Assembly: GCA_902792895.1 (NCBI GenBank) | Contig: CADBBK010000023.1 | Coordinates: 1 to 63,684 of the forward strand | DNA: 63,684 nt | Direction: 5' to 3' | Source of the DNA: an uncultured Bacteroidales bacterium | GTDB lineage: Bacteria > Bacteroidota > Bacteroidia > Bacteroidales > Muribaculaceae | Part shown: in pieces, positions 1 to 63,684 of the stretch | How positions within the stretch are numbered: the first letter of the stretch is position 1 | Layout: each line of letters opens with the position of its first letter | Translations under genes and position numbers: made by a program | The notes under the pieces: model-generated | Databases searched by the model: none | Told to the model about the DNA's origin: nothing | Seen by the model: the letters and a program-made list of their open reading frames with translations, nothing else

Positions 1-9
1 TCAATGAAG

Positions 10-42
10 CTGTTAGCTATTAGCCTTTAGCTATTAGCGAGA
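10..42. repeat. half-array of 7-base TTAGCTA-type repeats
   Basis: About four copies of a 7-base unit (TTAGCTA, TTAGCCT, TTAGCTA, TTAGCGA) lie at the left edge of the window. They resemble one arm of the inverted short-repeat arrays seen at 8082-8643 and elsewhere. The other arm, if there is one, would lie outside the window. No gene is visible in this stretch. Confidence 0.6.
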
Positions 43-51
43 GCTAGACAA

Positions 52-99
52 CGCGGGCGGCCCCCACCACGGGAGCCGCCCGTTATTTTATCCCCCCTG
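52..99. repeat. 48-base hairpin repeat, copy 1
   Basis: This 48-base sequence occurs again without a mismatch at 2653-2700. It folds into a stem of CGGGCGGC with GCCGCCCG, followed by TTATTTTAT, so it has the form of an intrinsic terminator on the plus strand. It forms the left border of the minisatellite element that runs to about 450. Confidence 0.85.
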
Positions 100-450
100 G
101 ACCGGCTGGACTCTCTGGACCGGCGCTGGATTCTCTGGACCGGCGCTGGACTCTCTGGACCGGCGCTGGATTCTCTGGACCGGCGCTGTCGCGCCTTTCC
201 TGGACTTTCTGGACCGCCGCTGGCGCGGCTCCCCTGGACAATCTGGACAAGCCGGCTAGCCAGGTCGCCGCCTTTGCGGCGATCGTCCACTCCATCCACT
301 CCATCCACTCCATCCAGTCCATCCAGTTTGTCCAGTCCGTCCAGCATGTCCAGTCCGTCCAGCATGTCCAGTCCGTCCAGTCCGTCCAGCATGTCCAGCC
401 TCTCCAGCCCGTCCAGTTTGTCCAGTCTCTCCAGCGTGTCCAGCCCGTCT
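100..450. repeat. inverted minisatellite element, gene-less copy
   Basis: Two arrays face each other. At about 100-258 there are units of 9 to 10 bases built on TGGAC. At about 284-447 there are 9-base units built on GTCCA, its reverse complement. Between them a 7-bp stem (265-271 with 276-282, loop CTTT) forms the apex. As a single strand the region could fold into one very long hairpin. The same architecture recurs at 3474-3770. The open reading frames across it (Leu-Asp-Gly or Ser-Ser-Pro repeats) are by-products of the period and I do not call them genes. Confidence 0.85.
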
Positions 451-489
451 CACTATTTTTGGTAGAATTGGAAAAAAAAGCAAATTTTC

Positions 490-520
490 TTTGTCAGAAT
501 AAAAAAATGCAGTACCTTTG
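490..520 (+). promoter_or_regulatory. Bacteroidota promoter TTTG-N19-TACCTTTG
   Basis: TTTG at 490-493 and TACCTTTG at 513-520 are separated by 19 bases, the standard spacing of the primary sigma factor promoter in this phylum. Transcription should begin near 526. The first substantial gene starts at 817, which leaves a leader of almost 300 bases or an unrecognised small transcript. Confidence 0.65.
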
Positions 521-816
521 CCAAACAAGATGAACCAACTAGCATGCTTTCATAGGAACCTAGATTAAGTCAGGAGATGAAAAATGAGTTCTATAGGCAG
601 GATTTGTCGACAGTTGGGTGGGCCGATGAGCATTCGGTGCCACGCCAGCGACGCGATACGATATAGACTTTACCTTATATATTAATAATGTATTACCATG
701 GCATGAAGTTATTCCGAAACTCTTTTGAAAAACCAGCATGATTTGACCCCTTGAATGTTTGAGAGAAATTTTTGTTTTTATTCACTTTATAATTATTAAT
801 TTAAATTAATTCATTT
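521..816 (+). other. long untranslated leader or small-transcript region
   Basis: No recognised gene lies here. The stretch downstream of the 490-520 promoter contains a possible 29-codon frame at 577-666 starting after GGAG and a 12-codon frame at 531; neither resembles anything I know. The last 40 bases before 817 are almost purely A and T, a leader type often found ahead of strongly expressed Bacteroidota genes. It could be a long 5' leader or a small RNA. Confidence 0.35.
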
Positions 817-2796
817 ATGAAGAAATTTTTATTTACTTTAGCTGCTGCTTTGATGGCAAGCACCATGTTTGCTACCGTAGTAGTTCCCGCTGAGGGCGCT
901 GCTGGCAGAATGTACATGTACTTCAACGACGTGAACCTTACCGAGAACAAGGGTGGTACGGTTGTCCTCGACCTGATGTGCCACTTTGAGGACTACATGA
1001 GCGCATTCCAGCTCGACCTGGGTACCGCTGTTCAGAATGGTGACAGCTACGACTTCACGCTCAACACGCTCCCCGGCGGCCTGACTGTTAAGACCGTTGG
1101 TAAGGGTGATTATTGGGCTGTTCCTTACACCGACGACGGCGGTGAAGAGGGAACTGTAAGCGTTTCGGTTCAGAAAGGTCAGAACAACACCCGTGTTATC
1201 GGTGCCCTGATGGAAGGTAACTACTGGGATCCCGATAATGACGGCGAGTATACGCTTCAGGGTGTAGCCAAGTGGGCTCCCGTTGAGAGCGCTGTATTGT
1301 TGAAATTCACCTTCAACGTTCCCGCTGACTATGCAGGTGGCCTCGTATGCTGCTACCTGGCTCCCACCAGTGGTGCTGACAACAACCCCGAGGTTAACGT
1401 TTGCTCCAAGACCGACAAGAACTACACCGTAGCTAACTTCTCGGTTGACCAGGAGATCGTTACTCCCGATGCTCCCACCATCACTTTCTCGGGTGAGGAG
1501 ACCACCACGATGACCGTTACCGTTACCGCTGCTGAGGGTTGCACCCTGATCGTTAACGGTGAGGCTCAGGAGAACCCCTACACCTACACTGTTGACCGTG
1601 CTGACGTTTACACCGCTGGTACCGTTGAGGTAACTGCTTATGCCGTTCTGAATGGTGTTGAGAGTGCTCCGGCTACCGCTAGCAAGGACTTCGTCGTTCA
1701 AGATCTGCCCGTTGCTGAGAAGCCCGCTATCCAGTTCGTTGAGACCAAGAACGATGACAACGAGGTAACTGAGGTTGAGGTTGTTGTAACCAACGCTACC
1801 AACTACACCATTACTGTTGACGGTGAACCCCTCCGTGGCGAGAAGATCCAGGCCAGCACTGAGGCCGCTAAGGCTATCCACGTTTATGCCGAGAACGATC
1901 CTGGCTATCCCTACGTAAAGAACACCAACGAGGCTGACTACACCCTGAACAAGCTGATGGAGACCACCGAGAAGCCCGTGATCAGCAGCTCCAACGACGA
2001 TGCTACCCAGCAGACCACCATCACCGCTACCGGTAATGGCCACATCTGCCTGTACAATGACGACGTACTGGTAGCTGAGGGCGACGGCGTTGCTACTTGG
2101 ACTGTTCCTTACAGCGATGATCCCGAGGGTGAGGAGTATGGCATGTCCGCTACCGCTCAGGAAGAGGGCAAGAAGGTCAGCGAGCCCGCTCTGGCTACCA
2201 TCGAGGTTCCTGGCAAGACCACCACTCCCGTTGATCCCACCGTTGCTACTCAGGCTCCCGACGGCGCTTATGCAGTAACTCCCGGTCAGCACGAGGTAGT
2301 TGTTACCATCACCCCGGCTAACGAGAACCAGACCGTTTGGTACCGTGTAATCTTCACCGACGCTGACGGTAACGTAACCACCAGCGACTGGATGGAGTAC
2401 ACCGATGCATTTAATGAGACCGTTGATGGCCACTATCGCATTGAGTTCTACGCAACTGAGGAAGGCTTCTTGCCCAGCTCGACTGGCGTTGTTGAGTTCT
2501 ATGTAACTCCCACCACCGGTATCGACGAGATCGCTAACGGCAAGACCGTTGCTGGCGTACGCTACTTCAACATGGCTGGTCAGGAGATGCAGGAGGCCAA
2601 CGGTATGACCATCGTTGTTACCACCTACACCGACGGCACCACCAGCGCTGTTCGCGGGCGGCCCCCACCACGGGAGCCGCCCGTTATTTTATCCCCCCTG
2701 TCCAGTTTCTCCAGTTTTTTAGTCGTTTTTTTGTCGGGCAGGGGATTAATGTATATTTTTGTGAGATGGTTTTTAAATGGTTTTAATCATGGATGA
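817..2796 (+). CDS. secreted cohesin-like, Ig-repeat protein with a displaced C-terminus
   Basis: The 659-residue product begins with a signal peptide (about 1-19). Residues of about 33-205 resemble a cohesin-type beta-sandwich of the kind found in Bacteroidota surface proteins (pattern YMSAFQLDLG). Several Ig-like or chitobiase-C-like beta modules follow (about 210-560). Residues of about 565-612 match the conserved C-terminal module of secreted Bacteroidales proteins (NMAGQEM, IVVTTYTDGTTSAV), which normally ends within a few residues after SAV. Instead, codon 613 begins exactly at the 48-base hairpin repeat (2653), and 47 foreign, partly hydrophobic residues follow. Codon use (GCT, GTT, ACC, AAC) differs from its neighbours and suggests very high expression. 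Cohesin identity is inferred by eye; Ig-like adhesin is the alternative. Confidence 0.75.
   Translation: MKKFLFTLAAALMASTMFATVVVPAEGAAGRMYMYFNDVNLTENKGGTVVLDLMCHFEDYMSAFQLDLGTAVQNGDSYDFTLNTLPGGLTVKTVGKGDYWAVPYTDDGGEEGTVSVSVQKGQNNTRVIGALMEGNYWDPDNDGEYTLQGVAKWAPVESAVLLKFTFNVPADYAGGLVCCYLAPTSGADNNPEVNVCSKTDKNYTVANFSVDQEIVTPDAPTITFSGEETTTMTVTVTAAEGCTLIVNGEAQENPYTYTVDRADVYTAGTVEVTAYAVLNGVESAPATASKDFVVQDLPVAEKPAIQFVETKNDDNEVTEVEVVVTNATNYTITVDGEPLRGEKIQASTEAAKAIHVYAENDPGYPYVKNTNEADYTLNKLMETTEKPVISSSNDDATQQTTITATGNGHICLYNDDVLVAEGDGVATWTVPYSDDPEGEEYGMSATAQEEGKKVSEPALATIEVPGKTTTPVDPTVATQAPDGAYAVTPGQHEVVVTITPANENQTVWYRVIFTDADGNVTTSDWMEYTDAFNETVDGHYRIEFYATEEGFLPSSTGVVEFYVTPTTGIDEIANGKTVAGVRYFNMAGQEMQEANGMTIVVTTYTDGTTSAVRGRPPPREPPVILSPLSSFSSFLVVFLSGRGLMYIFVRWFLNGFNHG
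2653..2700. repeat. 48-base hairpin repeat, copy 2, inside the 3' end of a CDS
   Basis: This is identical to 52-99. Here it begins in codon 613 of the preceding secreted-protein gene and continues into a short GTCCA-type stretch (2701-2716). It marks the left border of a second element that carries a four-helix-bundle gene. Confidence 0.85.
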
Positions 2797-3484
2797 TGAC
2801 AAGAGAAGTCCCAGACACTATGAGGATGGCACGGCGAGTGCATTGCGTCAAGGCACTGATTATCGCAAATTACGCTTCTACCATCGCAGCGACGTGTTAT
2901 ACCAGTTGACGCAGCTCTTCTGCAAGCGTTATTTCAAGAAATGGGGCGACCGCACCGTTGACCAGATGGTCCAAGCCGCCCGCAGCACCAAGCAGAACAT
3001 CGTTGAGGGGAGCATTGACGGCCGCACGTCGATGGAGAGCGAGATCAAGCTCCTGGGCATCGCCCGTGGTAGCAATGGCGAACTGCTCGAGGACTACCAT
3101 GATTACCTGAAGTGCATGGGACTGTCGCCATGGCAGCAGGACTATCCCCGTTATCAGCCGATGTTGGATTTCTGCCGGGGGCATTACGAGTATCAGGATT
3201 TTCAAGAACTACTGCCCAAGATGAATGGTGAGGAATTGGCCAATATGGCCATCTGCCTGTGTCATCAGGTGGATTCGGCGCTGGAGAAGTATATCGAGAG
3301 AAAAGACCGGGAATTCACTACCGAGGGTGGCATCCGGGAACGGATGACCGCAGCCCGCTTGAACCAGCGCGAGTCGCAGCGGCAGATCATTGACCGTCAA
3401 GCGCAAGAGATTGCTGCCCTCAAACAAGAAATTGCCTGCCTGAAAAAGAAACTGGACGACCTGGAACAGCTGGACCGCCGCTGA
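2777..3484 (+). CDS. four helix bundle suffix domain protein
   Basis: The product has 235 residues (231 if the ATG at 2789 is used). Residues of about 28-105 carry the four-helix-bundle core related to 23S rRNA intervening-sequence proteins and Avd (motifs GDRTVDQMVQAARSTKQNI and VEGS). A long extension of the 'suffix' type follows and ends in a coiled coil (about 205-232). The start overlaps the extended tail of the upstream gene by 20 bases. The last codons (QLDRR, stop) lie within a TGGAC-array unit that is nearly the same as one in the gene-less element near 210-237; there the stop TGA reads TGG. The gene is therefore embedded in the repeat element. Its molecular function is unknown; nucleic-acid binding is known for Avd relatives. 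Confidence 0.85.
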   Translation: MVLIMDDDKRSPRHYEDGTASALRQGTDYRKLRFYHRSDVLYQLTQLFCKRYFKKWGDRTVDQMVQAARSTKQNIVEGSIDGRTSMESEIKLLGIARGSNGELLEDYHDYLKCMGLSPWQQDYPRYQPMLDFCRGHYEYQDFQELLPKMNGEELANMAICLCHQVDSALEKYIERKDREFTTEGGIRERMTAARLNQRESQRQIIDRQAQEIAALKQEIACLKKKLDDLEQLDRR

Positions 3485-3776
3485 CGCAGCTCCCCTGGAC
3501 GGACAGGACTGGCTGGACCGGCTGGACTATCTGGACTGGCTGGACTATCTGGACTATCTGGACTATCTGGACTATCTGGACCGGCGCTGGCGCGCCTTTC
3601 CTGGACTGGCTGGATGATCTGGACTGGCTAGATTGCTGGCTTGCCGCCTTTGCGGCAATCGTCCAGTCCATCCAGTTTATCCAGTCCATCCAGTCCATCC
3701 AGTCCATCCAGTCTATCCAGTCTATCCAGTCTATCCAGTCCATCCAGTCTATCCAGTCCATCCAGTTTCTCCGGGC
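3466..3776. repeat. inverted minisatellite element adjoining a four-helix-bundle gene
   Basis: TGGAC-type units (about 3474-3632) and GTCCA-type units (about 3660-3770) flank an apex hairpin at 3641-3658 (TTGCCGC, loop CTTT, GCGGCAA). Compared with the copy at 265-282, the second pair of the stem is T-A instead of C-G, a compensatory change that keeps the pairing. The element ends just upstream of the pyrG promoter. Confidence 0.85.
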
Positions 3777-3791
3777 AATCCAGGGGGGTGA

Positions 3792-5453
<1,662 letters not shown>

Positions 5454-5456
5454 TTG

Positions 5457-5981
5457 AGTTGTAAGTTTTTAGTTGTAAGTTTTTAGTAATAATACTATCG
5501 CCTAGAAACCTACATCAAGAAACTTGCAAAATGAACAGAACAACTGACAAACAACCACCAACTAATAATGAAATCAAGCGATTTTAGAGAGTTGAAAGTC
5601 TGGCAAAAAGCAATGGACCTGACGGTTGAGATATACTCAATCGTCAAGCTGTTGCCTCGGGAGGAGATGTTCGCCTTGTCCGACCAAATGCGCAGGGCTG
5701 CTGTGTCTATTCCCTCCAATATCGCTGAAGGGCAGGGACGTGACACAATGAAGGAATTTATCAGATTTCTTTCTGTCGCTCGAGGGTCACTCCGTGAATT
5801 GTCCACCCAGTTGGAAATCTGCGAGCGGGTTCATTACTTGACCCAATCGCAGACAACAAACGCTAATCAGATGATTGAAGAAATCGACAAAATGCTTAAT
5901 GCCCTCTCAAAATCGCTCATCCCGTTTTAAGTTAGAGGCAATGGTAATCTTACTTAAAACTTACAACTTAAAACTTACAAC
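5457..5981. mobile_element. putative four-helix-bundle element with inverted AGTTGTAAGTTTTT arrays
   Basis: Two copies of a 14-base unit, AGTTGTAAGTTTTT, lie at 5457-5486, and two inverted copies (AAAACTTACAACTT type) lie at 5953-5981. They bracket a single gene at 5568-5930. The left arm begins within a few bases of the pyrG stop codon and the right arm ends just before yidC. Gene-less sequence with a similar left arm, including the shared stretch CTATCGCC, occurs at 42189-42300. Mobility is inferred from layout; no transposase or target duplication is evident. Confidence 0.55.
5568..5930 (+). CDS. four helix bundle protein (S23/IVP family)
   Basis: A 120-residue protein of the four-helix-bundle family first described from open reading frames in 23S rRNA intervening sequences and related to Avd of diversity-generating retroelements. 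Conserved features include ELKVWQKA near the start, LSDQMRRA, the family signature PSNIAEG, and ELSTQLEI. It is roughly two thirds identical by eye to the protein at 8126-8500, and both begin at similar DNA (GAAATCAAG). It lies between pyrG and yidC in the same direction and is enclosed by inverted short-repeat arrays. The family is thought to form pentamers that bind nucleic acid; the role here is unknown. Confidence 0.9.
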   Translation: MKSSDFRELKVWQKAMDLTVEIYSIVKLLPREEMFALSDQMRRAAVSIPSNIAEGQGRDTMKEFIRFLSVARGSLRELSTQLEICERVHYLTQSQTTNANQMIEEIDKMLNALSKSLIPF

Positions 5982-5992
5982 TAAATAAATAT

Positions 5993-8071
5993 ATGGATAA
6001 AAACACTTTGATTGGATTGTTGTTGATGGGTCTCGTGATCGTCGGCTTTTACTGGCTCAATAAGCCTAGCGAAGCTGAGCTCGCCGAGCATCAACGGCAA
6101 TTGGACTCCATCGCCGCGGCACAGCAGACACAACAGCGCCGCGACATCGCTGCCGGCGACGTCGACACTCTCAGCGTCGACGAGCTGGCCCACCTGCAGA
6201 GCGTGCTCGAGAACATGCCTGCCGGCAATGCTGTGATTAACAACGAGGGCGTCGTGCTCGCCATGCGCGACGGACAGGTGTCGGGAACCGTCACCGTGGG
6301 TGACACCACCGTGACGTGGGACGAGGTGTCGGCACACACCAGTGCCAACCCCGCCGTACACAACCTGGCTGTACAGGCCGTGCAACGCGCACTGGATGTG
6401 TATGCCAAGAACGGCTCCTTCGCCGCCTCGCTCACGGGAACGGAGCAGCTGGTGGCGCTCGAGAACGACTCGCTCAAGGTCGAGTTGAGCACCAAGGGCG
6501 GTATCATCGCCCGCGCCACGCTCAAGGGCTACAAGACCTGGAAGGCGCCGCAACTGGTGCTGTTTGACAAGGGTGACAACGACTATAGCTTCACCCTGAG
6601 TAACAACACACAGCGCTTCGAGACCAAGAACTTCTACTTTGAGCCCCAGAAGCTCAATGACAGCACCGTGCTGATGAACCTGCAGCTCGAGGGTGGTGCC
6701 CAGTGGGGCTTGAAGTACACCCTCATCCCCGGTAGCTACATGGTGCGCATGGAGATGGTGCAGAAGGGCATGACCAGCATCATCCCGCTGAACATCAACC
6801 TAGTGGACCTCGACTGGCATCAGAAGATCTCGCGCCATGAGTTCGGCAAGACCTTCGAGGAGCGCAACAGCGGTATCTACTATAAGTTCTCGGGCAAGGA
6901 TGGCGAGGTGAAGTATACCAAGGAGAGCGGCAACGACGAGAAGGAGGTTCAGGACAAGCTCAAGTGGGTGAGTGCCAAGAACCAGTTCTTCTCGACCGTG
7001 CTCATCACCGACAGCATCTTCTCCAGCGCCAAGATGACCAGCAACGACACCCAGGACACGCCCGACTACGAGAACTACCTCAAGGATGTGAACATCCACA
7101 CCATGGTGCCCTACTCGAGCGATAAGCCCGTGCCCGCGTCTTTCTACTTCTATCTGGGCCCGAACAGGTACCACATGCTGTCGTCCTATGACAAGTACTC
7201 CCCCAAGGAGGACCTGAAGCTCACCCATCTCATCCCTCTGGGCTGGAAACTGTTCCGATGGATCAACACGGGCGTGATTATTCCCGTGTTTGACTGGCTG
7301 GGTAAGTTCATGACCAACTACGGTCTTATTATCCTGGTGCTCACCATCATCATCAAGATCGTGCTGTCGCCGCTGACCTACAAGAGCTACATCTCGCAGG
7401 CCAAGATGCGTATCCTCGCACCTGACATCGCTGCAATCAACGAGAAGTACCCCAATCAGGAGGACGCCCTCAAGAAGCAGCAGAAGACGATGGAACTCTA
7501 TCGCCAGGCCGGCGCCAACCCGATGGGTGGCTGTCTGCCCATGTTGCTGCAGATGCCCATCCTCATCGCGATGTTCACCTTCTTCCCCTCGTGCATCGAG
7601 CTGCGAGGACAGTCGTTCCTTTGGGCCAATGACCTGAGTGCCCCCGATAAGATCATCCAGTGGGGTACCCACATCCCCATCATTTCCAGCCTGTTCGGTA
7701 ACCACGTGAGCCTCTTCTGCTTGCTGATGACCGTTACCAACATCCTCTACACCTGGATGACCACCAAGTCACAGCCCTCGTCGCAGTCGATGCCGGGCAT
7801 GAAGTGGATGATGTACTTGATGCCGCTGATGTTCCTGTTCTTCTTCAACAACTACGCATCAGGTCTGAGCTACTACTACTTCATCTCACTGCTCATCACC
7901 ATCCTGCAGACCTACAGCTGCCGCTTCTTCATCACCGAGGACAAGGTGCGTGCCACCATGGCCGCCAATGCCGCCAAGCCCAAGAAGAAATCCAAGTGGG
8001 CCCAGCGTCTCGAGGAAGCCCAGAAGATGCAGCAACAGCAGCAGCGTGCCAACGCCAAGCGCCGTCGTTGA
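5993..8071 (+). CDS. yidC: membrane protein insertase YidC
   Basis: YidC inserts and folds inner-membrane proteins, alone or with SecYEG. The 692-residue product has an N-terminal membrane anchor (about 5-21), a long periplasmic beta domain (about 22-410) typical of Gram-negative forms, and the conserved core of transmembrane segments from about 430 (GKFMTNYGLIILVLTIII) through 640. The C-terminal tail is rich in Lys, Arg and Gln, as expected for a ribosome-contacting end. The start lies 12 bases after the right repeat arm of the four-helix element. pyrG and yidC may therefore have been neighbours before the insertion. Confidence 0.97.
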   Translation: MDKNTLIGLLLMGLVIVGFYWLNKPSEAELAEHQRQLDSIAAAQQTQQRRDIAAGDVDTLSVDELAHLQSVLENMPAGNAVINNEGVVLAMRDGQVSGTVTVGDTTVTWDEVSAHTSANPAVHNLAVQAVQRALDVYAKNGSFAASLTGTEQLVALENDSLKVELSTKGGIIARATLKGYKTWKAPQLVLFDKGDNDYSFTLSNNTQRFETKNFYFEPQKLNDSTVLMNLQLEGGAQWGLKYTLIPGSYMVRMEMVQKGMTSIIPLNINLVDLDWHQKISRHEFGKTFEERNSGIYYKFSGKDGEVKYTKESGNDEKEVQDKLKWVSAKNQFFSTVLITDSIFSSAKMTSNDTQDTPDYENYLKDVNIHTMVPYSSDKPVPASFYFYLGPNRYHMLSSYDKYSPKEDLKLTHLIPLGWKLFRWINTGVIIPVFDWLGKFMTNYGLIILVLTIIIKIVLSPLTYKSYISQAKMRILAPDIAAINEKYPNQEDALKKQQKTMELYRQAGANPMGGCLPMLLQMPILIAMFTFFPSCIELRGQSFLWANDLSAPDKIIQWGTHIPIISSLFGNHVSLFCLLMTVTNILYTWMTTKSQPSSQSMPGMKWMMYLMPLMFLFFFNNYASGLSYYYFISLLITILQTYSCRFFITEDKVRATMAANAAKPKKKSKWAQRLEEAQKMQQQQQRANAKRRR

Positions 8072-8125
8072 TTTATTATCCTTTAGGTTTTAGGTATTAG
8101 GCTTTAGGCTTTAGGTTTTGACAAT

Positions 8126-8500
8126 ATGGTGAAATCAAGTGATTATCAGGAATTAAAGGTATGGCAGAAAGCTGTTGACTTGACAACTGAAATTTATGAG
8201 TTGGTCAAGCTGCTGCCAGCCGAGGAACAATATGCTTTATCTGACCAAATGCGTAGAGCTGTTGTTTCTGTTCCGTCTAATATTGCTGAAGGTCGAGGCC
8301 GTGGAACAAATAAGGAATTCGTACGATATCTGTTGATGTCAAGAGGCTCTTTGTGGGAACTCTCAACACAACTTGTGATTTGCGAGAAACTGCAATACTT
8401 AAAACAAGATCAAATGCATGATGCGAGGCAATTGATAGTGGAAATAAGCAAGATGATCAATGCTTTAGCTAAATCGTTCAGTAATGATGAAAAAGATTGA
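8126..8500 (+). CDS. four helix bundle protein (S23/IVP family)
   Basis: A 124-residue relative of the 5568-5930 product, with ELKVWQKA, LSDQMRRA, PSNIAEG and ELSTQL conserved at the same positions. It starts seven bases after the left repeat array. A GTG one codon later is an alternative start. Both paralogues follow essential genes in the same direction, so they could be expressed by read-through. Differences are concentrated in the last helix. Function is unknown beyond the family link to nucleic-acid binding. Confidence 0.9.
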   Translation: MVKSSDYQELKVWQKAVDLTTEIYELVKLLPAEEQYALSDQMRRAVVSVPSNIAEGRGRGTNKEFVRYLLMSRGSLWELSTQLVICEKLQYLKQDQMHDARQLIVEISKMINALAKSFSNDEKD

Positions 8501-8610
8501 ATTTGGAAAAATGCATTGTGATTTGGACGATGGATGCAACTTTTTGATGTAACGGAGTGTCTAATGATAAAATATGTTTAATTGCTCAGGGTCGAAGCTG
8601 CGGTGTCATC
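8501..8610 (+). other. untranslated 3' part of the four-helix element
   Basis: About 110 bases separate the four-helix stop codon from the right repeat arm. I see no gene in them. They could be structural RNA of the element, or remnant sequence. Confidence 0.3.
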
Positions 8611-8649
8611 ACCTAAAGCCTAAAACCTAAAGCCTAAAACCTATCTATT

Positions 8650-9069
8650 ATGTACATTCATCATTGTCCCGAGTGCGGGAAGCAGTATAGCACTCAAGAG
8701 AAAGTTAATCGTGTGAAGTGCCCCTATTGCGGAGCCGAGACCAACGTGTCCTATTCCGACCAGCAGCAGTTCAGCGGGCAACCGCTGTCGGGCATCGATA
8801 GTGTGTTCTTCAATGGACCGTCGGGCAAGAGCCGCGGTGTGGCTGCTATCCTGGCCTTGTTCGCTGGCGCCTTTGGCCTGCACTATTTCTATATCGGCAA
8901 GACCAACGCAGGTATTCTGTTCCTGGCGATATGCCTCCTGTCGTGCTTCTTCTTAGGCATTGTTACCCAAATCGTTTCCTTCATCCAGGGTATTCTGTTC
9001 CTGGTCAGCTCTCAAGATGAGTTTGAGAGCCGCTGGGTGAACTCGCCCAGCAGTGTGCCCTTGTTCTAA
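8650..9069 (+). CDS. TM2 domain protein with N-terminal zinc ribbon
   Basis: A 139-residue protein. Residues of about 5-27 form a zinc ribbon with two CxxC pairs (CPEC and CPYC). Residues of about 58-120 form a TM2 domain, with two hydrophobic segments and the motif GLHYFYIGKTNAGI. Proteins of this type are common in Bacteroidota and have no firm function. It begins seven bases after the right arm of the repeat element. It is followed closely by the GH25 gene and may share a transcript with it. Confidence 0.85.
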   Translation: MYIHHCPECGKQYSTQEKVNRVKCPYCGAETNVSYSDQQQFSGQPLSGIDSVFFNGPSGKSRGVAAILALFAGAFGLHYFYIGKTNAGILFLAICLLSCFFLGIVTQIVSFIQGILFLVSSQDEFESRWVNSPSSVPLF

Positions 9070-9083
9070 CACCCTGACTGCCT

Positions 9084-9854
9084 ATGGGTAAACGCCAAGT
9101 CCCCACAAAACCCGACTACATCAAGTGGCTGCTCCTCGCCGGAGTGGTTGCACTTGTTGTGGCGCTTGGCTGGTTTGTGCTACGCAACTATATCTTGCCG
9201 CACTCGGTGACGGTGGACCGTTTCCGCTACCCGATTGCCGGCATTGATGTGTCCAAGCACAACGGCGTCATCGACTTTGCTCAGGTGGCGGCCGATGATT
9301 ACCAGTTTGCCTTCATCAAGGCCAGCGAGGGTAAGACCTACAAGGACGACGCGTTTGACCACAACTACCGCGGGGCCCGTGAAGCAGGCCTCAAGGTGGG
9401 AGCCTACCACTTTTTCCGCAAGAACCGCACTGGCCAGGAGCAGGCCGACAACCTGCTGGCCGTGATTCGGGGCAAGAAGCTCGACTTGCCCGTGGTTATC
9501 GACCTCGAGGATGACTGGGGCAACGGCGCCACCGTGGACCGCCAGACCACCCTGCAACGCGTCATGGAGATGGTCAAGTGCCTCAAGGACAATGGCTATC
9601 GTGTGATGATTTACACCAACCTCGATGGCTATGGCAAGTACTACAAGAATATCCTGGGCGACTGCGACCTGTGGCTCTGCTCGTTTAACAGCCCTGACCT
9701 GATGCAGCACACGGGGCAACGCATGCAGCAGTACAGCCATGAGGGCCGTGTCGCCGGTGTTGACGGTGACGTGGACCTCAACGTGTTTGTGGGTGACAAG
9801 AGCGAGTGGCAGCGGTACCTTGATGAACAGCAACAATTGACCGATAACCAATAA
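9084..9854 (+). CDS. GH25 family lysozyme (N-acetylmuramidase)
   Basis: A 256-residue protein with one N-terminal membrane anchor or uncleaved signal (about 16-35) and a GH25 catalytic domain (about 50-245). Visible GH25 motifs are GIDVSKHNG, AFIKASEG, GAYHFF and the acidic pair in VVIDLEDD. GH25 enzymes hydrolyse the beta-1,4 bond between N-acetylmuramic acid and N-acetylglucosamine in peptidoglycan. The anchor suggests that it acts at the periplasmic face of the inner membrane. It lies 14 bases after the TM2 gene and 16 bases before a secreted protein of unknown function. Confidence 0.9.
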   Translation: MGKRQVPTKPDYIKWLLLAGVVALVVALGWFVLRNYILPHSVTVDRFRYPIAGIDVSKHNGVIDFAQVAADDYQFAFIKASEGKTYKDDAFDHNYRGAREAGLKVGAYHFFRKNRTGQEQADNLLAVIRGKKLDLPVVIDLEDDWGNGATVDRQTTLQRVMEMVKCLKDNGYRVMIYTNLDGYGKYYKNILGDCDLWLCSFNSPDLMQHTGQRMQQYSHEGRVAGVDGDVDLNVFVGDKSEWQRYLDEQQQLTDNQ

Positions 9855-9870
9855 TTCATCCATCAGCGCA

Positions 9871-10476
9871 ATGAAGAGAACCATCCGACTCATAGCTCCA
9901 CTGATTGTCCTGCTCATGATGGCCACATGGGCTGCCGATGCTGCAGCGACGGTCTATAACTGGAGCCGCTACGACCTGTCGTTTGAGACTCCCGACGACG
10001 GCTTCGTGGTCTTTAACAGCCCGACACGCTTCGAGGTCCAGTGGGAGGACATGGTCATGACCGTGCAACTCTACAGCCAGGACAAGGGCGACGAGAAGAA
10101 GATGCTCACCGAGAACCTGCAGCGCAAGGCCTTGGGCTACAACATGTATGACCTGCACGACGGCAAGATTAAGGTCAAAGGCTTCAAGAAGACCTACAGC
10201 ATCGACGGCACCATGCCTGACGGGTCGCGCGCCATCATTGCCGACCTGGTGAGCAAGCACCAGAACCTCATCATCGAGATCACCGTGGTCTACCTCTACG
10301 GCAACCGCGAGACTGTCGAGGACATGATCAAGAGCTTTGCCGAGAACAAGCAACAAAAGCCCAACCATGAGCGCAAGCGCCAAAAGGTGCAGACCAAGGA
10401 GAAAGCCAAGAGTCAGGACAAGAAAAAGCAGCCCGAGCAGCGTCCTGCCCGCAACGAGAAACTCTATGACGCCTAA
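9871..10476 (+). CDS. secreted protein of unknown function, charged C-terminus
   Basis: A 201-residue protein that I do not recognise. A signal peptide covers about residues 1-25. A mixed alpha/beta region (about 28-160) follows, and the last 45 residues are rich in Lys, Gln and Arg, as in a disordered basic tail. The gene sits 16 bases after the GH25 gene and 27 bases before the DUF3078 gene, so it probably belongs to a cell-envelope operon. Confidence 0.75.
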   Translation: MKRTIRLIAPLIVLLMMATWAADAAATVYNWSRYDLSFETPDDGFVVFNSPTRFEVQWEDMVMTVQLYSQDKGDEKKMLTENLQRKALGYNMYDLHDGKIKVKGFKKTYSIDGTMPDGSRAIIADLVSKHQNLIIEITVVYLYGNRETVEDMIKSFAENKQQKPNHERKRQKVQTKEKAKSQDKKKQPEQRPARNEKLYDA

Positions 10477-10503
10477 CACTTAACCTCTAAACTCCAGATA
10501 ACA

Positions 10504-11757
10504 ATGAAAAAAATCACTACACTCAACATCTGCCTGGCACTTGCCGCACTCGTGGCTGTGTGCCCGGTCGCCCGCGCTGCCGATGACGAGCAGACGCAGG
10601 CTGTGCAACCCAGCATGTTGTATGTGCCACTGGTCTATGACCACTATGTGGGCGAGGCCGATGCACACCCGATGACGCCAACCGCCAAGGACGGGCTCTA
10701 CAGCCTGGATGCCGGTGACGAGTGGTTGCAAGAGGCCATGAACAACTCTTCGCGCACCCGCCAGACGCGCCAGCGCGCGATGATCGAGAATCCTCAACTC
10801 GTGGCCTATAATGCCGAGACGCTGCCTGCCGCTCCCCCCGAGGGTGTCATTCCCGCCGACCCGCGCAGCGCCATGCTGACCATCGGCCAGACCCAGTTCG
10901 CCGTCGAGGATGTCACGCCTCCCGATGCCCCTCTGCCCCCAGTCCACAACTGGCTGCACGTGTTCAACGCATCATTACAGTTCACCCAGGCTTACATCAG
11001 CGGCAACTGGTACCAGGGCGGTGAGAACAACCTGGCTCTGCTGGGTTCAGTGAACTGGAATTGCAACCTCAATCAGGACCTGCACCCCAACTGGCTGTTC
11101 AACAACGCCTTGTCCTACAAACTGGGTATCGCCACTACCCACGGCGACAGCATCCGCAAGTATCTCATCAACGAGGATAACTTCCTGTTCACCTCCCAGT
11201 TGGGTTACAAGGCCGTGAAACACTGGTACTACAGTGCCATGTTGCAGTTCACGACGCAGTTCCTCAACAATTACAAGGTCAACACCCGCAACAAGACGGC
11301 TGCTTTCCTCTCGCCCGCCGAATTGAACATCGGTCTCGGTATGACCTACAGCTACAAGAAGGCCGACGACCGCATGTTCACGCTGGCCATCGCCCCGCTG
11401 TCCTATAACCTGAAGTATTGCCGCAACATCACCGATATCGACCCCACGCGCTTCGGTATCCCTGCCGCCAAGCACAGCAAGAGCACCTTCGGTAGCAACT
11501 TCGAGGCCAAGTGGCTGTGGCGCTTTACCCCCAATGTGATGATTACCTCCAGGCTCTACATGTTCACCAACTACGAGTATGTGCAGGGCGATTGGGAGAA
11601 CACCCTCGACCTGTCCATCGGCAAGTATCTGACCACCCAGCTGTACACCCACCTGCGCTTTGACCGCTCGCGTCCCCGCGACAATGACTGGAATTACTGG
11701 CAGTTTAAGGAAATCCTCAGTCTGGGTATCGTCTACCGCTTTGCAACCGTGAACTGA
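10504..11757 (+). CDS. DUF3078 family outer-membrane protein
   Basis: A 417-residue protein with a signal peptide (about 1-24), a spacer, and from about residue 140 a DUF3078-type beta-barrel region. The hallmarks are aromatic-rich alternating strands such as NWLHVFNASLQFTQAYISG and NWYQGGENN, and the C-terminal run ending in VYRFATVN. The family is confined to Bacteroidota; its function is unestablished, but it is expected in the outer membrane. Confidence 0.85.
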   Translation: MKKITTLNICLALAALVAVCPVARAADDEQTQAVQPSMLYVPLVYDHYVGEADAHPMTPTAKDGLYSLDAGDEWLQEAMNNSSRTRQTRQRAMIENPQLVAYNAETLPAAPPEGVIPADPRSAMLTIGQTQFAVEDVTPPDAPLPPVHNWLHVFNASLQFTQAYISGNWYQGGENNLALLGSVNWNCNLNQDLHPNWLFNNALSYKLGIATTHGDSIRKYLINEDNFLFTSQLGYKAVKHWYYSAMLQFTTQFLNNYKVNTRNKTAAFLSPAELNIGLGMTYSYKKADDRMFTLAIAPLSYNLKYCRNITDIDPTRFGIPAAKHSKSTFGSNFEAKWLWRFTPNVMITSRLYMFTNYEYVQGDWENTLDLSIGKYLTTQLYTHLRFDRSRPRDNDWNYWQFKEILSLGIVYRFATVN

Positions 11758-11768
11758 TCTGCCCCGGC

Positions 11769-12371
11769 ATGTTCCGTCGATTACTGCTCATATCGCTCTT
11801 GGCCACCGTCACCCTGCTCCCGTTGATGGCGAAGTCGGGTAGTGGTGTGCCCAAGAAGTCGGTAGTGCTCGACGGACTCGACGTCGACTCGATGCGCACG
11901 CGCCTCGACGAGACCGACATGCAGCCGCTGGAGGGCATCTGGTATTACCCCAACGAGGAGATGACGCTGGGCATCGAGCGCTATCGCGGTCCGCACAATA
12001 TCGGATACCGCATCATCTTGCTCGATTCGCCCGACATCAACGACGTTCCCGGCACCGTCATCGGCTACATCGCCACCAGCGCTGTGGACGACAAGTACCA
12101 GTTGTGGCTCTACAGCCAGCGCGACCGCTTGACGCTGATCAAGCCGCTCGAGTGTGTGGCAACGCTGAACAAGACAGCGACCACGCTGACCTTTGACCCG
12201 CCACACTGGAAAATCAAGGTGCGCGTCAATGTCGCCCGGTTCCTGCCCACGCTGTTCAACGGCATCAGCATCATCCCCGAGCGTGTCGAGGAACGGTTGC
12301 CGATAGGCTTCCGCAAGATTTATCCCGAGGGAGGCGATGGCGCCCCGTTTAACCGCATACGTTACCTGTGA
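11769..12371 (+). CDS. secreted protein of unknown function
   Basis: A 200-residue protein with a signal peptide (about 1-21). The mature part contains the sequence LEGIWYYPNEEMTLGIERY, which resembles the start of a lipocalin-like beta-barrel fold, though the match is weak. The stop codon TGA overlaps the ATG of the next gene by one base (12371). That fits translational coupling. Confidence 0.75.
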   Translation: MFRRLLLISLLATVTLLPLMAKSGSGVPKKSVVLDGLDVDSMRTRLDETDMQPLEGIWYYPNEEMTLGIERYRGPHNIGYRIILLDSPDINDVPGTVIGYIATSAVDDKYQLWLYSQRDRLTLIKPLECVATLNKTATTLTFDPPHWKIKVRVNVARFLPTLFNGISIIPERVEERLPIGFRKIYPEGGDGAPFNRIRYL

Positions 12372-12883
12372 TGAAACGTGGAATTAACCATATTTTAACA
12401 CTTCCGACCCTGCTGTCGGCATTGCTGATACTGCTGTGTGTCAGTACCTTGGATGCACGCACGCGCACCACGCGCAAAAACCTGCGTTCCACCGAGGTTC
12501 CCGTGGCAGTCATTGAGCAGGACGATTCGTTGCTGCCCGACAGCCTTGAGGCCATCGATCCCCATGCGGTGACGCTCAAGGGCTACGGCAAGCGTGCCAG
12601 CGACAGCAAGGAGTCTTTCTTCATCACCAACAACACGCGCCATCGCATGAGCGCGGTCAGGCTGCTGTTGCGTTACACGACCATGAACGGCGAGTTGCTC
12701 ACGCAGCGCGCAGTCACGGTGCCGGTGAGTCTCAAGCCCGGCGAGACCAAGTTGGTGAGCGTCAAGTCCTTTGACGTGCAGCGGCAGTTCTACTATTATG
12801 CCGGTCCGCAGCCGCGCAAGCAGGCCACGCCGTTCCAGGTGGCCTTCAGGCTCACGGGCTACGACATCCCGGTGGGCAACTGA
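12371..12883 (+). CDS. secreted or anchored protein of unknown function
   Basis: The 170-residue product begins with a hydrophobic signal segment (about 8-27). The C-terminal half has alternating hydrophobic strands (RHRMSAVRLLLRYTTMNGE, TVPVSLKPGETKLVSVKSF), which suggests an Ig-like or FxLYD-type beta domain. I chose the ATG at 12371, which overlaps the upstream stop, over an in-frame GTG three bases earlier. It closes the cluster that starts at the TM2 gene. Confidence 0.75.
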   Translation: MKRGINHILTLPTLLSALLILLCVSTLDARTRTTRKNLRSTEVPVAVIEQDDSLLPDSLEAIDPHAVTLKGYGKRASDSKESFFITNNTRHRMSAVRLLLRYTTMNGELLTQRAVTVPVSLKPGETKLVSVKSFDVQRQFYYYAGPQPRKQATPFQVAFRLTGYDIPVGN

Positions 12884-12931
12884 CAAGAAACAACTTCAAT
12901 AACCATATCAAACATCAAATCAACAAGAAAA

Positions 12932-14611
12932 ATGAAACATCTGTCAATTCAACTGTTATCGGCTGCTGTGCTGGCGTTCATGAGCTGGGCCACAGCCGAT
13001 GCTTGCACCAACCTGCTGGTAGGCAAGAATGCCAGTGCCGATGGCTCGACCATCATCACCTATGCTGCCGACAGCCACACCTTGTACGGTGACCTGCAGT
13101 ACCTGCCCGCTGCCGACCATGCTCCCGGCGCGATGCGCCAAATCGTCGATTGGGACAGCGGAAAGCGCCTGGGTGCCATCCCCGAGGTGCCTCACACCTA
13201 TGCCGTCGTGGGCAACATGAACGAACACCAGGTGACCATCGCCGAGAGTACTTGGGGTGGCCGCGAGGAACTCTGGGATACCACGGGCAACTCCATCATT
13301 GACTACGGTAGCCTGATGTACATCGCCCTGCAGCGCTCACGCACTGCCCGCGAGGCCATCAAGTGGATGACCGACCTGGTAGCCAAGTACGGCTATGCCA
13401 GCGAGGGTGAGTCGTTCTCAATCGGTGATCCCAACGAGATTTGGATCATGGACATGATCGGTAAGGGTCCTGGTGAAATCGGTGCCGTTTGGGTAGCCAT
13501 CCGCATTCCCGACGACTGCATCGCCGGCCATGCCAACAATCCCCGCATCTGGAAGTTTGACATGAAGGACAAGAAGAACGTCATGTACAGCAAGGACGTC
13601 GTCTCGTTTGCCAAGAAGAAAGGCCTGTATAGCGGCAAGGATGCCGACTTCGCCTTCGCTCCTGTTTATCAGAAGTTTGATGCCGGTGCGCTGCGCGGCT
13701 GTGATGCCCGCGTGTGGAGCTATTTCAACCGTTTCCACAAGGGTATGGATGCCTATCTGCCTTTTATCTACGGCAAGACAAGGGCTGATGCCGACGTGAT
13801 GCCGCTTTACGTCAAGCCCGACCGCAAGGTCAGCGTGCGCGACATGCAGCAGATGATGCGTGACCACTTCGAGGGCACCCCGTTCGACATGACCGTCGAT
13901 CCCGGTGCTACCACTGCCTATGGTGTGCCTTACCGTTGGCGCCCCATGGACTTTGAGGTGGACGGCGTGAAGTACAGCCAGGAGCGTGCCATCGCCACCC
14001 AGCAGACCGGTTGGGTATTTGCCGCACAGATGCGTTCATGGCTGCCCGACGAGGTGGGCGGCTGTTTCTGGTTCGGTGTCGATGATGCCAACACCGCAGT
14101 GTTTGTGCCCATGTACTGCTGCATCACCCAGGTGCCTGAGAGCTACCGCCAGGGCAAGGCCGACATGTACACCCTGGACTGGGATTGCGCTTTCTGGGTT
14201 AACAACTGGGTGGCTAACCAGGCCTATGCCCGTTATTCCCAGATGATTGGCGACATCCGCAAGGTGCAGGGTGCCATCGAGGACAACTTTGCCAAGCAGC
14301 AGTCAGTCATCGAGGCTCAGGCCACGTCGTTGCTCACCACCGACCGTGATGCCGCTGTCCGCCTGCTGACCAACTATTCGGTCAACGCCGGCCAGGATGC
14401 CACCGCCCGCTACAAGAAGCTGGGCGAGTACCTGTTCGTCAAGTACCTCGACGGCAACATCAAGAAGGAGAAGGACGGCAAGTTCCTGCGCAACGAGTGG
14501 GGCACGCCGGCATCTCCCAACTATGGCGGCTACACCCAGGAGTACTACGACATGCTCATCAAGGGCCCCAATGGCGGTGACCGTCTGAAAGTCGTGGAGC
14601 CCGAGTGGTAA
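12932..14611 (+). CDS. C69 family dipeptidase
   Basis: A 559-residue peptidase of family C69 (PepD-like). The signal peptide ends at about residue 24 and exposes Cys25 in ACTNLLVGKNASADGST, the autoprocessed N-terminal nucleophile typical of this Ntn-hydrolase family. The following NLLVG and DGSTIIT motifs also match. It probably hydrolyses dipeptides in the periplasm. A strong terminator follows, so it likely closes its transcript. Confidence 0.9.
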   Translation: MKHLSIQLLSAAVLAFMSWATADACTNLLVGKNASADGSTIITYAADSHTLYGDLQYLPAADHAPGAMRQIVDWDSGKRLGAIPEVPHTYAVVGNMNEHQVTIAESTWGGREELWDTTGNSIIDYGSLMYIALQRSRTAREAIKWMTDLVAKYGYASEGESFSIGDPNEIWIMDMIGKGPGEIGAVWVAIRIPDDCIAGHANNPRIWKFDMKDKKNVMYSKDVVSFAKKKGLYSGKDADFAFAPVYQKFDAGALRGCDARVWSYFNRFHKGMDAYLPFIYGKTRADADVMPLYVKPDRKVSVRDMQQMMRDHFEGTPFDMTVDPGATTAYGVPYRWRPMDFEVDGVKYSQERAIATQQTGWVFAAQMRSWLPDEVGGCFWFGVDDANTAVFVPMYCCITQVPESYRQGKADMYTLDWDCAFWVNNWVANQAYARYSQMIGDIRKVQGAIEDNFAKQQSVIEAQATSLLTTDRDAAVRLLTNYSVNAGQDATARYKKLGEYLFVKYLDGNIKKEKDGKFLRNEWGTPASPNYGGYTQEYYDMLIKGPNGGDRLKVVEPEW

Positions 14612-14663
14612 TCACGCATCGCCATTAGCCGTCGGCACTGCTGACGGAGGCCACAAATAAAAG

Positions 14664-14694
14664 CCTCGCCGATATCCCATCGGCGAGGTTTTTT
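14664..14694 (+). terminator. intrinsic terminator after the C69 dipeptidase
   Basis: A 10-bp perfect stem (CCTCGCCGAT with ATCGGCGAGG) with a 5-base loop is followed by TTTTTT. The rest of the 310-base gap to 14921 is AT-rich and holds only a promoter at its end. Confidence 0.85.
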
Positions 14695-14892
14695 GAGTTT
14701 CTGTTTACTTACTATCGTGTAATTAGATTTATCAACTAATAACTAATTCGCTTGTTTACTGATGCAAAATTACTACCGTCAGCATGGACGGGCAATCGCA
14801 ATAATTGGCCATTTTGTGGCAAAACCATCATCAAAATAGGGGATTTTGGAAAAAACACGGCCAATCAATGCACCGTTTTTCAAGATTCTTAC

Positions 14893-14900
14893 TAATTTTG
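14893..14900 (+). promoter_or_regulatory. -7 box TAATTTTG for the TraB/GumN gene
   Basis: TAATTTTG matches the TAnnTTTG consensus and lies about 22 bases upstream of the first possible start codon. Confidence 0.5.
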
Positions 14901-14921
14901 TGATAGTAAATCAACCATACA

Positions 14922-15809
14922 ATGACTATGAAAAGAATATCCCTCATTCTTGCCCTCGTGCTGCTCGCAGTGGCCGCACAGGCTCAACTCTTGTGGAAAG
15001 TAACAGGTAACGGCTTGGGCCGCCCCAGTTATATCCTTGGCACCCATCACATGGCTCCCTCGACGATGATCGACCAGATTAAGGGTATCGACCAGGCCAT
15101 CAGCGGCTGTGACATCGTTGTGGGCGAGGTAGAGAAGGACAGCCTCACCAGCCCCGAGGTGCAGGCTCGCATGGCGCAGGACATGATTGCGCCGCCCGAC
15201 AGCACCCTCGACAAGTTGCTCAACTCCCAGGAGTATGCTATCGTGGAGAAGGTCTTCAACAAGTACTTCGGCACCATGGGCGTGAAACTGAGCCAGATGA
15301 AGAGTTTCAAGCCCAGCGCCATCAGCACCCAGATGCAGGCGATGCAGTCCATCAAGTATTTCCCTAACTATGATACCAACAACCTCATCGACATCGCCGT
15401 TCAGGCACGTGCCAATGATGCCGGCCGCCCCTCGGCAGGACTCGAGACTGTTCAAGAGCAGATCGACCTGCTGTTCAATGGCCCCTTGAGGGAACAGGCC
15501 GAAGGACTGGTCGAGGCCTGCAAGCAGGACGAATTTTTCCAGGCGCAGTCAGTGGCGCTTGCCGATGCCTATATGTCGCAGAATCTGGATAAGATTTATC
15601 AAGTGATGACCGATGCCACGATGGGCAGCAGTGAGGAGTCGATGGAGGCCTTCATCTATAGCCGCAACCGTGCGTGGGCTGCCAAGCTCAAGACGATGAT
15701 GCCCGAGCGTGCATGCCTTGTGTGCGTCGGTGCAGGCCATCTGCCTGGTGTTCAGGGGCTGTTGCAGCTGCTGCGCAACGAGGGCTATACTGTTGAGCCC
15801 GTGCAGTGA
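14922..15809 (+). CDS. TraB/GumN family protein
   Basis: A 295-residue protein (293 from the ATG at 14928) with a signal peptide ending near AQAQ. The TraB/GumN family motif GTHHMAP appears near residue 40, and the second conserved motif, a glycine-rich GAGHLPG, appears near the C-terminus. These resemble metal-dependent Tiki-type protease motifs, but bacterial members remain largely uncharacterised. It has its own promoter and terminator. Confidence 0.88.
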   Translation: MTMKRISLILALVLLAVAAQAQLLWKVTGNGLGRPSYILGTHHMAPSTMIDQIKGIDQAISGCDIVVGEVEKDSLTSPEVQARMAQDMIAPPDSTLDKLLNSQEYAIVEKVFNKYFGTMGVKLSQMKSFKPSAISTQMQAMQSIKYFPNYDTNNLIDIAVQARANDAGRPSAGLETVQEQIDLLFNGPLREQAEGLVEACKQDEFFQAQSVALADAYMSQNLDKIYQVMTDATMGSSEESMEAFIYSRNRAWAAKLKTMMPERACLVCVGAGHLPGVQGLLQLLRNEGYTVEPVQ

Positions 15810-15840
15810 GCCCGTGCTCAATATGTGCCTGATGAGCCAT

Positions 15841-15877
15841 AACCCTCTTGGAAATTGCTTCAAGAGGGTTATTTTTT
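15841..15877 (+). terminator. intrinsic terminator after the TraB/GumN gene
   Basis: The stem AACCCTCTTG with CAAGAGGGTT is followed by ATTTTTTG. Confidence 0.85.
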
Positions 15878-15908
15878 GTCACTTGTTGTGTAGATGACAA
15901 AAATGGTG

Positions 15909-15916
15909 TATCTTTG
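15909..15916 (+). promoter_or_regulatory. -7 box TATCTTTG for gldE
   Basis: TATCTTTG matches the consensus. Transcription from about 15922 gives a leader of about 24 bases before the TTG start at 15946. Confidence 0.55.
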
Positions 15917-15945
15917 TCGCATTATTCAACAAAAGTAGTTTTATT

Positions 15946-17301
15946 TTGGACCCTGACCCGTTATCGTGCCTTTTATCGGTACTCTGCACAGCGAGCGGAC
16001 ATCCGCTTGTCACATTCAACGCGCCCACCATGGGCAGCATCATTGCTATCATTGTCGCCGTGCTTGGACTCTTCCTCTCGGCATTCAACTCAGGCAGCGA
16101 GATTGCCTATTTCTCGTTGCGTGATGGTGACATTGACAACATCGAGGACAGCCACCGCCGTGAACGGGTAAAGGAACTGCTGGCTAATCCCGAGAAACTG
16201 TTGGCTACCATCCTGGTGGGCAACAACCTGGTCAATATCATGATTGCCATCGTGTTGAACTACGCGATGAACCAGATATTTGACTTCAACAGCACGGTAC
16301 TTGATTTCATCGTGCAGACGGTGATTCTGACGTTCCTGATTCTCCTCTTTGGCGAGGTGATTCCCAAACTATATGCCACCAACTTCAATGCCAAGTTCGC
16401 CGCGATGGCTTCAGCACCGCTCAAGGCGGCAGTCAAGTTGTTCTCGCCGTTGACGGCTGTGCTGGTGCGCAGCACGAGCCTGGTCAACAAGGTCGTCCCG
16501 ACCCAGACCGAGGAGGTTTCGGTCGATGACTTGACGCGAGCACTCGAGGTGAGCGAGGTCAAGAACCCCGACGAGAAGGAACTGCTCGAGGGCATTCTAT
16601 CGTTTGGTGACAAGACCGTGAGCGACATCATGCGGCCACGAGTCGATGTGGTGGATATCGACCAGGACGACACCTTCGACGAGGTGGTCCACAAGGTTAT
16701 CGAGACAGGTTACTCGCGTATGCCGGTCTATGAGGAGACGCCCGACAACATCAAGGGCATCCTCTATGCCAAGGACCTGCTGCCCTACATCGGGCACCGC
16801 GACAACACCTTCAAGTGGCAGACGCTCATGCGACCTGCCTACTTCGTGCCCGAGACGCGAATGCTCGACGACCTGCTCGAGGATTTCCGCCAGAAGAAGA
16901 TGCACATGGCCATCATCGTCGATGAGTACGGTTGTACCCAGGGTATTGCCACCCTCGAGGACGTGCTCGAGGAGATTGTGGGCGACATCGACGATGAGTA
17001 TGACACCGAGGAGAAGTTCTACAACCGCATCAGCAAGGATACCTGGCTGTTTGACGGCAAGACGCTGCTGAGCGACTTCGCGCGTGTGCTCGACATCGAC
17101 GAGGAGGAGTTGGGTGAGCATGCCGAGGAGGCTGAGACTATCGCCGGTTTCCTGCTTGATATCAAGGGTGAGTTCCTCAAGGAGAAAGAGGTCGTCAAGC
17201 ACGGCCGTTTCACCTTCACCGTGATGAAGGTTGTGAAATACCGCATCGCCAAAGTCAAAGTCACCCTCAGCGAAGCCGCAGCCGCAGTCTCAAAATCCTA
17301 G
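15946..17301 (+). CDS. gldE: GldE-like transporter-associated protein (CNNM/CorC family)
   Basis: A 451-residue membrane protein. An N-terminal CNNM (DUF21) domain with about four hydrophobic segments (about 28-165) is followed by a CBS-domain pair (about 210-330) and a C-terminal CorC/HlyC domain (about 345-430). This layout matches GldE, which is linked to gliding and the type IX machinery but also occurs in non-gliding Bacteroidota. I use a TTG start at 15946, giving MDPDPLS, which resembles GldE N-termini and fits the promoter; the ATG at 16030 is the alternative. A divalent-cation transport role is possible from the CNNM family. Confidence 0.85.
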   Translation: MDPDPLSCLLSVLCTASGHPLVTFNAPTMGSIIAIIVAVLGLFLSAFNSGSEIAYFSLRDGDIDNIEDSHRRERVKELLANPEKLLATILVGNNLVNIMIAIVLNYAMNQIFDFNSTVLDFIVQTVILTFLILLFGEVIPKLYATNFNAKFAAMASAPLKAAVKLFSPLTAVLVRSTSLVNKVVPTQTEEVSVDDLTRALEVSEVKNPDEKELLEGILSFGDKTVSDIMRPRVDVVDIDQDDTFDEVVHKVIETGYSRMPVYEETPDNIKGILYAKDLLPYIGHRDNTFKWQTLMRPAYFVPETRMLDDLLEDFRQKKMHMAIIVDEYGCTQGIATLEDVLEEIVGDIDDEYDTEEKFYNRISKDTWLFDGKTLLSDFARVLDIDEEELGEHAEEAETIAGFLLDIKGEFLKEKEVVKHGRFTFTVMKVVKYRIAKVKVTLSEAAAAVSKS

Positions 17302-17378
17302 TTCCCAGCACTACATCCTGTCGTTGGCACAGGATTTGCAGCGATAGTGGCAGTTATGGACCCATTATCTAGACGAAG

Positions 17379-17822
17379 ATGGCTGCAAACATGAATATCA
17401 ACCTCGACAATTACACTCAGTACTTCAACGACAGCAAGTTGTGGAAGAAACTCAAGAAGGTGGCTCACAAAGCTGGCCGCAAGGCCGTGTACTATGTGCT
17501 TGTGCTCTATTACGTCTCGCGTGACCCTGCTGTGCCCACCAGCCTTAAACTTAAGGTACTGGGTGCGCTGGGCTATTTCATCCTGCCCCTCGATTTCATT
17601 CCCGACGTGCTAGTCGGTCTGGGTTTCACCGATGACCTTGCGGCATTGGCTTGGGCCCTGTTCACGATGAAGAAGTACATCACCCCTGAGATAGAACGCA
17701 AAGCACGGGAGCGGCTACGCGAGTGGTTCGGCCCGGAGGAGGGCGAGGAGGCCGACCTGGTCATTCCGCACATCGACCCCAACGACCCTCGCATCATCGA
17801 CGTCGAGGCCGAGGAATACTGA
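17379..17822 (+). CDS. YkvA family protein (DUF1232)
   Basis: A 147-residue protein. The DUF1232 signature (LGYFILPLDFIPDVLVGLGF) spans about residues 66-85 and is followed by the expected TDDLAALAWA. The family contains small membrane-associated proteins of unknown function. The acidic C-terminus (about 117-147) is poorly conserved. It is convergent with the gene at 17886 across a shared terminator. Confidence 0.85.
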   Translation: MAANMNINLDNYTQYFNDSKLWKKLKKVAHKAGRKAVYYVLVLYYVSRDPAVPTSLKLKVLGALGYFILPLDFIPDVLVGLGFTDDLAALAWALFTMKKYITPEIERKARERLREWFGPEEGEEADLVIPHIDPNDPRIIDVEAEEY

Positions 17823-17829
17823 TAAAGAA

Positions 17830-17863
17830 AAAGGCTATAGAGGATTGCGCCTCTATAGCCTTT
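17830..17863. terminator. bidirectional terminator between convergent genes
   Basis: A 14-bp perfect stem (AAAGGCTATAGAGG with CCTCTATAGCCTTT) has a 6-base loop. A-rich sequence precedes it and T-rich sequence follows it, so it can work on both strands. Confidence 0.85.
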
Positions 17864-17885
17864 AAAGTTTCTGTTTGGTCAAGTC

Positions 17886-19022
17886 TTACCTTACATAGAA
17901 GTCACTGGAAACACCCACGCCGCCGGCTTTCAGCTTGCCGTACTTGCCGTTGCCCTGATACTTCTGGGTCCACATGCGGTCTTTGCAGATTTTGCCGTTC
18001 TTGTCTTGGGTGATGTAGTAGCCATAGATGTTGCGTTTTTCGGGCACCAGGCCGTTCATCTTCACATCCCAGTCGTTGCTGGTGATGATGACATCGATGA
18101 CATTGGGATCATCAGCTTTGGCGATGGCTAATGCCTCGGCTTTGAACTTGGCGTGCATTGCGCCAGCCTTGGGCATGGACTTGTACTCGATGTTCTCGGG
18201 CTTGTTGCCTTCCAGCGCCTCCTCGAGGGCCTTGGCAAGCATGCCCGCATAATTGTACATGTAGCGGTCATCATAGTCATATTTCTCGCCGGCTTCGTCC
18301 AGCATCTTGTGGATGGCGAGGGTTAGAATCTGGAACTTGCGGCTGCGCTTGGCGGCATCGGTGGCAGCTGCCACCTCCTTTTCGTCGAGGAAGATGGCTT
18401 GGTGGCCCAGGCTGCAGAACTTGAATTTACCGTCGTGTCTCTCAATCCTGACGCCGCGGGGGCCGCTACCACGGCCGTTGAGTAAGAAACTTTGATTCTC
18501 GGCGTGGAGGGTGCCGTCCGGATCGGAATAGACGCCGTCCATTGCATTTCTGGTGATTCCTGCCAATGTGCTATAGAATTTCCACCAGTTTTCATTCTCT
18601 TTATTAATACTCTCCCATAGTTTTACGTCATAATCTGGCCCTGAATTGATTTTGTTGAGTTGGCAGTTGTGCTTGAAGCGGGCATCCAACTGTTCGCGCA
18701 GGGCCTTGACCTCCTCATCGGGTACGTCGGCGATACCTTTCAAAAATTCTTCAACGCTCTTGCCGTTGTACTGGGGATTCTCGCTCATAGGCCATGGCAG
18801 GGGAGGACGCTGGGTTTCCAAAGCCTGCATCTTGGCCTCTTCCTTGGCCTTTTTGGCTTCCTTCTTGACATCGTCTTTCTTCTTGTCCACGACTTGCTCG
18901 GCTTTCTTCTTGGCCTTGTTCACCAGTCCGCCCAGTTGGGCATTGGCTGTTCCGGGCACGCTCATTGCTGCCATTACCATGACAGCAACCAGTAATGTCT
19001 TGATACTTCTTGTTTTCATCAT
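17886..19022 (-). CDS. secreted protein with Lys/Glu-rich coiled coil, function unknown
   Basis: A 378-residue protein with a signal peptide (about 1-28, ending ANAQ). Residues of about 33-68 are a highly charged Lys/Glu/Asp helix. A globular C-terminal domain (about 150-378) that I do not recognise follows. A TATCTTTG promoter box lies about 60 bases upstream on the minus strand. ATG codons at 19022 and 19019 are equivalent starts. Confidence 0.8.
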   Translation of the reverse strand: MMKTRSIKTLLVAVMVMAAMSVPGTANAQLGGLVNKAKKKAEQVVDKKKDDVKKEAKKAKEEAKMQALETQRPPLPWPMSENPQYNGKSVEEFLKGIADVPDEEVKALREQLDARFKHNCQLNKINSGPDYDVKLWESINKENENWWKFYSTLAGITRNAMDGVYSDPDGTLHAENQSFLLNGRGSGPRGVRIERHDGKFKFCSLGHQAIFLDEKEVAAATDAAKRSRKFQILTLAIHKMLDEAGEKYDYDDRYMYNYAGMLAKALEEALEGNKPENIEYKSMPKAGAMHAKFKAEALAIAKADDPNVIDVIITSNDWDVKMNGLVPEKRNIYGYYITQDKNGKICKDRMWTQKYQGNGKYGKLKAGGVGVSSDFYVR

Positions 19023-19082
19023 GAGATAGGTTTTAGTGGTTTATAATGTTAGAATAAATTTGAGATTTTTAATTGCATATGG

Positions 19083-19090
19083 CAAAGATA
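19083..19090 (-). promoter_or_regulatory. -7 box TATCTTTG (minus strand)
   Basis: On the minus strand this reads TATCTTTG, about 60 bases upstream of the secreted coiled-coil gene. Confidence 0.5.
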
Positions 19091-19121
19091 TGAAATATCT
19101 ATCAAATTACAAACGAAAGAG

Positions 19122-19167
19122 CAAAAAAAAATGAGGATGAGCAACCTTATCGGTGCTCACCCTCATT
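19122..19167 (-). terminator. intrinsic terminator after rplU-rpmA
   Basis: On the minus strand, an interrupted stem of AATGAGG and TGAGCA pairs with TGCTCA and CCTCATT around a short loop and is followed by a run of nine T. It ends the L21/L27 transcript. Confidence 0.85.
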
Positions 19168-19199
19168 CCCTTAGGGTTGGGATTAAATCTCCTTAGTGT

Positions 19200-19445
19200 T
19201 TAGTTCTGCTCCTCCTTGGGGGTGTCCTGGATCACGTTGATGTAGGTGTGACCAGCGCGGTGCTGGAACTCTACAGTACCGTCAACCAGAGCATACAGAG
19301 TGTGGTCCTTGCCCATGCCAACGTTCTTGCCAGGACGGTGCTGGGTACCGCGCTGACGGCGGATGATGTTACCGGCCTTGGCAAACTGACCACCAAAAAT
19401 CTTCACGCCGAGGCGTTTGCTTTCGCTCTCGCGGCCGTTCTTTGA
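19200..19445 (-). pseudogene. rpmA: ribosomal protein L27, start and N-terminus deleted
   Basis: The frame reads [19 protein letters not shown] and continues through a normal L27 to the stop. The usual start (MAHKKGVGSS) and its start codon are absent, because the sequence runs directly into the 3' part of rplU. The only internal start is a GTG at 19406, overlapping the L21 stop TGA, which would make a 68-residue product without the N-terminal tail that reaches the peptidyl-transferase centre. A true deletion would be surprising for such a conserved gene; an assembly error or strain variant is possible. Confidence 0.8.
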
Positions 19446-19732
19446 AACTGCTGGCGATGGCCGTTGAGACGGCGATAGCCTTTGCGACGCTTCTTCTTGA
19501 AGACAATCACGTGTTCACCTTTCACGAGGGGAGCCTTTACCTCGCAAACAACCTTTGCACCTTCGACGGTAGGTGCGCCAACCTTAACGGCACCGTCGGC
19601 ATCTACGAGCAGAACGCGGTCAAACTCTACGTTGTCGCCTTCCTTGCGCTCGTCGCCGAGATAGTGGACATACAACTTCTTGCCGGTCTCGACACGGAAC
19701 TGTTGTCCCTGAATCTCTACAATTGCGTACAT
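19403..19732 (-). CDS. rplU: ribosomal protein L21 with altered C-terminus
   Basis: Residues 1-96 are a standard L21 ([30 protein letters not shown]), a component of the large ribosomal subunit that binds 23S rRNA. After Phe96 the frame enters L27 DNA out of phase and gives 13 foreign residues ([13 protein letters not shown]) in place of the usual last strand of roughly eight to ten residues. The junction is near 19443-19447. The upstream promoter and downstream terminator are intact. Confidence 0.9.
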
Positions 19733-19825
19733 TTGTTTAATCTTGTAGTTTAAATAACTGTCCCTGAGGCGGCTGGGTATCGTTCTCCAGCGCTTTGCTG
19801 AGCCCCGCGGGCACTAATGCGGGTG

Positions 19826-19833
19826 CAAAGGTA
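19826..19833 (-). promoter_or_regulatory. rplU promoter -7 box TACCTTTG (minus strand)
   Basis: The minus strand reads TACCTTTG, giving a leader of about 85 bases before the L21 start. The leader contains GC-rich complementary segments (around 19765-19812), so some structure is likely. Confidence 0.55.
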
Positions 19834-19928
19834 ATACTTTTCCCCGAACTGGCAAGCGTACAATGTAAAAAAAATTTGATTCGCCTTTCTGATGAGGTTC
19901 GTTTGGCCCGTTTAGTGGCTGCTGATAA

Positions 19929-20669
19929 TCAGAAAGGGTAGGGATAATTGATGTCCCACAGGAACAGGGCATTACCGGGCATGGAGGTGCCGGCGGCGCA
20001 GCGGTCCTTGCGCTCAATGACTTGGCAAAACTGTTCCACGGTCATCTTGTGGCGTCCCACCTCGACCAGGGTGCCGACTATAGCACGCACCATGTTGCGC
20101 AGGAAACGGTCGGCCGTGATGGTGAACACCCACTGATCGTCTTTGCGGGTCCACTTGGCATGGGTGATGCGGCAGTTGTTGGTCTTGACGTCGGTGTGCA
20201 GTTTAGAGAACGAAGTGAAGTCGGTGTAGTCGAGCAGACGGGCCGCTGCCTCGTTCATCAAGTCGAAGTCAAGGCCTGGAGGACAGCGCCAGCTCAACGG
20301 GTAGCGGAACGGGTCCTTATGCCTGACGACAAAGTACTTGTAGGTGCGGCTGACGGCATCAAAGCGTGCGTGGGCATCGTTAGGCACCGGGGCGATGTCG
20401 TAGATGGAGATTTCGGCGGGCAACATGGCATTGAGGCTGTGCACCAGCCGTTGGATATCGACGATGGGCGGCTCAGTGTCAAAGTGGGCGACCATCAGGC
20501 GAGCATTCACGCCGGCATCGGTGCGGCCCGCGCCAGTGATGGGGGTGGGGGTACGCAGCAGCGTGGCCAATGCCTCCTCGATGGTCTGTTGCACCGAGGG
20601 GTCGTGGGGTTGAATCTGCCAGCCGTGGAAGCCAGCCCCCCTGTAGCCCAATCTCATGAAATACCGCAT
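19929..20669 (-). CDS. truA: tRNA pseudouridine(38-40) synthase
   Basis: TruA converts uridines 38-40 of the tRNA anticodon arm to pseudouridine. The 246-residue length is typical. The catalytic Asp51 lies in GAGRTDAGVNA. The C-terminal RNA-binding domain has FLRNMVRAIVGTLVEVG. It starts close to a palindromic intergenic element (20684-20750). Confidence 0.95.
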   Translation of the reverse strand: MRYFMRLGYRGAGFHGWQIQPHDPSVQQTIEEALATLLRTPTPITGAGRTDAGVNARLMVAHFDTEPPIVDIQRLVHSLNAMLPAEISIYDIAPVPNDAHARFDAVSRTYKYFVVRHKDPFRYPLSWRCPPGLDFDLMNEAAARLLDYTDFTSFSKLHTDVKTNNCRITHAKWTRKDDQWVFTITADRFLRNMVRAIVGTLVEVGRHKMTVEQFCQVIERKDRCAAGTSMPGNALFLWDINYPYPF

Positions 20670-20683
20670 TGCCTGTTGCTTTG

Positions 20684-20750
20684 CCTCACGCTAAGACGCT
20701 AAGACGCCAAATGATCAATAACCTTAGCGACTGAGCGGCTTAGCGTGAGA
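20684..20750. repeat. palindromic intergenic element with GCTAAGAC-type units
   Basis: CTCACGCTAAG at 20685-20695 is perfectly inverted at 20739-20749. Inside are further partial repeats (CTAAGACG, CTTAGCGACTGAGCGG). It is a small gene-less example of the inverted short-array layout seen around the four-helix genes and lies between truA and speA. Confidence 0.75.
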
Positions 20751-20761
20751 TGGTTGAAGAT

Positions 20762-22678
20762 TTATTTCTCTAAGTACGTGTAGCCGTAAAGACCGCTGCG
20801 GAAGTTGCGGACGAACTCGTTGCCCTCCTCGCTGGTGATCTTGCCCGAGCGGATGGACTCGCTCACCCAGGTCTCGACGTTGCGCACCAGTTGCTTGGGG
20901 TTGAACTCGACATAGTCGAGCACCTCGGCAACCGTTTCACCATCAATCACCTGGTCAATCTCGTAGTGGTCCTTGAACACGTTGATGTGTACCGCATTGG
21001 TGTCACCGAACAGGTTGTGCATGTCGCCCAGAATCTCCTGGTAGGCGCCCACCAGGAAGATGCCCAGGTAGTAGTGTTGATGGGCTTTGAGCTTGTGCAC
21101 GGGGAGGGAGTGGGCGATGCCCTGGGCCGAGATGAAATTGTTCAGTTTGCCGTCGCTGTCACAGGTCATGTCCTGCAGGGTGGCATAATGGGTGGGCCGC
21201 TCGTTGAGGCGGTCGATGGGCATCACGGGGAATACCTGGTCGATGGCCCAGGCGTCGGGCAACGACTGGAACAGCGAGAAGTTGCAGAAGTACTTGTCGG
21301 GCAGCATGCGGCTCACCGAGCGCAGCTCGTCGGGGGCGTGCTTCATGTTGCGCACAAATCCGTCCACATCGCGGGCGATGGACCAGAAGAGTTTCTCGAC
21401 CATGGCACGGGTGCGCAGGTCGATGAGCCCCAACGAGAAACGGTCGAGCGCCTCGTCGCGGATTTGCAGTGCGTCGTGCCAGTCCTCGAGCAGGCGGACC
21501 TGGTTGATCTTGTCCCAGATCTCATACATGTCGCGCACCAGCTCGTTGTCGTTCTCGCTCACAGAGTCCACCTTGTCGTCCCACTCGGGCAGGGAGGTGG
21601 TCTCGAGCACGTCAACCACGAGCACCGAGTGGTGGGCCGTCAGGGAGCGGCCGCTCTCGGTGATGATGTTGGGGTGCTTGAGGCCGTTCTTGTTGCTGGC
21701 GTCTACCAGGGTGTAAACGGCATCGTTGACATACTCCTGGATGCTGTAGTTCATCGAATGGCTGCTGGCGCTGGAGCGCGTGCCGTCGTAGTCCACGCCC
21801 AAACCGCCGCCGATGTCGACATACTCCACATCAAAGCCCAACTTGGCTAGCTGGACATAGAACTGTGCCGCCTCGCGCAGGGCGTTCTTGATGCGGCGTA
21901 TCTTGGTGATCTGGCTGCCGATGTGGAAGTGGATGAGCTTTAGGCAGTCCTCGAGTTTGTGCTCGCGCAGGTAATCGATGGCGCTGAACAGTTCGCTGGT
22001 GTTCAGGCCGAACTTGCTGCTGTCGCCGCCGCTCTCTTCCCACTTGCCGCTGCCGCTGCTCGAGAGCTTGATGCGGAAACCGATATTGGGACGGATGTGC
22101 AGTCGCTGGGCCACACGGTCGATAAGTTCAAGCTCGCTGAGTTTCTCGACCACGATAAAGATGCGTCGGCCCATCTTCTGGGCCAGCAGGGCGAGTTCTA
22201 CATAGCCCTCATCCTTGTAGCCGTTACAGATGATGACGGGGTTGGCGTTCAGGTCGGTCATGTTGCTGGCAAGCACGGCGTGCAGTTCGGGTTTGCTGCC
22301 AGCCTCCAGGCCGATATTGAACTTCTTGCCGTGCCCGATGATTTCCTCCACCACCTGCCTCATCTGGTTGACCTTGATGGGGTAGACGATGAAGTTGGCG
22401 CCCTGGTACTCGTATTCCTTGGCGGCTTTCTTGAAACAGCTGGAAATCTTGTCAATGCGGTTGTCCAGGATGTCGGGGAAACGCAGCAGCACGGGTGCGG
22501 TCACTTTGCGGGAATGCAACTCGTCCATCACATCGGCAAGATCCACGGGTACACAGCTGCTCTTGGGCGTAACGGTGACGTGGCCATCCTCGTTGATGGA
22601 GAAGTACTTGAGGCCCCAGCCTCCGATGTTGTAGAGTTCGGCGCTATCCTCGATGCGCCACTTGTTGATTGCTGACAC
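20762..22678 (-). CDS. speA: biosynthetic arginine decarboxylase
   Basis: SpeA decarboxylates arginine to agmatine, the first step of polyamine synthesis by this route. The 638-residue length fits. The PLP-binding lysine is in YPIKVNQ (about residue 99), and the PLP phosphate-binding and substrate motifs include GGLGVDYDG and NIITESGR. The protein is cytoplasmic. A TATCTTTG promoter box lies about 50 bases upstream. Confidence 0.96.
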   Translation of the reverse strand: MSAINKWRIEDSAELYNIGGWGLKYFSINEDGHVTVTPKSSCVPVDLADVMDELHSRKVTAPVLLRFPDILDNRIDKISSCFKKAAKEYEYQGANFIVYPIKVNQMRQVVEEIIGHGKKFNIGLEAGSKPELHAVLASNMTDLNANPVIICNGYKDEGYVELALLAQKMGRRIFIVVEKLSELELIDRVAQRLHIRPNIGFRIKLSSSGSGKWEESGGDSSKFGLNTSELFSAIDYLREHKLEDCLKLIHFHIGSQITKIRRIKNALREAAQFYVQLAKLGFDVEYVDIGGGLGVDYDGTRSSASSHSMNYSIQEYVNDAVYTLVDASNKNGLKHPNIITESGRSLTAHHSVLVVDVLETTSLPEWDDKVDSVSENDNELVRDMYEIWDKINQVRLLEDWHDALQIRDEALDRFSLGLIDLRTRAMVEKLFWSIARDVDGFVRNMKHAPDELRSVSRMLPDKYFCNFSLFQSLPDAWAIDQVFPVMPIDRLNERPTHYATLQDMTCDSDGKLNNFISAQGIAHSLPVHKLKAHQHYYLGIFLVGAYQEILGDMHNLFGDTNAVHINVFKDHYEIDQVIDGETVAEVLDYVEFNPKQLVRNVETWVSESIRSGKITSEEGNEFVRNFRSGLYGYTYLEK

Positions 22679-22727
22679 GGCTCAGTAGTATCTTTAGTTT
22701 GTAAAACAATGCGGCTAAATGTGAGCG

Positions 22728-22735
22728 CAAAGATA
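22728..22735 (-). promoter_or_regulatory. speA promoter -7 box TATCTTTG (minus strand)
   Basis: The minus strand reads TATCTTTG about 50 bases before the speA start codon. Confidence 0.5.
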
Positions 22736-22797
22736 ACCATTTTATTGGTTATGACAATAAACTGCCGCCGAAATTGCGCTGCTTCATGGCAATAATA

Positions 22798-22822
22798 CAG
22801 GGAGCCCTGAGAGAGCTCCCTG
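22798..22822 (-). terminator. terminator-like hairpin after the internal-dockerin gene
   Basis: CAGGGAGC pairs with GCTCCCTG around a 9-base loop, just past the stop of the minus-strand gene at 22856. The T tail (TATTATT) is weak. Confidence 0.55.
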
Positions 22823-22855
22823 CATGGTGAGTGTCAAAACTCGGGTGTGGAATCC

Positions 22856-24013
22856 TTACTCCTTGGTCAGGCGCCAGAGGGTGATATTGCCACCAGGTGC
22901 ATACTGGTAAACATTCACACCATCCTCGTCAACCTCGGCATTCAGCCAGTTGGCCTGGAAGCCGTTCTGGTTGCCGTTGACAAATGAGGGCACCTCAACG
23001 ATGGGGGCCTCGGCACCAGCCTCAGCAATGGCAAAGCCATTCTGGTAGTTGGGCGTGAGCGGATAAATGAACAGTTCCATGCCGTCCCAAACGAACGGGA
23101 AGATACCGTTGCAGGCACCCTTGCCGGGGAGAGAGAGGGCTTTCTTGGTGAACAGGTCGCCGTCGGCCGTCAGCTTGGTCGGTGCGCCACTGCGGTAAGC
23201 ATAGATCAGGGCCTCCTCGCCGTTGATGTCGGTGTAGTAGTTGATAACAGTTGAGGACTGACCGATGATGCCACCGTCAACAGCTGCGAGACGGCACTCG
23301 TCGAAGTCAACCTCGCCGCCAGTAACGGCAAAGATGGCAACACCGTCGGTAAAGATAGCGTCTTGGTTGGTGTTACCACCGGTGAGATAGAGCATACCCT
23401 CGTCCATCATGTCACCCTTGGCAAAGCCAAAGAAGTCGCAACGTCCCTGGAAACCGCACTCCTCGGGGATGTCATAGATCTTGGTCTCGCCAGTCTGGGG
23501 ATTGATGACCTTGATGGCCGATCCGGCTGCGTTGCCGGGGAAGACGTTCATGCTGACGATAATGTTTCCGGCTTCGTCGCGGGTAATAGCACAGTTGGGG
23601 CCGCCGCTGAAGGTCGGGCCCTTCAGGCCTGAGAGCAGATAATCGATTAGTGCTGATGCATCGCTGATAGCCACCTCGCCGTCACAGTCCATGTCGCCAT
23701 TGTCAACAATGATGTCACTGGAATCGTTACTGAGCAGGTAGTCGATGAGAGCGGCCACGTCGCTGATGGCAATTTCACCGTCACCGTCCACATCGCCGAC
23801 ATTCTCGGCATAGCGCTTGTCGACGACATAGATCGTCTGAGTGCTCTTTTCATTGATGTAGAACTTGCCATTCATGCCGAAGCCCTGGCGCACTTCACTT
23901 GTCGTGAAGTAGTTGTTGGGGTTGAGTTCCCACACCTTTTCAATCTTGTAGCCGTCGGCATAGGCACCGATGGCTATTGCTGCCATTGCAGCCATTAGTA
24001 AGAATCTTTTCAT
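22856..24013 (-). CDS. secreted protein with internal dockerin-like pair
   Basis: A 385-residue protein with a signal peptide (about 1-19). Residues of about 72-130 hold two dockerin-type repeats (GDVDGDGEIAISDVAALIDYL and a second copy, each with a DxDxDG calcium loop). Unlike the other dockerin proteins here, the pair is internal: beta-strand sequence (TQTIYVVD) precedes it, and a beta-propeller-like region (about 135-385) follows, related in style to the products at 51450 and 52962. This suggests insertion of the dockerin into a propeller protein. Function is unknown; calcium binding and surface attachment are inferred. Confidence 0.8.
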   Translation of the reverse strand: MKRFLLMAAMAAIAIGAYADGYKIEKVWELNPNNYFTTSEVRQGFGMNGKFYINEKSTQTIYVVDKRYAENVGDVDGDGEIAISDVAALIDYLLSNDSSDIIVDNGDMDCDGEVAISDASALIDYLLSGLKGPTFSGGPNCAITRDEAGNIIVSMNVFPGNAAGSAIKVINPQTGETKIYDIPEECGFQGRCDFFGFAKGDMMDEGMLYLTGGNTNQDAIFTDGVAIFAVTGGEVDFDECRLAAVDGGIIGQSSTVINYYTDINGEEALIYAYRSGAPTKLTADGDLFTKKALSLPGKGACNGIFPFVWDGMELFIYPLTPNYQNGFAIAEAGAEAPIVEVPSFVNGNQNGFQANWLNAEVDEDGVNVYQYAPGGNITLWRLTKE

Positions 24014-24387
24014 AAAGCGTTGAAAAATTAATAGTTAATATAAACAATCCGTTAAGTTGGTTATTGTCATTTGATTGGAAACCGTAGTTGGGACCTGAAT
24101 CGATTGCAAATATAATAATAATTTCTGAGAATCCAAAGCATTAATATTTTTTGCCATATATTTAGTGTTTTTTACAATTAATCTGTGCCATGGACTTATA
24201 ATTTTTCACTTGACGAATACCGTAGGGGCAAATTGGCTATCCTGCACGTTAAGTGACTGTTTATCATAGTGCCGGAGTGTGACGAGATGAAAGTGTTAAC
24301 AAAAAAAACGGTTTGTCGTTGACTAGATGGATTATTTGTTATACCTTTGCCCAATAAATATATTATCCACTTTTATTATTTTTTGTT
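24014..24387. promoter_or_regulatory. divergent promoter region
   Basis: This 374-base AT-rich gap contains a minus-strand TATATTTG (24107-24114) for the dockerin gene with a leader of about 90 bases, and a plus-strand TACCTTTG (24342-24349) for the aldolase. I see no gene or repeat array in it. Confidence 0.55.
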
Positions 24388-25389
24388 ATGGTAAATTATA
24401 AGGATCTAGGTCTCGTGAATACCCGCGAGATGTTTGCAAAGGCAGTCGATGGCGGCTATGCCATTCCCGCATTCAACTTCAACAACATGGAGCAGTTACA
24501 GGCTATCATCAAGGCTTGCGCCGAGACGAAGTCGCCTGTTATCCTGCAGGTATCCAGTGGTGCCCGCAAGTATGCCAACCAGACGCTGCTGCGTTACATG
24601 GCCGAGGGCGCTGTAGAGTATGCCAAGGAGTTAGGCTGGGAGCATCCGCAGATCTGCCTCCATCTGGACCATGGTGACACTTTTGAACTGTGCAAGTCGT
24701 GCGTAGACTTCGGTTTCTCGTCGGTAATGATCGACGGTTCTTCGCTCCCCTACGAGGAGAACATCGCCCTGACCAAGAAGGTTGTGGACTATGCCCACCA
24801 GTATGACGTGACCGTTGAGGCTGAGCTGGGTGTGCTCGCTGGCGTTGAAGACGACGTTGTTGCCGAGGAATCACACTACACCAAGCCCGAGGAGGTGATC
24901 GACTTCGCTACCCGCACCGGTTGTGACTCGCTGGCCATCAGCATCGGTACCAGCCATGGCGCTTACAAGTTCAAACCCGAGCAGTGCACCCGTGACCCGA
25001 AGACCGGTAAGCTCGTTCCTCCTCCCCTGGCATTTGACGTGCTCGAGGAGGTAGAGAAGAGGCTCCCCGGCTTCCCCATCGTGCTGCACGGTTCGTCGAG
25101 TGTTCCCCAGGAGTATGTTGACATCATCAACACCCATGGTGGCAACCTGCCCGATGCCGTAGGTATCCCCGAGGATCAGCTGCGCAAGGCTGCCAAGAGT
25201 GCAGTCTGCAAGATCAACATCGACAGCGATAGCCGCCTGGCCTTCACCGCTGCTGTGCGCAAGGTGCTGGCCGAGAAGCCCGGTGAGTTTGACCCCCGCA
25301 AGTATTGCGGTCCCGCCCGCGACGAGATGGTGAAGCTGTACAAGCACAAAATCATCGAGGTGCTCGGCAGCGACGGCAAGGCAGTGTAA
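24388..25389 (+). CDS. fbaA: class II fructose-bisphosphate aldolase
   Basis: This glycolytic and gluconeogenic enzyme interconverts fructose 1,6-bisphosphate with dihydroxyacetone phosphate and glyceraldehyde 3-phosphate. The 333-residue class II form has the zinc/catalytic motif HLDHGD (residues 92-97) and the downstream AELGVLAG and SIGTSHGAYK motifs. It is a single-gene transcript with a strong promoter and terminator. GCT and GTT codons are frequent, as expected for high expression. Confidence 0.96.
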   Translation: MVNYKDLGLVNTREMFAKAVDGGYAIPAFNFNNMEQLQAIIKACAETKSPVILQVSSGARKYANQTLLRYMAEGAVEYAKELGWEHPQICLHLDHGDTFELCKSCVDFGFSSVMIDGSSLPYEENIALTKKVVDYAHQYDVTVEAELGVLAGVEDDVVAEESHYTKPEEVIDFATRTGCDSLAISIGTSHGAYKFKPEQCTRDPKTGKLVPPPLAFDVLEEVEKRLPGFPIVLHGSSSVPQEYVDIINTHGGNLPDAVGIPEDQLRKAAKSAVCKINIDSDSRLAFTAAVRKVLAEKPGEFDPRKYCGPARDEMVKLYKHKIIEVLGSDGKAV

Positions 25390-25424
25390 TCGCAACATCC
25401 TTTAATTACTGAATTGTGACAGTT

Positions 25425-25448
25425 AGAGGCGCTAATTTTAGCGCCTCT
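25425..25448 (+). terminator. intrinsic terminator after the aldolase gene
   Basis: An 11-bp perfect stem (AGAGGCGCTAA with TTAGCGCCTCT) is followed by GCTATTTTG. Confidence 0.75.
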
Positions 25449-25541
25449 GCTATTTTGTTGAGTATCAACTGATTGCAAATAAAAGCGAATTTTCTGGCAA
25501 AAAAAGTCGCTTAAAAATTTGGTCAGTATGTAAATCGGTAT

Positions 25542-25549
25542 TACCTTTG
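25542..25549 (+). promoter_or_regulatory. tRNA-Pro promoter -7 box TACCTTTG
   Basis: TACCTTTG lies 39 bases upstream of the mature tRNA 5' end. Confidence 0.6.
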
Positions 25550-25588
25550 CACCGCTTTACGAAACAATTGCGTTTCGGCAAGTGCGTT

Positions 25589-25663
25589 CGGGGTGTAGCT
25601 CAGTCCGGTTAGAGTACGCGTCTGGGGGGCGTGGGGTCGCTAGTTCGAATCTAGTCACCCCGA
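25589..25663 (+). tRNA. tRNA-Pro (anticodon GGG)
   Basis: The acceptor stem CGGGGTG pairs with CACCCCG, followed by discriminator A. The D arm (GCTC...GAGT), the anticodon loop CTGGGGG with anticodon GGG, and the T arm (GCTAG TTCGAAT CTAGT) are all present. CCA is not encoded. No integrase or attachment-site duplication is seen beside it. Confidence 0.95.
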
Positions 25664-25672
25664 CAACGCAAG

Positions 25673-25708
25673 AAGTGCTGATGATCATTGACCATCGGCA
25701 CTTTTTTA
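25673..25708 (+). terminator. terminator after tRNA-Pro
   Basis: AAGTGCTGATG pairs with CATCGGCACTT (one G-U) and is followed by TTTTAATTTT. Confidence 0.8.
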
Positions 25709-25767
25709 ATTTTAATATGAAAATCGGGACAGTGGACGCTATTCTGTCCCCAAAAATTCGAGTAAAT

Positions 25768-26865
25768 ATGATGAAACGTGTAGCATTGACGATGCTGGTG
25801 CTGGCGGTGGCATTGCCCTCGCTGGCGCAGTCATGGCTGGGTGGAGACATCTCGATGATGACGTCCAATGCCCGCCAGGGTGTGATTTACAAGGACTCGT
25901 GTGGTGTGACCGTGGACCCTTATGACTTGTTCAAGCAGCAAGGGTGGAACATGATGCGTGTGCGCCTGTTTGTGGACCCGAAGAATGCGCCGGGTCAGCA
26001 TCATGACGAGGGCGTGTGCCAGGATTTGGACTATGTGGTTGACCTGTGCAAGACGATTAAGGCCCGCGGATTTGAGGTTATGCTTGATTTCCACTACAGC
26101 GATACTTGGGCCGATCCCGCCAAGCAGTTCACCCCCAAGCGATGGGAAGGGCTCTCCGGAAAGGCTTTGGCCGACAGTATTTACCGCTACACCCGCTACT
26201 GCCTGCTGACTCTGAAGGCCGCTGGCGTGGAGCCTAAGACCATTCAGGTGGGTAACGAGATTACCTTCGGCATGGACTGGCCTGTGGGACGCGTTGACCC
26301 GATGAGTGCCGAGAATTGGGACGTGTTCACCAGCCTGCTCAAGGCGGGCTGCAAGGCTTGCCGTGAGGTGTGCCCCACGGCGGGCATCATTATCCACACC
26401 GAGAAGGCCGGCCAATGGGAGATGACACGCAACTACTACGACCGCTTGGCAGCTGCTGGGCTGGACTATGACATCATCGGCCTGAGTTACTATCCCATGT
26501 GGCATGGCACGATACCCAACCTGGGCGCTACACTCAATGCGCTGGCCGAACGCTTTCCCGGTAAGCCCGTCATGATTGTCGAGGCTGCCTATTATTATCT
26601 GCACGACGGCGTGAACCGTGGCGAGGAGGATTTTTCCCAATGTCTGCCAGGCACTATCGAGGGCCAGCGTGAATTCACTGCCCAGTTGGTACAGGAACTC
26701 AACCGTCACGACAACGTGACTGGCCTGTTCTGGTGGTACCCCGAGGAAAACCGCTACGGCACCCGATTTGAGCACAGCGCCTGGGGACTGAACCGGGGCC
26801 TGTTTAACAGTGCCAATGGTCAGGCCTTGCCCGCCCTCTACGAGATGAGCCGCTTCAAGCGTTAG
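25768..26865 (+). CDS. GH53 endo-beta-1,4-galactanase
   Basis: GH53 enzymes cut beta-1,4-galactan in pectic arabinogalactan I side chains. From the MMKR start the product has 365 residues with a signal peptide (about 1-20, ending LAQS), so it is exported. The likely acid/base is Glu164 in VGNE and the nucleophile Glu272 in IVEAAYY; the RLFVDP and LDFHYSDTWADP motifs also match. An in-frame ATG at 25717 lies before a GGGACAG/CTGTCCC hairpin (25726-25750) and would spoil the signal peptide, so I do not use it. Confidence 0.93.
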   Translation: MMKRVALTMLVLAVALPSLAQSWLGGDISMMTSNARQGVIYKDSCGVTVDPYDLFKQQGWNMMRVRLFVDPKNAPGQHHDEGVCQDLDYVVDLCKTIKARGFEVMLDFHYSDTWADPAKQFTPKRWEGLSGKALADSIYRYTRYCLLTLKAAGVEPKTIQVGNEITFGMDWPVGRVDPMSAENWDVFTSLLKAGCKACREVCPTAGIIIHTEKAGQWEMTRNYYDRLAAAGLDYDIIGLSYYPMWHGTIPNLGATLNALAERFPGKPVMIVEAAYYYLHDGVNRGEEDFSQCLPGTIEGQREFTAQLVQELNRHDNVTGLFWWYPEENRYGTRFEHSAWGLNRGLFNSANGQALPALYEMSRFKR

Positions 26866-26896
26866 CCATCAACCTTCGCTTTAAATCTTCATACTG

Positions 26897-27823
26897 ATGA
26901 AAAAGAACAAATCCATAGGCATCCTGTGTGCAATTCTGTCGGCTGTGTGCTATGGCACGAACCCTTTCGGCGCATTGCCCCTTTATGAAGAAGGGGTGAA
27001 CACGGCGACGGTGCTGGCCCATCGCTTTGGCTTGGCAGTGATCATGCTGGCCATTGTGATGCTGGCCAAGCGCGAATCGTTCAAGGTGACGCGCCACGAG
27101 TTCAAGGTGCTGTTCTCGCTGGGCATCCTGTTTGCCGCCTCCAGCATTACCTATTACCAGAGTTTCCACTTCATGGATGCCGGTATCGCCTCGACCATCT
27201 TGTTTGTCTATCCCGTGATGGTCGCCGTGATTATGGCAGCGTTTTTCAAGGAACGTGTGACGGCAATGACCATTATTGCCATCTTGATGTCGCTCGTGGG
27301 CATCGGCTTGCTGTACAAGGGCGAGACGGGCGCCTCGCTGAGTGCTGTGGGCATCATCCTGTGCGTGCTCTCGTCGCTGGCCTATGCCGTCTATATCGTT
27401 GTGGTCAATCAGTCGAGCATCAAGATGTCGTCGTTCAAGGTCACGTTCTATGCTATGCTGGTGTGCGAAATCACATTAATACTATACTCCTTCACTTCGC
27501 CGGAATTGTATCTGCACGTGTTGCCTTCGCCGCGGGCATGGTCGTTTGCCGTTTGGCTGAGCATTGTGCCCACCATCCTGTCGCTCGTGTTCATGACTGT
27601 TGCCGTGCATCATGTGGGTGCCACGCCCACAGCGATTTTGGGTGCCCTGGAACCCCTCACTGCGGTGGCTATTGGCGTGTTGGTCTTCGGGGAGATGTTG
27701 ACGACGCGCCTTGTCATCGGCATCGTGTTCATCCTTGCTGCCGTGATGCTGGTTGTGCTGGGCAAGGACCTGCACCTGCGCACCATCACCCATGCCGTCT
27801 CCCGCCTCTGGCACTGGCGGTAA
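26897..27823 (+). CDS. EamA/DMT family transporter
   Basis: A 308-residue inner-membrane protein with about ten hydrophobic segments arranged as two EamA repeats (about 8-140 and 152-290). Members export metabolites such as amino acids; the substrate cannot be told here. It lies 31 bases after the galactanase gene, probably on the same transcript, though no functional link is obvious. Confidence 0.88.
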   Translation: MKKNKSIGILCAILSAVCYGTNPFGALPLYEEGVNTATVLAHRFGLAVIMLAIVMLAKRESFKVTRHEFKVLFSLGILFAASSITYYQSFHFMDAGIASTILFVYPVMVAVIMAAFFKERVTAMTIIAILMSLVGIGLLYKGETGASLSAVGIILCVLSSLAYAVYIVVVNQSSIKMSSFKVTFYAMLVCEITLILYSFTSPELYLHVLPSPRAWSFAVWLSIVPTILSLVFMTVAVHHVGATPTAILGALEPLTAVAIGVLVFGEMLTTRLVIGIVFILAAVMLVVLGKDLHLRTITHAVSRLWHWR

Positions 27824-27832
27824 CCTGATAAT

Positions 27833-27864
27833 CAGGGACACAGGGATTGTCCCCGTGTCCCCTG
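27833..27864. terminator. hairpin between convergent genes
   Basis: A GGGACAC/GTGTCCC stem, extended by a GGG/CCC pair after one mismatch, lies between the convergent EamA and XRE genes and may serve both strands. There is no strong T tract. Confidence 0.5.
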
Positions 27865-27871
27865 CTGTCGA

Positions 27872-28072
27872 TTAATCGTTCTCCTCAAGGAGGAAGATTT
27901 CGTTGACGGGCTTGTTGAAGACGGCTGACATTTTTAAGGCTAATACCGTCGATGGGACATATTTGCCGCTCTCGATGGCATTGATGGTCTGGCGGCTCAC
28001 TCCGATGCGCTCGGCCAGTTGAGCCTGGGTCATGTGATGTATGGCGCGTTCCACTCTCACATTATTCTTCAT
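27872..28072 (-). CDS. XRE family HTH transcriptional regulator
   Basis: A 66-residue single-domain Cro/C1-type DNA-binding protein. The helix-turn-helix spans about residues 15-40 (TQAQLAERIGVSRQTINAIESGKY), followed by the stretch VNEIFLLEE typical of the short YgzD-like group. Its start overlaps the end of the preceding membrane-protein gene. It probably represses this operon through the GTAATCGATTAC palindrome at 28540-28551. Confidence 0.92.
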   Translation of the reverse strand: MKNNVRVERAIHHMTQAQLAERIGVSRQTINAIESGKYVPSTVLALKMSAVFNKPVNEIFLLEEND

Positions 28073-28500
28073 GAGGGGCCTCCTTTCTGAACTTTTCTAG
28101 TTCATAATAGAATTTGATAATAAACAGGAAGAATACCAGATAGATCGATAGCAGCATGATATACAGCCAGTTGGTGCCGTAGACAAATAGCGTTGCTATC
28201 ATGATGATTAGGCCGTAACCCTTGACAGCCCAGGCCATTGATTTCATCCTTAGGTTGATAGTAAACTCGTCTTCCTGCTTGAGACGCGCAAATGTGATTA
28301 AAAGCAGCGATACTATCATGCCAACGATGCATATCTCATCGGTCCAGTCGTCATTAGTCATGATGAATTTGCCCTCGTCTGGCCAGTAGTATCCCTTCGA
28401 TATCACCTGTCATCCACAATACATTCAGCACTGCGAAGATCACAAACAAAATCCAACCAATCTTCTTGAACACAGGTGGGAATAAATAACTGTAATTCAT
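28062..28500 (-). pseudogene. frameshifted multi-pass membrane protein paired with the XRE regulator
   Basis: Translation from the ATG at 28500 gives MNYSYLFPPVFKKIGWILF followed by a membrane segment and GDIEG, then hits a stop in that frame near 28360. The rest of the protein (WPDEGKFIMTNDDWTDEI, then three hydrophobic segments to KEAPHEE) continues in another frame to 28062. Together they match a known Bacteroidota membrane family usually encoded beside XRE regulators. Removing one A after the GDIEG codons would restore the frame. This may be a real inactivation or a sequencing error. The frame with only the C-terminal part (28062-28406, GTG start) is unlikely to be the native product. Confidence 0.8.
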
Positions 28501-28539
28501 AATTGAAACCTCTTTAAATTGTTGAACATAGTTGTCTTT

Positions 28540-28551
28540 GTAATCGATTAC
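28540..28551. promoter_or_regulatory. candidate operator GTAATCGATTAC
   Basis: A perfect 12-base palindrome lies just downstream of the minus-strand TACCTTTG box (28557-28564), where a bound repressor would block transcription. The XRE regulator of the same operon is the natural candidate to bind it; this is inference. Confidence 0.5.
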
Positions 28552-28556
28552 GGCGA

Positions 28557-28564
28557 CAAAGGTA
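28557..28564 (-). promoter_or_regulatory. -7 box TACCTTTG of the membrane-protein/XRE operon
   Basis: The minus strand reads TACCTTTG, giving a leader of about 50 bases to the ATG at 28500. Confidence 0.6.
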
Positions 28565-28652
28565 AAGTAAACTTTTCAAAATGACAAGCAAACTTGACAA
28601 AAAGTTATGAAAAATTTACAAAATGGAGATATTCAGGTGTTTTGGGGATTGG

Positions 28653-29687
28653 CTACAGGCCGAGGTGGTCGCGCAGGATGTCGAGGGCGGTGGTGACTTC
28701 ATCGGTGGTGACGGTCTGGTCAATGCGGTAGTCGCCGATGGTGGCCAGGAGCGTGCAGGTGATCTCTCCGTCGCGGCTTTTCTTGTCGTGGCTCATCAGG
28801 TCCAGCAATTCGTCGTAGTCGCCGCAGTCGAAGGGGAAACCGCGGTAATTGTCCCGCACGAAGTGGCCCAACCGGTGAACGTCCTCGCTGGGGAAACCCA
28901 ACTTAATGTGCGAGAGGATGGCCTCGGTGACCAGTCCCCATGCCACGGCATAGCCGTGTGGCACAGCCTCATAACCGCTCATCGCTAGGCTCTCAAAGGC
29001 ATGACCGATGGTATGCCCCAGGTTGAGGGCTTTGCGCTCTCCTTGTTCGTTGGGGTCGCGGTCAACGATGTCCGCTTTGACCTGTACCGAGCGGCGCAGC
29101 CGCTCCAAGAGGTCGTCATGGTCGATGGGCGCGGCAAAATCGTGGTCCAGCAGTCGCAGGAACTCGCCACGGTCGCTGAGCATCGCATGCTTGATGACCT
29201 CGGCAAAGCCCGACTTCATCTCCTCGGGCGGTAGCGTATCGAAAAAGCGTGTCGAGATGATGACATCGCTGGCTGGGGCAAAGGTGCCGATCTCGTTTTT
29301 CAGGCCACAGAAGTTGAAGCCAGTCTTGCCTCCCACAGCAGCATCGACCGCGCCGAGCAAGGTCGTGGGCACATTAATGAATCTTACGCCGCGCTTAAAC
29401 GTCGCTGCGGCAAAACCTCCCAGGTCGGTCACCATGCCGCCACCCAGGTTAAAGACCAACGAATGGCGCGTGACGCCCGCGTGTTCCATCTCTAACCACA
29501 CGTTTCTGACGGTTTCCCATGACTTGGCTCTCTCGCCGTCGTTGATGGTGATGAGGTTGGGCAGGGCAAATAAGAGGCGCTCGGTGTTCACGTCGGCTAT
29601 CCACACAGCCAGGTTATGGTCGATGCGGGCCTTTAGTTGTTCAACTGCGGCCTCGACGTCATTGGTGAAAATGAGGTTCTGTTTCAT
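28653..29687 (-). CDS. aroB: 3-dehydroquinate synthase
   Basis: AroB makes 3-dehydroquinate from DAHP in the shikimate pathway. I start at MKQNLIF (29687, 344 residues), because the upstream in-frame ATG lies in the loop of a 15-bp hairpin. The NAD-binding motif GGGMVTDLGGF, the motif VPTTLLGAVDAAVGGKTG with its active-site lysine, and the zinc-binding region GHTIGHAFE are all present. Confidence 0.95.
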   Translation of the reverse strand: MKQNLIFTNDVEAAVEQLKARIDHNLAVWIADVNTERLLFALPNLITINDGERAKSWETVRNVWLEMEHAGVTRHSLVFNLGGGMVTDLGGFAAATFKRGVRFINVPTTLLGAVDAAVGGKTGFNFCGLKNEIGTFAPASDVIISTRFFDTLPPEEMKSGFAEVIKHAMLSDRGEFLRLLDHDFAAPIDHDDLLERLRRSVQVKADIVDRDPNEQGERKALNLGHTIGHAFESLAMSGYEAVPHGYAVAWGLVTEAILSHIKLGFPSEDVHRLGHFVRDNYRGFPFDCGDYDELLDLMSHDKKSRDGEITCTLLATIGDYRIDQTVTTDEVTTALDILRDHLGL

Positions 29688-29697
29688 GGAGTAAAAT

Positions 29698-29735
29698 CTC
29701 TCGGAGCACTCTGAGTTCATAGAGTGCTCCGAGAG
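29698..29735 (-). terminator. 15-bp perfect hairpin between HAD and aroB genes
   Basis: CTCTCGGAGCACTCT pairs fully with AGAGTGCTCCGAGAG around an 8-base loop. On the minus strand it is followed by ATTTTA; on the plus strand by GATTCTTTTTT. It may reduce read-through from the HAD gene into aroB. Confidence 0.65.
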
Positions 29736-29744
29736 GATTCTTTT

Positions 29745-30485
29745 TTAGGCTTTGACGATGGTCAGCGCCACGAGCAACGAGGGCAGTGCGGCGGCCAGTT
29801 CGTCCATGTTCTTGTAGACGAGGTCGGCACCGGCCTTGTACAGGTCCTTCTCGGGAATCGGGCCTGTGGTCACGCCGATGGTGAAGCATCCGGCGGCATG
29901 GGCAGCTTGAACGCCCAGGGGTGCATTCTCGATGACGAGGCACTGGTTGGATTTCTTCTCGGCCTTGGCCATGCCTTTCAAGAAGGGCTCGGGATTGGGT
30001 TTGCCCTTGCGCACGTCATGCCCCGTGACCTTAACTTCGCCAAAGAGTCCGGGGAAGTCTTTCTCGATGCGCTCCAGCAGGGTGTCCTGCTGCGAACCGG
30101 TCACCAGCACGCGGTCCACGTCGGCTTCCTTCAGGGCTTCGAGCACGCGCACTGCACCGGGCATAACGGGTGCTTCGCCCAGTTCGCGGAAGTAGCGCGT
30201 CTTGACGCCATAGAGAGCCTTGGCTTCGTCGTCGGTGATGTTTTTACCGGCGCCCTGTTTGAACTTCATCTTGATGATTTCGCTGCCGGTCATTCCTTCC
30301 AGTTCATAGAACTCATCGCGTGTACACTTGATGCCGTTCTTCTTCATGAGTTTTACCCATGCTTGGGTGTGATACTTCATCGAGTCATAGAGGATGCCGT
30401 CACAGTCGATGAGTGCGGCACTGATGTCTAAGCCTTTGTGTCCTGTATATTTCAGGTACTCGGCTATCGTCTGTTGTAAGGTCAT
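29745..30485 (-). CDS. HAD-IA hydrolase, beta-phosphoglucomutase-like
   Basis: A 246-residue HAD phosphatase or phosphomutase. The nucleophile motif is DCDGILYDS (about residues 27-35), motif II is VTGS, the motif III lysine is in GKPNPEPF, and motif IV is VIENAPLG. The helical cap insert (about 45-105) indicates the PGMB-like subgroup. The substrate is not evident; sugar phosphates are usual. Confidence 0.88.
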   Translation of the reverse strand: MTLQQTIAEYLKYTGHKGLDISAALIDCDGILYDSMKYHTQAWVKLMKKNGIKCTRDEFYELEGMTGSEIIKMKFKQGAGKNITDDEAKALYGVKTRYFRELGEAPVMPGAVRVLEALKEADVDRVLVTGSQQDTLLERIEKDFPGLFGEVKVTGHDVRKGKPNPEPFLKGMAKAEKKSNQCLVIENAPLGVQAAHAAGCFTIGVTTGPIPEKDLYKAGADLVYKNMDELAAALPSLLVALTIVKA

Positions 30486-30523
30486 TGGATTTAATGATAT
30501 TTTAATTAAATGTACATTGTTTT

Positions 30524-31279
30524 TTATCTCACGGTGATGTGCAGGCAGCCCGACTTGCGTTCAAAGATGGCATAGCAGCGGTCCTGCCTCCTGAAGTCCA
30601 GCACAACCTCGGCAAGGATGTTTTTCAGGTCCTCGAGCGAAATCACCATGCTCGGGTCCATGCAGTCAAACTTCACCCAACTGATGTCGAAGGTGGTGCC
30701 GTAACGGTGGCAGGAGTTCTCGGTCGCGGCACGGTTGCGGCGTATGAGTTTGGACACGCTATAGACCGTGCGCGTGACGCTGGTGACCTTGATGCGGTAG
30801 GCCTTGCCGCCGCGCTTCTTGATGCTGTCCTGGAAAGCATAGCCGATTTCCTTAAGCAGTTGGGCGGCTTTGGGAACGAGGTAAGGCACTGATGCGCTCA
30901 GGTCGTCGAGCATGTAGGCATCGCAGGAAAAAATCCTGATCAATGGCTTGTTGATGTGGTAGGCATCGCGCAGGCTCGTCACGGGTTGGAAGCCGTTTTT
31001 CTCGGCGGCCTCTAGCTGTAACGCGTTACTGTCGTTGAAGATTTCCTTGAGCGGACGTTGTTCGATGTAGGTGGGCAGGCGGTGAATATCGGCCTCGGCG
31101 ATGAGGCCCATGCTGTCGCCTAAAAGAGCGCGGTTTACTGGCATTGCCGGGGGCGCCTTGTAGTCCCATGCGGTGGTATCTTGTTGCTGCTTGCTGCCGT
31201 GACCACACGAGGTGGCGCTTGCCAGGGCAAGTCCCATCAGCAACAGCAGCGGCAGCAGGCGCAAGATCTTCAGGTTCAT
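30524..31279 (-). CDS. DUF5715 family lipoprotein (M15 peptidase-like)
   Basis: From the ATG at 31279 the product has 251 residues and a lipoprotein signal ending at Cys25 (ATSC). The C-terminal part has HRYGTTFDISW, which resembles the His/Asp zinc-ligand arrangement of M15 D,D-carboxypeptidases and characterises DUF5715. A cell-wall peptidase role is therefore possible. The promoter box TATCTTTG (31314-31321, minus strand) supports this start over the longer frame to 31354. Confidence 0.82.
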   Translation of the reverse strand: MNLKILRLLPLLLLMGLALASATSCGHGSKQQQDTTAWDYKAPPAMPVNRALLGDSMGLIAEADIHRLPTYIEQRPLKEIFNDSNALQLEAAEKNGFQPVTSLRDAYHINKPLIRIFSCDAYMLDDLSASVPYLVPKAAQLLKEIGYAFQDSIKKRGGKAYRIKVTSVTRTVYSVSKLIRRNRAATENSCHRYGTTFDISWVKFDCMDPSMVISLEDLKNILAEVVLDFRRQDRCYAIFERKSGCLHITVR

Positions 31280-31313
31280 CTCAGTTATACTGGTAGTTTC
31301 TTGTTTGAGCAAG

Positions 31314-31321
31314 CAAAGATA
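31314..31321 (-). promoter_or_regulatory. -7 box TATCTTTG (minus strand) for the DUF5715 gene
   Basis: The minus strand reads TATCTTTG about 35 bases upstream of the chosen start. Confidence 0.5.
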
Positions 31322-31514
31322 GTGCATGTCGCTCAAAATGCCAAATAAAAACACGCTTTTTCATGTCATGGGATGTGTTCTTAAGGGCCGATTCGTCACA
31401 TTCACGATGAGGCGCAACCTGTCTTCCCCGCAACCAAAGATAGCCTCTTCAACAAAAAAACTGCTCTCACCCGCATCAGATGTGCCCGTTTTTTTGTAAT
31501 ATTGCACCTTCAAA

Positions 31515-32015
31515 ATGACAGAATCAGGGAAATACAGCGTGCTCTTCGTCTGTCTGGGCAATATCTGCCGCTCGCCGGCGGCCCAGGCTGTGTTGCAGCG
31601 CATGGTGGACGAGCGGGGCTTGAGTGACCGCTTCTATATTGACTCGGCAGGCACGGGTGGTTGGCACATTGGCGCCCTGCCCGATAAGCGTATGCGGGTG
31701 CATGCCCGCCCTCGCGGCTATGAACTGACTCACCATGCTCGCAAGGTGCAGGCGTCTGATTTTGAGGACTTTGGCATGATTGTCGGCATGGATGCCGCCA
31801 ATGTTGATGACCTGCGTCACCTTGCAGCGACCATCGAGCAGCAGGACAAGGTGGTGATGATGGGCGATTACATTCGTCAGTTCCCCCACTATGACCATGT
31901 GCCCGACCCCTATTACGAGGGCAGTGAGGGCTTTGAACTCGTGTTGGACCTGCTGGAGGACGCCTGTGACAACCTGTTGAACCGAATTATCGAACAAAAC
32001 AATATACAGCAATGA
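31515..32015 (+). CDS. low-molecular-weight protein tyrosine phosphatase
   Basis: A 166-residue enzyme with the signature VCLGNICRS (Cys13, five residues, Arg19) at the N-terminus and the general-acid motif DPYYEG near residue 133. It is cytoplasmic and dephosphorylates tyrosine residues. Its stop overlaps the ATG of the GH20 gene by four bases (ATGA), so the two are translationally coupled. A near-consensus TAATATTG box lies at 31497-31504. Confidence 0.93.
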   Translation: MTESGKYSVLFVCLGNICRSPAAQAVLQRMVDERGLSDRFYIDSAGTGGWHIGALPDKRMRVHARPRGYELTHHARKVQASDFEDFGMIVGMDAANVDDLRHLAATIEQQDKVVMMGDYIRQFPHYDHVPDPYYEGSEGFELVLDLLEDACDNLLNRIIEQNNIQQ

Positions 32016-34489
32016 AGACAACCAAGTTATTGACAACTCTCGCCTGCCTGCTGGCTACCTTGACGTTGAGCGCTCAGTCGCCCATCGCCGTGGAGTGGCA
32101 GATGGGGCAGAACAACACAGCGGCTAACAACTATAGTTCGCGTTTCGTCATCAAGAACGTGTCCCATCAGCCCCTGTCGGCCGACTGGCAGTTCTTTTTC
32201 AACCAGTTCTCCCGCTCGGTGAAGCTCCCGGCAGGTTGCCCGGTGGATATCGATGAAGTGTCGACGACCTACTACCGTGTCAAGCCCAATGCCAACTATA
32301 AGACATTGGCTGCTGGCGACTCGCTCGTGATCGACATGGTGATGGGCGGCAGCCTCGTTAACAAGTGCTACAGGCCCGCTGGTGGCCATGTGGTGCTTGG
32401 TGGCGACATGGCTCATCCCATTGCCGTGGACGTCAAGCGCTCACCGCTTGACCAACCCGGCCAGTGGCGCGACCATAAGGCTTACCCCGACGGCAACTAC
32501 ATGTACAGCTTCAACGAGGCCATCAACGGCTTCAGCGACGGATACACGGGCAATGACTACGACATTTTCCCCTCCCCCAAGCAGGTGGACATCGAGGACG
32601 GTTTCACCCAGGTGGGTAGCCTGGTGTCCATCAAGACGGGCAAGTGGTTCCAGTGGGGTGGCTACCGCCGTGCCAAGAATCTGCTCACTACCGAGTTGGA
32701 GCGGCGAGGCATCTACGTTTCCAGTGGCCAGAAGACTGTTATCAAGCTCTTGCTGGACAAGAAGATGAGCGACAACCGCGAGTATTACTCCTTGCGCGTC
32801 CATGACGGCCAAATCACCATTCTGGGCCCCACTCAGGCCGCTCTGATCAATGGTGTGAAGACACTCATTGCTGCCCTGGACCACAGCAAGGGCCACCGCC
32901 TGCAGAACTGCTTTGTCATCGACTGGCCTGATTTTGGCTACCGTGGCATGATGCTCGATGTAGCCCGCAACTTTGTCATTAAGCCCAATGACTACAAGCG
33001 CGTCATCGACCTGCTGTCCTACTATAAATTCAATGCCATCCAGTTCCACTTCACCGATGACGAGGCCTGGCGCCTTGAAATCCCCGGCTTTCCCGAGCTG
33101 ACTCAGGTGGCTGCCCGCCGTGGCGCCACCCTCGACGAGAAAGGTTATTTGGCCCAGATATTTGACGGCAACGGCAATCCCGATGACTTGTCACAATGCG
33201 CCAATGGCTACTTTACCCGCGACGAGTTCATCGACATGCTGCGTTATGCATGGCAGCGCGGCATCCGCGTCATCCCCGAGATTGAGACTCCAGGTCATGC
33301 CCGTGCCGCTATCGTGGCGATGAAGAATCGCGCCATGAACAATCCCGCTGCCGAGCAGTTCCGCCTGTGGGACGACAAGAACGAGAGCGAGTACACGTCG
33401 GCCCAGAACTATCATGACAATGTACTCAACGTGGCCAGCGATGATGTATATCGCTTTATCGACCGCGTGGTGGCCGAGTTGCAGAAGATGTACAAGGAGG
33501 CCGGTCTCAAACTCGAAATCGTGCATCTGGGCGGTGACGAAGTGCCCAATAATGCTTGGTCAAAGAGTCCTGACGTGCAGGAACTCATGATGCGCCACAA
33601 CTTGAAGGACCAGCATGAGGTGAGCGAGTATTACATCAAGCGCATCAGTGCACTGTTGGCCCAGCGCAAGATCCGTATTGAGGGTTGGCAGGAAGTGGCG
33701 ATGAACCACAGCCCTGAATTTAACGCTGTTGTGGCTCCTCATGTGGCTGGCGTGAACGCCTGGAGCACCGTGGGCTCGCGTGCCAACGTGCCTTACCGCC
33801 TGGCTAACGAAGGCTATCCCGTCATCCTGTCCAATGTCACCAACTTCTATATGGATATGGCCTACAGTTGGCACCAGAACGAGCAGGGTTTGCACTGGGG
33901 CGGCAAGGTGGACGAGTTTGACTCATGGAGTGCTCTGCCCGCCAACATCTATGCCACCGCCCGCACCAACGTTGATGGCACCCCCATCAATATCACTACT
34001 GCCGGCGACGGCCAGATAAAGCTGGAGAAGCCCGAGAACATCATCGGCGTGCAGGCACAGCTGTGGGGCGAGACCTTACGCTCGTTTGACGAGGTGCAGT
34101 ACCTGCTGCTGCCCAAGATGATGGGTGTGAGCGAGCGTGCATGGACCGCCGTGCCCGATTGGAGCAAGGACCTGACCGACGTCAAGGCCTACAACGAGGC
34201 CCGTCACCAGTATAATCTCAAGATTGGTACCCGCGAACTGCCGTTGCTCAAGGGCATGGGCTATGACTTCCGCGTGGGACCTCCGGGCATCAAGGTCGTT
34301 GACGGCAAACTGCTGATTAACACCCAGTACCCCGATGAGTTGGTAACTTATACCCTCGATGGCAGCGAGCCCACCATCGACTCGCCTCGCTGGACGGCTC
34401 CCGTTCCCGTCAAGGTGCAGCCGCAGGTCATCAAGGCCAAGGCCTTCTACTTGGGCCGCGAGAGCGTTACCACCTACCTGTTCAAATAG
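32012..34489 (+). CDS. GH20 beta-N-acetylhexosaminidase
   Basis: An 825-residue exported enzyme (signal about 1-22) that removes terminal GlcNAc or GalNAc from glycans. It has an N-terminal CHB_HEX-like carbohydrate-binding domain (about 23-160), a GH20b domain (about 185-305), the catalytic barrel with the HLGGDE motif (Asp509/Glu510) and a C-terminal chitobiase/Ig-like domain containing TLDGSEPT. Coupling to a tyrosine phosphatase gene is unusual for a secreted hydrolase. Confidence 0.95.
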   Translation: MKTTKLLTTLACLLATLTLSAQSPIAVEWQMGQNNTAANNYSSRFVIKNVSHQPLSADWQFFFNQFSRSVKLPAGCPVDIDEVSTTYYRVKPNANYKTLAAGDSLVIDMVMGGSLVNKCYRPAGGHVVLGGDMAHPIAVDVKRSPLDQPGQWRDHKAYPDGNYMYSFNEAINGFSDGYTGNDYDIFPSPKQVDIEDGFTQVGSLVSIKTGKWFQWGGYRRAKNLLTTELERRGIYVSSGQKTVIKLLLDKKMSDNREYYSLRVHDGQITILGPTQAALINGVKTLIAALDHSKGHRLQNCFVIDWPDFGYRGMMLDVARNFVIKPNDYKRVIDLLSYYKFNAIQFHFTDDEAWRLEIPGFPELTQVAARRGATLDEKGYLAQIFDGNGNPDDLSQCANGYFTRDEFIDMLRYAWQRGIRVIPEIETPGHARAAIVAMKNRAMNNPAAEQFRLWDDKNESEYTSAQNYHDNVLNVASDDVYRFIDRVVAELQKMYKEAGLKLEIVHLGGDEVPNNAWSKSPDVQELMMRHNLKDQHEVSEYYIKRISALLAQRKIRIEGWQEVAMNHSPEFNAVVAPHVAGVNAWSTVGSRANVPYRLANEGYPVILSNVTNFYMDMAYSWHQNEQGLHWGGKVDEFDSWSALPANIYATARTNVDGTPINITTAGDGQIKLEKPENIIGVQAQLWGETLRSFDEVQYLLLPKMMGVSERAWTAVPDWSKDLTDVKAYNEARHQYNLKIGTRELPLLKGMGYDFRVGPPGIKVVDGKLLINTQYPDELVTYTLDGSEPTIDSPRWTAPVPVKVQPQVIKAKAFYLGRESVTTYLFK

Positions 34490-34514
34490 GTTTTGGCTTT
34501 AGGAAAAGAAAAAA

Positions 34515-34557
34515 AGACGGGATTCATTGCAACTTTTATGGCGGTGAGTCCCGTCTA
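34515..34557. terminator. hairpin after the GH20 gene
   Basis: GACGGGATTCA pairs with TGAGTCCCGTC (one G-T pair). The A-rich run precedes it on the plus strand, so the classic terminator form (stem then T run) reads on the minus strand. It may still stabilise the GH20 transcript end. Confidence 0.5.
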
Positions 34558-34593
34558 ACTCATAGAATGGTAACTGATAAAACAAAAAGAGAT

Positions 34594-35826
34594 ATGAAGA
34601 AGTTTTTTGTGGTTTTGTTTTTTGCGTGTTCGTTGTTGGCAACAGCCGATGATTTGAGCCTGGAGGATATGCACCGGATTGACAGCCTGAGCAACGCAGT
34701 GAGAACTGTGCAGGGTCAGGTAAAGGAGGCGTTTGGCAAGAAGGATTATGTACGGGTTGCTGAGTTGAACTATCGAGCCATTGCCATGGTGGACAGCAAC
34801 AAGTCATTTTTAGAACCCATACTGGGTGAGCGGCAACTCAATGCGATAAAGGGCTATTTCCATTATGACCTGGCTTGTTCCTACTCCCGTCGTCACATGA
34901 CTGAGGGTGCCTTCTATCACTTGCAGCAGGCGGTCAATTACGATTACAGCGATTGGAAGCATATGCTTGAGGACCATGATCTTGACAATATCCGTGGCAA
35001 TGCCAGATTTGATGGGATTGTGGAGAATATAAGGGACCGTTTTGATTATCTCAGTATTCTCAAGAAGGCCGCACCCTACACTCTCAATGAACATGCCGAT
35101 ACCTTGCCCACATTCACATATCAGGCGCCTGATGATGCCAACCTGCAGCGTGTCAGGGCCTATTTCAACCTTGACAAGGTTGCCGGGAATGGTGATGAGA
35201 TTTCAAAAATCAAGAATATCATGACCTACATTCACAACCTCATCGAGCACGACGGCCAGCACCCCAATCCCGAACATATCAACGCCATTGACATGGCTGA
35301 GGCCTGCAAGGACGGTAGCCGTGGACTGAATTGCCGTGGACTTGCCATTTTGCTCAATGAATGCTACCTGTCGATGGGTATTCCCTCGCGTTATGTGACC
35401 TGCATGCCCCGGGAATATATCAATGATTGCCATGTCATCAACGCCGTGTGGTCCAATCAACTCGGAAAGTGGTTGTGGATTGACCCGAGTTTCAATGCAT
35501 GGGTAACCGACAAAAAGGGAAACATGTTGAGCATCCAGGAGGTGAGAGAGTGCCTGCGCAACGGCACTCCTGTTGAAGTGAACAAGCAGGCTAACTGGAA
35601 TAACCGTGAGAAAGAGACCACCGAGAATTATCTTTATAATTATATGGCTAAGAATCTCTACTACGTTATCGTTTCCCTCAATCAGGAATTTGGCCTTGAG
35701 GACAGCGCCATTTCTAATAAACCACATGATGTGAAATTGCTGCCCCCAGGCTACACACCCGATCGAGACTCTCGTGATGGCTTGACTACTTGTGACGACC
35801 AGTGGTTCTGGCAAGCCCCGATATAA
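34594..35826 (+). CDS. secreted transglutaminase-like protein
   Basis: From MKKFF the product has 410 residues with a signal peptide (about 1-17). The second half is a transglutaminase-like cysteine-protease fold with a complete triad: Cys247 in GLNCRGL, His280 in DCHVINAVW and Asp297 in WIDPSFNAW. The N-terminal part (about 20-200) is helical, possibly TPR-like. Likely activities are peptide-bond or isopeptide hydrolysis in the envelope. The ATG at 34567 would add nine residues before the signal and is not preferred. Confidence 0.85.
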   Translation: MKKFFVVLFFACSLLATADDLSLEDMHRIDSLSNAVRTVQGQVKEAFGKKDYVRVAELNYRAIAMVDSNKSFLEPILGERQLNAIKGYFHYDLACSYSRRHMTEGAFYHLQQAVNYDYSDWKHMLEDHDLDNIRGNARFDGIVENIRDRFDYLSILKKAAPYTLNEHADTLPTFTYQAPDDANLQRVRAYFNLDKVAGNGDEISKIKNIMTYIHNLIEHDGQHPNPEHINAIDMAEACKDGSRGLNCRGLAILLNECYLSMGIPSRYVTCMPREYINDCHVINAVWSNQLGKWLWIDPSFNAWVTDKKGNMLSIQEVRECLRNGTPVEVNKQANWNNREKETTENYLYNYMAKNLYYVIVSLNQEFGLEDSAISNKPHDVKLLPPGYTPDRDSRDGLTTCDDQWFWQAPI

Positions 35827-36080
35827 AACCCGGATTCAAGCTTTAAAAGATACATTTTGGATTGTTGGGGAAATGTGCTGTTGATGTGCATTTCCCCAAA
35901 ATGATGCCGATGACTGTAAAAAACATTGAAAAAATGTTGTTAAGTCAAAATATTTGCATTTTTCAGTGTTAAAAATTGGTTGCATGTTTTAATGATTGAA
36001 AAACAGTGTGTATATTTGTAGTTCATTCTGTACCCAACTTTTGAAATCAATTTTACCTAATCAATAAAATCCACTTGAGA
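35827..36080 (+). promoter_or_regulatory. susC upstream region with hairpin and promoter box
   Basis: An 11-bp hairpin (TTGGGGAAATG with CATTTCCCCAA, 35865-35899) probably ends the previous transcript. A TATATTTG box at 36011-36018 fits a promoter for the SusC operon, leaving a leader of about 57 bases. No gene lies here. Confidence 0.5.
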
Positions 36081-39000
36081 ATGAGAAAACAGTTACTATT
36101 GCTACTGCTGTTGAGCCTCTTGTCGCTGCCGGGACTGGCCCGTGTGGTGACAGGCGTGGTCACGCAGTCGAGCGACGGCGAGCCGATTATCGGTGCGTCG
36201 GTCAAAGTGCACGGCACGACGCGCGGCACGGCGACCGACTTCGACGGCCGTTTCTCGATTGAGGCAAGCGACGGCGACGTGCTCGATGTGAGCTACGTGG
36301 GCATGAATCCCAAGAGCGTAAAGATTGCCCCGGGACAGACCGAGGTCAACATCGCCCTTGATGATAATGCACAGGTGCTGGGTGAGGTCGTGGTGACCGC
36401 CATGGGCCAGACCCAAGAGAAAAAGAAACTGAACTTCGCTGTTCAGTCCCTTGACGAGGAGCAGGTGAACGCTGGCGGTTCCACCAACTTCGCCAACTCG
36501 CTGCAAGGTAAGGTTGCCGGTCTGCAGGTGAGCACCGGCGGTAGTTCGCCCAACTCGTCGACACAGGTCATCATCCGTGCCATCTCGTCGATGAACAACT
36601 CGATGAGCAACGAGCCGCTGCTCATCGTTGACGGCATGGCTTATCGCGGTACCGCTTCATCGCTGGGCGACCTGAACCCCAACGACATCGAGAACATCAC
36701 GGTGCTGAAAGGCGCTGCCGCCTCGGCCCTCTATGGCCAGGAGGCTGGTAGCGGTGTCATCATGATTACCACCAAGAACGGTGGTCGGAATGGTGAAATC
36801 AATGTCACTGCATCGGCTACGCTCGAGATCAATACCCCTTATCGAGTTCCCAAGATCCAGTCAACCTTCATCCCCGGTGCCAAGGGCATGTACAAGGAGA
36901 ACATGGGCAGCGGTGGCTGGGGACCCTATATGGGCGCCAACGACCATTACTACAACAATGTGGACAACTTCCTGAAGACGGGTATCTTGCAGAAGTATGA
37001 CGTGAGCGTGAGCGGCGGAACCGAGAAGTTCTCGTCCTATGCCTCGCTGTCCTACAGCGACAACCAGGGTATCGTTCCCAAGGATTACCGCAAGCAGATC
37101 AACGCCCTCATCAAGGGAACCTATAAGCCCAGTGACAAGGTGACCATTCAGTTGAGCGCCAACTTCATGAACCGCAAGTCACGCGGTTTCGGCAACTCGA
37201 TGTCCACCATCTACAACTGGGGTATCAACAAGGACATGAGTGACTACCGCACCCTTGAGGGACATGTGAACTGGTGGGCCTACTACGACCACTGGGAGAA
37301 CCTGCTCGACACCGAGCGCATCAACGGTGCCGTGTCGCCCTACTTCGGCCGCTACATGGACTGGAGCCAGACTGAGGGCAACCGCTTCCTCATCAACGGC
37401 CAGATCAGTTACGAGCCAATCAAGAATCTGGTGATTACTGGAAAGATGGGCTATGACAAGAGTTACTCGATGTATGACTCCTACACCGTGCCCCGCATCT
37501 ATGACGGCGACCTGGTGAATCCCAATGCCGAGGATGTGCAGACCAAACTCAGCGACATGCAGTCAAAATTTGGCTCTTACAGTTTCCAGCCCTCGCGTGG
37601 TTCGATGCTGAACATGCAGTTGCTGGCGACCTATCAGCACACCTTTGCCGAGGACTACACCGTGAGCGCCCTCTATGGTCTGGAATACAAGGAGCGCCGC
37701 GGCCTGGAGGCTTCCATCTACAATGAGCACTTCAAGCTGGGTGGCGAGTTCTATAGCTTCAACAACACCGACTTTACCAATGGTGACCTGTTGATTGCCA
37801 ATCGCCCCACGCTGTACCATAGCGAGAGCAACATCTATGGCCACTTCGGTGAGTTGCGCTTTGATTACAAGGGTATGGCACAGCTGTCCGTTACGGGACG
37901 TCTTGACGGCTCATCCCGCGTGAGACAGTCGACCCAGACGACCTATTTCTATCCTTCGGTTACGGCAGGTATCATCTTCAGCGAACTCTTCCACTTGAGC
38001 AACGACTGGTTCAGCTACGGTAAGCTTCGCGGCAACTGGGCCAAGGTCGGCAAGGACTGTCAGGCCTATCTGTTTACCGATACCTACAAGCAGTGGACGC
38101 TGTTCCCCGACGGCGGTTATGGCGTGGATCCCACCGTGTCGCGTGCGGTTGACCTGGTGCCCGAGATGACCAAGTCGTGGGAGATTGGCGCCGACCTGCG
38201 CTTCTTCCGCAACTGGACCCGCCTGGATATCGCCTACTACTCGACCACGGTCGATGACCAGATTGTGACCGTGCGCGTGTCGCCCGCCTCGGGTGTGATT
38301 CTCCAGACGCGTAACGAGGGTAGCTTGAAGAACCACGGTATGGAGATTTCATTAAATCAGGATATCATCAAGACAACCGACTTCTCGTGGAGTGCCCTGG
38401 CCAACTTCTCGTTTAACCGCAGCAAGGTGCTCTACCTGCCCAACGAGTTGACCGAAATCCAAGGTACCCAGTATGGTGACATCTTCCCCGTTGCCCGCCT
38501 GCATGAGTCCTCGACGGGTATTTCTGGTAAGGACTATGTGCGTGACCCGGAGGGTAACGTCATCTGTGACGAGAACGGTTATCCCATCATCGACAGCGCC
38601 AAGGGCCTCTACATCGGTAACCGCGAACCCGACTGGTTGCTGGGTATAGGCAGCACCTTGCGTTATAAGAATGCCAGCCTGTCGTTCCTGTTCGACGGCC
38701 GCAAGGGTGGTGACGTGGTCAACGTCACAGGCCGCAGCCAGATTACCAACGGCATGAGCAGCCTGTATGACCGCTACCGCAACCGCGAGTACATCATCAA
38801 TGGTGTGCAGGCTGTCACGGGAGCCGACGGCACGGTGTCCTATGTCAAGAACACTACGCCCATCGTGCTCGACTCCTACTTCATCAATACCTACTATGCC
38901 ACTGTATCGTCCAACTTCATCGAGGACGGTTCCTATATCCGCTTGAGCTATGTGACGCTGAGTTACGACGTCGGCAAGCACTTCAAGCGCACTTGGCCCG

Positions 39001-39176
39001 TCAAGGGGCTTACTCTCACTGCCACGGGCCGCAACCTGTTGCTGCTGACCAAGTACCGCGGTAACGATCCCGCCGTGCTGGCAGGCACCGGCGGCGGTAC
39101 CGGTAGCGCAGGTATCGACAACTACAACGTGCCCAGCACGCGCAGTTTCAATTTCACGCTTAAATTATCATTCTAA
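36081..39176 (+). CDS. SusC/RagA family TonB-linked outer-membrane protein
   Basis: A 1031-residue outer-membrane transporter that imports glycan fragments together with SusD. It has a signal peptide (about 1-20), a carboxypeptidase-regulatory-like domain (about 22-98), the TonB-box region EVVVTAMG, a plug domain (about 110-225) and a beta-barrel ending in the aromatic C-terminus FNFTLKLSF. No STN domain is present, so it is probably not coupled to an anti-sigma factor. I use ATG at 36081 rather than the TTG six bases earlier. Confidence 0.95.
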   Translation: MRKQLLLLLLLSLLSLPGLARVVTGVVTQSSDGEPIIGASVKVHGTTRGTATDFDGRFSIEASDGDVLDVSYVGMNPKSVKIAPGQTEVNIALDDNAQVLGEVVVTAMGQTQEKKKLNFAVQSLDEEQVNAGGSTNFANSLQGKVAGLQVSTGGSSPNSSTQVIIRAISSMNNSMSNEPLLIVDGMAYRGTASSLGDLNPNDIENITVLKGAAASALYGQEAGSGVIMITTKNGGRNGEINVTASATLEINTPYRVPKIQSTFIPGAKGMYKENMGSGGWGPYMGANDHYYNNVDNFLKTGILQKYDVSVSGGTEKFSSYASLSYSDNQGIVPKDYRKQINALIKGTYKPSDKVTIQLSANFMNRKSRGFGNSMSTIYNWGINKDMSDYRTLEGHVNWWAYYDHWENLLDTERINGAVSPYFGRYMDWSQTEGNRFLINGQISYEPIKNLVITGKMGYDKSYSMYDSYTVPRIYDGDLVNPNAEDVQTKLSDMQSKFGSYSFQPSRGSMLNMQLLATYQHTFAEDYTVSALYGLEYKERRGLEASIYNEHFKLGGEFYSFNNTDFTNGDLLIANRPTLYHSESNIYGHFGELRFDYKGMAQLSVTGRLDGSSRVRQSTQTTYFYPSVTAGIIFSELFHLSNDWFSYGKLRGNWAKVGKDCQAYLFTDTYKQWTLFPDGGYGVDPTVSRAVDLVPEMTKSWEIGADLRFFRNWTRLDIAYYSTTVDDQIVTVRVSPASGVILQTRNEGSLKNHGMEISLNQDIIKTTDFSWSALANFSFNRSKVLYLPNELTEIQGTQYGDIFPVARLHESSTGISGKDYVRDPEGNVICDENGYPIIDSAKGLYIGNREPDWLLGIGSTLRYKNASLSFLFDGRKGGDVVNVTGRSQITNGMSSLYDRYRNREYIINGVQAVTGADGTVSYVKNTTPIVLDSYFINTYYATVSSNFIEDGSYIRLSYVTLSYDVGKHFKRTWPVKGLTLTATGRNLLLLTKYRGNDPAVLAGTGGGTGSAGIDNYNVPSTRSFNFTLKLSF

Positions 39177-39193
39177 ACAAAGGCCGACTGACT

Positions 39194-41110
39194 ATGAAAA
39201 AGATTAAATTTATAGCAATGCTGATGCTGGTTGGCCTGCTGTCGGTGGGTTGCAATGATATCCTCGACGATAACGTCAACCCCGACAGGGCCCATGACAT
39301 CGAGGCCAAGGATGGCTTGGCTGTCATCATCTATTATGCACAACAGGTCGTTTATGACCACAGCGAATATTACGCCTACTTCTCCCAGATGCTTACCACC
39401 GGCGGCAAGAGTTCGGTGGGCGCCTACAGCTACAAGTGCGAGTGGGAGATGCTGACGATGAACCGCCACCCGATGTGGCGCCGTCATTTCTATGACATCG
39501 GCAAGAACACCGATAACCTGGTGAAAAATTCCCAGGCCATCAACTCGCCCAACTATGAACTCATCGGGCGCACCATCATGCTGATGTCCACACAGTTGAC
39601 GACCGACGCCTTTGGCGATATCCCCCGCAGCGAGGCCTATAAGAGCATCGCGCCGACCTATGACACCCAGGCGTCGGTATATGCCTGGATGTTGCAGGAG
39701 TGCGAAGACCTTATCAAGATGTATGAGGATCCCGCGATTGTCAATAACCCTGACAACCAGAAAATCGACGCATCGGTAGACCGCGTCTATGGCGGTGACC
39801 TCGAGAAATGGAAAGGCCTGGTGCTGGCCATCAAGGCCCGCCTGCTGTTGCGCAACATCCCCAATGTGGACCACTCGCCGGCCATGTGCCAGAAGATTGT
39901 CGATGCTGCCGATGCTGCCATCAACCAGTGGCGCAAGGGCGACGTGTTTGACTACCAGGGCGGCCGGGATGCTTGGTTTGGCAACGAGCCCCGATATTAC
40001 TGGGACGGTGGCACGGGCACGCAGAATGCCGTGTGGAGCGTTGCACAGCCCGTGATCAACTCATGGGAGTCGCGCGGCAACCTCTTGGGCAGTGCCATCC
40101 CGAGCAAGTTCTTCATGGTTGACCTGCTGGGTATCAGCAAGCCCGACAACGAGATGACCTGTGGCATGTTCAATGCCGAGGGCGCCCACGACGGCTTTGC
40201 CAACGACCCGCGCTGCGGCCTGCTGATGATTGCCCGCACGGGACCCGCGAGCCCGTCGGTAGCCAGTGAACGCATCAAGATGCGCTATCTGGAGAACAAC
40301 ATCGGTATGGGTACATCCTACAAGATTGCCAACTATCCCAACCTGTACATGGGCGCCTACGCCGGTGCCGCCGATGCCTATAACCCCATCTTCACGATGG
40401 AGGAACTCTACTTCATCAAGGCCGAGGCAATGTACTGGATGGGCAAGAAGACCGAGGCTTGTGCACTGGCCAAGGAAGCCACTCAGTGGAACATCCAGCG
40501 CCACCTTGCCGCCTTCTTGAAGTTGTATGTCAATCCCAACTATAATGCGAACACCGATAACAAGTATCCCGGTAATTCGGTTGCTGGCGGAGCCCCCGGC
40601 TACCAGCCTGCAGAGTACTGGGATGGCCAGATTGCAGCATTCCTTGATAACGAGGACTACTACAAGGGCAAGAACGTGGCTGTGCACAAGGTGACTGACC
40701 GCGGCAACAAGCACTGGTTCTTCAACCCCAGTGAATTCACGTTGAGCGACTTGATGCAGCAGAAGTACATCGCCATGTATCTGCAACCCGAACAGTGGAC
40801 CGACATGCGACGTTACCACTACAGTAACAACCGCAACCACTACGGCATCGGTGACAACCAGGAAATCGTTTATCCCACCCTGCGCCGTCCCTACAACCTC
40901 TATTCAGCCTACTGGATTGACGGTCTGACCGAGGAGCAGAAGGAGAACACCTGGATTCAGCGCATCAACTACGACCCCGAGACCGAGGAGAAGTACAATC
41001 GCCAGGAACTCGAGCGTCTGGGTGCCTACAAGAACTACAAGTGGTTGCAGGAACCCATGATTTGGGCCCACAACTATGGTGAAGTCACCTCGTTGACGCA
41101 AGAGAACTAG
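39194..41110 (+). CDS. SusD/RagB-like lipoprotein
   Basis: A 638-residue surface lipoprotein (Cys20 in LSVGC) that forms the lid of the SusC transporter. The sequence CNDILDDNVNPDRA after the lipobox and the motif TTDAFGDIPRSEA point to the SusD-like_2 branch. It starts 17 bases after susC. The stop codon lies in a short run of AGAAACTA-type repeats (41105-41138). Confidence 0.93.
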   Translation: MKKIKFIAMLMLVGLLSVGCNDILDDNVNPDRAHDIEAKDGLAVIIYYAQQVVYDHSEYYAYFSQMLTTGGKSSVGAYSYKCEWEMLTMNRHPMWRRHFYDIGKNTDNLVKNSQAINSPNYELIGRTIMLMSTQLTTDAFGDIPRSEAYKSIAPTYDTQASVYAWMLQECEDLIKMYEDPAIVNNPDNQKIDASVDRVYGGDLEKWKGLVLAIKARLLLRNIPNVDHSPAMCQKIVDAADAAINQWRKGDVFDYQGGRDAWFGNEPRYYWDGGTGTQNAVWSVAQPVINSWESRGNLLGSAIPSKFFMVDLLGISKPDNEMTCGMFNAEGAHDGFANDPRCGLLMIARTGPASPSVASERIKMRYLENNIGMGTSYKIANYPNLYMGAYAGAADAYNPIFTMEELYFIKAEAMYWMGKKTEACALAKEATQWNIQRHLAAFLKLYVNPNYNANTDNKYPGNSVAGGAPGYQPAEYWDGQIAAFLDNEDYYKGKNVAVHKVTDRGNKHWFFNPSEFTLSDLMQQKYIAMYLQPEQWTDMRRYHYSNNRNHYGIGDNQEIVYPTLRRPYNLYSAYWIDGLTEEQKENTWIQRINYDPETEEKYNRQELERLGAYKNYKWLQEPMIWAHNYGEVTSLTQEN

Positions 41111-41138
41111 AAACTAGTGATTAGAAACTAAAAACTAA
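41105..41138. repeat. half-array of AACTAGAAACTA-type repeats
   Basis: Four or five units resembling GAAACTA / AAAACTA overlap the SusD stop codon and reach almost to the next start codon. No inverted partner is visible nearby, so it is a one-armed array. Confidence 0.55.
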
Positions 41139-41142
41139 AGAA

Positions 41143-42192
41143 ATGATGAAACGATATAAGATATATGGTTTGATGGCTCTGATGGCACTGCTCATGGCCT
41201 CGTGTGCGATTCATGACCCGTTTGCCGACAACGGACAACTCGGTCAGGTGCTGCCCACAGTGGACTGGGAGCAAGGCTCCACGGTGGTCAAGGCGGGCCG
41301 CTATGCCACCTTCAAGGGCAAGTACTATACCACTAGCGAGAAAGCGATTGACCACAGCGAGGTGTGGTGTCTCATCAAGCGTGAGCAGACCGCCACGGCG
41401 ACCAGCAAGTTAACGACGTCGCTGGCTTATACCAAGAACTACTCCCTGACCGACACGGTGCGTTCCAGCCAGATGGTGGCCACCTATCCCCATAGCAAAG
41501 CCGAGTGGGACGGTTATGAGTATGTGCTGACCGACAGTTTCCCCACGTCCCGTACCCTGGCCCCTGTGACCTGGGTAAATCCTGAGGAGTGGGACCAGGA
41601 GAAGTTTGACAGCTATTATCCCTCGACGTTCCAGGACGAGTTCATGGCCTACATGGTCAACGCATTGACCAAGGACAGCACCTATTACAACGACCTGCGC
41701 AACGTCTATATCAAGTACAATTTCCCCATCGAGTTGTTTGAGCAGCTGAATGCTCAGTACAACATCGATTTCCCGACCGACACGACGACCGATGACAAGT
41801 CCAATGCCTGGTTCACCACCGATGAAGTGGATCATTACTACTACATCACGGTGGGCGAGGACGGCTCGGCGGTCTATCATGAGATCGCTGAGGAGAGCGC
41901 AGCCCCCGCAGGGGCCAACGTTCAGCCGGTTTACGAGTCGGCGTTCTGGCTCTTCTCGCGCTACAGCGACGACACGGGCGGCAAGATCACTACGGTGCGT
42001 CGCGAGTACATGCCCTATTTCAAGAGCCTGATTGAGACGATACCTTTCACGTCGTGGATCTACAACACGGCCGATAAAGTCTACACGGTGAACTTCAGCC
42101 GCACCTACTATCTGGAACCCCAATTCCGCGTGTATGACACCGATGGCAAGGTGGGCGTGACTACCGATAACAAAGAAGTAACACTTAATTAG
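41143..42192 (+). CDS. lipoprotein of unknown function in the Sus locus
   Basis: A 349-residue lipoprotein (Cys21 in LMASC). I do not recognise a domain; the sequence is rich in aromatic and Thr/Ser residues, as in glycan-binding surface proteins. By position directly after SusD it is a candidate surface glycan-binding protein. The stop codon TAG falls inside the left arm of a repeat array (42189-42220). Confidence 0.8.
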   Translation: MMKRYKIYGLMALMALLMASCAIHDPFADNGQLGQVLPTVDWEQGSTVVKAGRYATFKGKYYTTSEKAIDHSEVWCLIKREQTATATSKLTTSLAYTKNYSLTDTVRSSQMVATYPHSKAEWDGYEYVLTDSFPTSRTLAPVTWVNPEEWDQEKFDSYYPSTFQDEFMAYMVNALTKDSTYYNDLRNVYIKYNFPIELFEQLNAQYNIDFPTDTTTDDKSNAWFTTDEVDHYYYITVGEDGSAVYHEIAEESAAPAGANVQPVYESAFWLFSRYSDDTGGKITTVRREYMPYFKSLIETIPFTSWIYNTADKVYTVNFSRTYYLEPQFRVYDTDGKVGVTTDNKEVTLN

Positions 42193-42300
42193 TTATAAGT
42201 TTTTAGTTGTAGGTTTTTAGTATGGTTTCTATCGCCCGTTCAAACAGATAGCATAAAGTATTAATACTTACAACTTAAGACAAAAACTTAAAACTTTAGG
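42189..42300. repeat. gene-less inverted array related to the 5457-5981 element
   Basis: The left arm (AGTTATAAGTTTTT, AGTTGTAGGTTTTT; 42189-42220) closely matches the left arm after pyrG. Both are followed by AGTA and, six bases later, CTATCGCC. The right arm (ACTTACAACTTAAG, AAAACTTAAAAC type; about 42266-42300) is inverted. Only about 45 bases separate the arms and there is no four-helix gene, so it looks like an internally deleted copy. Confidence 0.75.
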
Positions 42301-42303
42301 AAT

Positions 42304-44034
42304 ATGAAGACATTCAATAAAATAGCATTCATTTTCATGATGGCGATGTTGGCCGTTTCGTGTATCGACAAGACACCCGATTATGACAATTTTGCCACCA
42401 AGGATGTGGACTTCACCTATCGGGTGGACGATGACCGCTATGGTCTGGACTTCTATGTGGTATCGACAGTGGAGTTTACTAACACGTCTTCCAAGTCGGG
42501 ACAGGTGACGTGGGATTTCGGTGATGGCACGACCTCGACCGATATGAATCCCTCGCACAAATATGCCAAGGCTGGTATCTACCAGGTGACCTTGACGGTT
42601 GACGGCGTGGGAAGCCGCACCTATCCGCTGCTCATCTATGACATTGCCCCGTTGCTGAGTGTTGTTGAGCAGAGCGCTTCGCCTGTGGTCATCAACGATG
42701 TGAACGTGAGGCTCGACATCGAGTTGCCCAATCCCGAGAACTTGACCTGCAAGTATGTGTGGACCTTCCCCGAGGGTACACGCGATGCCGATGGTAACCT
42801 GATTACGACCTTTGAGGGCTACAGCCACGAGGACGGCACGACTGACAATCCTGGCAAATTGACCTTCAGCAACATCGGTTCGCAGAAGATCACGTTGCAA
42901 ACGTGGTTTGACATCAACGGCGAGAATCGCCGCTTGGAGGACAGCTACGTCAACGTGCAGGTGGGCTCATCGATTCCCGCTCCCACGCTGTACTATGCTA
43001 CCCAGGGCGGTAACATCATGGCAGTGAAACTGGTGGACCTCTCCCAACTGCCCGCCGGCACCAAGAATCTGCCGTTTGACATGGGCGTGAGCTCGGGCAA
43101 TATGCCCACCACGCTGGTGTTCGCTACCGAGAAGACCGTGACCGAGAGTGATGTCGTCGAGCAGGACAATGTCTATATCCTGGACTGCGGCAAGCAGTAC
43201 TACTACATCAACGACGAGGCCGGTAACCTAGGCGACGGCAAAATCACCGTCATGAGCGCCGACGGCTCGACGACCAATGTCATGGTCACCAACGTGGGTG
43301 GTCCCGCCTTCAACGACCCGTTCCAGGGCTGTACCGATGGCACCAGCCTCTACTACACCGACCGCAATACGGGTGTCCGTGTGCTTCCGCTCACGGCTCG
43401 TGGCGAGACCGAGCAGACCAACTACACCAGCACGGCTGGCTACTATGTGGTCAACAACCAGTTGAGTTACTATGGACAGGGCATTGCCTATGGTGCTATC
43501 CACACGGGCCTGTACCTCGACCGCACGGGCATGTTCTGGTGGGGCAAGAACTATTCGGGTAATGGTATCTACCGCTTCAGGGCTTCGGATATCGGCAAGA
43601 CCGGTACCGGTGTGCCCATCCCGCATCCCATCGTGCTCGAGACCACCCAGCCGCGCGCTTTCACGCTCGACGAGGACCTGGGATACCTGTATGTGTGGAT
43701 GACCAAGGGCACTACGCCTGGCGTGGGCTTTACCCAATATGCCATCCCGGCCGAGAATGCCACGGTGACCTATGACAAGTATGTTCACTTCATCACCATG
43801 GAGGCCGATCCCATCAACACGACCGATGCCGAAGGTGTTTACACCACCCAGTTTGCCGTGGATGCCCAGACGCATTACGTCTATTTCGGCTTCCGTGCCG
43901 CCACGACCGAGAAGACCTACACCACCGGCTTGTACTACTTCAACCCCGATGACGGTAAGGTCTATAATTTCAACGGCAACAAGGACAGGATTTTGGGCGT
44001 GTGCATCAATCCGCGCTTGACCAATCTGTTCTAG
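42304..44034 (+). CDS. PKD-domain lipoprotein
   Basis: A 576-residue lipoprotein (Cys20 in LAVSC). A PKD domain lies at about residues 50-115 (VTWDFGDGTTSTDMNPSH). The rest (about 230-576) is a beta-rich domain resembling propeller-type PKD-like lipoproteins of Bacteroidota glycan loci. It probably sits on the cell surface and binds the substrate of the SusCD system. Confidence 0.85.
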   Translation: MKTFNKIAFIFMMAMLAVSCIDKTPDYDNFATKDVDFTYRVDDDRYGLDFYVVSTVEFTNTSSKSGQVTWDFGDGTTSTDMNPSHKYAKAGIYQVTLTVDGVGSRTYPLLIYDIAPLLSVVEQSASPVVINDVNVRLDIELPNPENLTCKYVWTFPEGTRDADGNLITTFEGYSHEDGTTDNPGKLTFSNIGSQKITLQTWFDINGENRRLEDSYVNVQVGSSIPAPTLYYATQGGNIMAVKLVDLSQLPAGTKNLPFDMGVSSGNMPTTLVFATEKTVTESDVVEQDNVYILDCGKQYYYINDEAGNLGDGKITVMSADGSTTNVMVTNVGGPAFNDPFQGCTDGTSLYYTDRNTGVRVLPLTARGETEQTNYTSTAGYYVVNNQLSYYGQGIAYGAIHTGLYLDRTGMFWWGKNYSGNGIYRFRASDIGKTGTGVPIPHPIVLETTQPRAFTLDEDLGYLYVWMTKGTTPGVGFTQYAIPAENATVTYDKYVHFITMEADPINTTDAEGVYTTQFAVDAQTHYVYFGFRAATTEKTYTTGLYYFNPDDGKVYNFNGNKDRILGVCINPRLTNLF

Positions 44035-44080
44035 TTTGTACAGTTTTATCCAGAACATCTAGTTAATCAAGCACGTCCCA

Positions 44081-46645
44081 ATGAAACGTACGTTAACTAT
44101 TATAGCATTACTGGCGGCGGTGGCCGCCAGTTTTGTCATTTCGGCTGCCGATGTCGCTCCCAAGCGCGAACAGCGCGGCATGTGGATGACGGCCTACCTC
44201 AACGATTGGCCCAGCGGCACCATCACCGCGAGCAACACGCCCATCATGCAGAATGCCTGCCGCAAGATGCTCGACACGATGCGTGTCAACCACATCAACG
44301 TGGTCTATTACCACGTCAGGGCCATGTGTGACGCGATGTACAATTCGGCTTACGAGCCGTGGTCCAGCTATGTATCGGGTACCCGTGGCGTGGCGCCTGC
44401 GTTTGACCCGTTTGAGTACCTCGTCCAGGAGGCCCACAAGCGCGGCATCGAGGTCTATGCCTGGGTCAATCCCTACCGTTATGGCCATGGCAGCAACCTG
44501 TGGGGCCAAAGCGAGCTGGACTACGTCTACACCCATCCCGAGTGGCTCTTGACCACCAGCTACGAGACGGTGCTCAATCCCGGCATCCCCGAGGTGCGCC
44601 AGCGCGTGGTGGACGTGTGCAAGGATATCCTTGTGAAGTATGACGTGGATGGCCTGGTGTTTGACGACTATTTCTACAATCAGGACAATCCGTCGTTCTC
44701 GCTCGATGCCGACCTGTATAACGCCTATAAGGCGGGCGGCGGCACAATGTCGCAGGGCGACTGGCGCCGCGAGAACGTCAACCAGATGGTCAAGGACGTG
44801 AACGATATGGTCAAGACCACCAAGCCGTGGGTGCGCTTCGGCATCGGTCCTGCCGGTGTCGCCTGCAGTTCCCAGGCGGTAGCCGACCAGTATGGTGTAG
44901 AGCCCAGTCCCGGCAATGACTGGCAGTACAACCAGATTTACAGCGATCCCATGGCATGGGTGACACGTGGCACCATCGACTTCCTGGCGCCGCAGGTCTA
45001 TTGGAACACCAACAGCACCTTTATTCCCGTCACTACCTGGTGGGGCAAGATAGCGGCGCGTTTCAACCGCCATATCTATATCAGCCAATGGGTGCCCGAT
45101 GAGGCTGGCTGGACACTCGATGAGTTTGTCAAGCAGGGGCGTGTCATGCGCCAGGCGATGGCGGCTGGCGGCAATCCGGGCATGGTCTATTTCCGCTACG
45201 GTACATGGCGCAACAAGAAGGAGGTCATCGACGGCAAGGTGCGCCAGCTGCGCACGTGGCTCAAGGACAGCCTATATCCGACGGTGGCGTTGAATCCCGC
45301 TCCGGCATGGCTCAAACCCGACCAGTCGTACACCACGGTAAGCAATCTGGCCTATAATGATGGCACGCTCTCGTGGGACAGCATCCCCAATGTGCGCTAT
45401 GTCGTTTATACCATCCCTGACGGCGTGCAGGACAGCGACTTCCGCAGCCAGGCGCAGTATATCGATGGTGTGAGTTACTGTGCATCCTATCCCGTGCCTG
45501 CAGCCAAGCGCGAGGGCTACCGCTATGCCGTGTCGATTCTTGACCGCTGGGAGAACGAGTATGCTCCGGTTATGCCGGGTATCACCCCCTCCCAGGCTGG
45601 ACAGCCCGTGCTGCTCTATCCCGACGATGGCGCCGAGGTGCCTGAACTCTCCTTCCTGCAGTGGAGTGGGGAAGCGGCCAACTATGTCGTGCAGGTGTAT
45701 GCCGACGACCAGATGCAGTCGCTTGTCGCCCAGGTCGAAGTGGACTCGATGAGCTGTCCCCTGCCACGCATCCCGTGCCTGACGGCAGGCACCTACTGGT
45801 GGCGCGTGGTGGCGCGTGGCCTTAACCAGTGGGACTGCGCCAGCGAGTTGCGCCGTTTCATCGTGGGGCAGATGCGCATCACCTCTCCCGAGAGTGCTGC
45901 CACGGCGGTGCCCTTGACACCGACGCTGACCTGGACGGCTGGAGCCCCGGGTACAGCCTATGTGCTGGAACTCGCGACAACCGCATCAATGAACAACCCC
46001 GACAGCATCTTGCTCACCCAACCCGAGTGGCAGGTGCCCAAATACCGCCTGGCGGGTGCTACGACCTATTATGCCCGTGTGACGGCGACCTATGGCGGCG
46101 CCACAGTCGTGACTCCCGTCACCTCGTTCACTACGGTCGAAGTGACGCCTCCAGTGCCAGTTTGTGTCGTCCCCGTTGAGGAGGGTGACGTGCTTGGGCC
46201 GACTTCGATGGTACGCTTTGAACCTGTCGAGGGAGCCGCATCGCTGCGGGTGCAGATTAGCAGTTCTACGTCGTTCCCCACGCGCACGTCCTACAACGGC
46301 ACGCTTGAGGGCACCTTCGAGACGCCACAGTTGGGCACTATCAAGGGAGCCGGTAAAATGGTTGACGGAACCACCTACTATGTACGGGCGCGTTATGCCT
46401 ACCGCACCCTGGCCACCGGCACTGCCATGCAGTACACCGACTATTGCGGCATCCGCTCGTTTGTCTATCGTGAGACTTCCTTGGGCGACGTGAACGGGGA
46501 CGGCGAGATAACCATCGCCGATGTGAATGTCATCATTGAGGCCATCTTGAAGGGAACATTCTCGACTGCCGCCGATGTGAACAATGACGGCGAGGTCACC
46601 ATTGCCGATGTCAATGTGGTTATCAACATCATTCTGTCGAACTAA
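44081..46645 (+). CDS. GHL10 (DUF187) glycoside hydrolase with Fn3-like domains and dockerin
   Basis: An 854-residue exported protein (signal about 1-22). Residues of about 28-390 are a GHL10 domain (REQRGMWMTAYLNDW, HVRAMCDAMY, GIEVYAWVNPYRYG, VDGLVFDDYFY), the family of E. coli DigH (YddW), which cleaves denuded peptidoglycan strands. Three or four Ig/fibronectin-like modules follow. The last 55 residues are a dockerin-type pair of calcium loops (GDVNGDGEITIADVN and ADVNNDGEVTIADVN). It closes the Sus operon and is the main candidate for its depolymerase. Confidence 0.9.
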   Translation: MKRTLTIIALLAAVAASFVISAADVAPKREQRGMWMTAYLNDWPSGTITASNTPIMQNACRKMLDTMRVNHINVVYYHVRAMCDAMYNSAYEPWSSYVSGTRGVAPAFDPFEYLVQEAHKRGIEVYAWVNPYRYGHGSNLWGQSELDYVYTHPEWLLTTSYETVLNPGIPEVRQRVVDVCKDILVKYDVDGLVFDDYFYNQDNPSFSLDADLYNAYKAGGGTMSQGDWRRENVNQMVKDVNDMVKTTKPWVRFGIGPAGVACSSQAVADQYGVEPSPGNDWQYNQIYSDPMAWVTRGTIDFLAPQVYWNTNSTFIPVTTWWGKIAARFNRHIYISQWVPDEAGWTLDEFVKQGRVMRQAMAAGGNPGMVYFRYGTWRNKKEVIDGKVRQLRTWLKDSLYPTVALNPAPAWLKPDQSYTTVSNLAYNDGTLSWDSIPNVRYVVYTIPDGVQDSDFRSQAQYIDGVSYCASYPVPAAKREGYRYAVSILDRWENEYAPVMPGITPSQAGQPVLLYPDDGAEVPELSFLQWSGEAANYVVQVYADDQMQSLVAQVEVDSMSCPLPRIPCLTAGTYWWRVVARGLNQWDCASELRRFIVGQMRITSPESAATAVPLTPTLTWTAGAPGTAYVLELATTASMNNPDSILLTQPEWQVPKYRLAGATTYYARVTATYGGATVVTPVTSFTTVEVTPPVPVCVVPVEEGDVLGPTSMVRFEPVEGAASLRVQISSSTSFPTRTSYNGTLEGTFETPQLGTIKGAGKMVDGTTYYVRARYAYRTLATGTAMQYTDYCGIRSFVYRETSLGDVNGDGEITIADVNVIIEAILKGTFSTAADVNNDGEVTIADVNVVINIILSN

Positions 46646-46657
46646 TAACTGAAGGAT

Positions 46658-47410
46658 ATGAAACGGGAAGAATTCAAGGTTGAAGTGTGTGCTAACGGTG
46701 TGGAATCCTGCATCGCGGCGCAACAGGGCGGCGCTGACCGCGTGGAACTGTGTGCCGGCATCCCCGAGGGGGGAACGACACCCAGTTATGGCGAAATCAA
46801 AGTTGCCCGCAGGGTGCTCACTACGACGCGATTGCATGTGATTATCCGCCCCCGTGGTGGGGATTTCCTATATACTGACCTGGAGATGGAACGCATGGCG
46901 GCCGACATCGCCGTATGCCGTGAACTGGGTGTGGACGGCGTGGTGTTTGGCTGCCTCAAGACCGATGGTACCATCGACGTGGAGAAAAACCGTTACCTGT
47001 TGGAGTGTGCCCGAGGCATGAGTGCGACCTGCCATCGGGCCTTTGACCGGACGTGTGATGCGCAGCAGGCATTGGAAACGGTTATCGACTTGGGATTTGA
47101 CCGCATCCTCACCTCAGGACAACAGCCGCGGGCCATTCAGGGCATGGATTTGCTGCAACGCCTCAACCGCCAGGCCGCAGGCCGCATCATCCTCATGGCC
47201 GGTAGCGGCGTGACCGAGGACAACATCCGCGACATCCGCCAGGCCACCGGATTGAACGAATTCCATTTCTCGGGGCGCGAGTCACAGCCAAGCGCCATGC
47301 AGTACGTCAATCCCGACCTGTACATGGGGCGGCCGGGAGCCAACGAGGCTGCCCTGGACTATACCACGGCCCGCCGCGTCAGAGCATCGATTGCTGCATT
47401 GTTGGATTAG
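46658..47410 (+). CDS. cutC: CutC family protein
   Basis: A 250-residue TIM-barrel protein of the CutC family (VEVCANGVESCIAAQQGGADRVELC, VIIRPRGGDF, FHRAFD-like HRAFDRT, GRESQPSAM). The historical link to copper homeostasis is weak, and the enzymatic role is unresolved. It lies 12 bases after the GHL10 gene, and in Bacteroidota cutC is often found beside glycan hydrolases. Only three bases separate its stop from that of the convergent CotH gene. Confidence 0.93.
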   Translation: MKREEFKVEVCANGVESCIAAQQGGADRVELCAGIPEGGTTPSYGEIKVARRVLTTTRLHVIIRPRGGDFLYTDLEMERMAADIAVCRELGVDGVVFGCLKTDGTIDVEKNRYLLECARGMSATCHRAFDRTCDAQQALETVIDLGFDRILTSGQQPRAIQGMDLLQRLNRQAAGRIILMAGSGVTEDNIRDIRQATGLNEFHFSGRESQPSAMQYVNPDLYMGRPGANEAALDYTTARRVRASIAALLD

Positions 47411-47413
47411 CTG

Positions 47414-49042
47414 TTACAAGCCGAGGATGACATTCACCACGGCGTTGATGTCGCCGATGGTGACTTCACCGTCACCGTTTACGTCGGCGCGGCTCCTGAA
47501 TTCGCTGTCCACCGGGTGGCCCAGAATCACCTCGATAATGAGATTGACGTCGGCGATGGTGACCTCACCGTCGCCGTTCACGTCACCGTAGCGCTCCTGT
47601 GTCGGGTCATATCCCAGTTGTGAGTCCATCCATTTCACCCTGTCGAGGAGCCACTGTTTCAGGTGGTTGATTTCGTCCTGGAAACTGGTGGCGACATAGT
47701 AGTTGGGCCACACATAGGTGCCCCAACGTGGCCAAGCCGATGAGTTGCGTGACACGGCGCCCTGCGCGGTGAGCACGTTGGCCAGCGAGTCGACAGTGGC
47801 CATCAGACGGTCATCCCGCACGTTGTTGCGTCGATACTGTGCCCAGCGGGCCTTGAGTTGACTGACGTAGGCATCGTCCTTGTTGAGCTTGTACCACCAG
47901 AAGGGGATGAGGAAGCCCTCGCCCTTGGCATACATCACGTCGTTGGCCTGATAGGACCACAGGTCGGTGCGCCAGGCGTTGTAGTAGTCGGCGTTGCCAT
48001 AGGCCAGGTTCATGTCCCATACCACCATCTTGAAACGCTTGTCCTCGCTGTCACGGCGCTTGAAGAACTTGCCGCTCAGGCGGTAGGCGTCGACGTTGTG
48101 GCCCAACTCCTGCGCCAGTTGGAAGTCGATGAATGACTGGACATCGAGCCACTGACGGTAGCCGGTGGTGGGGTTGGCATAGTTGTTGGCGGCGAGCGAG
48201 GACTCCATCCTGTCGATGGCATATTGGATGTACTGCATCTGGGCAGCGGTCAGGTCCTCGTAGTCTGGCTCCTTGTACTGGAAGTAGATGTGCCGGTAAG
48301 TCAGTTCCTTGCCGTAGCTGGTGCGCGGGTAATACTTTGACGTATAGACGGGCTCGTCGTTGCGCTCCACCGACATGAGATAGCCGCCCGTGAGTTCGTC
48401 GCCCGACTCGCCCGGGTCATCCAGGTTCAGGCGCGTCTTGCCCTTGGAAACGACCTCGCTGAGGACATACACACCGTAGTAGGTGCCGTCGAGGAACAAC
48501 TCGCACAGGCGTCCCTCGGGCGTATATTCCATCCATGGACGCGAAATCTCGAATGCCAGCAGGTCGCGGATGAGGCTCTTGTCGGCATAGGGGGCTATCA
48601 GGGCCCAGTTGTTGTCTTTGCCCATTCCCAGGATATCGACTTTTTTCTTGGTACCGCCTTCCTCCAGGGGTTTGTCCAGCGGGCGGAAGGAGTAAGGTTT
48701 CTTGGGGCTGTTGTCAAACGAGGAGCCGCCCCTGTAGCGCAGCGCCACATAACCCTCGTAGTCCACATGCTGATTGGGATAGGCCACCGTGTCGGCATAG
48801 TTGAGTTGGCCGTCGCCGTTGTGGATGATTTTCATCGTCGCCGTGATGCGCTCGTTGCGGTCGATAGTGCGTCCGTCCACCGTGATCCACACGATGGGCA
48901 GATTGGTTGACGTGAGGCGCACCATGATGTAGTCGGGCGGGAAGTTGGGCAACCGCGCATGGGACACACTCGTCGTGGCTAGTGACAGCACGAGCAACAG
49001 CAGCAGGATGTATCGGTTAGTGTTCATGCCGCAAAAGTACAA
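47414..49042 (-). CDS. CotH kinase family protein with C-terminal dockerin
   Basis: A 542-residue exported protein. Residues of about 95-430 form a CotH-type domain (YRGGSSFDNSPKKPYSF, ADKSLIRDLLAFEI, YYGVYVLSEV, KMVVWDMNLAYGN). CotH of spore formers is a protein kinase with an atypical fold; activity in Bacteroidota is untested. The last 57 residues (486-542) form a dockerin pair with two DVNGDGEVTI loops. CotH-dockerin proteins are known from clostridial cellulosomes. It is last in the four-gene minus-strand run. Confidence 0.9.
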   Translation of the reverse strand: MYFCGMNTNRYILLLLLVLSLATTSVSHARLPNFPPDYIMVRLTSTNLPIVWITVDGRTIDRNERITATMKIIHNGDGQLNYADTVAYPNQHVDYEGYVALRYRGGSSFDNSPKKPYSFRPLDKPLEEGGTKKKVDILGMGKDNNWALIAPYADKSLIRDLLAFEISRPWMEYTPEGRLCELFLDGTYYGVYVLSEVVSKGKTRLNLDDPGESGDELTGGYLMSVERNDEPVYTSKYYPRTSYGKELTYRHIYFQYKEPDYEDLTAAQMQYIQYAIDRMESSLAANNYANPTTGYRQWLDVQSFIDFQLAQELGHNVDAYRLSGKFFKRRDSEDKRFKMVVWDMNLAYGNADYYNAWRTDLWSYQANDVMYAKGEGFLIPFWWYKLNKDDAYVSQLKARWAQYRRNNVRDDRLMATVDSLANVLTAQGAVSRNSSAWPRWGTYVWPNYYVATSFQDEINHLKQWLLDRVKWMDSQLGYDPTQERYGDVNGDGEVTIADVNLIIEVILGHPVDSEFRSRADVNGDGEVTIGDINAVVNVILGL

Positions 49043-49071
49043 TTATTTTCTAAACTGACGGCAAGCGGTGC

Positions 49072-51450
49072 TTAACTTTTGCCGCTCAGGATGATATCGA
49101 TGATGACATTCACGTCGGCGATAGTGACTTCACCGTCGCGATTGACATCGGCAACAGGGAGATAGCCGCCCGTCAAGATGACCTCGATGACAACGTTGAT
49201 GTCGGCGATGGTGATTTCGCCGTCATGGTTGACGTCGGCTGGAAGGTAGTCGTCCTGCGGCATGCGGTCATAGACCAGTTCCATGCCAGGAATCTTGAGA
49301 CTGTAGTGCTCATCGGCAGCAGGGGAGACATAGGTGATGTAGTAGTACACCAGGTGCAGCGGGAAGTTGCCCAGGTCGGCGGTGTCACAGATGTCGGTAA
49401 CCGGGGCATCGATGGTAATCTGCTCACCGTCGGCTACCGCTGCAACAGGATATTCCACGGTGATGCGCTGGCCGTAGCCGTTCTCGAGCAGCATCTTCAC
49501 CGACTTGAGCTGCAGGTTCCCTGGAACGAGGCGCAGGCGCAGCGTGTCGGGCAGTCCCCACATTCTCACGTCCTTGGAAATTTTGATGTAGGGATTGCGC
49601 GATGAGGCCCCGTCGAAGTCAATCTGCAGACCGTTGTCCAGCGCGGTAACCACGCGGTTCTTGCCGCCGCTTTGGGCCACCTGCCAGGTGGTGGGGTTGA
49701 TGGGAGCATTCTCGACCGTGGTCACGCGGCGGCGTGGGTTCTCCACGCTCACCAGCAGGGAGTCGGCAAGCAGGGGATGGCTGGAGCCGACGAAGGTGCG
49801 CCCGTCGGCTACAGCGGTGATGATGCCCCGAGCGTCCACAGTGCAGACCTCCTCGTCCGACGAGGTCCACACCACAACACTAGGGTCCACCTTGTCCTGC
49901 CCGTAGCCGCTGATGCCGTTGATGTTAATCGAGTAGGGGTGGTATTGGTCGATGACAACGCTGTCACTCACCAGCGTCCATTGCGCCTCCATGATGGTGA
50001 CGGGCTGGCTGGCAGTGATGCCGTTATAGGTCACATACAGGTGGCCTGATGAGGGTTGTGACGAGGCATGGAAAACGCCATTCTCATCGAAGGAGCCCAC
50101 CTGGCTGTCGCACGAGAAGGTGCAGCCTTGCAGGTCGCGCGTCTTGAGCACCCCGTACTGGTTGTATCCCCAAACGCCAAACGTCGTGGTGGCCGATATC
50201 GACAGGTTGTAGCACCGCGGCTCATAGTTGATGATGCCGATGTCGTCATCCTCGGGGGCTACAGCCACCAGCAGGCAGCCGTTGCCCACGGCGCGCACCG
50301 GGCCGTCGCTGGGATGGTTGAGCACCTCGTCGTTGACCACCATGCACGACGAGCCGCCGCCGTCCAGGTTGACTGCTGTCACGGCCCCCAGGGCATCAAA
50401 GATGCCTTTCATCTCCTTGAGGGTGACGCCCACCGACGTCAGGTGGCGTCCGTCGACAACGACAAAGTAGAGGCGTGTGCTGTCGGCATTGAAGCCAATG
50501 GCGGTGCGGGGATGGCGCTCGGCCCAGTCTTCCACGAACTGGCCGTTCTGCATGATGATGTGGTTGCTGCCGCCGATGAGTTGGTGGATGTTGACGTCCT
50601 GCGGACCACTGTTGAGCGTCAGCCGGAAACTGATGTCCAGCACATCGCCCTCCTGGAGCGAAGATACATAATTGGCGTAGGTACCCTTTAGCCACAGGAT
50701 GGCTTTGCCGTCAGGGATGGTAGCAGAGCCCTGGGCATCGGTGATGGCCTCAATGACGCAGTGTTCGATGCCGTTGGCGCGCCAGGCAAATGCTCCCTCG
50801 GCAGGGCGCAACAGCAGCATTTTGCCCGAGTTGGACGAGTCATAGGTAACAGGACCGTAACTGCGGGTGAACAGGATGGATTGGTTGGCAGCGATGTTTT
50901 CGTAGGCGTAGCGCATGCGGTTCACCAGGTTGAGCGGGAACGTCGTCGCGCCGCTGGTCACCTGTCCGGTAAACGTCAGGCGGTCGATGTAAGGGCGATT
51001 CTCGTTGTCCAGCACCAGGCAGGCGCGGTTGTGGCTGCTGAGTACCAGTTCATCGTTGCGCACCTGCCCGCTGAGCGGAAGGCCCACCTCGTTGGTGGGT
51101 GAGGTCATGAAAAAGTCGCCATTGACTGCTGCCACCACCTCGTGGCCTGGGCGGGTGTTGCGGGTGACCATGTTGACGGGCGTCTCGGTGGCCACCGACT
51201 TCTCACCTCCCAGGCAGGTTTCCATCACGATGTAGGGGTTGGTCAGGTCCATCTCGGTCACGCTCACCTTGAGCGGCAGGGCCGGGATGTCGTATTTGGC
51301 CGCAGTCACGCCTGGGCCCACCAGATGCGGGAACACCAGTGTGTCCACCTCATAGGCCTTGTCGCCGATGACCCATTGGTCACGGGCCGTGCCGGTGACT
51401 GTGCACAGCAGACCGGCTGCCAGTGCAATGAATGTGCCCCAACGTCCCAT
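49072..51450 (-). CDS. phosphodiester glycosidase (NAGPA domain) with dockerin
   Basis: A 792-residue exported protein. Residues of about 100-395 are an NAGPA-type domain (VVAAVNGDFFM, HPRTAIGF, AVNLDGGGSSCMVV), named for the enzyme that removes GlcNAc from phosphodiesters. An Ig-like Big_2 segment follows (about 490-570), then a beta-sandwich. Residues 738-792 form a dockerin pair. Its ATG overlaps the stop of the upstream gene by one base (TGATG), so the two are translationally coupled. Confidence 0.9.
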   Translation of the reverse strand: MGRWGTFIALAAGLLCTVTGTARDQWVIGDKAYEVDTLVFPHLVGPGVTAAKYDIPALPLKVSVTEMDLTNPYIVMETCLGGEKSVATETPVNMVTRNTRPGHEVVAAVNGDFFMTSPTNEVGLPLSGQVRNDELVLSSHNRACLVLDNENRPYIDRLTFTGQVTSGATTFPLNLVNRMRYAYENIAANQSILFTRSYGPVTYDSSNSGKMLLLRPAEGAFAWRANGIEHCVIEAITDAQGSATIPDGKAILWLKGTYANYVSSLQEGDVLDISFRLTLNSGPQDVNIHQLIGGSNHIIMQNGQFVEDWAERHPRTAIGFNADSTRLYFVVVDGRHLTSVGVTLKEMKGIFDALGAVTAVNLDGGGSSCMVVNDEVLNHPSDGPVRAVGNGCLLVAVAPEDDDIGIINYEPRCYNLSISATTTFGVWGYNQYGVLKTRDLQGCTFSCDSQVGSFDENGVFHASSQPSSGHLYVTYNGITASQPVTIMEAQWTLVSDSVVIDQYHPYSININGISGYGQDKVDPSVVVWTSSDEEVCTVDARGIITAVADGRTFVGSSHPLLADSLLVSVENPRRRVTTVENAPINPTTWQVAQSGGKNRVVTALDNGLQIDFDGASSRNPYIKISKDVRMWGLPDTLRLRLVPGNLQLKSVKMLLENGYGQRITVEYPVAAVADGEQITIDAPVTDICDTADLGNFPLHLVYYYITYVSPAADEHYSLKIPGMELVYDRMPQDDYLPADVNHDGEITIADINVVIEVILTGGYLPVADVNRDGEVTIADVNVIIDIILSGKS

Positions 51451-52844
51451 CAGCCTCGCAATATCACTTCGATGATGGCATTGATGTCGGCGATAGAGAT
51501 CTCCTTGTCGCCGTTCACATCACCCTTGAGGTCGGTCTTGCCCAAGAGTATCATGTCGATAACCACGTTTACGTCGGCGATGGTTACCTCACCGTCACCG
51601 TTCACGTCGCCATAGAGACCAGGCTGCGGTCCGGGCTCGTCGCTCTTCACGTTGCGGCCGATTTTGTAAATCGCCATGCCGTTGTAGGCCTTGAAGGTGA
51701 ACAGTGTCACTTCTTCAAATCCTTCCTCGTCAATGCTATAGTCCACGGCAAAGCAGTGTACGCGCAGACCGCTGTCGTTGACCTTGCCCAGGCTGTCGGC
51801 GGGAATCTTCCAGTACTTGGTCATGCCGGCCAGTGACTGGCCCTCGCCCAACTCGCAGATGTTGGCTTGGCAGCCGTGGCCATTGCCGTTCATGTCGGCA
51901 TTGACATAGACCAGGAAGTCGCGGTCCTCGAGTTTGAACTCGATGCAGCCGTTGGGAGTGGACTGGGGCCACAGTTCGGGAGGAGTATTCTCAAATGAGT
52001 CAATTACCGAGCCCGAGAAATCATAGACTACCGGCGCCGTGTCAAAGCAGTCGATGTAGAACATCTCACCGCTGTAGCGCGAGTCCTCGTCAGGACCTTC
52101 AATCATCTTGATGACAGGAGCCAGCGAGAAGCCCGTCTTGGTCTCGGGATAGAAATTGATGATGTCCATGTAGGGGTCGCCGTCAAAGCCGCCTTCCCAT
52201 TCACCGCCCTGGTCGGCATGCATGCGGTAGAGGGTGGGGAAGCCGGGGTCGGCCGTTGCGCCTGACACGGTCATGATGTTGCACTCGGCCTGCTCGAGGG
52301 TGAGGTCGCCGATGACGTCAACATAGTCGGTGCGCTGCGGGGCGTCACCCTTGTCCATCTCGACGATGAGGGTGAGTTCGCCCGTTTCGGTGTCAACCAT
52401 GTAGATGGGTACATACTGTTGTACCGTGCTGGTCATGGGAGCCACCCAGATGTGGTGGAAACTGTCACGGCCGATGCTGGCAACGCCCAGGAAGCGTCCG
52501 TAGGGCTTTCCGTCGAGATACAGGGGCAGATCCTCGAGTTGGCTGCCGTCCTCGACCGAGAAGCGATGGATGACCGACTGCGCTATGGTGTCGGTGCCCT
52601 CAATCACGGTGCGCTCCTCGCTGCGGGACACGTAGATAATGCCCTGGTCCATTGTGGCCGTGCGTGCGCGCTGGTTGCAGATCACGTTGTCGGTATAAGC
52701 TGTGCCGCAGTGCACGCGGTCAAATATCCACTTGTTTACAATCTTGATGTCATTCACTGGATCATAGGTCTGCCCGTCGGTTATCGCGAGTGCGCTCAGC
52801 GATGCGGTGATGGCTGCCAGCGTGAGAAGTAAAAACTTTTTCAT
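51450..52844 (-). CDS. secreted propeller-like protein with C-terminal dockerin (paralogue 1)
   Basis: A 464-residue protein with a signal peptide (about 1-20). The body (about 25-400) has repeated beta motifs such as IIYVSRSEERTVIEGTDT and GELTLIVEMD, consistent with a propeller similar to DUF4623-like proteins, though I am not sure of the family. The dockerin (412-464) has loops DVNGDGEVTIAD and DVNGDKEISIAD. It is a clear paralogue of the next gene upstream. Function is unknown. Confidence 0.85.
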   Translation of the reverse strand: MKKFLLLTLAAITASLSALAITDGQTYDPVNDIKIVNKWIFDRVHCGTAYTDNVICNQRARTATMDQGIIYVSRSEERTVIEGTDTIAQSVIHRFSVEDGSQLEDLPLYLDGKPYGRFLGVASIGRDSFHHIWVAPMTSTVQQYVPIYMVDTETGELTLIVEMDKGDAPQRTDYVDVIGDLTLEQAECNIMTVSGATADPGFPTLYRMHADQGGEWEGGFDGDPYMDIINFYPETKTGFSLAPVIKMIEGPDEDSRYSGEMFYIDCFDTAPVVYDFSGSVIDSFENTPPELWPQSTPNGCIEFKLEDRDFLVYVNADMNGNGHGCQANICELGEGQSLAGMTKYWKIPADSLGKVNDSGLRVHCFAVDYSIDEEGFEEVTLFTFKAYNGMAIYKIGRNVKSDEPGPQPGLYGDVNGDGEVTIADVNVVIDMILLGKTDLKGDVNGDKEISIADINAIIEVILRG

Positions 52845-52875
52845 TGGATGTAGGGGTTGTTAGGAGGTTGATGTA

Positions 52876-52935
52876 TAAAAAACTGCCGCGGACCCGTGCG
52901 GATGTGGTTGACACCCGTACCATCCGCGGCATTGT
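52876..52935 (-). terminator. hairpin between the two paralogous dockerin genes
   Basis: TGCCGCGGA pairs with TCCGCGGCA, and inner segments (ACGGGTGT with ACCCGT-like sequence) also pair. On the minus strand it is followed by GTTTTTTATAC, so it can terminate or attenuate transcription after the gene at 52962. Confidence 0.75.
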
Positions 52936-52961
52936 TGTCAATGTTTCAGTAAACTGACGAA

Positions 52962-54359
52962 TCAGCTTTTGTGCAGGATAATATCGATGATGACGTTCAC
53001 GTCGGCGATGGAAATCTCCTGGTCGCCGTTTACGTCACCCTTGAGATCGGTCTTGCCCGAGATAATCATGTCGATGACCACATTCACATCGGCGATGGTT
53101 ACCTCTTGGTCGCCGTTCACGTCACCCTTGATACCGGGTTCCGGACCGGGCTCGTCGCAGTACACATTGGGACCAATCTTGTAGACGGCCATACCGTTGT
53201 AGTTCTTGTAGATGAACAAGGTCACTTCCTCGTTGCCCTCTTCATCGGTGCCATATTCCACGTTCATGCTTTGTACGCGCGTACCGCCGTCGCTCATGGT
53301 GCCCAGGGCATCAGGAACCATCCAGTAGCGCTGCATGCCGGTGAGCGTCATGCCCTCACCCAACTCGCAGATATAAACCTGGCAGGCCTTGTTGATCATA
53401 GTGGCCTCGTCAACACCGGTGTACTGTGCAGCTACATAGACCACAAAGTTGCGGCCGTCGATCTGGAACTCGCACACACCGTTGGCGCCAACGTCCATCG
53501 GCAGGAAGGCAGGATCCACGTCCTCAAAACTCTCTACCAGAGTGCCGGTCACATCGTACATGATCGGCGAGGTCGTGAAACCGTCGATATAGAACAATTC
53601 GCCACTGAAGTCGTCCTCACTGGCAAGAATCATCTTGGCCACGGGAGCATAGCCCCACTGCGTCACCGTCTCGGGGTAGAACTCCAGGATATTCATGTAG
53701 GGGTCGCCCTCGAAGCCGCCCTCGAAGTCACTGCCCTGGTCGGCGTGCCAGCGGTAGATGGTCTCGGAGCTGGCGCCCACGCTCATGATGTTGCACTCGG
53801 CCTCCTCGCGCGTGATGTCACCCATCAGGTCGATGTAATCACAGCGCTGCAGCACGTCGCCCTTGTCGAGGTCGGCGATATGGGTGAGTTCACCGGTCTC
53901 ACCGTCCAGCATATAGACAGTGTGGTATTGGGACAATTGGCTGCTGAAAGGCGAGATGTACAGGTGGCCGAAGTTGTCCACGCCCACAGTGTTGGCGCTC
54001 AGTGTCGCGCCGCCATAGATGTTGCCGTCGAGCGTCAGGGGCAAGGTCTTGACCAACTCGCCGTTGGTAGCATCCACCTTGTAAACCACGCTCTGCACCA
54101 GCGTGTCGGTGCCTTGGATAATGGACAGCGCATTGGAGTGGGCGATGTAGATGTAGCCGTCGGTCATCACCGCAGTGCGTGCGCTGGTGTTGCAGTAAGG
54201 CTTGCTGGCCCATACGTCCTGGGTGTGGGCGCGGTCCTGGATCCAGATGTTCTTGATACCGATGTCATTGACGCGTTCGTACTTCACGCCGTCGGTCACG
54301 GCCCATGCTGTAGCCATTGCTGAAATCATCAGTAAGGAAAGGAGTAGTAATTTTTTCAT
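52962..54359 (-). CDS. secreted propeller-like protein with C-terminal dockerin (paralogue 2)
   Basis: A 465-residue protein matching the 51450-52844 product along its whole length (signal, VNDIGIKNIWIQDR, AMTDGYIYIAHS-type strands, IYKNYNGMAVYKIGPNV). The dockerin (412-465) has loops DVNGDQEVTIAD and DVNGDQEISIAD, with Gln in place of Gly at the sixth loop position. It is first in the minus-strand dockerin run. A recent tandem duplication explains the pair. Confidence 0.85.
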   Translation of the reverse strand: MKKLLLLSLLMISAMATAWAVTDGVKYERVNDIGIKNIWIQDRAHTQDVWASKPYCNTSARTAVMTDGYIYIAHSNALSIIQGTDTLVQSVVYKVDATNGELVKTLPLTLDGNIYGGATLSANTVGVDNFGHLYISPFSSQLSQYHTVYMLDGETGELTHIADLDKGDVLQRCDYIDLMGDITREEAECNIMSVGASSETIYRWHADQGSDFEGGFEGDPYMNILEFYPETVTQWGYAPVAKMILASEDDFSGELFYIDGFTTSPIMYDVTGTLVESFEDVDPAFLPMDVGANGVCEFQIDGRNFVVYVAAQYTGVDEATMINKACQVYICELGEGMTLTGMQRYWMVPDALGTMSDGGTRVQSMNVEYGTDEEGNEEVTLFIYKNYNGMAVYKIGPNVYCDEPGPEPGIKGDVNGDQEVTIADVNVVIDMIISGKTDLKGDVNGDQEISIADVNVIIDIILHKS

Positions 54360-54533
54360 TCTCAGTTAGTTTTTGGGTTATTATTGTTGTTAGATATATC
54401 TTATTACCATTCTCTTGCAAAGTAACATAAAATTTCGATACGCACCAAAATTATGCGGCAGAATAATTTTTCAAAAAAATCTAAATTAATGTTTACGATT
54501 TATAATATGCGTGTTTTTTTATTCTTCATGCAT

Positions 54534-54541
54534 TACCTTTG
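54534..54541 (+). promoter_or_regulatory. lysA promoter -7 box TACCTTTG
   Basis: TACCTTTG lies about 100 bases upstream of lysA. The leader between them contains a CCTAACT-type repeat array. Confidence 0.6.
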
Positions 54542-54587
54542 CGACGTTTTTAGTTCAGTTTGAAGTAGTGAAAGTGGTTAGTTTAAT

Positions 54588-54626
54588 AAAACCCCTAACC
54601 CCTAACTCCTAACTCCTAACTATTAA
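54588..54626. repeat. half-array of CCCTAAC/TCCTAAC 7-base repeats
   Basis: About five 7-base units (CCCTAAC twice, TCCTAAC twice, then a degenerate unit) lie in the transcribed leader of lysA. A short inverted piece (GGTTAGTTT) precedes them. It resembles a single arm of the inverted arrays. Confidence 0.65.
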
Positions 54627-54640
54627 ACGGCATCATCTTC

Positions 54641-55822
54641 ATGTCAACTAGCCAAAATATCAAGGACCAACTGCACCTCACCGATGAGGTGCTTGCTGCT
54701 ACACCCACGCCGTTCTATTTCTATGACTTAGGGCTGCTCGACAGCACCCTGGAGTGTATCAACAGTGAGATAGCGGGTTATCCCTATGTCGTCCACTATG
54801 CCGTCAAGGCCAATGGCAATCCTCGTCTATTGAGCGAGATTGCCCGCTATGGCATGGGCGCTGACCTGGTGAGCGGTGGCGAGATTCTCGCAGCACTACA
54901 AGCAGGTTTCCCGCCCGGGCTGATGAATTACTCGGGTGTGGGCAAGACCGACCGTGAAATCTGCATTGGGTTGGAACATGGCATTGGCATCTTCAATGTG
55001 GAGTCGTTGCCCGAGCTTGAGGTCATTGACCAACTCGCGGGCTCCATGGGCAAGGCCGTCAGAGTCGCCATCCGTGTCAACCCCGACATCGATGCACACA
55101 CCCATCGTTACATCACTACCGGCACAGCCGATGACAAGTTCGGCATCAGCATCGATAGGCTTGGCCAGGCTGTGGAATTGGCGCGTAGCCTGCCGCACCT
55201 GCACCTGTCGGGACTGCATTTCCACCTGGGCTCCCAGATGACCGATATGCGGCCTTACGTCATGCTGTGTGATGTCATCAATGGCCTGCTTGACCACTAT
55301 GAGGAACAAGGTATCACTTTCGAGTTCATCAATGTGGGGGGCGGATTGGGTATCGACTACGACGATCCCGACGAGCACCCCATGGCCGATTTCGGGCAGT
55401 ACTTCGGCGTTTTCAAGCGCCACCTGCGCTTGCGCCCTCACCAGCAGCTGCATTTCGAGTTGGGACGCGCCATCGTAGGCCAGTGCGGCTCCCTGATTTC
55501 CCGCGTCGTGTTCGTCAAGGAGGCCCGCAGCAAGCGCTTTGTTATCCTTGATGCGGGGATGACCGATCTCGTCAGGCCAGCCTTGTACCATGCCCGCCAC
55601 CAGGTGCAGAACCTCACCGCAGGCTGCAGCGGCGGGCAGGAAACCTATGACGTGGTGGGGCCCGTTTGCGAGTCCACCGACGTGTTGGCCCGTGACTGCC
55701 GCTTGCCCGTGACGCATCGCGGCGACATCATCGCCATTCGCTCGGCAGGCGCCTACGGCGAGTCGATGGCCTCAACCTACAACATGCGCAGTCTCCCGCT
55801 CAGTTGTTTTACAAAGCCCTAG
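54641..55822 (+). CDS. lysA: diaminopimelate decarboxylase
   Basis: LysA decarboxylates meso-diaminopimelate to lysine. The 393-residue protein has the PLP lysine in YAVKANGNP, the glycine-rich phosphate-binding segment NVGGGLGIDY, FELGRAIV, and the substrate motif GPVCESTDVLA. Its last four bases overlap the end of the convergent miaA gene. Confidence 0.94.
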   Translation: MSTSQNIKDQLHLTDEVLAATPTPFYFYDLGLLDSTLECINSEIAGYPYVVHYAVKANGNPRLLSEIARYGMGADLVSGGEILAALQAGFPPGLMNYSGVGKTDREICIGLEHGIGIFNVESLPELEVIDQLAGSMGKAVRVAIRVNPDIDAHTHRYITTGTADDKFGISIDRLGQAVELARSLPHLHLSGLHFHLGSQMTDMRPYVMLCDVINGLLDHYEEQGITFEFINVGGGLGIDYDDPDEHPMADFGQYFGVFKRHLRLRPHQQLHFELGRAIVGQCGSLISRVVFVKEARSKRFVILDAGMTDLVRPALYHARHQVQNLTAGCSGGQETYDVVGPVCESTDVLARDCRLPVTHRGDIIAIRSAGAYGESMASTYNMRSLPLSCFTKP

Positions 55823-56724
55823 TTTTTAGCCGTATCAATCTTACTTAAAACGGTGGAGATGGCTTCATCGGGGGTGACCCAGGTAATCTCGGGGTCGCGA
55901 CGATACCAGGTGAGCTGTTTCTTGGCGTAGACGCGTGTGTTCTTCTTCATGCGCTCGATGGCGGTGTGACGGTCCATAGTGCCGTCAAAGATGGCAAACA
56001 TCTCTTTCATGCCCACGGTGTTGAGTGAATTGAGGTGCCGCAGGTGATAGACCGAGCGGGCCTCCTGTTCCAACCCTGCCTCAACCATGCGGTCCACGCG
56101 GCGGTTGATGCGCTCAAACAACTGCTCCCGCTCGATGTTGAGGGCAATTTTCACGATTTTGAAGTCGCGCTCCTTGGCTCTGCCTGTGCGCAGGGTGGAG
56201 TAGGGTACTCCCGCCTGTCGGCAGATTTCCACACCGTGGCACACGCGGCTGGTATTCTTGTGGTCAATTGTCGCAGCATACTGCGGGTCCAACCGTTCCA
56301 GTTCCTCAACCAGGCTCTCGAGGCCCTCTCGTTGCAGTTTCTCCTTGACGGCGGCCCTCACCTCGGGGCTGATGTCGGGCAACTGGTCAATACCGCGGCA
56401 CACGGCGTCGACGTAGAGCATCGAGCCGCCGCACATCACGGCATAATCGCCTTGCTGCCACAGTGAGGGCAGCAACGCCATGACGTCGGTCTCGAACTGG
56501 GCTGCACTATAGCTCTCGTCCAGTTCCTTGAATGCCACGAAATGGTGTCGGGCAGCCGCCAGTTCCTCGGGGGTGGGGGCGGCGGTACAGATGGGGATGC
56601 CGCGGTATATCTGGCGTGAGTCGGCGTTGATGATGTCACAGTGCAGCCGCTGTGCCAGCTCGATGGCTGTCGCAGTCTTACCCACACCAGTGGGCCCGGT
56701 GATGACAATCAACGTCTTGTCCAT
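55819..56724 (-). CDS. miaA: tRNA dimethylallyltransferase
   Basis: MiaA adds the isopentenyl group to A37 of tRNAs that read UNN codons. The 301-residue protein has the P-loop GPTGVGKT (residues 9-16), DSRQIYRG, and the motifs MCGGSMLYVDAVCRG and YAKKQLTWYR. It may be transcribed with the three genes upstream on the minus strand. Confidence 0.96.
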   Translation of the reverse strand: MDKTLIVITGPTGVGKTATAIELAQRLHCDIINADSRQIYRGIPICTAAPTPEELAAARHHFVAFKELDESYSAAQFETDVMALLPSLWQQGDYAVMCGGSMLYVDAVCRGIDQLPDISPEVRAAVKEKLQREGLESLVEELERLDPQYAATIDHKNTSRVCHGVEICRQAGVPYSTLRTGRAKERDFKIVKIALNIEREQLFERINRRVDRMVEAGLEQEARSVYHLRHLNSLNTVGMKEMFAIFDGTMDRHTAIERMKKNTRVYAKKQLTWYRRDPEITWVTPDEAISTVLSKIDTAKN

Positions 56725-56788
56725 GAGCTTATTGGTCGATAGCCGTCAGCCGCTGGCATTCTTTGGTTCAGCGACTGCTGGCTGTGGT

Positions 56789-57979
56789 TCACTCCTCTTT
56801 CTTGTGCTCGTTGCGGTACTTGCCGAGGAGGTTGGACGTGAGCGCAAGAGGTGTTTTTTGGTTTTGTATCTCCTTTTTCTTGGTCTTGTGCAGCGGGTTG
56901 GGCTGATGCAGGACGAACTCGCAATAGTAGGAGATGATGAGCGTGGTCAACGGCAAGCCGATGATCAGGCCGATAAAGCCCAGCACATACACCCATAGCG
57001 ACAACGACAGGAAGATGATGGCGGGGTTGAGGCCCATCTGTGATTTCATGATGGTGGGGATGAGCACCATGTCCTGGATGACCTGGCAGATGATGTACGC
57101 GGCGATCACCCAAGCGAACATCACCCAGAAACTCGTTCCCGTCGCTGCCGTGGCCACCAGACACAGGAAGGCGGCGATCGGGATGGAGATGAGCTGCAGG
57201 TAGGGCACCATGTTAAGCAGCCCCACAAACATGCCGAAGGCGATGGCCATGGGCAGCCCGATGATGTAGAACTCGATGGCAAAAATCACGCCCACGAAGA
57301 ACGACACTGCTGCCTGGCCGCGGAAGTAGCGGCTCATGGTGTCGGCCACGTCGCCGAAGATGCGCAGCGCCATGCGGCGGTACTTGGCGGGGATAGCGGC
57401 TTTGAATCCGTGTGACAACTTGTTGAAATCCAGCAGGATGAAGAACATGTACAGCAGCACAATGAACCACGACACGATGCTGAATATCACACTCATCGTG
57501 CCACCCACCACCGACCATGCACCCGATGCGGCCTTGTTGATGAGGTCCATCCACTGCTGCTTGCTGAACAGCTCGTTGAACTTCTCGATGTCGATGTAGC
57601 GCTGGATGAACTCGTTGATTTCGGCAGGGACATAGGGAATCCGCAACGACGACTTGGCATAGGCCGCCAGCTGCTTGGACATCACGCCGAACTCGTCAAT
57701 CAGGTAGGGGATGATGAGCCAGCACAGTCCAGTGATAACGGCGACGACGATGACGAGGGCGAGCACTACGGCCACACCGCGGGCACGGATGTGGGCTTTG
57801 TGTTGCAGCCACTCGACCAGCGGCTCGATGATGTAGGCGAGGATGAATCCCACGACAAAGGGCATCAACACGGGGCTCAGGTAGTTGACGAGCCACACGC
57901 CCACTGCCACGCTGATGACCGTGAGCACCAGCCGCACCACGCGGTCCAGGTCATATTTCTTTTGTACTGTCTGAGGCAT
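56789..57979 (-). CDS. AI-2E family transporter
   Basis: A 396-residue membrane protein with about eight hydrophobic segments and the family features VGFILAYIIEPLVEWL, FVGLLNMVPYLQLISIPIA and GLNPAIIFLSLSLWVYVLGFIG split over the C-terminal half. Members export diverse compounds; autoinducer export is established for only a few. The charged C-terminus is cytoplasmic. Confidence 0.9.
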   Translation of the reverse strand: MPQTVQKKYDLDRVVRLVLTVISVAVGVWLVNYLSPVLMPFVVGFILAYIIEPLVEWLQHKAHIRARGVAVVLALVIVVAVITGLCWLIIPYLIDEFGVMSKQLAAYAKSSLRIPYVPAEINEFIQRYIDIEKFNELFSKQQWMDLINKAASGAWSVVGGTMSVIFSIVSWFIVLLYMFFILLDFNKLSHGFKAAIPAKYRRMALRIFGDVADTMSRYFRGQAAVSFFVGVIFAIEFYIIGLPMAIAFGMFVGLLNMVPYLQLISIPIAAFLCLVATAATGTSFWVMFAWVIAAYIICQVIQDMVLIPTIMKSQMGLNPAIIFLSLSLWVYVLGFIGLIIGLPLTTLIISYYCEFVLHQPNPLHKTKKKEIQNQKTPLALTSNLLGKYRNEHKKEE

Positions 57980-58006
57980 TTCTCGATATACTGGATTAGA
58001 CGGATT

Positions 58007-58762
58007 CTAGAAGTTGATGTCCACTTCCACGGGGCAGTGGTCGCTGCCGAATATTGCGGTGTGGATTTTGGCATCGGCCAGGTGCTCCTGCAGGCGGCGG
58101 CTCGTCAGGAAATAGTCGATGCGCCAGCCGGCATTCTTCTCACGGGCCTTGAAACGGTAGCTCCACCACGAGTACACGTCGGTCACGTCGGGGTTGAAAA
58201 AGCGCCACGTGTCGATGAAGCCGCTGTCGAGCAGCACGGTCATCTTCTCGCGTTCCTCGTCGGTGAAACCGGCATTGCGGCGGTTGGTCTTGGGATTCTT
58301 CAGGTCAATCTCCTGATGCGCCACGTTCAGGTCACCGCACACGACGACGGGTTTCTTCTCGTCGAGCTGCAGCAGGTAGTTGCGGAAGTCATCTTCCCAC
58401 TTCATGCGGTAGTCCAGGCGGCGCAGGCCGTCCTGGCTATTGGGCGTGTAGCAGGTGACGAGGTAGAAATCGGGCATCTCCAGCGTGATGACGCGGCCCT
58501 CATGGTCATGCTCCTCGATGCCGATGCCGTAGGTCACGCCCAGGGGTTCATGGCGGCTATAGATGGCCGTGCCCGAGTAGCCTTTCTTCTCGGCATAGTT
58601 CCAATAGGAGCGGTAGCCCTCAAACTCCAGGTCCAACTGTCCCGCCTGCATCTTGGTCTCCTGCAGACAGAAGAAGTCGGCGTCCAGCTCCTTGAAGATG
58701 TCGCCGAAACCCTTTCCCACTACGGCGCGCAGGCCGTTCACGTTCCACGAGATAAATTTCAT
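58007..58762 (-). CDS. xth: exodeoxyribonuclease III
   Basis: A 251-residue AP endonuclease and 3'-5' exonuclease of base-excision repair. Motifs: WNVNGLRAV at the N-terminus, the metal-binding Glu in [23 protein letters not shown] and [13 protein letters not shown]. It lies 11 bases after the DUF4250 gene. Confidence 0.95.
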
Positions 58763-58773
58763 TGTGATGTGCT

Positions 58774-58953
58774 TTAAGTTCTGAATTGCCGATTCGCAGC
58801 GTCATAGGAGATGCCGGCGCTCCCCAACTGGCACAGCAGTTGGTTCATGTCGATGCCTGCGCTGATGCAGAAGGATTGCAAGTCCATGTGATTGGTCTTG
58901 AGCATCATGTTCACATATTGTGCCTTGATGAATGGATCGTCGGGTAGATGCAT
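58774..58953 (-). CDS. DUF4250 domain protein
   Basis: From MHLPDDPFI the product has 59 residues and covers the whole DUF4250 domain ([18 protein letters not shown], ending YDAANRQFR). The function is unknown. A TATATTTG box just upstream (58987-58994, minus strand) places the transcription start downstream of the longer in-frame ATG at 58989, so the short form is preferred. Confidence 0.88.
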
Positions 58954-58986
58954 AGCGATTGGGTATAAAACGGATTGATTAGTTTG

Positions 58987-58994
58987 CAAATATA
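58987..58994 (-). promoter_or_regulatory. -7 box TATATTTG (minus strand) for DUF4250-xth
   Basis: The minus strand reads TATATTTG about 33 bases upstream of the DUF4250 start. Confidence 0.55.
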
Positions 58995-59083
58995 CTGCAA
59001 TTCTCGTGCTAAATCACTATCTCCAGCGAAAAAACTGTAATTTTAGATAAATTGGACTGTGCCTGAACAAAACCAAAGGCAAT

Positions 59084-59252
59084 GATATAGCTGCCAGCCC
59101 TGAAAGTTTTTTAATGCGGACCTTTAGCTCGGCGAAGCCAATTTCGCTAATGAGACTAATTTCACGAAAAAAAAAATCTATTCGTATAAAATTTGATTAA
59201 TTCGTGTAATTCGCATTAGCCCCGCAGGGTTTTGGGCCAACTGCTATATCGT
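59084..59252. repeat. large imperfect palindrome in an intergenic region
   Basis: The outer arms GATATAGC (59084) and GCTATATC (ending 59252) pair, and inner segments GCTAATGAGACTAATTTCACGAA (split by mismatches) and TTCGTGTAATT, GCATTAGC also pair across an AT-rich centre. There is no gene within. It fills most of the 317-base gap between the DUF4250 promoter and the RluA-type gene and looks like another gene-less member of the palindromic intergenic elements. Confidence 0.65.
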
Positions 59253-59293
59253 TTCCAAACCAAATAATATTTGCTATTATGTAAGGCTTTCAC

Positions 59294-59301
59294 TAATTTT
59301 G
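59294..59301 (+). promoter_or_regulatory. -7 box TAATTTTG directly before the RluA-type gene
   Basis: TAATTTTG ends six bases before the ATG at 59307, so the transcript would have almost no leader. Confidence 0.45.
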
Positions 59302-59306
59302 CCGTG

Positions 59307-60935
59307 ATGAACGACCGATTTCATCTTTTTCAACAAGCCGACGTGGCACCGATGGAGCTGCCGCGGCAGTTCACATGCCCCTTCTGCTACGAGCCGCACC
59401 CGCTGGCGCTGATGGCGGTCGAGCGGCTCCAGCGCTATGTGGCCACGCGGGACGACTGGGCAACGGAGTTGGCGGCAGGCAAGATGCTGGGTGTGCTGGT
59501 GGCACGCGACGGCGAGGGCCGCTTGGGCTACCTGGCGGCTTTCTCGGGCAATCTGGCGGGCAGCGTGCGGCACGACTACTTTGTCCCGCCCGTCTATGAC
59601 CTGCTCGACCCCCAGGGCGAGTTCAAGCAGGGGGAGGCGGCCATCACGGCCATCAACCATGAGGTGGAGCGGCTGCAGCAGTCGCCAGAATTGGCGGCCA
59701 TGCGGCAGCACGAGGCCGAGGCAAGGCGGAAAATGTCCGATGAAATCGTGGATTTCAAGGCACTGATGGCCCAGCACAAGCAGGAGCGCGACGAGCGCCG
59801 CCGTGCTGACAACCTGACCGACGAGCAGCAGGAGGCGATGCTCAACCAGAGCCGCTTCGAGAAGGCCGAACTGAAACGCATCCGCCAGCGCCATGAGACG
59901 GCAATTCAGGAAATTGTCGATGAAATCGAGGATTTTTGCCGCTCAATCGAGGCATTGAAAGCCCGCCGCAAGGCAATGAGCGAGGCCCTGCAGGAGCGGA
60001 TATTCCGCCTGTTTGTCGTGACCAATGCCCGTGGCGAGCATCGCGACCTGGTCGAGGTGTTCAAGCCATTGGGCACCCTGCCGCCGGCCGGGGCGGGGGA
60101 GTGCTGCGCCCCACGTCTGCTCAACTATGCCTTCAACCATGCCCTGCAGCCCCTGTGCATGGCCGAGTTCTGGTGGGGAGCGTCACCCGTGGGCGAGGTG
60201 CGGCACCACGGCCACTTCTATCCTGCTTGCCGCAGCAAGTGCAAACCCATCCTGGAGTTCATGCTGCAGGGACTGGATGTCGAGGACAACCTGCTAGGCC
60301 GTCCCATGCAGGACGAGGAGTTGCACGTCGTGTACGATGATCAGTGGCTCACTGTGCTCAACAAGCCCTCGGGAATGCTCGCCGTGCCTGGAAAATTGCT
60401 GGAAGACAGCCTATACACACGATACCGCGAAGCTCACCCCGAGGCCACCGGCCCCATCGTCGTGCATCGCCTGGACCAGGAAACCTCCGGGCTTGTGATG
60501 ATGGCCAAGGACAAGGCCACCCACAAGGCCTTGCAGCAGCAGTTTGAGAATCACACCATCCACAAGTGCTACATCGCCCTGCTCGACGGCATTGTGCCCC
60601 GCGATGAAGGCCTCATAGACCTGCCCCTCCGCCCCGATGTCGATGACCGTCCCCGCCAGCGCGTGGACCTCGAGCACGGCAAGCCCGCTGTGACGCGCTA
60701 CCGTGTGCTGGAGTGCACCGGCGGCATCACCCGCGTCGCCCTCGAGCCCCTCACGGGCCGCACCCACCAGCTGCGCGTCCATTGTTCCCATCCCCAGGGC
60801 CTGAACTGCCCCATCGTGGGCGACCGCCTGTACGGCCGTGCCGCCGCCCGCCTGATGCTCCACGCCCAGTCCATCACCTTCACACACCCCGCCACAGGCA
60901 ACGAAGTAACCTTTAATTGTGCTCCCGATTTCTAA
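59307..60935 (+). CDS. RluA family pseudouridine synthase with long N-terminal extension
   Basis: The product has 542 residues. The last 220 form an RluA-type catalytic domain (VVYDDQWLTVLNKPSGMLAVPG; Asp390 in HRLDQETSGL; GRTHQLRVH) that isomerises uridine in RNA. The first 320 residues are an extension of the kind found in Bacteroidota homologues, with a CPFC pair near residue 24, a charged coiled coil (about 115-230), and a region with CCAPRLLNYAF. The target RNA is not evident. The longer in-frame start at 59271 would lie upstream of the promoter. Confidence 0.9.
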   Translation: MNDRFHLFQQADVAPMELPRQFTCPFCYEPHPLALMAVERLQRYVATRDDWATELAAGKMLGVLVARDGEGRLGYLAAFSGNLAGSVRHDYFVPPVYDLLDPQGEFKQGEAAITAINHEVERLQQSPELAAMRQHEAEARRKMSDEIVDFKALMAQHKQERDERRRADNLTDEQQEAMLNQSRFEKAELKRIRQRHETAIQEIVDEIEDFCRSIEALKARRKAMSEALQERIFRLFVVTNARGEHRDLVEVFKPLGTLPPAGAGECCAPRLLNYAFNHALQPLCMAEFWWGASPVGEVRHHGHFYPACRSKCKPILEFMLQGLDVEDNLLGRPMQDEELHVVYDDQWLTVLNKPSGMLAVPGKLLEDSLYTRYREAHPEATGPIVVHRLDQETSGLVMMAKDKATHKALQQQFENHTIHKCYIALLDGIVPRDEGLIDLPLRPDVDDRPRQRVDLEHGKPAVTRYRVLECTGGITRVALEPLTGRTHQLRVHCSHPQGLNCPIVGDRLYGRAAARLMLHAQSITFTHPATGNEVTFNCAPDF

Positions 60936-61078
60936 GCATCGATGGCGTTACAACCTGCCCAAAATTGAAAATATTTACATTTTTTTTGAAAAAAGCTTGT
61001 TTTCGTCAAAAAGAATGAAACAATCCTAATAGTTTACAAAAATAAATTAAAACATTTTGCCATTTGCAATTGTAACTC

Positions 61079-61086
61079 TATATTTG
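61079..61086 (+). promoter_or_regulatory. -7 box TATATTTG for the TonB-like gene
   Basis: TATATTTG gives a start near 61092, about ten bases before the ATG at 61103. Confidence 0.5.
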
Positions 61087-61102
61087 CGGGCACTTAACAA
61101 TC

Positions 61103-61576
61103 ATGCAACTGCTGATAACCAACGAATATAGGCCTATGCTTAGACAATTACGCTTTGCACTACTGACAATGCTGACAATGACCGCAGTGATGCCGCTGGC
61201 AGCACAGGTGCGTCACGTCACTACGGTGAATCCGCAGTCCAAGCAGTCCTATATGGAGGTCTATGAGTTTGACTATGTGGACATCCAGCCCCAGTTCCCC
61301 GGTGGCGAGCGCGGCCTGATCAACTTTGTCAACAAGACGCGCGAATATCCCTACTATGCCTACAAGAAGGGGATCCAGGGCCGTGTGCTGTGCAGCTTCA
61401 TCGTCGGCACCGACGGTCGTGTGAGCGACGTGCGCGTGATTCGCGGGGCTGGTGACGACAGCCTGGACCGCGAGGCCATCCGCGTGATCAGCAAGATGCC
61501 CAAGTGGAGCGTCGGCAAGGTCGCCGACCACGCCGTCCCCGTCAGGGTCGTGTTGCCCATAGCCTTCAGGCTCTAG
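61103..61576 (+). CDS. secreted TonB C-terminal domain protein
   Basis: A 157-residue protein (146 from the ATG at 61136). A signal peptide or anchor covers the first 35 residues. Residues of about 60-157 form a TonB C-terminal domain (PQFPGGERGLINFVNKTREYP, GRVLCSFIVGTDGRVSDVRV, VISKMPKW). There is no Pro-rich spacer, so it is not a complete energy-transducing TonB and may instead be an envelope protein using the same fold. Confidence 0.85.
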   Translation: MQLLITNEYRPMLRQLRFALLTMLTMTAVMPLAAQVRHVTTVNPQSKQSYMEVYEFDYVDIQPQFPGGERGLINFVNKTREYPYYAYKKGIQGRVLCSFIVGTDGRVSDVRVIRGAGDDSLDREAIRVISKMPKWSVGKVADHAVPVRVVLPIAFRL

Positions 61577-61620
61577 CAGCCACTATTCCAGCCACCTGCA
61601 ATCAATGATTAACAGATATT

Positions 61621-61645
61621 GGGAGCGCCTCGACATAACGGCGTT
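61621..61645 (+). terminator. intrinsic terminator after the TonB-like gene
   Basis: GGGAGCGCC pairs with GGCGTTCCC (one G-T) and is followed by GTTTTTG. The remaining gap to 61859 holds only the promoter of the next gene. Confidence 0.75.
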
Positions 61646-61747
61646 CCCGTTTTTGTTCCCATTAGGTACCATGGGCAGGCTTTACCGAAAATGATTAATT
61701 CCCGGAAATAATTACCGGTTTTTATCATCTCTTTGTGATAAAAAATC

Positions 61748-61755
61748 TACCTTTG
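61748..61755 (+). promoter_or_regulatory. -7 box TACCTTTG for the TPR/AraC gene
   Basis: TACCTTTG implies a leader of about 100 bases before the start codon at 61860. Confidence 0.6.
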
Positions 61756-61859
61756 CGACATGTTCTGTACAGGATAAATGCTGTCAATTACCATCATTAG
61801 TCCCTGCGTGTGAACGTGCCGGTACTGCGTTCCGGTCCAAGGAATAGTGCATTTAATTC

Positions 61860-63530
61860 ATGAGAGGAAAAAAACTGCTATATAAGAACTGTTTATCGTT
61901 GTTGCTGATGTTGCTGGCGGCCATCACGGCGCGCGGCGCTAATGCCTATAATGTCAACCAATATAACCAGTGGGACCGGAACCCGACTGACGTGCTGATG
62001 CGCCGTGGGCAGGATTTCTTGCAGAACAGAGGCTTGGTCGATAGTGCAATGGTGTGCTATTCCATCGTCGCAGGCCGTGCGAATCGCGATTCACAGGACA
62101 CCCTTGAAATCTACCACATTGCCAGGGCATTCAACAACCTCGGCTACATTTACGCGGCTTACTATTATGACTATGAGAAGGCCTACGAGAACCTGAAACG
62201 GTCGACAGAACTGTCGAGGCGCTACGGCTTTGACGACAACCTGGCGTACACCTATCTGAACATGGCTTCGATTATCGATGACCGTAACAGTCTCTTCGGG
62301 GACGACACTTTCTCAACCGACGCACTGGAAAATACCAAATTGGCCTTTGATGTCGCTGCCAAGTCACGGGAGTGGAATGTGGCGGTAACCAGTATCTATA
62401 ACATGCTGGACATGGTGCGCAATGGAATGGATATCAGGCGCATCGAGCCGGAACTGAACCGTTTCAAGAATCTGCAACTCACCGATAGCGTGGAGATGTG
62501 GCAGTGTACGAGGCTGTTTTGCCAGGCTACCGAGGCATTCATCTCCGGTCAGTATCAGCGTGCTCTGGAGTGCTATGACCAGATGCTGCTCCAGGCTCAG
62601 CAGTTAACGACCAATCGCCAGCAGTGCGTTATCAAGGCCATGCAGCAGCGAGGAAATGTGTTGGCTGCCATGCACCGCTATCAGGATGCTATCGCCTGTC
62701 TGGAGCAGGTCGAGCAGATTACCCGCGACCAGGGGATGCAGCGCGAACTCATCAGTACCTACCGCGCTATGGCCCAGATTTACAATGCGATGGGCAATAA
62801 GCTGAAGGCTGACCAATTTGACTACAAGTACCTCAAGGCTAAGGACGAATTCATTCTCCAAAGCCATGCCGAGAGGCTGGAGAAATCGCGCTTCCTCGAC
62901 GAGATGCAGCGTGTCAACGAGCAGGTGGAGCAATTCCGGGCTAAGCATGAGAGGGCACAGATGATGCTGCTCATGATGAGCCTGCTTGCCGCCGTCATCT
63001 TGGTGGCGCTGGTGCTGCTGGTGCGCAGCAATATCAAACAGCGCAACTACATCAGGCACCTCTATGAGAAAAATGTACAGCTGCTTGATGTCAAGGTCGC
63101 TGATGCACAACCCGTTACTCAGGCAGTTGACGAGCAGGAGGAAACAGCACCCAAGTATCAGAGCCTGTTGGACCAGGAGAGCAAAGACCGCCTCTATGAA
63201 CAGATCAAGCAGGTGATGGACAATATGGAATTCATTTGCCAGCCCGACTTCTCGCTTCAGTCGCTGGCCGAACAGGTGGGAAGCAACTATAAGTATGTCT
63301 CCCAAGTGCTCAATGAACGTTACGGCAAGAGCTTCAAACAGGTGCTCAACGAGCAGCGTGTGCGTGAGGCTTGCCGTATCCTCAACGACACCGAGCAGTC
63401 GGGCCACTTGACAATCGAGGCCATTGCAGCCAACCTGGGTTTCAATTCACGCAGCAATTTCACCGTCACCTTTAAGCGCATCACGGGCATTTCTCCCTCC
63501 GACTTCATGAAGATGGCCAAGGAAAAATAG
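61860..63530 (+). CDS. membrane-anchored TPR sensor with C-terminal AraC-type HTH
   Basis: A 556-residue regulator. A signal peptide (about 1-28) leads to a periplasmic part with TPR-like helical repeats (about 40-340) and a coiled segment (about 340-370). One membrane segment (about 371-394) and a cytoplasmic linker follow. The C-terminal AraC domain (about 455-556) has two helix-turn-helix units (SLQSLAEQVGSNYKYVSQVL; TIEAIAANLGFNSRSNFTVTF). It probably senses an envelope signal and controls transcription directly. No histidine kinase domain is present. Confidence 0.92.
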   Translation: MRGKKLLYKNCLSLLLMLLAAITARGANAYNVNQYNQWDRNPTDVLMRRGQDFLQNRGLVDSAMVCYSIVAGRANRDSQDTLEIYHIARAFNNLGYIYAAYYYDYEKAYENLKRSTELSRRYGFDDNLAYTYLNMASIIDDRNSLFGDDTFSTDALENTKLAFDVAAKSREWNVAVTSIYNMLDMVRNGMDIRRIEPELNRFKNLQLTDSVEMWQCTRLFCQATEAFISGQYQRALECYDQMLLQAQQLTTNRQQCVIKAMQQRGNVLAAMHRYQDAIACLEQVEQITRDQGMQRELISTYRAMAQIYNAMGNKLKADQFDYKYLKAKDEFILQSHAERLEKSRFLDEMQRVNEQVEQFRAKHERAQMMLLMMSLLAAVILVALVLLVRSNIKQRNYIRHLYEKNVQLLDVKVADAQPVTQAVDEQEETAPKYQSLLDQESKDRLYEQIKQVMDNMEFICQPDFSLQSLAEQVGSNYKYVSQVLNERYGKSFKQVLNEQRVREACRILNDTEQSGHLTIEAIAANLGFNSRSNFTVTFKRITGISPSDFMKMAKEK

Positions 63531-63586
63531 GGTACATTCCATGGGCATGTTTCAGTGAAAAACGCCCTTTAATACACAGTTTTTGG

Positions 63587-63607
63587 TTCTGTTTCACGGA
63601 AACAGAA
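63587..63607 (+). terminator. hairpin after the TPR/AraC gene
   Basis: A 9-bp perfect stem (TTCTGTTTC with GAAACAGAA) has a 3-base loop. No T tract follows, so it may be an operator or RNA stabiliser rather than a terminator. Confidence 0.45.
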
Positions 63608-63650
63608 CACAGGCGCAGGCTATTTCTTTGCATAAGGGAATGGCCTTAAC

Positions 63651-63658
63651 TATTTTTG
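63651..63658 (+). promoter_or_regulatory. -7 box TATTTTTG at the window edge
   Basis: TATTTTTG fits the consensus; the gene it serves would begin beyond the window. Confidence 0.45.
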
Positions 63659-63684
63659 CCGAAGAATTCATCAACTGGTGAAAA

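Follow-up and report, generated by a model that had tools for sequence, protein, structure and literature searches.

Four-helix-bundle genes between inverted heptad arrays: what looks like an undescribed type of dispersed-repeat system with its own partner protein

Results

Two small genes lie between inverted arrays at adjacent junctions

The window (the whole stretch of DNA analysed, 63,684 nt from an uncultured bacterium of the Muribaculaceae) carries two related small genes at the pyrG-yidC and yidC-TM2 junctions, between protein genes and outside rRNA (Table 1). Both are open reading frames between mutually inverted 7-nt arrays, confirming what the preliminary description had claimed for them: the arms of element 1 (5442-5503/5936-5997) are 81% complementary over 62 nt, those of element 2 (8084-8123/8604-8643) 88% complementary over 40 nt, and in RNA folds the arms of each element pair with one another (z -6.95 and -4.02, respectively). 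Positions 1-12000 of the window returned no Rfam match. Each element reads, in order, stop codon, left array, gene, inverted right array, start codon; left arms had been placed within about ten bases of the upstream stop codon and right arms within about a dozen bases of the next start codon, and both placements hold (3 nt after pyrG and 10 nt after yidC; 10 nt before yidC and 6 nt before TM2).

Enclosure of the gene by the arms, also part of that description, holds for both elements, except that the right arm of element 2 does not adjoin its gene: between them lies native spacer, conserved in relatives without the gene and including a stretch that resembles a sigma54 promoter. The arms therefore bracket the interval from stop codon to start codon and not the gene alone. 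As the spacer was found inside the bracket at all six occupied yidC-TM2 loci (6/6), insertion of a single cassette fails to explain the layout.

Table 1. Family genes, arrays and associated features in the window
Feature	Position	Strand	Remarks
Gene-less 7-nt array (TTAGCTA)	7..39		
Third family member, 'four helix bundle suffix' protein (TIGR04258)	2777..3484	+	235 aa
9-nt arrays, hairpin layout (3506-3585 and 3658-3774)	3506..3774		directly 3' of suffix gene
Left array, element 1	5457..5487	+	AGTTGTAAGTTTTT; 14-nt unit = 2x7 (two heptamers per unit); starts 3 nt past pyrG stop
Four-helix-bundle gene 1 (S23-like, PF05635/TIGR02436)	5568..5930	+	120 aa
Right array, element 1	5952..5982	-	inverted copy; ends 10 nt 5' of yidC ATG
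Left array, element 2	8082..8119	+	TTTAGGC/TTTAGGT; 10 nt past yidC stop
Four-helix-bundle gene 2	8126..8500	+	124 aa
Part of native spacer before TM2 gene, sigma54-promoter-like	8523..8540	+	inside bracket; spacer conserved in relatives without gene
Right array, element 2	8611..8643	-	ends 6 nt 5' of TM2-domain gene ATG
8-nt GCTAAG array	20688..20707		part of gene-less hairpin in spacer before truA-like gene (locus L236)
Gene-less 7-nt array	42188..42222		resembles element-1 arrays (by eye)
Gene-less 7-nt array	54588..54627		type flanking two family genes of contig C6

The genes encode conserved S23-like proteins

Both proteins match PF05635/TIGR02436 (E 2.5e-37 to 9.7e-42) and, at 137 and 127 bits against a curated TIGR02436 cut-off of 24, are members of that family. 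An AF2 model of the gene 1 protein has four helices (pLDDT 96.2) and superposes on PDB 2gsc with a TM score of 0.91; 2gsc and 2rld (BT_0352 of Bacteroides thetaiotaomicron) contain five chains each, and the title of the 2gsc paper speaks of five four-helix bundles. Pfam matches of the window proteins were limited to 23S_rRNA_IVP and bAvd, and the same search returned neither a catalytic domain nor a Y1/HUH match.

The four-helix-bundle proteins are under purifying selection, with dN/dS of 0.04-0.15 in 14 of 16 pairs (the other two were saturated); at fixed sites this is more constraint than expected for a purely selfish copy. In the phylum sample, 88 of 118 genomes carry the family. In a protein tree built on few alignment columns, whose bootstrap support is not settled, many proteins cluster by junction (e.g. 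J1, J2, J6 and J11) and those of J3, J4 and J5 are split. Vertical inheritance and conservation of the protein, as in RAYTs, are thus both seen, in the junction grouping of many proteins and in dN/dS. The S23-like family, which owes its name to inserts in rRNA, has been described as functionally uncharacterised and found in rRNA inserts of CPR bacteria (PMC11270868) and in cas loci (PMC3936711); the relevant text of these two papers does not mention arrays around it, and within the pertinent passages of open-licence PMC papers we found no earlier report of them.

Inverted arrays accompany the family beyond the window

Strong inverted flanks were found at 57 of 75 family genes in a 61-genome sample of the genus, one genome per species (nearest YidC 87% identical); among the remaining open frames of the own genome the count was 5 of 293 (Fisher 1e-44). 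The genus set drew on 236 family matches, from which 77 loci were made up of eight from the own genome, the 29 best from other genomes and the next 40 by E-value; two of these (L037, L123) had no open reading frame match, two further matches were skipped (one already present among the yidC loci, the other lying at the end of a contig), and weak or fragmentary matches were left out. Eighteen of the 75 genes score below 15; five are long (at least 160 aa), and 56 of the 70 short ones pass. Of the 298 open frames taken from 440 kb of the own genome, ten pass, five of them family genes; the full set was chosen by length, includes some antisense frames and does not set apart the genome's three long family members. 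The same 440 kb hold 53 arrays of several periods, and only eight times do two arrays stand inverted to each other within 3 kb: five of these pairs surround a family gene, a sixth is next to one, and the remaining two span 1.7-1.9 kb of other genes.

A cross-phyla scan gave inverted flanks at 50 of 79 loci against 0 of 72 controls, each a shifted 360-nt stretch and often coding; the 80 loci (one, L261, had too short a flank) were chosen as most similar to the query and so lean towards its subfamily. The association was weaker in the phylum sample, where 8 of 27 scored loci (from 29) pass. We regard the layout of family gene and inverted arrays as confirmed, real and general beyond the window.

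Arrays share a period, a core and a strand

In the cross-phyla scan, the dominant array period was 7 nt (66/158 flanks, compared with 0 after shuffling). Left arrays comprise about 4-10 heptads, most with one AG. Units vary from locus to locus around a common AG core of fixed strand, with A at 96% and G at 89% in the genus (56 loci) and A at 81% and G at 89% domain-wide (50 loci); domain-wide, the strand-fixed core carries 3.54 bits against at most 2.74 with random strand flips. Left and right units of one locus resemble each other (similarity 0.83, n=48) more than units of unrelated loci do (0.58). At the same junction, left and right arms match better within than between species (0.85 vs 0.78, p 0.009), with within-species arms matching no or hardly better at three of nine junctions (J1, J2, J11). 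Among unrelated sites, arrays are more alike the more alike their proteins are (rho 0.30, reached in 0/1000 permutations).

Junction occupancy varies and gene-less arrays are dispersed

At three junctions compared among relatives, orthologous sites are occupied in some species and gene-less or empty in others, with the gene absent in most relatives (one comparison took 27 of 30 loci, leaving out L254-L256). Genome G021, with 5% contamination, has two yidC loci. The preliminary description had named two outcomes that would speak against it, identical occupancy in all relatives and lack of any array association elsewhere; since occupied and unoccupied junctions both exist and the association recurs, neither occurred. 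Family genes with arrays fall into 42 junction groups by our own clustering, some of them one site split, and related species often share a family gene at one and the same junction. In pairs of copies from different junctions, such as L004/L005, L020/L088 and L012/L014, DNA homology stops in or near the arms, so that inverted ends delimit homology across junctions in the manner of IS elements and MITEs; the C6 pair of the own genome is 73.8% identical over -35..+23 of the gene. Any movement must be old, because copies share sites in many species and homology across sites reaches only about 68-80%.

The genome also contains dispersed arrays and array hairpins that carry no gene. Away from family genes, the array types of genome G000 were assigned 15 times to its own types, never to those of genome G009 and three times to neither (n=18); in G009, 16 were own, 21 of G000 type and four unassigned (n=41), against an uneven reference list of five arm types vs two. 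Own and other-genome types are distributed differently in the two (Fisher 0.002), and gene-less array types fit the resident genes well in one genome, less in the other.

A second family, GxxExxY, has the same plan with 9/8-nt units. The motif GCATCCGC links gene-less 7-nt hairpins to GxxExxY elements (16/30 loci) more than to four-helix genes (4/75), and was rejected as an end of four-helix elements on the latter count. Across 61 genomes, the number of 9-nt arrays correlates with GxxExxY copies (rho 0.52), falling to 0.22 (p 0.09) once two arrays per copy are subtracted, and is not counted as support.

Discussion

We give about even chances to the reading that these are dispersed-repeat elements like REPINs and RAYTs, whose cognate protein is an S23-type four-helix bundle and not a tyrosine transposase. 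A broader version, which we advance with somewhat less assurance, is that single-gene repeat systems exist bacteria-wide in which a non-enzymatic ring protein recognises NAG triplets, set at a fixed spacing in its own inverted heptad arrays, and drives upkeep or spread of the hairpins in trans, the unrelated GxxExxY family having evolved this plan with another spacing. The five chains of the crystal structures suggest a five-subunit ring, which may read the regularly spaced triplets while the array is single-stranded, in an mRNA hairpin or a displaced DNA strand. Such binding would link array hairpins in trans with the resident gene and favour the spread or upkeep of these hairpins. In read-through mRNA the arms are predicted to pair, and cutting of the stem, of the kind that RNase III performs on 23S rRNA intervening sequences, would excise the insert; for this reason residence between operon genes could be nearly harmless. 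For copying as such, host functions or a Y1 transposase resident in the genome are probably required.

That last possibility can be taken further, with array hairpins, with or without a gene, as non-autonomous elements that depend on a resident HUH/Y1 transposase for their movement and the four-helix and GxxExxY genes as passengers or modulators. It would account for a plan common to two different protein families; Y1_Tnp genes occur in 55 of 61 genus genomes, their copy number correlates with that of the four-helix family (rho 0.50), and four of five genomes lacking the family also lack Y1_Tnp (Fisher 1.4e-4), a co-absence confounded by size, since the five genomes are of 2.1-2.5 Mb and family copy number itself follows genome size (rho 0.56). 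We nevertheless think it unlikely: the class of array goes with the protein family (7 nt vs 9/8 nt) and with protein similarity, genomes G053 and G058 have four-helix matches without a Y1 match, and a Y1 gene of the own genome (C17 4735-5184), although it has strong inverted flanks, has flanks unlike these arrays by eye. That small genes merely happen to lie in repeat-rich intergenic DNA has next to no probability, even though arrays also stand alone, as the 53 in 440 kb attest: chance repeats were rejected by the genus, cross-phyla and shuffled-period controls (5/293, 0/72 and 0), and most of the eight inverted pairs enclose or adjoin a family gene.

A domesticated regulator without mobility, in which a ring protein binds intercistronic mRNA hairpins TRAP-like and controls processing or expression of its own operon while arrays lengthen and change by slippage and gene conversion, fits the purifying selection, the shared junction in several species, the bracket from stop to start codon and the co-varying arms that pair in RNA folds; by simple arithmetic, TTAG units at a 7-nt period also place a stop codon in each of the three frames. 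Against it stand the 42 junction groups (some one site split), the absence of the gene from most relatives at the three compared junctions, homology between junctions that is limited to the element, and the dispersed gene-less arrays, so we judge it rather improbable. Still harder to credit is the plan of 23S rRNA intervening sequences moved to a new place, with a selfish insert that RNase III takes out at the RNA level and a protein that is dispensable, despite the same protein family standing between inverted ends and the precedent of the 428-nt Coxiella intervening sequence, whose 28-bp terminal stem is described as being cleaved by RNase III (PMC4990558). With dN/dS of 0.04-0.15 the protein is conserved here, whereas the same source, in the part bearing on this, has the Coxiella frame in reductive evolution and does not mention tandem arrays (PMC4990558); an rRNA match was found in 0 of 80 loci, in draft genomes that often lack rRNA.

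If, as in the REPIN-like reading, the genes travel or persist with cognate array hairpins, the S23-like family would gain a testable function, a class of intergenic short tandem repeats would be explained, and a REPIN-like system would be known that lacks any recognisable transposase of its own. Period and NAG core together form an array code that yields directly testable binding predictions.

Comparison with known systems

The heptanucleotide STRR sequences of cyanobacteria are likewise 7-nt tandem repeats in intergenic DNA, and we know of no partner gene for them. TRAP, the trp RNA-binding attenuation protein, reads spaced (G/U)AG repeats; it shares with our proposal a ring protein reading AG triplets at fixed spacing, by analogy only, and differs in fold, subunit number and spacing. 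Avd of diversity-generating retroelements has the same fold (TM 0.79 to 4dwl), but DivGenRetAVD scores here are 45.6 and 35.7 bits against a cut-off of 80, and a role as Avd partner was rejected because the own genome (96% complete) has no reverse transcriptase match (PF00078). With the 23S rRNA intervening sequences that carry an S23p frame, to which the preliminary description had linked these genes, the elements share the same protein family alone between inverted, RNA-pairing ends, as far as those are described in PMC4990558; only the family link stands, as the elements here lie between protein genes (no rRNA match in 80 domain-wide loci, from often rRNA-less drafts), end in periodic NAG arrays and carry a gene under purifying selection.

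The likeness in layout to REP/RAYT that the preliminary description had drawn holds for dispersed gene-less hairpins, for purifying selection on the protein and for its frequent presence at one junction across related species; for cognacy of arrays and genes it holds in one of the two genomes sampled. In the accounts consulted, REPIN/REP-RAYT systems have in common with these elements hairpin-forming inverted short repeats, dispersed gene-less copies, a single linked gene and a vertically inherited protein (PMC3116915, PMC8049555, PMC3733652). Compared with RAYTs, the protein here is a four-helix bundle with no Y1/HUH match; compared with REP sequences, the repeats here form tandem arrays of heptads, and the unit varies with the locus.

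Genes, arrays and the protein family

Both short window genes and the four arrays around them lie where the preliminary description placed them, and both proteins match the PF05635/TIGR02436 profiles. Given 24 aligned family members, AlphaFold2 predicted four helices (pLDDT 96.2), and Foldseek matched the predicted structure to 2gsc (TM 0.91), 2rld (up to 0.81) and Avd (4dwl, 0.79); the sequence entries of 2gsc and 2rld hold five chains each. Domain matching found no catalytic domain in the window four-helix proteins. The window's own genome (G000) carries eight family members, three of them in the window, and the family occurs in 56/61 genomes of the genus sample and 88/118 of the phylum sample. 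A GC-rich repeat of ~46 nt (cgggcggcccccaccacgggagccgcccg...) was also noted by eye.

Features of the window and of other contigs of the same genome
Feature	Position	Flanks or context
Four-helix gene, pyrG-yidC (element 1)	window, 5568-5930	inverted 7-nt arrays
Four-helix gene, yidC-TM2 (element 2)	window, 8126-8500	inverted 7-nt arrays
Third window member, longer 'suffix' protein	window, 2777-3484	9-nt arrays directly downstream
Two family members	C6	clear inverted 7-nt arrays, sequence differs from window arrays
One family member	C17	strong hairpins, weaker 7-nt traces
One family member, long form	C19	9-nt arrays
One family member, long form	C34	57-nt repeat, without inverted flanks
Spacer resembling a sigma54 promoter	window, 8523-8540	upstream of TM2-domain gene, enclosed by element 2
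GC-rich repeat	window, about 52-98 and 2655-2701	before first 9-nt array and before suffix gene
Y1/RAYT-like transposase gene	C17, 4735-5184	own inverted flanks unlike heptad arrays
GxxExxY gene	C12, 82668-83006	inverted flanks

The proposal that such arrays accompany four-helix genes elsewhere was borne out when the 250 nt on the upstream side of each gene were locally aligned to the reverse-complemented 250 nt on its downstream side (pass at a score ≥15). This test was passed by 57/75 family genes of the genus sample, 8/27 phylum loci examined and 50/79 loci of a domain-wide scan, for which 0/72 shifted controls passed. Passing domain-wide loci include Clostridia, Proteobacteria, Planctomycetota, Acidobacteria, Verrucomicrobia and Chloroploca, and a Methanophagales archaeon scored 14.5, just below the threshold. 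Only 10/298 open frames in 440 kb of the own genome passed, five of them family genes. The other five comprise a Y1 tyrosine transposase gene, a gene resembling an insertion-sequence transposase, one lying between dockerin-like coding repeats, one adjoining a duplicated spacer and one adjoining a GCTAAG hairpin.

Array unit and its match to the protein

Across 158 domain-wide flanks, 7-nt arrays were found in 66, 8-nt in 12 and 9-nt in 6, with none in shuffled flanks and a median length of 4.7 units. The junction-weighted genus unit (56 loci with 7-nt arrays) reads N(T/C)T-A-G-(T/A/G)-N, with A at 96% and G at 89%; domain-wide (50 loci) these values are 81% and 89%. Random strand flipping lowered the information of the domain-wide unit from 3.54 bits to at most 2.74, indicating that the AG strand, as a rule, points inward at both ends. 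A single AG in each unit was also seen by eye in most arrays of 8-nt and 9-nt period, but not in the 6-nt array of locus L034. Period clusters on the protein tree for 8 nt (2 changes versus 5.9 shuffled) and 7 nt (8 versus 13.9); the few 6-, 9- and 10-nt periods showed no clustering.

Arms and protein are matched in type. Left and right units within a locus are more similar (0.83, 48 loci) than units of unrelated loci (0.58), and array similarity correlates with protein identity among 1395 pairs sharing no neighbour gene (rho 0.30, 0/1000 permutations). At nine multi-species junctions the arm match was 0.85 within species versus 0.78 between species (p 0.009), strongest at junction groups J3, J4 and J6 and absent or slight at J1, J2 and J11. 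As RNA, the arms of window elements 1 and 2 are predicted to pair (z −6.95 and −4.02, respectively).

The genes are under purifying selection, with dN/dS of 0.04–0.15 in 14/16 ortholog pairs (the other two are saturated). Many family proteins group by junction on the protein tree and others do not; together with the low dN/dS, this grouping indicates that the protein does something kept long at fixed sites. Long vertical inheritance is reported for RAYTs (PMC8049555).

Occupied, gene-less and empty junctions

Relatives were expected to differ in occupancy if the elements are mobile, and they do. Among 50 yidC loci (pyrG visible in 48, the TM2 gene in 45), 6 have a four-helix gene between pyrG and yidC and 6 have one between yidC and the TM2 gene, with both junctions occupied only in the own genome. 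Other pyrG-yidC spacers, in the 31 nearest loci, are short, carry remnants of arrays, or contain a GxxExxY-like gene between its own inverted flanks. At the junction preceding a truA-like gene, 27/30 loci were readable: four-helix elements occupy 4, gene-less 7-nt arrays 2, GCTAAG hairpins 9 (own genome included), TCTAGA arrays 9, a CTATAG array 1, another spacer 1 and a zero-length spacer (taaatg) 1. The TCTAGA or CTATAG unit of these gene-less repeats is 9 nt long (e.g. L229, L235, L245).

Twelve junction groups contain at least two loci. DNA homology across junctions is often limited to arm-gene-arm, as in the own-genome C6 pair (73.8% identity over −35..+23 of the gene) and loci L020/L088 (71.5% over −62..+80); the events behind such copies are old. 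Where a 7-nt array comes next, the stop codon of the upstream gene is more often TAG at yidC-TM2 (by eye, 3/6 versus 0/24 otherwise) and at the truA-like junction (5/6 versus 6/21), frequently in register with the array; at pyrG-yidC it is TAG in 0/6. The element may supply the upstream gene's stop codon.

A native spacer, conserved in relatives, speaks against a simple cassette: it separates the gene from the right arm in 6/6 occupied yidC-TM2 loci. A sigma54-like motif is clear in L038 and L042, whereas the remaining four show a partial motif or just the downstream portion.

Arrays are also dispersed without a gene. Counting 7-nt arrays away from short family genes, 440 kb of G000 held 18 (15 of its own types, none of two types from the relative G009, 3 fitting neither; one lay just below threshold for a G009 type), and 369 kb of G009 held 41, among which 16 belong to its own two types, 21 to types from G000 and 4 to neither. 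Fisher's test on these counts gave 0.002, with uneven reference lists of five types versus two of G009's four matches. An inverted partner lies within 220 nt for 19/46 of all 7-nt arrays in G009 and 3/25 in G000, and paired gene-less arrays often surround a GGCATCCGC loop. This loop is common to hairpins of different array types (G009 and G000 stretches, L128-L147 and L207-L226), and its core, GCATCCGC, occurs near 16/30 GxxExxY genes.

A second family with the same plan

GxxExxY (TIGR04256) genes, an unrelated family present in 55/61 genus genomes, stand singly between inverted flanks of mostly 9-nt units (loci L177-L206, L337-L366), and directly upstream of yidC in at least nine genomes by coordinates. 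The same flank test was passed by 25/30 genus loci, where the best period is 9 nt for 25 loci and 8 nt for three, and by 16/30 phylum loci with looser spacing. Units resemble CNRATTNNN or GCTAAGNC, and arrays are short: of 120 genus and phylum flanks, the array score applied to the four-helix family is reached by only 9 with a 9-nt period and by 4 with an 8-nt period. Two different proteins thus share one plan, and the spacing is particular to each.

Mechanism and comparison with known systems

We propose that a pentameric ring of the four-helix protein would read NAG triplets in single strands, that the array hairpin could be removed from mRNA, and that the protein might act in trans on gene-less hairpins. 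Autonomy of the four-helix element is opposed by the lack of a catalytic domain match and by the widespread Y1 transposase, which occurs in 55/61 genus genomes and is absent from four of the five genomes without four-helix matches, although all five are small (2.1–2.5 Mb).

The array-four-helix system is proposed to work like REPIN/RAYT, but its proteins have no Y1 domain and so fall outside that group. It has the fold of Avd, and no reverse transcriptase match, the Avd partner, was found in the own genome. The 23S rRNA intervening sequences combine the same protein with inverted ends, whereas the elements here lie outside rRNA (none was found at 80 four-helix loci); should the ends of the intervening sequences prove to be NAG heptads, the system described here would be the general kind and the intervening sequences its rRNA-resident variant.
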